Shown: one piece after another, positions 1 to 20,957 of the stretch
Numbering within the stretch: position 1 is the first letter of the stretch
Layout: the number at the start of each line of letters is the position of its first letter
IMG/VR virus record: IMGVR_UViG_3300026097_001034
Location: 1-20,957 of that record
From: a virus
Strand: one strand, 5' to 3'
DNA: 20,957 nucleotides
Notes under the pieces: generated by a model
The model's database searches: none
What the model was told of the DNA's origin: nothing
What the model saw: only the letters and a program-made list of their open reading frames with translations
Position numbers and translations under genes: made by a program

Positions 1-901
1 TAGGAAGATTTTTTTCGTTAGCAATGTCTACTAAAAACATAGCAAGATTTTCTGCTTGTATTTCCCTTGCGTTCATTATAGCATCAAATAAATCATAACC
101 TAGATCAAGTTCTTGTGCCATGTATCTGAGTGCAATATTATCTCTAGGGTGGCAGGCACCTCCGTCGCCCATGCCTGCCTTCATGTACTGTGGGCCCATA
201 ATACGCATCGTAGACCGTGCTAAAGCGTCTGTAACAACATCTACATCAATATTGCCCTGTTGCACTGCTACGTCTTGAATCATGTTAACAAGACCTATTT
301 TAGCACTGATAAAGGTATTATAAAATACTTTGATACACTCACACTCGTCCCATGTACCTACAACATATCTGGGATCGTTTTCCATAATAGACTTATAAAA
401 ATTTACAAGTTGACGAGCATCACCTGTTTCTGTACCGTCTTCTGTGCCAATCATTACCATTTCTGGATTAACCATATCCCAGGCAACACTGCCCATGGCA
501 ATAAGATAAGGATTATATACAAATCTAGTATTCGGTACTAGATCTACAAATTCTCTGCGAACAGTGCCAGGAAGCACAGTTGAGATAAGGACTAGCAACT
601 GATCTTTATTCATATGTTTGTTTGCTTCTACTAGTACATCTTTTACAATGGTGTAGTCGAAGTCTTTAGGTTCTAGATGTGCTGTAGGTGCTCTACCGTC
701 GTAGTCTGGATCGTGCGGAGTAGGAACAGCAACAAATACAATGTCTCGATTTTTAACAGCATTTTCTATTGTCGATTTTACTTTTACTGTATTACTAAAA
801 ACTGTTGCAATATCGTACCCTACAACCTCGTGTCCTTTTTCTGCCACGACTTCTGCACATGGCATTCCAAGTTTTCCTAAACCGATGAATCCTATGTTCA
901 T
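1..901 (-). CDS. Nucleotide-sugar dehydrogenase, UDP-glucose 6-dehydrogenase family (C-terminus outside window)
   Basis: Reading down from an ATG at 901, 300 codons are open to the left edge, so the 3' end is missing. The protein begins with a Rossmann NAD site (GLGKLG, residues 7-12). It then shows the family landmarks in order: VPTP (59-62), STVLPGT (107-113), the Lys/Asn pair of the central helix (K191, N195), and the catalytic-cysteine loop GGACHPRDN (247-255; C250, D254). Enzymes of this family oxidise the C6 alcohol of a nucleotide sugar to the carboxylate in two NAD-dependent steps. The segment that normally reads PEFL, which carries a catalytic Glu, reads PYLI here (131-134), so substrate or mechanism may differ. 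AGGTG at 906-910 is a good ribosome site, and a TATAAATA box lies upstream at 930-937. The family is secure, but whether the substrate is UDP-glucose, UDP-ManNAc or something else is unknown. Confidence 0.9.
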   Translation of the reverse strand, partial: MNIGFIGLGKLGMPCAEVVAEKGHEVVGYDIATVFSNTVKVKSTIENAVKNRDIVFVAVPTPHDPDYDGRAPTAHLEPKDFDYTIVKDVLVEANKHMNKDQLLVLISTVLPGTVRREFVDLVPNTRFVYNPYLIAMGSVAWDMVNPEMVMIGTEDGTETGDARQLVNFYKSIMENDPRYVVGTWDECECIKVFYNTFISAKIGLVNMIQDVAVQQGNIDVDVVTDALARSTMRIMGPQYMKAGMGDGGACHPRDNIALRYMAQELDLGYDLFDAIMNAREIQAENLAMFLVDIANEKNLP

Positions 902-929
902 TTATCACCTTTTGAATTAATTATTTTTT

Positions 930-937
930 TATTTATA
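930..937 (-). promoter_or_regulatory. T4-type late promoter for the dehydrogenase
   Basis: The minus strand reads TATAAATA exactly. In T4-like phages this octamer is the -10 element of late promoters. Transcription would start near 924, leaving a leader of about 23 nt that carries the AGGTG ribosome site before the ATG at 901. Confidence 0.6.
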
Positions 938-939
938 AT

Positions 940-951
940 ATACGCATATAA
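940..951. repeat. 12-bp motif ATACGCATATAA, copy 1
   Basis: The same 12 bases occur at 6229-6240. Both copies lie in divergent intergenic regions directly before a plus-strand gene without a Shine-Dalgarno sequence. In this copy the alternating purine-pyrimidine run extends one base to the left, and the motif overlaps the plus-strand TATAAATA box. Confidence 0.6.
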
Positions 952-954
952 ATA
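947..954 (+). promoter_or_regulatory. T4-type late promoter giving a leaderless transcript
   Basis: The plus strand reads TATAAATA, 5 bases before the ATG at 960. With normal T4 late-promoter geometry the +1 base would be the A of that ATG, so the mRNA would have no leader. No Shine-Dalgarno sequence is present. The divergent box at 930-937 is only 9 bp away. Confidence 0.55.
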
Positions 955-959
955 GTTGA

Positions 960-1559
960 ATGTTTGAAATTGTAGAAAATTTTGAAAATCAAATAGCAGA
1001 TTTCTACGGTGCTCCTTATGCTGTTGCCACCGATTCTTGTACACATGCTATAGAACTTTGTTTGCGTTATAAAAAAATTAAAGCTGCCACTTGTCCAACG
1101 CACACTTACATTTCTATTCCATTTACTTTTGAAAAATTAAATATAAACTGGAAATGGGAGAGAATCAATTGGAAAGATTTTTATTTTATCGGGAACACAA
1201 ATATCGTTGATGCTGCTGTACTATGGAAGGAAAATAGTTACATACAAAATACTCTAATGTGTTTAAGTTTTCAGTATAAAAAACATCTATCTCTAGGCAG
1301 AGGCGGCATGATTTTATGCGATAAAAAAGAAGAAAAAGACGAATTAAGAAAAATGAGTTACGATGGAAGAGATTTATCTAAACCTTGGAGAAAACAAAAC
1401 ATCAGTACCATAGGGTATCATTATTATATGACTCCAGAAACTGCTGAACAAGGTATAACAAAATTAGAATCTGCGAAAATAGATCAACCTAAAAAACATT
1501 GGAGTTGGAGGGATTATCCGGATTTATCTAAAATGGAAGTATTCAATGAAATCCACTAA
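960..1559 (+). CDS. Compact DegT/DnrJ/EryC1-type PLP aminotransferase
   Basis: This family transfers an amino group from an amino acid to a keto-sugar or keto-cyclitol using PLP. Its features appear in order: a small-residue phosphate-binding turn in TDSCTHAIELCLR (24-36); CPTHTY (45-50), where family members bind substrate and cofactor; the PLP-nitrogen aspartate D84 in IVDAA; the Schiff-base lysine motif SFQYKKHLSLGRGG (103-116), with K108 the best-aligned lysine; and GYHYYMTPETAEQG (152-165), matching the family GYNYRL region. At 199 residues it is about half the usual 360-400, lacking most of the C-terminal small domain and several linkers. The frame is clean, so it is compact rather than interrupted. 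It overlaps the amidinotransferase by 14 bp. The start has no ribosome site and follows a late-promoter box directly. Confidence 0.75.
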   Translation: MFEIVENFENQIADFYGAPYAVATDSCTHAIELCLRYKKIKAATCPTHTYISIPFTFEKLNINWKWERINWKDFYFIGNTNIVDAAVLWKENSYIQNTLMCLSFQYKKHLSLGRGGMILCDKKEEKDELRKMSYDGRDLSKPWRKQNISTIGYHYYMTPETAEQGITKLESAKIDQPKKHWSWRDYPDLSKMEVFNEIH

Positions 1560-2520
1560 CGAGTGGTCGCCACTTAAAAAAATCATAGTCGGTGTTGCTG
1601 ACAATGCTAAAATTCCAGAAATGGACATTAGTCTTCGAGTTGTAAATTATGCTGATAAAACAGAAGACGAAATTAAAGATATTAAATCTGGACTATATCC
1701 TCAACAAGTTATAGATGAAGCCAACGAAGATCTAGAAATTTTTAGCAATTTTTTAAAAGGTGAAGGTGTAGAAGTCGTTAGGCCAGAAAAAACAGACTGT
1801 AACTACTATAATTACTGTCCGAGAGACAATGTAATCGTCTACGACGATATGTCGATAGTTGCTCCTATGCCGTTGAGAGCGCGAAAAGACGAATATAAAT
1901 CATTCGAACAACATCTCGAAAATATACAAGTTATAGATTACAATCACAATGATGACTTGTATAATATAGAATGTCTAGGAGATCCTAACGTTCTTGCTAC
2001 AAATGAAACCGAACCGGCATTCGATGCGGCTAATGTGTTAAGGGCCAACGAAGATATTTTATATCTTGTCAGTAACAGCGGCAATATTAAAGGATCAGAA
2101 TATTTACAGAATATATTAGGAAACTGTGCCAAAGTGCATTTACTGGAAGATGTTTATAGTTATATGCATATTGACAGCACAATAGCGTTTTTAAGAGAAG
2201 GATTAATGTTAGCTAACCCTAGCAGAATAAGATCCAACGCCGATCTTCCTTCTGCATTTCAAAATTGGGACATTATATGGGCTCCCGAACCTGTAGATAT
2301 CGGTCACTATCCAGGATACTGCAATGCCAGTAAATGGGTAAGTGTTAATTTGTTTAGCGTAAATGAAAATCTAGTGGCATTAGAAGAACATCAACATAAC
2401 CTTAGAAAAGAATTAGAAAAATATAAAATAGAATGTGCTATGTTGCCTATGCGTCATAGTCGAACACTAGGCGGTGTATTTCATTGTGTTACTTTGGATT
2501 TAGAAAGAAATGTGGCATAA
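1546..2520 (+). CDS. Amidinotransferase (glycine / inosamine-phosphate amidinotransferase family)
   Basis: This family moves the amidino group of arginine onto an amine (glycine in creatine synthesis, amino-cyclitol phosphate in streptomycin synthesis), giving a guanidino product and ornithine. The 324-residue protein shows EWSPLKKIIVG (6-16), PRDN (92-95), EPAFDAANV (156-164), YMHIDSTIAFL (206-216) and GGVFHCVTLDL (309-319). These supply the complete Cys-His-Asp triad expected from human AGAT and StrB1: D160, H208 and C314. It overlaps the aminotransferase upstream by 14 bp and the oxygenase downstream by 11 bp. GGAAG lies a few bases before the ATG. The acceptor is unknown. The adjacent aminotransferase suggests a newly made amino sugar or amino cyclitol, but glycine or lysine cannot be excluded. 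Confidence 0.88.
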   Translation: MKSTNEWSPLKKIIVGVADNAKIPEMDISLRVVNYADKTEDEIKDIKSGLYPQQVIDEANEDLEIFSNFLKGEGVEVVRPEKTDCNYYNYCPRDNVIVYDDMSIVAPMPLRARKDEYKSFEQHLENIQVIDYNHNDDLYNIECLGDPNVLATNETEPAFDAANVLRANEDILYLVSNSGNIKGSEYLQNILGNCAKVHLLEDVYSYMHIDSTIAFLREGLMLANPSRIRSNADLPSAFQNWDIIWAPEPVDIGHYPGYCNASKWVSVNLFSVNENLVALEEHQHNLRKELEKYKIECAMLPMRHSRTLGGVFHCVTLDLERNVA

Positions 2521-3013
2521 AGGAAAAATACCTGTCATTTGGGACGAAAAATATAAAACATTTAATTACACAAAACAACCTATTATGGATGAAGAGATAC
2601 AAAAATGGAGGACACAGGGATATACACATAATAGTTTTTCAGGGTCAATGTACGATAGTAAAAATCCAATACCTGATTGGTGTTATACTATTGCAGACAA
2701 ATTAAACTTGGATCTTCCTGGATTTGTTTTTTATAAAATGACCACAGGGATAATAATGCCTACACACGTTGATCATTTTACTAGATATTGCAAAGTTTTT
2801 AAGGTAAAAAAAAGCAATGTTTACAGAGCCATAGTTTTTTTAGAAGACTGGCTTCCTGGGCATTATTTTGAAATAGACTCTCATTGTATAGCAAACTATT
2901 CTGCAGGAGATTATGTTTTATGGTCTCACGACGTTTCGCATGCCGCAAGTAATATAGGAATTTTGGACAGATATACTCTACAAATTACTGGAGTATTAAA
3001 TGAAAAAATTTGA
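2510..3013 (+). CDS. 2-oxoglutarate/Fe(II)-dependent oxygenase-like protein
   Basis: A 167-residue protein with the double-stranded beta-helix signature of small 2OG oxygenases. The iron triad is H86 and D88 in PTHVDHF, and H144 in WSHDVSHAASN. R154, ten residues further on, would bind the 2-oxoglutarate carboxylate. GDYVLWSH before the distal histidine and RYTLQITG after it fit the strands of this fold. Such enzymes hydroxylate amino-acid, peptide or small-molecule substrates. It overlaps the amidinotransferase by 11 bp and the next gene by 14 bp, so coupled translation is likely. The substrate is unknown. It most resembles the aspartyl/asparaginyl beta-hydroxylase-like class by motif spacing, which is an impression rather than an alignment. 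Confidence 0.7.
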   Translation: MWHKGKIPVIWDEKYKTFNYTKQPIMDEEIQKWRTQGYTHNSFSGSMYDSKNPIPDWCYTIADKLNLDLPGFVFYKMTTGIIMPTHVDHFTRYCKVFKVKKSNVYRAIVFLEDWLPGHYFEIDSHCIANYSAGDYVLWSHDVSHAASNIGILDRYTLQITGVLNEKI

Positions 3014-4196
3014 ATACAAACAAGATTTATTTTACAAGGATATTCCTGCCGGGCTGACTTATAAAAAATTAAAAATGTCTACACGATTGCATTTTTTACA
3101 ATCGAAGTTAGAAAAATGCTTTTTTTGGAATTTAAATAAACCTTGTTTAATTTATACTGGTACAAATCATCTTCCATTACATAAAATAACCATGTCTAAG
3201 AAAGGCAGGTCTCGTTTAAACAAAACAGGACTAATTATTTTTTTGTACGAACCTATGTGTTTTTATGATTCAAACACTCGACATAATAGAAACTTTTACA
3301 GTGAATTTTCATTTTGGAATAAAAAATTAAAATCCGACGAATTAGATAGTATAGGATTTTTTTTACTAGAAAACAATTTAAAAAATGTACAAATAAAAAC
3401 ATGTGATTACGACGGGTTTAATTTGTTATCAGACTATTACCGTCATTTAGATATAAAAACTAACGATTTATTTTTAAAAAGCATAAGTGTAAAGAAATCA
3501 ATAAACTTTAATAATGATTTTCAAAAGAAATTTTGGTGCGGAAATGGTAGATATACTCAACACAGGCATTTAATTATGTCATTTTTAACCAAGTTCGAAG
3601 GTAATTATAGTTGGTATTTTAAATGCGGATTCAACGCTTTAGAAGATAATACTTGGATACATCATTCATTATTGAATAAAAAATACACTGACAACATTAT
3701 TAACGGAAACACAATATTAAATAATAAATTATTCTATTTAGATAAAGCTCGTCCAATAGAGCAAGTAGAGGTTAATGGTGTACATATACCGCCAGAATTA
3801 TGGCCGAATAGCAACCTTAAGGAATCATATCAAGACTGTTTTTTGGCAATAGTTAACGAAACTAGATTTGCACAACCGTTTGCAAATATTAGTGAAAAAA
3901 CACTTCAAGCAATCTTTGTAGGAAAACCTTTTATTTTAGTCGCACCTCCGAAAAGTTTAGAATATATAAAAAAATTGGGATTTAAAACATTTAGTGAATA
4001 CTGGGATGAATCATATGACGACGAAGCAAATCCAACATTGAGAATTCAAAAAATTTTCGATTTAATTGAATTTATCAATTCAATACCGTTACAAGAACTT
4101 AGAAATATGTATCAGTCAATGCAAGAAATTTTGTTACACAATATACAAACAGCAGAACAATTAAAATTTAACAAGGAAGATATATTACCGTTATAA
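3000..4196 (+). CDS. Putative GT-B-like glycosyltransferase, paralog 1 of 3
   Basis: A 398-residue protein. Its C-terminal part contains IVNET (284-288) followed by SEKTLQAI (298-305), KPFILV and a LGFKTF...DESYDD segment. The 403-aa protein at 6256-7467 and the 427-aa protein at 9338-10621 have the same arrangement. An acidic residue followed by a [TS]EK helix and a hydrophobic P-[FM]-x-[IV] strand recalls the donor-binding half of fucosyltransferase-type GT-B enzymes, hence the assignment; it is not proof of activity. A basic RYTQHRH stretch (184-190) matches RxxHR/RxRPQR in the paralogs. It is the last gene of the four-gene plus-strand operon, with TGGAG before its ATG. No signal peptide or membrane segment is seen. 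Confidence 0.55.
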   Translation: MKKFEYKQDLFYKDIPAGLTYKKLKMSTRLHFLQSKLEKCFFWNLNKPCLIYTGTNHLPLHKITMSKKGRSRLNKTGLIIFLYEPMCFYDSNTRHNRNFYSEFSFWNKKLKSDELDSIGFFLLENNLKNVQIKTCDYDGFNLLSDYYRHLDIKTNDLFLKSISVKKSINFNNDFQKKFWCGNGRYTQHRHLIMSFLTKFEGNYSWYFKCGFNALEDNTWIHHSLLNKKYTDNIINGNTILNNKLFYLDKARPIEQVEVNGVHIPPELWPNSNLKESYQDCFLAIVNETRFAQPFANISEKTLQAIFVGKPFILVAPPKSLEYIKKLGFKTFSEYWDESYDDEANPTLRIQKIFDLIEFINSIPLQELRNMYQSMQEILLHNIQTAEQLKFNKEDILPL

Positions 4197-4228
4197 AAAT
4201 AAAAAAACTTATTATTAACCAATAACTA

Positions 4229-4266
4229 TATCGAAAACTATTTTACTCGGAAATACTTAATCGATA
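4229..4266. terminator. Possible bidirectional terminator hairpin
   Basis: The gap between two convergent genes holds an imperfect inverted repeat: TATCGA...TCGATA as outer arms, TATTT/AAATA as inner arms around the 7-base loop TACTCGG, with small internal mismatches. T-rich sequence lies beyond it to the right, and an A-rich run (4201-4207) that would be T-rich on the minus strand lies to the left. The stem is AT-rich and weak. Confidence 0.35.
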
Positions 4267-4280
4267 AATTTTATTTTACC

Positions 4281-6203
4281 TCAATTAATTTTTGTTACCC
4301 AAGCTTTTCCAAAATTTCTTCTACGACTGAAATATATATTTTCTAAAAATCGTTCTATTGTAATGTCTTTTGATTCTAAAAAATCAAACTTGTATGTTGT
4401 TTTTTTATTTAAAGTAGTGTTTTCTAATAGATCTCCTAAGAAGTCATATTTGTATTCTCTAACGATTGGGTATTCTTTTACTTTATAGTAATCAATAACA
4501 AAATGTTTTTGAAAATCTAACAACTCTTTATTTTCAACTGATGGAAATTTAGTATTCATAAAATCTTCGACTAAACCAAAAACATATTCGTATTTGTTAT
4601 CAGCATGTATATTAAGTGTTGTTCTGTGTACTAGGTTCCAACCATGTACTTCAATATTAGAAATGTCTGGATGGCTTATTGAACCGTCAAACATCCAATT
4701 CCTATAATATTTTTTAATTTGCGTTCTTTCTTCTTCGAACCAGGCATTTTGTTTTAGATATTCATAGAGTTCCTCATAAAATTCTTTATAATCAATCTCA
4801 CGATGCTTTTTTAAGAATCTACTAATGTATGTGGTTAGTCCGTTGATATGGAATGTGTTAATAAACCAACTAAAAGCGTGTGCTTCTAACATTTCTTCTG
4901 TGGACATGTCTTTTGTAGAAATTACTACCTCAACGCATTCTTTTAGTTCGTCAAAGTTATAACTTCCGCTCATATAGTCATAAACAGGTCTAGATTCAAT
5001 TTGATGTTCTTCTTTTTGTGTTAAGTTCATTTCAGCATTTTCTAACATTTGTGCATGTAGAATAGTTATGCCTGTATGATTTCCTGCTCGAAACAATTTC
5101 CAAAAACCTTCTTTCCAAGTTTCTACTGTTTCTCCGGGCAAACCTAAAATAACTTCCGTGTATACTGGAATATTGTTTTTATCGCATAGTGTAAAAATAT
5201 CTTCTATTTTGTGCTGATCAAGATTTTTTCTTTTAATATTTTCTAAGACATCTAAATCCATGCTTTGCACACTAACAGTTAATCCTTGATTAAATTTAGG
5301 ACTCTTAATCAATTTTTTAACAATGTCAACAACTTCATTTTTTTGATTCTTTGCCCAAGCAACAGAAAATGTATACGGATATCCATATTCTTCTTGAACT
5401 TCTAATAATTTATCAGCGATCATGTTATCACGCTCTACAAACATTCCAAAATTTGCATCTGTAATACTAACAAAACCGCATTTATTTTTTCCAATCCATT
5501 CTAATTCTGCAAAAACTCTTTCTAAATTGAATTTTTTAACTTTGTTGTATGTAAGACTGCCCCAATCACAAAATGTACAGGCATACGGACATCCTCTGTT
5601 GGTTTCTAATGTGGCATTCCATTCTACACTGTCTGTTTCTGTTATTAATTTGTCAAAGACTCCTGATAGATAAGGACTTGGAATTTGTTCTAAATCTGAT
5701 ATTCTATTTGCCTTTCCGGTATCTAATACAACACCGCCATTGTTTAAGATTAATCCTGGAATATCATTTAATGATGTTTGATTTTTTAATGCTAATAACA
5801 GATTTTTAAATGTAATTTCTCCCTCAGATTTTACAACAATATCTATAAAAGGTAATTTTTGAAAAATGTCCTCTCTTTCTATAGGTATTTCTGGTCCTCC
5901 GAAAACAAAAATAGAGTTAGGGTTAAGTTTTTTAATTTCTTGTGCTAGTGCATAATTATAATTTTTGTTCCAAACATATGTACTAAAAGCAATTATATCA
6001 CTGTCGGCTAAGGATTTAGCAGTTGGAACTATGCTTGACCTTTTCCAAATCATTTTATCTAATTTGTAATAAGTATCAACTTCTATAAATTGACTAACAT
6101 ATGCCCATAAAACACCTACACTATACGGAAGATAGTGTGCATTAAACTCTTTAGGTCCTTGCTGGAAATTTGGTTGAACAAGACTGATTTTTTTAGTAAT
6201 CAT
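4281..6203 (-). CDS. Cobalamin-binding-domain radical SAM enzyme (B12-rSAM)
   Basis: About 640 residues. The first ~150 form a Rossmann-type B12-binding domain: ISLVQPNF at the start, then DIIAFSTYVW, FVFGGPEIP and DIVVKSEGE. The radical SAM barrel follows, with RGCPYACTFCDWG; the cluster cysteines are at about residues 205, 209 and 212. Later come SVQSMD and EVILGLPGET, also typical. The C-terminal ~270 residues are unassigned. Members carry out radical methylations, ring contractions and other reactions on unactivated carbons. The ATG at 6203 is preferred over a TTG 15 bases upstream because it sits next to the family's usual beginning and leaves GAG at a reasonable distance. It is a lone minus-strand gene between plus-strand units. 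The reaction cannot be predicted; the radical SAM call is firm. Confidence 0.85.
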   Translation of the reverse strand: MITKKISLVQPNFQQGPKEFNAHYLPYSVGVLWAYVSQFIEVDTYYKLDKMIWKRSSIVPTAKSLADSDIIAFSTYVWNKNYNYALAQEIKKLNPNSIFVFGGPEIPIEREDIFQKLPFIDIVVKSEGEITFKNLLLALKNQTSLNDIPGLILNNGGVVLDTGKANRISDLEQIPSPYLSGVFDKLITETDSVEWNATLETNRGCPYACTFCDWGSLTYNKVKKFNLERVFAELEWIGKNKCGFVSITDANFGMFVERDNMIADKLLEVQEEYGYPYTFSVAWAKNQKNEVVDIVKKLIKSPKFNQGLTVSVQSMDLDVLENIKRKNLDQHKIEDIFTLCDKNNIPVYTEVILGLPGETVETWKEGFWKLFRAGNHTGITILHAQMLENAEMNLTQKEEHQIESRPVYDYMSGSYNFDELKECVEVVISTKDMSTEEMLEAHAFSWFINTFHINGLTTYISRFLKKHREIDYKEFYEELYEYLKQNAWFEEERTQIKKYYRNWMFDGSISHPDISNIEVHGWNLVHRTTLNIHADNKYEYVFGLVEDFMNTKFPSVENKELLDFQKHFVIDYYKVKEYPIVREYKYDFLGDLLENTTLNKKTTYKFDFLESKDITIERFLENIYFSRRRNFGKAWVTKIN

Positions 6204-6223
6204 TAATAACGATCTCAAAATTT

Positions 6224-6231
6224 AATAAATA
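6224..6231 (+). promoter_or_regulatory. Weak late-promoter-like box before the plus-strand gene
   Basis: AATAAATA differs from TATAAATA at its first base and lies 24 bases before the ATG at 6256, immediately before the shared 12-bp motif. An alternative element is TATAATAA at 6236-6243. No Shine-Dalgarno sequence is seen before the ATG. A CATAAATA-like octamer on the minus strand (6250-6257) could serve the radical SAM gene. Confidence 0.3.
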
Positions 6232-6240
6232 CGCATATAA
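6229..6240. repeat. 12-bp motif ATACGCATATAA, copy 2
   Basis: Identical to 940-951, and again between a minus-strand enzyme gene and a plus-strand gene. The sequence around the two copies is similar only in being AT-rich, so the 12-mer itself appears to be the conserved part. Confidence 0.6.
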
Positions 6241-6255
6241 TAACACATAGTATTT

Positions 6256-7467
6256 ATGAAAAGATATCAATCATCTAAAAAAACACCTATACTACACGAT
6301 AACGAATATGTGTGGGATCCTGGCGAAAATTTAAACAGTTTAGAATCTAGTTTTAATCTTATTGAAAGAAAAACTAAAAAAAGAATTTCTAATGTCAAGT
6401 ATGTATTATTATACCAAATTTATCCACCAAATGGATGGCCAGCTGATACCGATATTATAGGATTTCTCAATAAGAATGTAAAAAAACAATTACAAGAAAA
6501 AAAGATAATATTAATTTTAGATGGAACATTTGAGGGATACAGTCCTATATACAGTAATCATTATATTGCAAAATCTTTAGAATTTTCTGCAAAAAAACAT
6601 AACATCGATACAAAACAAATTTTCTTTTTTACTGGAAATTTAAAAGAGGTGTCATCTGAAATAAATGTTATACCTATTTTTAACATAGATGAAGGTCTAT
6701 TTGAACACGTTAATTTAGATAATAATGTAAACATCGCAAAAAAAGATGTAGAGAAAAATATCGGCGATAAAATATTTTTAAGTTTATCACGAAGAAATCG
6801 ATATCACCGTGTGTTGTCTAATTTTATGATTTATGATACACCTATATTTTCATACGGCTTAATTAGTCAAGACGTCGTTACTAGTAATTTTAACTTTAAT
6901 TCAAATTTGCTATCAAAAATAAACAAGACCGAAGATGACATTAAGAAATTTAAAAATTCTCTACCTTGGATTGCAGATGAAAATAACTTTTCTATAAACG
7001 ATCCAATGAATCCATTATACAATTTACATACAAAAACTCCATTTAGTATTGTAAACGAAACATATGCTAGTAATGAAAATAATACTACATTCTTCTATTC
7101 TGAAAAATTTTTAAAACCTATAATTGCATTCCAACCAATGGTAATATGGGGACAACCCGGAATCAATAAAAATCTAAGTATTATGGGATATCATGATTAT
7201 AGTGATTATTTTGATTTAAATTTTGATGATGAAGAAGACGATATAGTAAGATATCAAAAATTATTAAAATCAATTTCTCCTGTTGTAGAGGAATTATCAA
7301 AAATGCCAATCGATCAAAGAATAGAATGGCGTTTTAAAAATCAAGAATTATTACAACATAATTTCGATGCTTTTTTACAAAGAAATCATGCAACACAGCA
7401 ACTAAATTTGTTTGGCAAGATAATTTTTAGAATGTTAAAAAGTGGTTCGCTTATACCGTCACATTAA
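6256..7467 (+). CDS. Putative GT-B-like glycosyltransferase, paralog 2 of 3
   Basis: A 403-residue member of the family also found at 3000-4196 and 9338-10621. Shared landmarks are an N-terminal-half strand IILILDGTFEGY (84-95, matching AILLIDQTVEGY in paralog 3), FFFTGN (123-128), LSRRNRYHR (177-185), IVNET (265-269), SEKFLKPI (282-289), and a C-terminal acidic stretch (roughly residues 320-334) leading to QELLQHN. This copy has SEKF rather than SEKT, and its segment after PMVIW diverges more than the other two. The gene starts 16 bases after the shared 12-mer without a ribosome site, and its last 9 bases overlap the end of the convergent epimerase gene. The enzymatic role is inferred from motif order only. 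Confidence 0.5.
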   Translation: MKRYQSSKKTPILHDNEYVWDPGENLNSLESSFNLIERKTKKRISNVKYVLLYQIYPPNGWPADTDIIGFLNKNVKKQLQEKKIILILDGTFEGYSPIYSNHYIAKSLEFSAKKHNIDTKQIFFFTGNLKEVSSEINVIPIFNIDEGLFEHVNLDNNVNIAKKDVEKNIGDKIFLSLSRRNRYHRVLSNFMIYDTPIFSYGLISQDVVTSNFNFNSNLLSKINKTEDDIKKFKNSLPWIADENNFSINDPMNPLYNLHTKTPFSIVNETYASNENNTTFFYSEKFLKPIIAFQPMVIWGQPGINKNLSIMGYHDYSDYFDLNFDDEEDDIVRYQKLLKSISPVVEELSKMPIDQRIEWRFKNQELLQHNFDAFLQRNHATQQLNLFGKIIFRMLKSGSLIPSH

Positions 7468-8460
7468 TTTATGCGACCAAGTTTTAGGTGTATGATCATT
7501 AATTATTTCTAAAGGATATGAATAATCAAAAGGTTTGGCGCCACGTTGGTTGATATATTCTATAGTTTTTTGTATTCCATCATTTAAAGAAACTTTGGTA
7601 ACATAACCTAATTTTTGTTTAGCTTTGGTTGAATCACAAGTTGCGTATTTGATTTCATTGGGTCTAGAATTATGATATTCTATTTTTCCTCGATAATTTA
7701 ATTCTTCCATAACCATTTCGGCTAGTTCTTTTACAGTTATAGTTTCTTCATCGGGACCTATGTTAAATATTTCGTTTTTAATATTTTTATCAAGTGCTAG
7801 TTTTTCTAAACAATATACACAGTCGTTAATAAAACTAAAACATCGAGTTTGATTACCGTCTCCATAAATTACAGGAGGCTTTCCTTGCAGTACCCTGTTT
7901 ATCATAATACTCATAACATTTCTATATGGATCATCATATTTCTGCCTAGGACCAACAATATTATGCGGAACCGCTATAATCCATTCCATGTTATTCATCG
8001 GTGCTAGTGTTTTTAAAATTTCTTCTCCTGCAACTTTAGCAATTCCGTAAGGATCGACGGGCTGTGTGGGTTGTGTTTCTTTAAAAGGATAGCTTTGATT
8101 TCCATATCTAGCCATACTCGAACAATAAACAAATCTTTTTACCTTGTTTTGTATAGCGGCACTGATTGTACTAACACTTGCTTGAAAAATATTTTTGGTG
8201 ATAAAATTAGGACTGAATATACTCAATCCTTCGTGTGCTGTTGCCGCACAATGAAATACAACATCACAATCTTTCATTATAGCAGACATTTTTTCATTAT
8301 CACAACAATCTATATTGTAGTACTCTACAAGCGGATTTACATTATCCATATAACCGCCAATTAGTGTATCGTTTCCTACTACAGTGTGTCCTAACTCGAT
8401 CATTCTGTCTGCAAGGTGACTTCCGAGAAATCCTGCTACTCCGGTTATAAAAATTTTCAT
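7459..8460 (-). CDS. NAD-dependent epimerase/dehydratase (extended SDR)
   Basis: A 333-residue extended short-chain dehydrogenase. The nucleotide site is GVAGFLGSH (7-15), followed by a D31-type ribose-binding acidic residue and by CSSMARYG (113-120). The catalytic Y138-x-x-x-K142 lies in DPYGIAK. GPRQ, the loop after the catalytic helix, and the GDGNQTRCFSFINDCV region complete the nucleotide-sugar epimerase layout. Such enzymes invert or dehydrate the sugar of a nucleotide sugar; UDP-glucose 4-epimerase-like proteins have this pattern, but the exact substrate is not readable. It is the last gene of the ten-gene minus-strand operon, overlapping the SGNH hydrolase by 4 bp (ATGA). Its stop codon lies inside the tail of the convergent gene. 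Confidence 0.88.
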   Translation of the reverse strand: MKIFITGVAGFLGSHLADRMIELGHTVVGNDTLIGGYMDNVNPLVEYYNIDCCDNEKMSAIMKDCDVVFHCAATAHEGLSIFSPNFITKNIFQASVSTISAAIQNKVKRFVYCSSMARYGNQSYPFKETQPTQPVDPYGIAKVAGEEILKTLAPMNNMEWIIAVPHNIVGPRQKYDDPYRNVMSIMINRVLQGKPPVIYGDGNQTRCFSFINDCVYCLEKLALDKNIKNEIFNIGPDEETITVKELAEMVMEELNYRGKIEYHNSRPNEIKYATCDSTKAKQKLGYVTKVSLNDGIQKTIEYINQRGAKPFDYSYPLEIINDHTPKTWSHKLM

Positions 8461-9341
8461 ACTACATTTCTACTTTTCAAAATTTCGTAAATTACTTTAC
8501 TAACTTCATATGCACCTTCTTTTGTCCAATGATGACAAGGAGTTATATATTTTAAAGGGCTTTGGAGTTTACTTACATATTGCTGAGTTTGCCAAAATCC
8601 GGTGACTTCTGGGTGATTTTCTAGATTTCTAATATATTGCATGAAATCAGTACACGAATCTGGACAAATATAACTATTCCAGTTGACAACATTTATCCAG
8701 TCATGGACATCTTCTTCTAATGCGTTTTCGATATATTCTTTGTTAATCCTATCATCAAATGCAGGTCCGAACATAAAATGATACCCTTTAGATTTACAAA
8801 ATTGTTGAGCTTCGGCAATATTTAAAAGTAACTCCATTACATCTGTTTTTTTAGACCAGACAAGCGTAGCGTATTGTTCTTCTAATTTCCAAATATCGCC
8901 TCTATCGCGATTCATTGTCGGCCATATGGTTCTCCATTTTTGGTGATTCTCTGGTCCGGCGGTTTCTTTTTCATTTTTCAAAAAATCAAATCTTTCTGTT
9001 CCTGTAGCCATTAGAATTACCACAACATTACCTACATCATCCGGAAGAGGATTTAAATAAAGTTCTTTTACAGCAGCCCTGTTTCCTGCTCCGTTCACTC
9101 CGAGACTCATTGTTTTATACTCTGGAAGAAAGTTAGTTACAAGTTGTCTTACCCAATTGTTTTTACCTTGTTCTTCTACAAAATATTGGCCAGTTATATT
9201 ATGCAAAGACGGATTTAGTTTTTTAATTTTTTTATAAGTTTCATCAGAGTAAGCACCAACGCCTTGCGTAAAACTATCACCTAACCCGATAATAACATTA
9301 TCGCCCGGATTAATTATATCTACATTAGATTTTAAAGTCAT
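8457..9341 (-). CDS. SGNH/GDSL-type hydrolase
   Basis: A 294-residue protein with block I GLGDSFTQG (19-27, nucleophile S23), block II GVNGAGN (81-87, oxyanion Gly/Asn), and a C-terminal HHWTKEGAYEVS (270-281) supplying the catalytic histidine. The usual Asp three residues before that His is absent (Pro or Thr instead), which some SGNH enzymes tolerate. Related enzymes remove or transfer acyl groups, often acetyl on carbohydrates, so its place among glycosyltransferase-like genes suggests trimming or acylating a glycan. That last step is inference. There is no signal peptide, so cytoplasmic action is likely. It overlaps both neighbours by 4 bp. Confidence 0.8.
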   Translation of the reverse strand: MTLKSNVDIINPGDNVIIGLGDSFTQGVGAYSDETYKKIKKLNPSLHNITGQYFVEEQGKNNWVRQLVTNFLPEYKTMSLGVNGAGNRAAVKELYLNPLPDDVGNVVVILMATGTERFDFLKNEKETAGPENHQKWRTIWPTMNRDRGDIWKLEEQYATLVWSKKTDVMELLLNIAEAQQFCKSKGYHFMFGPAFDDRINKEYIENALEEDVHDWINVVNWNSYICPDSCTDFMQYIRNLENHPEVTGFWQTQQYVSKLQSPLKYITPCHHWTKEGAYEVSKVIYEILKSRNVV

Positions 9342-10621
9342 AAATTAAAATACTCTTTATAATAGTTAATAATAGATGTGTGTTCTTCTTGTGTTTTAGA
9401 CCCCATAGATAAAAATAATTTTTGATTATGTTCTAAAATTTCTTGCATGGATGAATACCAATTCAATTTATCTGGTATGTTTTTAATTTTATTGAGAGAT
9501 TCCATGACAGCAGTAAATCTGTCTTCGTCATCAAGATCATCATATGATTCATCTATAAATCCGTCAAATGTTTTGTACCCTAGTTTTCTAAGATATTTTA
9601 AACTATGTTTACTACCTACAATAATAAAAGGATGCATGGCGGCGATTGCTTTAAAAGTTTTTTCACTTATAAAAACACTTTCTTCATGTTCAAAATAACT
9701 TGATTCTGTAATTAAAGACACCCAAGTTTGTTCATAAACATCATCTAATATTCTAGTTATAAAAGAAGAAAATTCTGTGTCATTATGTTGTTTATGATTA
9801 ATAATCATAGGTGTTAGATTTTTACCAACTTTGATAGTTTTTTTTGATAATTTATAATCCAATAATTGTTTATCTGTTATTTGCCAATCGTTCGAATTTC
9901 CGATGCTAATTAAACCGTCGTTAATTAAATTAGATTGCACAAGTTGTAAAAAATTAATAATTCTTTGAGGTCTAGGTCTTAAGTTAGTACAATTATACAA
10001 TTTAATATTGTTGTTTTCTTTGAATGACAATAAATTATTAAAATTTATATCTAAATTATGTTGTTTGTATGTTTGATAAATGTAATAAGCTAAAGAAACT
10101 GACGGGATAACTTGTATTTTGTCATCTATTTTGTTTTTATTGCACCATAAATTGTACTGTTCTTTTGCTAGCTGATTTCCTGTAGCATAGATAATTGCTT
10201 TCGGGCTAATATTATATTGTTTACATTTATTGTGGAACCAATCCCATACCCATTCACTGTGGTAACCTTCTACAGTTTGATCAATTAATAAAATTGCTTT
10301 TCCTGCTTGTAAATCTCGAACATAGGTTTTATTAAGATATTCAAATATTGACAGATTAGAATTTTTATCAGTCCAATCATACGGACTATAAAACACGGAA
10401 GCAGATATAATATAGTTATCTATATCATTGTCAATAGCGTGTATCTGTATTTTAATTTCTAGAGTGTTTTTAAAGGATTTTAAAACTTCTAATAATTGTG
10501 AAGTTCTACAAAAACCAGAATCTACAAAATTACTAAAGTTACCAGAGTATAAATTATCGTGGAATGATTTAGTTCGATCATAGTTATTTTTGTCAAATTT
10601 AAAATTTAGTGTAAGTGTCAT
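9338..10621 (-). CDS. Putative GT-B-like glycosyltransferase, paralog 3 of 3
   Basis: A 427-residue protein and the clearest member of the three-copy family. It has AILLIDQTVEGY (109-120), IIYATGN (143-149), TNLRPRPQR (212-220), ITESS (304-308), SEKTFKAI (319-326), HPFIIVG, and a LGYKTFDGF-IDESYDD segment near 348-362. The C-terminal third is nearly colinear with the 398-aa plus-strand paralog, including the SMQEIL-HN ending. It sits 9 bp after the twitch radical SAM gene, the only non-overlapping junction in the operon, and overlaps the SGNH hydrolase by 4 bp. A donor-binding role is suggested by the E...SEK arrangement, but no substrate can be named. Confidence 0.5.
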   Translation of the reverse strand: MTLTLNFKFDKNNYDRTKSFHDNLYSGNFSNFVDSGFCRTSQLLEVLKSFKNTLEIKIQIHAIDNDIDNYIISASVFYSPYDWTDKNSNLSIFEYLNKTYVRDLQAGKAILLIDQTVEGYHSEWVWDWFHNKCKQYNISPKAIIYATGNQLAKEQYNLWCNKNKIDDKIQVIPSVSLAYYIYQTYKQHNLDINFNNLLSFKENNNIKLYNCTNLRPRPQRIINFLQLVQSNLINDGLISIGNSNDWQITDKQLLDYKLSKKTIKVGKNLTPMIINHKQHNDTEFSSFITRILDDVYEQTWVSLITESSYFEHEESVFISEKTFKAIAAMHPFIIVGSKHSLKYLRKLGYKTFDGFIDESYDDLDDEDRFTAVMESLNKIKNIPDKLNWYSSMQEILEHNQKLFLSMGSKTQEEHTSIINYYKEYFNL

Positions 10622-10630
10622 CTTAAATAT

Positions 10631-11983
10631 CTATTTGCTAGATTCATAAAAATCAACTAACTCAGGAAATGTTTTTGCAAAATTTAAGTTTCTCCTACGA
10701 TCATATTCTGTAAACCAATTATAAAAATCTTTGCGACCTTGTTTTAGTTTGTTATCAGAATATACAGTAGATTCCATATATTTTACTACTCTTAAAAATT
10801 TTTCATATTCCATTTCACTAAATTTTGTTTTATCGTTATCGTCTAGATTATTTTGAATATATTTTAAATGTCCATACATGTATGGCATAAAATCATCTTT
10901 AGGTAATATATTCATATCATATTGTAATGGTTCTTTTAAGTACGGAGTGTCAAACCTAATTCTTTGCCAGTCACTGGTATTGTATTTTGATCTCCATTCT
11001 AATATTTTTTCTAATAACCATTGAAAATTAGTCACCGTGAGAATATTAAATGTTATCATGAAAGTAATTGGTAAATTGGTTTTTGTCAAATAAGTATTTA
11101 AATTAAATTCCCACAGATTTAAATCTAATCCTGTCCTTATGTACTCTGCTTGTGGTCCCCAGGTATCGATACTGGTAAAGACTTTAAATCCACGGATACA
11201 TTTGTTTTCTATCAAACCATTAATTTTATCAGCAAGTCTATCTATTAATATAGGTTTGACTCCAAAATTGGTATTGATATTCAAATCTAATTGAGGTTGA
11301 GGATTTTTTTCTAGTTCGTCAAACAATCTCCAAGTACTTTGTTGTAGTAGCGGTTCTCCGCCTGTGATTCGAAGTATTGACAGTGTTTTACTTAGTTCAG
11401 GCCACCAATCCCAAAATGCTTGCACATAAGGATTGTCTTCTTCTTTGTATACAGTAAACCAATCAATGTCATTACGATGATTTTTTACCATAGTATACGG
11501 ACCATGTTGTTCTATTTCTTTATAATAACTACTAGAATGTTTAGGATGACAATATCCGCATTTAAAATTACACTCATTTCCGAAACTTATTTCTACATAT
11601 TCAGGATTTATATTTTGATCCCACGGACCGTTAGCTATTTCATCATATCGTTCTGGTGTATATATTGTAGAATTTCTTTCTTTTCTATCAGATATATACT
11701 CTTCACCGAGATCTTCAATATTCCAGCAGTACTGACACCCGCTTGGACGTTCTCCTTCCAGCATTTGAGCACGTTCAACCTTCTTTTGTTTTGTGTTATG
11801 AAGAGAACTGGGATTATTTTCTAGTTCTTCGAGTGGTATTTTATGAGGAGCAGGGTGATAGCAACTGTGTGTTTCTCCAGTTTGAAGATATATTGTAGTA
11901 TGATGCCATTTTGCCATGCAAAATGTAGGACTAAGAGCATCCATTAACGGTATTAGTTCTTGAATACGTTCTTTATCGCTCAT
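10631..11983 (-). CDS. Twitch-domain radical SAM protein
   Basis: A 450-residue radical SAM enzyme. The SAM-cluster motif is ECNFKCGYC (137-145; C138, C142, C145), and TGGEPLL follows at 208-214. Before the barrel is an extra cysteine set, FCMAKWHH (C22), SCYHP (C41) and GCQYCW (C83, C86), spaced like an auxiliary iron-sulfur 'twitch' half-SPASM domain placed at the N-terminus. N-terminal twitch radical SAM proteins are known from marine phages and bacteria and are mostly uncharacterised. Auxiliary-cluster radical SAM enzymes typically modify peptides or carry out dehydrogenations on small molecules. The gene overlaps the preceding paralog by 11 bp. The reaction is unknown. Confidence 0.85.
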   Translation of the reverse strand: MSDKERIQELIPLMDALSPTFCMAKWHHTTIYLQTGETHSCYHPAPHKIPLEELENNPSSLHNTKQKKVERAQMLEGERPSGCQYCWNIEDLGEEYISDRKERNSTIYTPERYDEIANGPWDQNINPEYVEISFGNECNFKCGYCHPKHSSSYYKEIEQHGPYTMVKNHRNDIDWFTVYKEEDNPYVQAFWDWWPELSKTLSILRITGGEPLLQQSTWRLFDELEKNPQPQLDLNINTNFGVKPILIDRLADKINGLIENKCIRGFKVFTSIDTWGPQAEYIRTGLDLNLWEFNLNTYLTKTNLPITFMITFNILTVTNFQWLLEKILEWRSKYNTSDWQRIRFDTPYLKEPLQYDMNILPKDDFMPYMYGHLKYIQNNLDDNDKTKFSEMEYEKFLRVVKYMESTVYSDNKLKQGRKDFYNWFTEYDRRRNLNFAKTFPELVDFYESSK

Positions 11984-13016
11984 TGTTTACCTTAAACTGT
12001 TCTGTAAGCCAATCAAAATCATTAATTAACCAAATATCATCCCCGCAAGAAAGGCCAAACTCCATGCCAGCCCGTGCACCTCGAATCGCGTACTCACCAA
12101 ATTGTCTATCATGTCCCACGGTTGTCCAAGTTTTAAGTCTTGCATCAGTTTCGTCGTTCTCCTGTCTATCAATTATTTTGCTTGCTAATTTTGCACATTC
12201 TCTAAATGCCGATTTCCAAGTGTTGAACGGATCTGTGTTAAATGCTGTGATATTAGATATTTCCGAAATTGGTTTAAATTTTTTGCTTATACTTGTTGTC
12301 ATATCAGCACTGCTAACATCTATATCTAAAGTTAATTTAGTTGGTAATAATTTAACTCCACCATATCCATAGGTTAACTCATTTATAGGATTTATACTTC
12401 GCCAAACATATACAGTATCTTGTTCAAATAGTTCAATACTGTGATTAAAATTAAAATCATCCAATATTTGAGAATCACCGTCGACTACATAAAACATTTC
12501 TGTGTCAACGTGTCTAGCAGCTTCTATATGTGCTTGATGAATTCCTGTTACACCGTGAACTCTTTTAGCACTAGGAACTTTTTTCTTTAAATTTATAAAA
12601 TTTTGTTCTGCATTAGGTTCATTATAGCTAATAAAAACTACATCAAAAGTTTCATCTCGTTTAATCGGACGACTTATCGCTTGATCTACTTCTTTTCTGT
12701 TTACAAAAAATCTATGACGAAATTCTACAGTGCTAGGATTTAAACTTTTAGGAAATAAACATACTCCATTATAAGTATTACCGTTCTTAAAAATGTGTAC
12801 AAACATATCGTCCCATTCGTCAGCTCGATAATTGTTTAAATTAAAGTCATGATCGAAAACTAATTCATCCCAAACAACCCAAAACATTTTAGTGAATGCT
12901 TGTTTTTTAAGATCTGTCCAGGTACTGTTAGCAGGCATTCGATGTGCATTGGGATAGTGTAACTTAAATCGTTGCCACTCTGCATCATCTTGTCCTAAAA
13001 ATAATATATCGTACAT
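11973..13016 (-). CDS. GT-A-like DxD protein with a degenerate N-terminal repeat
   Basis: A 347-residue protein. Residues ~125-340 match the 293-aa neighbour along their whole length: DVVFISYNEPNAEQNF, KRVHGVTGI, then the DxD motif in YVVDGDSQ (D179, D181), YGYGGVKL, and TVGHDRQFGEYAIRGARAG. The first ~110 residues look like a second, decayed copy of the same fold: YDILFLGQDDAEW aligns with DVIFLSYDEPNAE, and VVWDEL sits where the DxD motif should be. DxD residues bind the metal and sugar-nucleotide in GT-A glycosyltransferases, so the C-terminal unit is the likely catalytic one. Start and stop overlap the neighbours by 1 and 11 bp. The glycosyltransferase call is inferred from the motif and the fold pattern. 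Confidence 0.55.
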   Translation of the reverse strand: MYDILFLGQDDAEWQRFKLHYPNAHRMPANSTWTDLKKQAFTKMFWVVWDELVFDHDFNLNNYRADEWDDMFVHIFKNGNTYNGVCLFPKSLNPSTVEFRHRFFVNRKEVDQAISRPIKRDETFDVVFISYNEPNAEQNFINLKKKVPSAKRVHGVTGIHQAHIEAARHVDTEMFYVVDGDSQILDDFNFNHSIELFEQDTVYVWRSINPINELTYGYGGVKLLPTKLTLDIDVSSADMTTSISKKFKPISEISNITAFNTDPFNTWKSAFRECAKLASKIIDRQENDETDARLKTWTTVGHDRQFGEYAIRGARAGMEFGLSCGDDIWLINDFDWLTEQFKVNNER

Positions 13017-13897
13017 TATCTATAATATGTCTTACAAAGTTGTATAGTTTCGTCGTACAAATCTAGTGTATACTTGCTTTGCTGTGCGTCTAAAAACGGC
13101 CAATCCAACCCTAATTCAAGTCTAATTTTGTCGCCGAGATGTTTGGTTTCAGCATCAATGTATTCTAAAGGACCTGTTATTTCGTCGTATAGTTCTCTAA
13201 GATAATCAAAATCACGGACTTGTACATAGTCCCAGTCTGTACAATTAGTCATATATGTGCCTTGTAGGGCTCCTAAAACCCCGTATAAGCCATGATCTTC
13301 ATGTGCACCTACAGTTGACCACACTCTTAAACGGTGTATGTTGTGCCACCATACATGCTGTTTTAGTTGCTGGCTAGGAACACGCAATCCATCATGCAGT
13401 GTCATTTTTACACCTTCGCGAAACCCTGCTCTCCATGCTTGAAAAGGTGTAGCATTAATAATGCTATCACTATAAGTCTGTGGCATGGCTCGATAACCGT
13501 TCTCCCAACAAAAATCCACTTGCGCTCTATCGTCTTCTGCGGCTTCGTGCGTTTTCATGTTTAACACAAATTCTTTATTCCACAGTTTTAGACCACCATT
13601 TCCGTATCGTAATCCATTAATACTGTTTCTACCGCACCAACTGTACACTTGAATTTTATCATCGGACATGTCTAAGTCAACATCGAAAAATTCTGGACGA
13701 ATAATATTGTCTGCGTCAACACTTACAAACCACGCTGTTTCGCTCAGTTCGGCAGCTGCCTTATGAGCTGCATCTGATCCTTTTACACCGTGTACTCTTT
13801 TTGCCCACGGTACTTTATTACACAAATCAGCATAATGTTCTTCTGCATTAGGTTCGTCATAGCTAAGGAATATTACATCAAATTCTAATAAATTCAT
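13016..13897 (-). CDS. GT-A-like DxD protein (single-domain paralog)
   Basis: A 293-residue protein with FDVIFLSYDEPNAEEHY at the N-terminus, KRVHGVKGSDAAHKAA (33-48), the DxD motif in VSVDADNI (D61, D63), YGNGGLKLWNKE, WRAGFREG, and STVGAHEDHGLYGVLGA near the C-terminal third. All of these recur in the 347-aa protein downstream, so the two arose by duplication. The order nucleotide-binding strand, DxD, then a His/Asp-containing C-terminal segment fits a GT-A glycosyltransferase acting on a nucleotide sugar. It overlaps its upstream neighbour by 4 bp and its paralog by 1 bp. The donor is unknown. Confidence 0.55.
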   Translation of the reverse strand: MNLLEFDVIFLSYDEPNAEEHYADLCNKVPWAKRVHGVKGSDAAHKAAAELSETAWFVSVDADNIIRPEFFDVDLDMSDDKIQVYSWCGRNSINGLRYGNGGLKLWNKEFVLNMKTHEAAEDDRAQVDFCWENGYRAMPQTYSDSIINATPFQAWRAGFREGVKMTLHDGLRVPSQQLKQHVWWHNIHRLRVWSTVGAHEDHGLYGVLGALQGTYMTNCTDWDYVQVRDFDYLRELYDEITGPLEYIDAETKHLGDKIRLELGLDWPFLDAQQSKYTLDLYDETIQLCKTYYR

Positions 13898-14517
13898 ACA
13901 TACTCTACAACATAGTTTTTAAAAATTCGTTTGGTATACACGCTAACTTCGGGATACGGAACTTTAATTATAAACTCTAAATCGTCATCTATCAAGTCTT
14001 GTATTGCAAAACTAAAGGCGTCGTAAATCACGTTAGGGTCATTATAATCAGTAATTAAAAACTCCATAACAGTGTCGCCGCTCCAAACAATTTTTCTAGA
14101 TTTATTGTAAGACACATCTCCAGAAACAAATGTTCCTCCCCATTGAGCTCCTAACTGTATATTGATTTTAGATTTTTCAGCATCTAATTTTAAATATACA
14201 TCAGGTTTTTCTATAGTACTCCAACGTAAACTAGGAATTCTATGCAGGACATCATCGATCTTAATTAGACTTTTAGTTTCGGTAATAGTAACTTCGCCAT
14301 TAGCTGCATCAAGATAACATGAATGAATACTAATTTCTCCAGATAGTATTCGTTCTGCTATCTCTGCATCTATTTCTAAACAGTTATCAAGGTGTTCCAA
14401 TGCATGGCTAGGGCCGACCTGCATAAGTTGCAATGTATCAGGATTATATACAACAGAATATTTGTGTTCTTGCTCTTGTAGTTGTTTTAACCACTCTTGA
14501 AATTCTACTTCTTCCAT
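13894..14517 (-). CDS. Unknown 207-aa acidic protein
   Basis: I do not recognise a family. The protein starts with a charged helical stretch rich in Glu and Gln (residues 1-18), then a mixed region with LEHLDNCLEIDAEIAERIL. From ~75 onward it alternates short strand-like segments (KPDVYLKLDAEKSKINIQL, GGTFVSGDVSY, TVMEFLITDYND), consistent with a beta-rich domain. There are no cysteine motifs, signal peptide or membrane segments. It is embedded between two pairs of glycosyltransferase-like genes, overlapping by 13 bp upstream and 4 bp downstream, so it is translated with them. A structural target, an accessory subunit or an adaptor are all possible. Confidence 0.75.
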   Translation of the reverse strand: MEEVEFQEWLKQLQEQEHKYSVVYNPDTLQLMQVGPSHALEHLDNCLEIDAEIAERILSGEISIHSCYLDAANGEVTITETKSLIKIDDVLHRIPSLRWSTIEKPDVYLKLDAEKSKINIQLGAQWGGTFVSGDVSYNKSRKIVWSGDTVMEFLITDYNDPNVIYDAFSFAIQDLIDDDLEFIIKVPYPEVSVYTKRIFKNYVVEYV

Positions 14518-15344
14518 ACTAGATGCTCCAATATACTTAATAGCTCTATAGTGATTTGATCTTTTTCTACATAATGAACAATATCATGTTGTTGAAAATT
14601 ACCAATTTTCAATTCTGCTTGTTTGTTTAAATAAAATCCTACATGATCACTAACTAGATTTGCGGGCCAGGCCCAGTTTTGCACCATAGGCTTGAGATGG
14701 ACCACTCTTGGGAATTCTAAGTCGTAAGCAATCTCATCTGTGATATCTAATATTTTTGCACTTAGTGCAAATGCTTCATCAGTGCCTACTACTTTAGGTT
14801 TTAATTTTGATAAAAACACATTTGCAAACTCTTGAGGTTTATCTATTATTCTTCGACCTAATGTAAAAAACTCTCTGGCTAGGTCTGAATCCTTTTTAAA
14901 GAATGTAAAAAAACTGTATAAATTCGGAAGATCGTTTGCTGTAAATGTTTTTCTATAATAATCATTTGCAACTAGCTCTCCACGATATGTATAACTCTTA
15001 TTTGCTACATATAGTTCACTGTTCTTTACAAAATATTCAATCCAGTGACTGTAATCTCTTAGGAACAACATGTCTACATCTAAACACACAGTATAATCCC
15101 AAGGTGTAAGTTTATCCATGTATGATCTGCCGTCCCAGCCTTCCGGACCGTTCCATTCTATTACTTCGTCAAATACCCAAGGGCTGTGGAATTGATCAAC
15201 CTGAGACTTGTCGTCTATAACCAGTGCAACACGGTCATAACCTTCTCGTTGTGTGTGTTTTATACTTAGTGCTAGAGCATATGCTAGTTTGGCATAATCA
15301 ATTTCATCGTTGTGTTTTACAAACAGTAAATATCCAAAGTTCAT
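14505..15344 (-). CDS. GT8-like glycosyltransferase, copy B
   Basis: A 279-residue protein opening with NFGYLLFVKHNDEIDYAKLA and carrying the metal-binding DxD in VCLDVDMLFLRD (D89, D91), preceded by YMDKLTPWDYT. This is the arrangement of family-8-type GT-A enzymes, in which the strand before DxD is preceded by a K-x-x-x-x-(Y/W)D loop. The 286-aa gene just upstream has the same plan (LLFAHNNREVDYARM, then LLIDCDYFIMSD), so the two are tandem paralogs, though well diverged. It overlaps the neighbours by 4 and 13 bp. The donor and acceptor sugars are unknown. Confidence 0.65.
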   Translation of the reverse strand: MNFGYLLFVKHNDEIDYAKLAYALALSIKHTQREGYDRVALVIDDKSQVDQFHSPWVFDEVIEWNGPEGWDGRSYMDKLTPWDYTVCLDVDMLFLRDYSHWIEYFVKNSELYVANKSYTYRGELVANDYYRKTFTANDLPNLYSFFTFFKKDSDLAREFFTLGRRIIDKPQEFANVFLSKLKPKVVGTDEAFALSAKILDITDEIAYDLEFPRVVHLKPMVQNWAWPANLVSDHVGFYLNKQAELKIGNFQQHDIVHYVEKDQITIELLSILEHLVWKK

Positions 15345-16201
15345 ATTAACTCCAATAGTGCATCAAAATTTCTAACCACACTTTTTTTATTCATTATATG
15401 TATATCTCGAGATTTGTTAGATACTGCATAATACTTTTGAGACAAATTACTGTTAATTAAAAAATATAATCTGTCGTGTTCTACTTTATGCAGAACATCT
15501 TTATCAAGTGCTGTTAACACTGCGGGCAATGTATATTCTTTAACTGTGTTAAATCCATTTAATATGTGATTAGCGACACTAAAAGCAATATCATTTCTAT
15601 ATTGTATATCTGTAAAACGATATACACTAGCATACAAACTATAATTGTTTCGAATGTCTTGAATTAGATCAAAAAATAACTTGCTGTTTTCGTTTTTAGT
15701 AAACATACAGGTAGTTGCCCAACGCATTTGCATTCCTGTGTAAGAAATATATTTGTCAAGATAGTTCATTCTATCTTCGCAGTGAACGTCCTGTATACTA
15801 TCACCAATCAATACATCTTGATTAATATCCCAATATTCGTTGAGGACATCACTCATTATAAAATAATCACAGTCTATAAGCAGTGTACGATCGTAAGGGG
15901 TAAAATCCCAAACACTGCTTCTATTTTGATTGATAAACGGAGTTTTAATTTCAGATTCGCCGTCGTGCAGTCTTCTATAATTTGAGATTTCTGGCCTTTC
16001 TATTAAAATAATATCGTCGAATAAAGATTCTGCTTGTTCGTATATTCCACTTTCTTGCATCCACGATACAGTAGATTCGTCAGTTGCTAAACTAACCGAA
16101 ACACCTAAATGTTTTTTTGCAAGGCCGCCGGAGATAATACTCATTCTAGCATAATCTACTTCTCTATTATTATGAGCAAATAACAATACACCTTTATTCA
16201 T
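15341..16201 (-). CDS. GT8-like glycosyltransferase, copy A
   Basis: A 286-residue protein with a Rossmann-type start (NKGVLLFAHNNREVDYARMS), the DxD motif in LLIDCDYFIMSD (D110, D112) preceded by TPYDRT, and a mid-region FFDLIQDIRNNY matching the corresponding helix in copy B. The motif set fits a GT-A glycosyltransferase. The ATG overlaps the end of the 116-aa gene by 8 bp, and its stop overlaps copy B as ATGA. No membrane anchor is visible, so it should act in the cytoplasm on a soluble or protein acceptor. Confidence 0.65.
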   Translation of the reverse strand: MNKGVLLFAHNNREVDYARMSIISGGLAKKHLGVSVSLATDESTVSWMQESGIYEQAESLFDDIILIERPEISNYRRLHDGESEIKTPFINQNRSSVWDFTPYDRTLLIDCDYFIMSDVLNEYWDINQDVLIGDSIQDVHCEDRMNYLDKYISYTGMQMRWATTCMFTKNENSKLFFDLIQDIRNNYSLYASVYRFTDIQYRNDIAFSVANHILNGFNTVKEYTLPAVLTALDKDVLHKVEHDRLYFLINSNLSQKYYAVSNKSRDIHIMNKKSVVRNFDALLELI

Positions 16202-16544
16202 CTAGTAATTTCTCTACACTTCTTTTTTTAGATAATTCTCTATATTCATTGTAGTATTCAAGAGTCGAAGTAAAATATCTGTCAAAAATTTCTTCTCGAA
16301 AACTTTCTAGATCTTCTACTAATATGGGATTTTCGTTTGCGTCTAATAACACTATGTTTTCAATTCTTTGCATAGAACATAGACTCTGCACAAAGTTTAA
16401 TAGTGTTTGATCGATTTTAAAAAGACCACCATGGTAGCCGTAGGTTAATTTTGCGGCGATTTTTTCTTTAAGTTCTTGTCTTTGAACAGCTAGAGTTTGT
16501 TTGTAGTTTGAAAAATTTAGTGCCGATTGAAATACTTCGTTCAT
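16194..16544 (-). CDS. Unknown 116-aa helical protein, first gene of the operon
   Basis: No family recognised. Residues 10-35 and 75-116 are charged and predicted-helix-like by eye (NYKQTLAVQRQELKEKI, SFREEIFDRYFTSTLEYY), with a central YGYHGGLFKID and a short hydrophobic strand NIVLLDANENP. It is cytoplasmic by composition. It is the promoter-proximal gene, with GGAG 6 bases before the ATG and a TATAAATA box 30 bases upstream, so it is probably the most highly expressed product of the operon. A chaperone or structural role beside the tail genes is conceivable but not shown. Confidence 0.75.
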   Translation of the reverse strand: MNEVFQSALNFSNYKQTLAVQRQELKEKIAAKLTYGYHGGLFKIDQTLLNFVQSLCSMQRIENIVLLDANENPILVEDLESFREEIFDRYFTSTLEYYNEYRELSKKRSVEKLLDE

Positions 16545-16573
16545 ATACTGCTCCGTTAGTTATAGTAGCAGTT

Positions 16574-16581
16574 TATTTATA
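16574..16581 (-). promoter_or_regulatory. T4-type late promoter for the ten-gene operon
   Basis: The minus strand reads TATAAATA exactly, in the 61-bp gap between the adhesin gene and the 116-aa gene. The predicted start near 16568 gives a ~24-nt leader containing GGAG (16551-16554), six bases before the ATG. This is the best-formed promoter and ribosome-site combination in the window. Confidence 0.7.
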
Positions 16582-16605
16582 GAGGAATTGTCTACCTAAA
16601 AAAAT

Positions 16606-18408
16606 TTATGAAACAGGCCCCAGAACGGTTCCTACATTTCTAAATGCGACGTTGGCAATACCCTTAACAGAAAGACCTGCAGATCCGCCGATACCTCCTG
16701 TGCCTTCAAGGTGCTGGTGATCGGGACTTTGTGCAAAGTTCACATTGCCTCGACCGCCAGGCGATCCATTTTCGCCCCAATTGCCTCCGGTTCCGCCGGC
16801 GCCGCCGACAACATTAGAGTTGCCGTCACTACTAGCACTTCCGCCGGAACCAGCTGAACTAAATGTTCCGGGTTGTCCGTCTTCATTAGGGACAGGGAAA
16901 AATGTGAATTTGTCAACGGATATACCTCCGGATGAGTTAAACCCGTTGCTTGATCTACCGCCGCCGCCTGCGCCGCCTTTTTCTGTGCTAGAGCTAACGA
17001 GTTGATCTTGAGGCTGAGTCCAGACAAGCAATTGAGCGAATCCACCGCCACCGCCACCGCCACCGCCGCCGGCGATGGTACCGTTATTGTCAATCATAGC
17101 ATTTACGCTAATAGTCAACGCTGTTCCTCCAGGATTTCCTGGATCACCGCCGGGTGGGTCCCACCTACCTCTATACGGATACGGCGCATCAAAAAGATTT
17201 ACTGATCTTACCGAACCGCCATTGCCGCCACGACCTACAATTGTTCCATTGTTTATTAAACTTACACCGTTGGGGAAGCTTCCTGAAATTGTGCAAGCGG
17301 CTGTGCTATCACCTGCGGTATTGCCTGATATAACAACACCGCTGTTAATTGTAATTGCTACTGCATCTGAGCCATTCCATCCGTTATTAAGAGCATAGGT
17401 ACGGATATTGAGATTGGTTTGATTAGTTGTAATTGTTCTCTTAAATGGTGCATCTGTCGGTGAAACATTTACGCTGGTTATATTTCCGAAACTGACGCTG
17501 GGTTTTTCTATAGTGACTGGTGTATTATTAGCTGGAACAAGTTTAAATATAGGATCTATGCTGCTTAAACTGAGACTCAGTGTTCCATCGACACCGTCAG
17601 GACCTACTACATTAAAATCGTGTCCGTCAATCCACTCCACCAAAAATTCTACAATTCTAGCGGTACCATTACTATTGTCTGATACTCCAGGAGTTCTAGC
17701 AGTAATCCTGTATGTGTTAGCACCGTATGGAGAACTTGAGGATTGTGTATATACTGTTTGATACGAGCCGCCCAATCTAAAATAATTTTGTCCGTTGTTA
17801 GGATTAACTCCGGTTCCTGGACGATTTCCTGCAAATATATCTGTGGCGGCAGCGGTTAAGAGATTAGACCACTCTGTATTTTGTGCGGCGATTGTTCCCG
17901 TGTCACTGCCGGTTGTTCCACCAGTTCGTGAACTTAAAAACGAAAAAGATCCGCCACTATTAAAATAATGTCTTGCCTGTTCAGCGGTACTCCATTCTAG
18001 TGTAATTAAACAGGTGCATTTCTCTCGCCATAGCGTGGTTCTTGTTTGTGTCCCATAATTAGTGGTTGTAAATTGTTGGCTTCCAACAGTAAATCTTGTC
18101 GAATCTAACGATTGGATTTCTGTAAGAAATTTGTTCCAAACAGAATTTGAAGTGTTGTATCTGATTTTTTGTGCTTCTACTGCACTAGGTAGTGAAGGAA
18201 TAGTCCCATTTTGATGTCGATATACATTAATTATATCGTTTCTTAGATCATCCCATTCTTGAATTGTGACTTTTTGCCCTGCAGAAACAGGACTACTTAA
18301 AACCGGTTGTCCGTATCCTGTATTGCTAGAGCCTGTACCTAAGACTCTTGCAACAATGGTTTGAATACTGTTATAGTCATCTCTGTCAATTATATCGCCT
18401 ACAGCCAT
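16606..18408 (-). CDS. Virion structural protein with C-terminal glycine-rich adhesin domain
   Basis: About 600 residues in two parts. Residues 1-~315 are a copy of the structural domain seen whole in the 314-aa neighbour: GDIIDRDDYNSI, TGYGQPVLSS, WDDLRNDIINV, ARHYFNSGGSF, SSRTGG. Residues ~320-600 are glycine-rich blocks separated by variable segments: GRGGNGG (393-399), PPGGDPGNPGG (419-429), a run of ten Gly (448-457), GGAGGGG (479-485), and further blocks to ~579. NNGTI[VA]G recurs at 387-393 and 442-448, with VGTVLG near the end. This is the layout of gp38-type tail-fibre adhesins, whose polyglycine helices display receptor-contacting loops; assignment as the receptor-binding tip is inference. 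The ATG at 18408 is preferred to the adjacent GTG because AGAGG sits six bases before it. No membrane segments. Confidence 0.8.
   Translation of the reverse strand: MAVGDIIDRDDYNSIQTIVARVLGTGSSNTGYGQPVLSSPVSAGQKVTIQEWDDLRNDIINVYRHQNGTIPSLPSAVEAQKIRYNTSNSVWNKFLTEIQSLDSTRFTVGSQQFTTTNYGTQTRTTLWREKCTCLITLEWSTAEQARHYFNSGGSFSFLSSRTGGTTGSDTGTIAAQNTEWSNLLTAAATDIFAGNRPGTGVNPNNGQNYFRLGGSYQTVYTQSSSSPYGANTYRITARTPGVSDNSNGTARIVEFLVEWIDGHDFNVVGPDGVDGTLSLSLSSIDPIFKLVPANNTPVTIEKPSVSFGNITSVNVSPTDAPFKRTITTNQTNLNIRTYALNNGWNGSDAVAITINSGVVISGNTAGDSTAACTISGSFPNGVSLINNGTIVGRGGNGGSVRSVNLFDAPYPYRGRWDPPGGDPGNPGGTALTISVNAMIDNNGTIAGGGGGGGGGGFAQLLVWTQPQDQLVSSSTEKGGAGGGGRSSNGFNSSGGISVDKFTFFPVPNEDGQPGTFSSAGSGGSASSDGNSNVVGGAGGTGGNWGENGSPGGRGNVNFAQSPDHQHLEGTGGIGGSAGLSVKGIANVAFRNVGTVLGPVS
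17042..17071. repeat. Short tandem repeat encoding the ten-glycine run
   Basis: CCACCG is repeated four times, then degenerates to CCGCCGG. On the coding strand these are alternating GGC and GGT codons. The tract is far more GC-rich than the surrounding genes. Changes by whole units would keep the frame, so length variation would alter only the glycine run. Confidence 0.7.
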
Positions 18409-18423
18409 CACATACCTCTAAAG

Positions 18424-18431
18424 TATTTATC
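18424..18431 (-). promoter_or_regulatory. Late-promoter variant GATAAATA before the adhesin gene
   Basis: One mismatch from TATAAATA, in the short gap after the 314-aa gene. The predicted start near 18418 would trim the first base of the AGAGG ribosome site at 18415-18419, so it may be weak, and the gene may also be read through from upstream. Confidence 0.4.
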
Positions 18432-18439
18432 TGCTACTA

Positions 18440-19384
18440 TTATGAAGCTGTTATATTTGATACAGTGTATGCGGGACTGGTTATTGCAAATGCTCCTGTA
18501 GGGCCACCATCTGCTACATCCACAGGTTGTAAAACTCCTGATGCTTTTTGTTCTTCTAGTGTAATGGTTAGTGTTCCGTCTACTTGATCTATTGGTAAAT
18601 TTTCATCTGCTGGAAATCCGGCAACTATATCTGGATCAATGTATGCGTCAATTAATTCTACTTTTATATCTACTTCTGTAGCAGTTCCAGTGTTATTGTT
18701 TGCAACATCGCATTTTGCAGATATTCTATAAGTATTATCAGCATAAGCCGCACTAGAACTAACTTCGTATAATGTTTGATATGAATTGGTTAGCGTGTAA
18801 AAATTAATTTCTTCACCTGTGCCTGCTTTGAATAATTGTGTTCCTGTCTCAGTCAACAAAGCAGTCCAGGAGTCATTTTGCAGTGTAGCAGAACCGCCTG
18901 TCCTTGAAGTTGTAATTTTTACATTACCGCCACTGTTAAAAAAATACCTTGCTTCATTAGCATTGTTAAAAGTCATTGTGCAGGTTAAAGTTGCCAAACT
19001 GCTCCAGCCACTAGAATAAGTTTTAGGCGATCCTATAGCAGAAGTAACACTTTGGCTCGGAGCAAGATCAAATCTGTTTGCTCTGGCTTGATTAGTTAAG
19101 GTATTGTAATTCACTACAGGATCGCTGGCTCGATCGTCGATTACATCGCCTGTGCTGATCAAAACCGCAGATGGTGTGTTGCCTGTTTGGTGAATAAGTG
19201 CGTTTATTACGTCAAATCTCAAAGCCGTCCACTGTGCCGCTGTGATTGTATTCCCAGTCGTAACAGTGCTGCTTACTATAGATTGTCCATAACCGTAGGT
19301 GCCTAACCCTGTCCCCATTACTTCAATAATATTTGCTCTAATAGAATTATAGTCTAGAGCTTCTATATCACCAGCTAATGCCAT
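18440..19384 (-). CDS. Virion structural protein, short paralog without adhesin tail
   Basis: A 314-residue protein of the type common in T4-like marine phage structural clusters. It shows GDIEALDYNSIRANI (5-19), GTYGYGQSIVSST, AAQWTALRFDVINALIH, ARYFFNSGGNV and TTSRTGG in the same order and spacing as the first half of the following adhesin gene. The body is Ser/Thr/Asn-rich and strand-rich, without cysteine clusters or membrane segments. Its ATG overlaps the stop of the fibre-like gene (TAATG). It may be a baseplate or fibre component; its exact place in the virion is unknown. Confidence 0.8.
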   Translation of the reverse strand: MALAGDIEALDYNSIRANIIEVMGTGLGTYGYGQSIVSSTVTTGNTITAAQWTALRFDVINALIHQTGNTPSAVLISTGDVIDDRASDPVVNYNTLTNQARANRFDLAPSQSVTSAIGSPKTYSSGWSSLATLTCTMTFNNANEARYFFNSGGNVKITTSRTGGSATLQNDSWTALLTETGTQLFKAGTGEEINFYTLTNSYQTLYEVSSSAAYADNTYRISAKCDVANNNTGTATEVDIKVELIDAYIDPDIVAGFPADENLPIDQVDGTLTITLEEQKASGVLQPVDVADGGPTGAFAITSPAYTVSNITAS

Positions 19385-20957
19385 TATAAAATTACCGCTT
19401 CAATAAGTTTTACTGATTCGCTCTCATTTGATTCTAATGCTACACCAAAAACGTGGCCGCCATTTCCGGCAATCGCATAGCCATTTTGTCCTGCAATTAA
19501 AGTGTCACCTTTTTGTACCCAGCCGCCGACCTTAACAGGAACACGGCCTTTTAGTGCAATGTAAATACCGCCTTCTAGCTCGCTGTTCATCATAAATGCT
19601 GGATTTTCAGAAACAACACCTATTACATGCGATCCTACTGTGCAAGCAGTTACTTCGGCTTCTCCGCCAACTTTAACAACTGTTCCAACTTCATATTGTT
19701 TATCTGTTAAGTATTTTTCTGCAAGATCGGCATATCTTGCAGCAGTAGCAGTTCCATCAAAAATATTTGCTAACAAGTTTCCTGAACCGTCCCTGGCAGC
19801 AATAGTATCTGCAGTTTTGGTTGTTTTTGCACTTCTATAATTGGGATCTGTATCTGTTGCACTATCATTGATAAGCAATCTATCTGCTTTGTCGGCTATA
19901 CCTACAAATTGCACAGCGTTAATATTCCCGTCTGTATCTCTTACAACTACTGACTGCTTGTTTGCACCGCTAGGAATAGCGACTGAAGGATCTATATTTG
20001 TTAATTTACTTGAATTAGTTGCTGTTCCTTGAACATTGCCAACAACACTGCCTTGTAAAATTCCAAATAAGTTTGCTTCCGTTACTGTCGGATCACCTAT
20101 GTGGTTTGTTGTAGCATTTACAAGAACAGTACCGCCACTACCTGTTACATTGCCTGCATGGATACCGGTAGTGTTTCCAGTTACATTTCCTACTAAATTT
20201 CCAGTAAATGTTGTAGCATGAACATTGTTCCATCTACGACTAGCAGTACCTACTGTATAAACATTGTCTACACCAGGTTCGATGCTAGAATCAGTAATTT
20301 TTAAAATATCACGTTCATCTGAAGTTTGAGTTACAACGATTCTAAATGTAATATCCTCGCCTAACTGATTAGAAAACAACAAACCATCAGTGCCATCAAC
20401 ATTTACTTTGAGATCGTTGTCATTTCCTAACACGAACCCAGGATCTCTAAATACAATCTCACCGTCAAATACTGTATTTCCTCTTTGAACAAAATCACTT
20501 GCTAAAACTCCACCTAGTCTTAACGCATTTGATGATGTCCCCCAATATACATGATCATTTTGAGATACACCTGATGAGTTTGTATCAACTAGATTAAATC
20601 CTTTCTTTATTTCGGTAAACCCTTCGATAGGATTTATTGTGCTGTTAATTGTAAAGGCATCTCTACTTATAATTCCAATTACTTTACCTCCTGAAGATAA
20701 AGTAAGTATATTTCGATTGGTTAACCCAGTATCTTTTACAACTTGTGCAACTGCGGCACTTGTTCCTAGTTCTGGATTAGATTCTGGACCTACCAAAACA
20801 AATTCTATTCCGGTCCACACATATAGCTGATTAGCATCCGTATCCAGCCAGAATTCTCCAATACCCAGTCCGGTAGGAGCTGTAGACCCTACTTCAGCAC
20901 CATTAGCAATCTTAAATCGACTGCCGTCATAAAATTTTAATTTATTATTAGCACTGT
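19384..20957 (-). CDS. Tail-fibre-like structural protein (N-terminus outside window)
   Basis: The frame is open to the right edge: 523 codons are visible and the start lies outside the window. A GTG at 20820 could pass for a start, but the residues before it (FYDGSRFKI, GEFWLDTDANQLYVW) are ordinary coding sequence of this family. The middle has GTASRRWNNVHATTFTG, the cyanophage fibre signature, then repeats of GN[LV][TV]G and related hexapeptide-like units up to GNVQGTATNSSK, suggesting a beta-helical or collagen-like shaft. The last ~120 residues (from YADLAEKYL) form a distinct compact domain ending in LKGRVPVKVGG and GHVFGVALES, probably a trimerisation or capping module. It lies upstream of the two structural paralogs and is transcribed with them. 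Confidence 0.8.
   Translation of the reverse strand, partial: SANNKLKFYDGSRFKIANGAEVGSTAPTGLGIGEFWLDTDANQLYVWTGIEFVLVGPESNPELGTSAAVAQVVKDTGLTNRNILTLSSGGKVIGIISRDAFTINSTINPIEGFTEIKKGFNLVDTNSSGVSQNDHVYWGTSSNALRLGGVLASDFVQRGNTVFDGEIVFRDPGFVLGNDNDLKVNVDGTDGLLFSNQLGEDITFRIVVTQTSDERDILKITDSSIEPGVDNVYTVGTASRRWNNVHATTFTGNLVGNVTGNTTGIHAGNVTGSGGTVLVNATTNHIGDPTVTEANLFGILQGSVVGNVQGTATNSSKLTNIDPSVAIPSGANKQSVVVRDTDGNINAVQFVGIADKADRLLINDSATDTDPNYRSAKTTKTADTIAARDGSGNLLANIFDGTATAARYADLAEKYLTDKQYEVGTVVKVGGEAEVTACTVGSHVIGVVSENPAFMMNSELEGGIYIALKGRVPVKVGGWVQKGDTLIAGQNGYAIAGNGGHVFGVALESNESESVKLIEAVIL

Follow-up and report, generated by a model that had tools for sequence, protein, structure and literature searches.

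The stretch of viral DNA analysed here (the window; positions 1 to 20,957 of IMG/VR record IMGVR_UViG_3300026097_001034) carries four plus-strand open reading frames between positions 960 and 4196, with consecutive overlaps of 14, 11, and 14 bp. The first (960–1559, + strand) encodes a putative half-size DegT/DnrJ/EryC1/StrS aminotransferase of 199 residues (mini-DegT), the second (1546–2520, + strand) an L-arginine amidinotransferase of 324 residues (AMT) belonging to the StrB1/AGAT superfamily, the third (2510–3013, + strand) a probable Fe(II)/2-oxoglutarate oxygenase of 167 residues (OXY), and the fourth (3000–4196, + strand) a glycosyltransferase-like protein of 398 residues with a predicted GT-B fold. 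A T4-type late box, TATAAATA, lies at 947–954 on the + strand, 5 nt upstream of the ATG of the first gene; four clean frames overlapping in this way behind a late-type box had been described in an earlier sequence-only reading, and both the frames and the box are confirmed. A gene for a UDP-glucose/GDP-mannose dehydrogenase (UGD; 2–901, − strand; PF03721 and PF00984, phrog_9148 at 1e-85) runs divergently to the cassette, is truncated at the window edge, and has a late box of its own. An NDP-sugar epimerase/dehydratase of the extended SDR type (7459–8460, − strand), which matches PF01370 at 5e-47 and TIGR01181 at 3.5e-38, the latter under its cut-off, is a possible source of a keto sugar. Two paralogues of the 398-residue protein, each with 22% identity in the alignment, are encoded at 6256–7467 (+ strand) and 9338–10,621 (− strand), and tail-fibre genes are located downstream of the cassette within the window.

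In 17 of the 78 relatives examined (near-copies counted), the late box stands the same distance upstream of the mini-DegT start codon, compared with 0.003 expected per 110 nt, and one-letter variants occupy the same position in many further relatives. It is this conserved position that supports the box and not the number of octamers, because their count in the window is not above chance (3 seen versus 4.9 expected). The two other late boxes in the window are 28–29 nt from their genes, with a purine-rich stretch ahead of the ATG, and the transcript originating from the box at 947–954 is predicted to be leaderless.

Mini-DegT matches Pfam family PF01041 at 2.3e-17 (63.7 bits, cut-off 19.8), and its AlphaFold2 model (pLDDT 94.9) resembles the sugar transaminase 7b0d with a VIA Z of 19.9 and an rmsd of 2.4 over 189 residues of the 368-residue chain. 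The nearest solved folds are sugar aminotransferases, and the first Foldseek match is a GDP-perosamine synthase. The full two-domain DegT architecture (~360–400 residues) is absent from the 199-residue protein, in which only the core is aligned. With half the normal size and no C-terminal domain, mini-DegT could be imagined as a non-catalytic remnant or scaffold, leaving AMT to use a host-made amine, but this is highly improbable, as the PLP lysine K108 (aligned with the lysine of the SF...K motif), D84, T28, and many more positions are invariant in 45 homologues with identities down to 40%, the length of the homologues is uniform (nearly all 194–235 residues), and the aminotransferase fold is predicted with high confidence. 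Judged by its model, mini-DegT is probably a PLP aminotransferase of the sugar type, and the short form may be active.

The best PDB match of AMT is StrB1 (1bwd; 9.1e-58), with 199 bits versus 130 for AGAT and 128 for HsvA, while no Pfam family reaches 0.01. The catalytic Asp-His-Cys residues (D160, H208, and C314) are present in 78 of 78 viral sequences, as are the arginine-donor residues D94, D210, and R227, and S262 is present in 77 of 78; these donor residues are the counterparts of AGAT D170, D305, R322, and S354/355. In a tree that lacks the sequences of CyrA and the lysine-specific AmtA, the viral AMTs form a virus-only clade (100/100), AGAT and HsvA group together apart from it (100/100), and StrB1 pairs with a Streptomyces row, which the viral AMTs do not join. 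A single-sequence genome scan found no cellular relatives; a profile scan found them at ~44% identity or less, with no mini-DegT beside them. The acceptor flap of the viral enzymes is of its own type, Y-S-Y-M-H with the variants Y-S-(Y/F)-(M/I) across the viral rows, and because it is unlike that of every characterised enzyme compared, it does not fix the amine acceptor.

Viral AMTs have previously been labelled glycine amidinotransferases (PMC8226683, PMC2853527), and an enzyme of amino-acid metabolism producing guanidinoacetate or homoarginine, as in virus gene catalogues (K00613), would be an alternative assignment. Such a function is very unlikely, given that AGAT and HsvA are separated from the viral clade, that position 300 is S rather than the N of AGAT or the H of AmtA, an enzyme placed nearest AGAT (PMC4887976), that position 301 is Y/F rather than P, and that AMT is constantly linked to a sugar-type DegT and to glycosyltransferases. 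The sequence-only reading had named the first gene an aminotransferase, to be compared with the DegT-family enzyme StsC, and the PF01041 match and the predicted fold bear this out; it had named the second an amidinotransferase, to be compared with StrB1, for which the 1bwd match and the retained catalytic residues uphold the superfamily; the grouping with glycine-specific enzymes that it had listed against itself is not seen.

Among 35 relatives of OXY, the HxD...H motif (H86, D88, and H144) is invariant and the 2OG-binding R154 nearly so. Pfam family PF05118 is matched by 8 of these relatives (best 1.2e-4) and PF05721 weakly by 2, whereas the window protein itself has no Pfam match and a PDB profile search of OXY returned only chance-level matches; from its motif, OXY is a probable Fe(II)/2-oxoglutarate oxygenase. 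The 398-residue protein likewise has no sequence family match in Pfam or in the PDB profile search. Its AlphaFold2 model (pLDDT 84.5) resembles a glycosyltransferase of phage HY126 (VIA Z 11.0) and T4 beta-glucosyltransferase (10.4), the listed VIA matches are glycosyltransferases with T4 alpha-glucosyltransferase among the top ones, and E287, E299, K300, G327, D340, and N381 are invariant in the alignment. The predicted GT-B fold, with Z of ~11, suggests that the protein is a glycosyltransferase. A ferritin match scattered over 5 of 38 GT-B relatives is inconsistent with the predicted fold and was set aside. The two genes had earlier been called an oxygenase and a glycosyltransferase-like gene, and these assignments now gain a motif and a predicted fold, respectively, though no family match for either window protein. 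The T4 glucosyltransferases and the phage glycosyltransferase among the top fold matches might indicate phage DNA as the recipient of the guanidino sugar; however, GT-B folds are alike whatever the acceptor, the thymidylate synthase/dCMP hydroxymethylase family was not found in 12 records, and the cassette has a late promoter and a tail-fibre neighbourhood, so that DNA hypermodification is also a very improbable destination.

Relatives of AMT are encoded in at least 589 viral stretches, and dozens of viral contigs share the gene set; its absence from other phages had been named as a point against the sequence-only reading, and many other phages are found to carry it. Mini-DegT is present in 77 of 80 distinct viral AMT loci and OXY in 71 of 80, while AMT is absent from 30 of 68 distinct mini-DegT loci. 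The dependence is one-way, of AMT on mini-DegT (Fisher 1.6e-9), and OXY tracks AMT, being found in 35 of 38 mini-DegT loci with AMT versus 2 of 30 without it (Fisher 1.7e-13); these Fisher values, from flanks of 6–8 kb, overstate independence because the loci are related. That mini-DegT is present in most AMT loci, but also often without AMT, is the pattern to be expected if AMT acts on what DegT produces. Two loci, L032 and L035, each hold two divergent sets (AMT ~60%/32%, DegT ~55%/41%). In many lineages, the cassette is flanked by genes for glycosyltransferases, UGD, epimerases, and radical SAM proteins; UGD is a recurrent neighbour (32 of 80 AMT loci), and a gene related to the window epimerase is found in 20 of 80. 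Flanks of 6–8 kb contained no UGD and no epimerase gene in 30 of 80 AMT loci, where the keto sugar would need another source.

GDP-mannose 4,6-dehydratase is encoded in 13 of 30 mini-DegT loci lacking AMT versus 1 of 80 AMT loci; the five copies tested lie within ~600 bp of mini-DegT and score 377–393 bits on TIGR01472 (cut-off 415). By analogy, this pairing points to amino sugars of the perosamine type. In a huge phage without AMT, mini-DegT lies within a glycan island. Small cupin-like and methyltransferase-like neighbours also occur in the AMT-less loci.

Since the OXY, mini-DegT, and AMT genes are usually together, and since a trimmed mini-DegT and an AMT lacking a loop of ~12 residues could open both active sites to a bulky acceptor, the three enzymes might instead act on a built glycan, with OXY oxidising a hydroxyl to a ketone, mini-DegT aminating it, and AMT amidinating the amine, converting OH to guanidino. 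This route is unlikely, because 28 of 30 AMT-less mini-DegT loci have no OXY, showing that DegT does not need it, and OXY tracks AMT; the reciprocal scan of mini-DegT loci thus made it less likely that OXY supplies DegT with its substrate.

A route resembling streptidine biosynthesis would have DegT turn an inosose into an inosamine from which AMT makes a guanidino-cyclitol. StsC-type enzymes are members of the DegT family, and StrB1 is the best solved match of AMT, but the viral AMTs lie outside the StrB1 row and have a different flap, and many AMT-less loci combine mini-DegT with GDP-mannose 4,6-dehydratase. A search of 12 related records, of which Synechococcus phage S-SCSM2R is complete and the others are possibly partial, turned up neither PF01658 (inositol-1-phosphate synthase) nor PF01408 (GFO/IDH-type dehydrogenase), and the host could supply inositol. 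StrB1-like genes also occur in Pseudomonas clusters without a known cyclitol product (PMC4010436), and overall the cyclitol route is quite unlikely. The earlier proposal that the phage makes a guanidino-sugar or guanidino-cyclitol is supported for the consecutive DegT and amidinotransferase steps and for the sugar, but not for the cyclitol, against which the inositol genes not found in those 12 records, the flap, the half-size DegT, and the dehydratase pairing argue; a guanidino sugar is the favoured product class.

The gene linkage, the one-way dependence, and GDP-mannose 4,6-dehydratase together suggest that a keto sugar is aminated, then amidinated with arginine as the donor, and finally tailored and transferred. 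The linked gene set of many aquatic phages most likely converts an amino sugar to a guanidino sugar with a positive charge, which would decorate the phage or its host. That this late-expressed cassette produces such a sugar for incorporation into a glycan is given a probability of about 0.55. PLP-dependent mini-DegT would aminate a keto sugar, probably bound to a nucleotide, and AMT would transfer the amidino group of L-arginine, via a cysteine intermediate, to the resulting amine. OXY would hydroxylate or otherwise oxidise the guanidino sugar or a near neighbour, and the GT-B proteins would transfer the sugar. The recipient would most likely be part of the virion, for instance the tail fibres whose genes lie downstream, or else the surface of the host. 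The sugar as acceptor, the order of the amidination and oxidation steps, and the destination are inferred. More tentatively, aquatic phages may share a dedicated route to guanidino sugars that is based on a half-size DegT aminotransferase; its product, carried by the virion, for example on tail fibres, would provide a permanent positive charge, helping the phage to adsorb or to escape defence.

If the guanidino-sugar reading is right, a widespread group of aquatic viruses equips sugars with guanidinium groups. Such chemistry is familiar chiefly from antibiotics, and no earlier description from phages was found in the literature searched. Genes that virus surveys now annotate as glycine or inosamine amidinotransferases would then be re-assigned, a compact DegT enzyme of ~195 residues would join the PLP enzymes, and the virions of a cultured phage would bear a chemical mark of +42.02 Da.

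Among isolated phages, S-SCSM2R (genes 305–310) has the same mini-DegT (64%), AMT (64%), and oxygenase (32%), set among genes for glycosyltransferases. Their order is unlike that of the window, and the labels in the record are AHBA synthase and inosamine amidinotransferase; the literature found describes no pathway for this set. In Campylobacter phages CP220/CPt10, an amidinotransferase with 24% identity to AMT adjoins sugar-transferase and radical SAM genes (PMC2853527), with neither mini-DegT nor OXY detected in the cluster. DegT sugar aminotransferases such as GDP-perosamine synthase have the fold, PLP lysine, aspartate, and glycine-rich motif in common with mini-DegT, but are ~370 residues long, whereas mini-DegT, at ~195–200 residues, lacks the C-terminal domain and parts of loops, and its half size also sets it apart from StsC-type enzymes. 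AGAT and HsvA have the chemistry and catalytic residues of AMT, but their flaps, P-N-P-M and P-A-P-M, are unlike the viral one. StrB1 shares with AMT the superfamily, the catalytic Asp-His-Cys, the arginine-binding residues, and a Tyr at the flap position of AGAT Pro299, but differs from it in the flap (Y-A-S-T versus Y-S-Y-M), in the ~12-residue loop before PRD that AMT lacks, and in belonging to a separate clade.

By ORF calling, four plus-strand frames encode a half-size DegT/DnrJ/EryC1/StrS aminotransferase (mini-DegT, 960-1559), an L-arginine amidinotransferase (AMT, 1546-2520), a probable Fe(II)/2-oxoglutarate oxygenase (OXY, 2510-3013), and a GT-B-fold glycosyltransferase-like protein of 398 aa (3000-4196). 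The successive overlaps of 14, 11, and 14 bp in the window, and the T4-type late box TATAAATA (947-954), with 5 nt between it and the first ATG, bear out the sequence-only reading of four overlapping frames behind a late-type box. Counted within the window, the octamer is not over-represented; the same octamer stands at exactly the same offset upstream of the mini-DegT start in 17 of 78 relatives (background 0.003 per 110 nt); in many others, the sequence at this offset differs from it by a single letter. From the 5-nt spacing, the transcript is predicted to start at or adjoining the mini-DegT start codon, giving a leaderless late mRNA (947-962), an arrangement kept in relatives. Two other late boxes in the window leave their genes with leaders of 28–29 nt.

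Pfam assigns mini-DegT to the DegT aminotransferases (63.7 bits, cut-off 19.8), yet it is only 199 residues long; none of 45 viral homologues departs from it at the PLP lysine (K108), at the aspartate D84, or at T28. Nearly all viral copies span 194-235 aa, the longest including in-frame upstream starts from ORF calling, and this near-uniform length indicates that the short protein is no local truncation. Its AlphaFold2 model (pLDDT 94.9) superposes on sugar transaminases (best Z 19.9, 2.4 Å over 189 residues), but lacks their C-terminal domain and some of their loop segments. OXY carries an HxD...H...R pattern (H86, D88, H144, R154) conserved across 35 relatives, 8 of which match the aspartyl/asparaginyl hydroxylase family weakly. 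The fourth protein has a predicted GT-B fold (pLDDT 84.5; Z 11.0 against a phage glycosyltransferase) and two paralogues elsewhere in the window.

A first scan recovered 45 viral AMT loci, with mini-DegT near AMT in nearly all that had sufficient flank, and a profile scan found at least 589 viral stretches encoding AMT relatives. Within 6–8 kb flanks, 80 distinct AMT loci, the window included, held mini-DegT in 77 and OXY in 71, while glycosyltransferases and other neighbours varied. The cultured Synechococcus phage S-SCSM2R has all three genes amid glycosyltransferase genes, and is among the 4 of 12 related records in which the T4-type capsid gene Gp23 was detected. The reciprocal scan, likewise covering flanks of 6–8 kb, gave 68 distinct mini-DegT loci, 38 with AMT and 30 without; OXY occurred in 35 of the former but only 2 of the latter. 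Together, these counts show that AMT is nearly always accompanied by mini-DegT, that mini-DegT often occurs without AMT, and that OXY accompanies AMT; the Fisher values (1.6e-9 for the mini-DegT/AMT asymmetry and 1.7e-13 for OXY with AMT) overstate independence, because the loci are related to each other. Two loci (L032:8984-15743 and L035:8987-15738) each carry two divergent DegT and AMT sets, as well as a further, strongly diverged 365-aa AMT-like protein.

The simplest reading of the linkage counts is that amination would come first and amidination second, with OXY acting on the guanidino product or beside it. GDP-mannose 4,6-dehydratase, the textbook partner of GDP-perosamine synthase, occurs in 13 of the 30 AMT-less mini-DegT loci versus 1 of the 80 AMT loci; the five copies tested are all ~600 bp or less away from mini-DegT, and their GMD-model scores, 377-393 bits, fall slightly short of the cut-off of 415. 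Given this linkage, and with GDP-perosamine synthase as the first Foldseek match of the mini-DegT model, the substrate of mini-DegT is likely to belong to the sugar nucleotides. In L218:5995-8138 and L243:5995-7556, two viral loci without AMT, mini-DegT and the dehydratase are joined by a small cupin-like protein, possibly a phage perosamine-type branch. Mini-DegT also resides, without AMT, in a glycan island of the 642-kb huge phage LR756502 (L211:618-9016), which holds a UDP-glucose dehydrogenase, an epimerase-like protein, and several transferase-like proteins.

The sequence-only reading had proposed a guanidino sugar or a guanidino cyclitol, and the interpretation is partly supported: a guanidino sugar is favoured as the cassette's probable product class, the cyclitol version is unsupported, and the later steps that it proposed, hydroxylation and attachment to a glycan, are putative. 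Inositol-1-phosphate synthase and GFO/IDH dehydrogenase are both absent from the 12 related records (one a complete genome), which only lowers the cyclitol reading, since the host could supply inositol. The same records contain no thymidylate synthase/dCMP hydroxymethylase relatives, which counts against T4-style modified DNA. The tail-fibre genes downstream in the window, with a Gp38-like domain, and the late-class box are consistent with a guanidino sugar that may decorate the virion or host surface late in infection. The tail-fibre-like proteins at 16606-18411, with the C-terminal Gp38-like adhesin domain, and at 18440-19384 have a common N-terminal half (~280 aa, 36% identity). The glycan region also encodes a B12-binding radical SAM protein (4281-6218; its top-scoring NCBIfam family is that of the KedN5 methyltransferases, 3.7e-81). 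Related loci, for example the viral locus L030, encode several paralogues of the window's Twitch-domain radical SAM protein (10631-11983; NF033640, 323 bits, cut-off 170), and the product of 8457-9341 has a GDSFTQG block resembling SGNH/GDSL hydrolases, with no match in a Pfam search.

In the openly licensed literature searched, no description of a DegT and amidinotransferase pathway in phages was found; viral amidinotransferases are listed there as glycine amidinotransferase (PMC2853527, PMC8226683).

Among solved structures, the best match of AMT is the inosamine-phosphate amidinotransferase StrB1 (1bwd; 9.1e-58, 199 bits), followed by glycine-specific AGAT (130 bits), HsvA (128), and SxtG (98). 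Both the AGAT-equivalent catalytic triad and the AGAT-equivalent arginine-binding residues are retained in essentially all of 78 viral AMTs. The triad is as named in PMC3684758. In the careful tree, whose cell sequences were retrieved by patterns from a StrB1-containing alignment and thus lean StrB1-ward, the viral AMTs form a single clade (100/100) and AGAT and HsvA another; a quick tree agrees on this grouping. StrB1 likeness leaves the substrate unfixed, because a gene annotated as inosamine-phosphate type also occurs in Pseudomonas clusters related to an antimicrobial, amino-acid-type product. The annotation of that gene and its place in these clusters are from PMC4010436. In the aligned viral AMTs, the acceptor flap reads Y-S-(Y/F)-(M/I)-H; most cell relatives differ from it, as do AGAT (P-N-P-M-H), HsvA (P-A-P-M-H), and StrB1 (Y-A-S-T-H). 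The comparison also took in the flaps of lysine-specific AmtA and of CyrA, as given in PMC4887976. Viral AMT has ~12 residues fewer than StrB1 in the loop that precedes the PRD motif.
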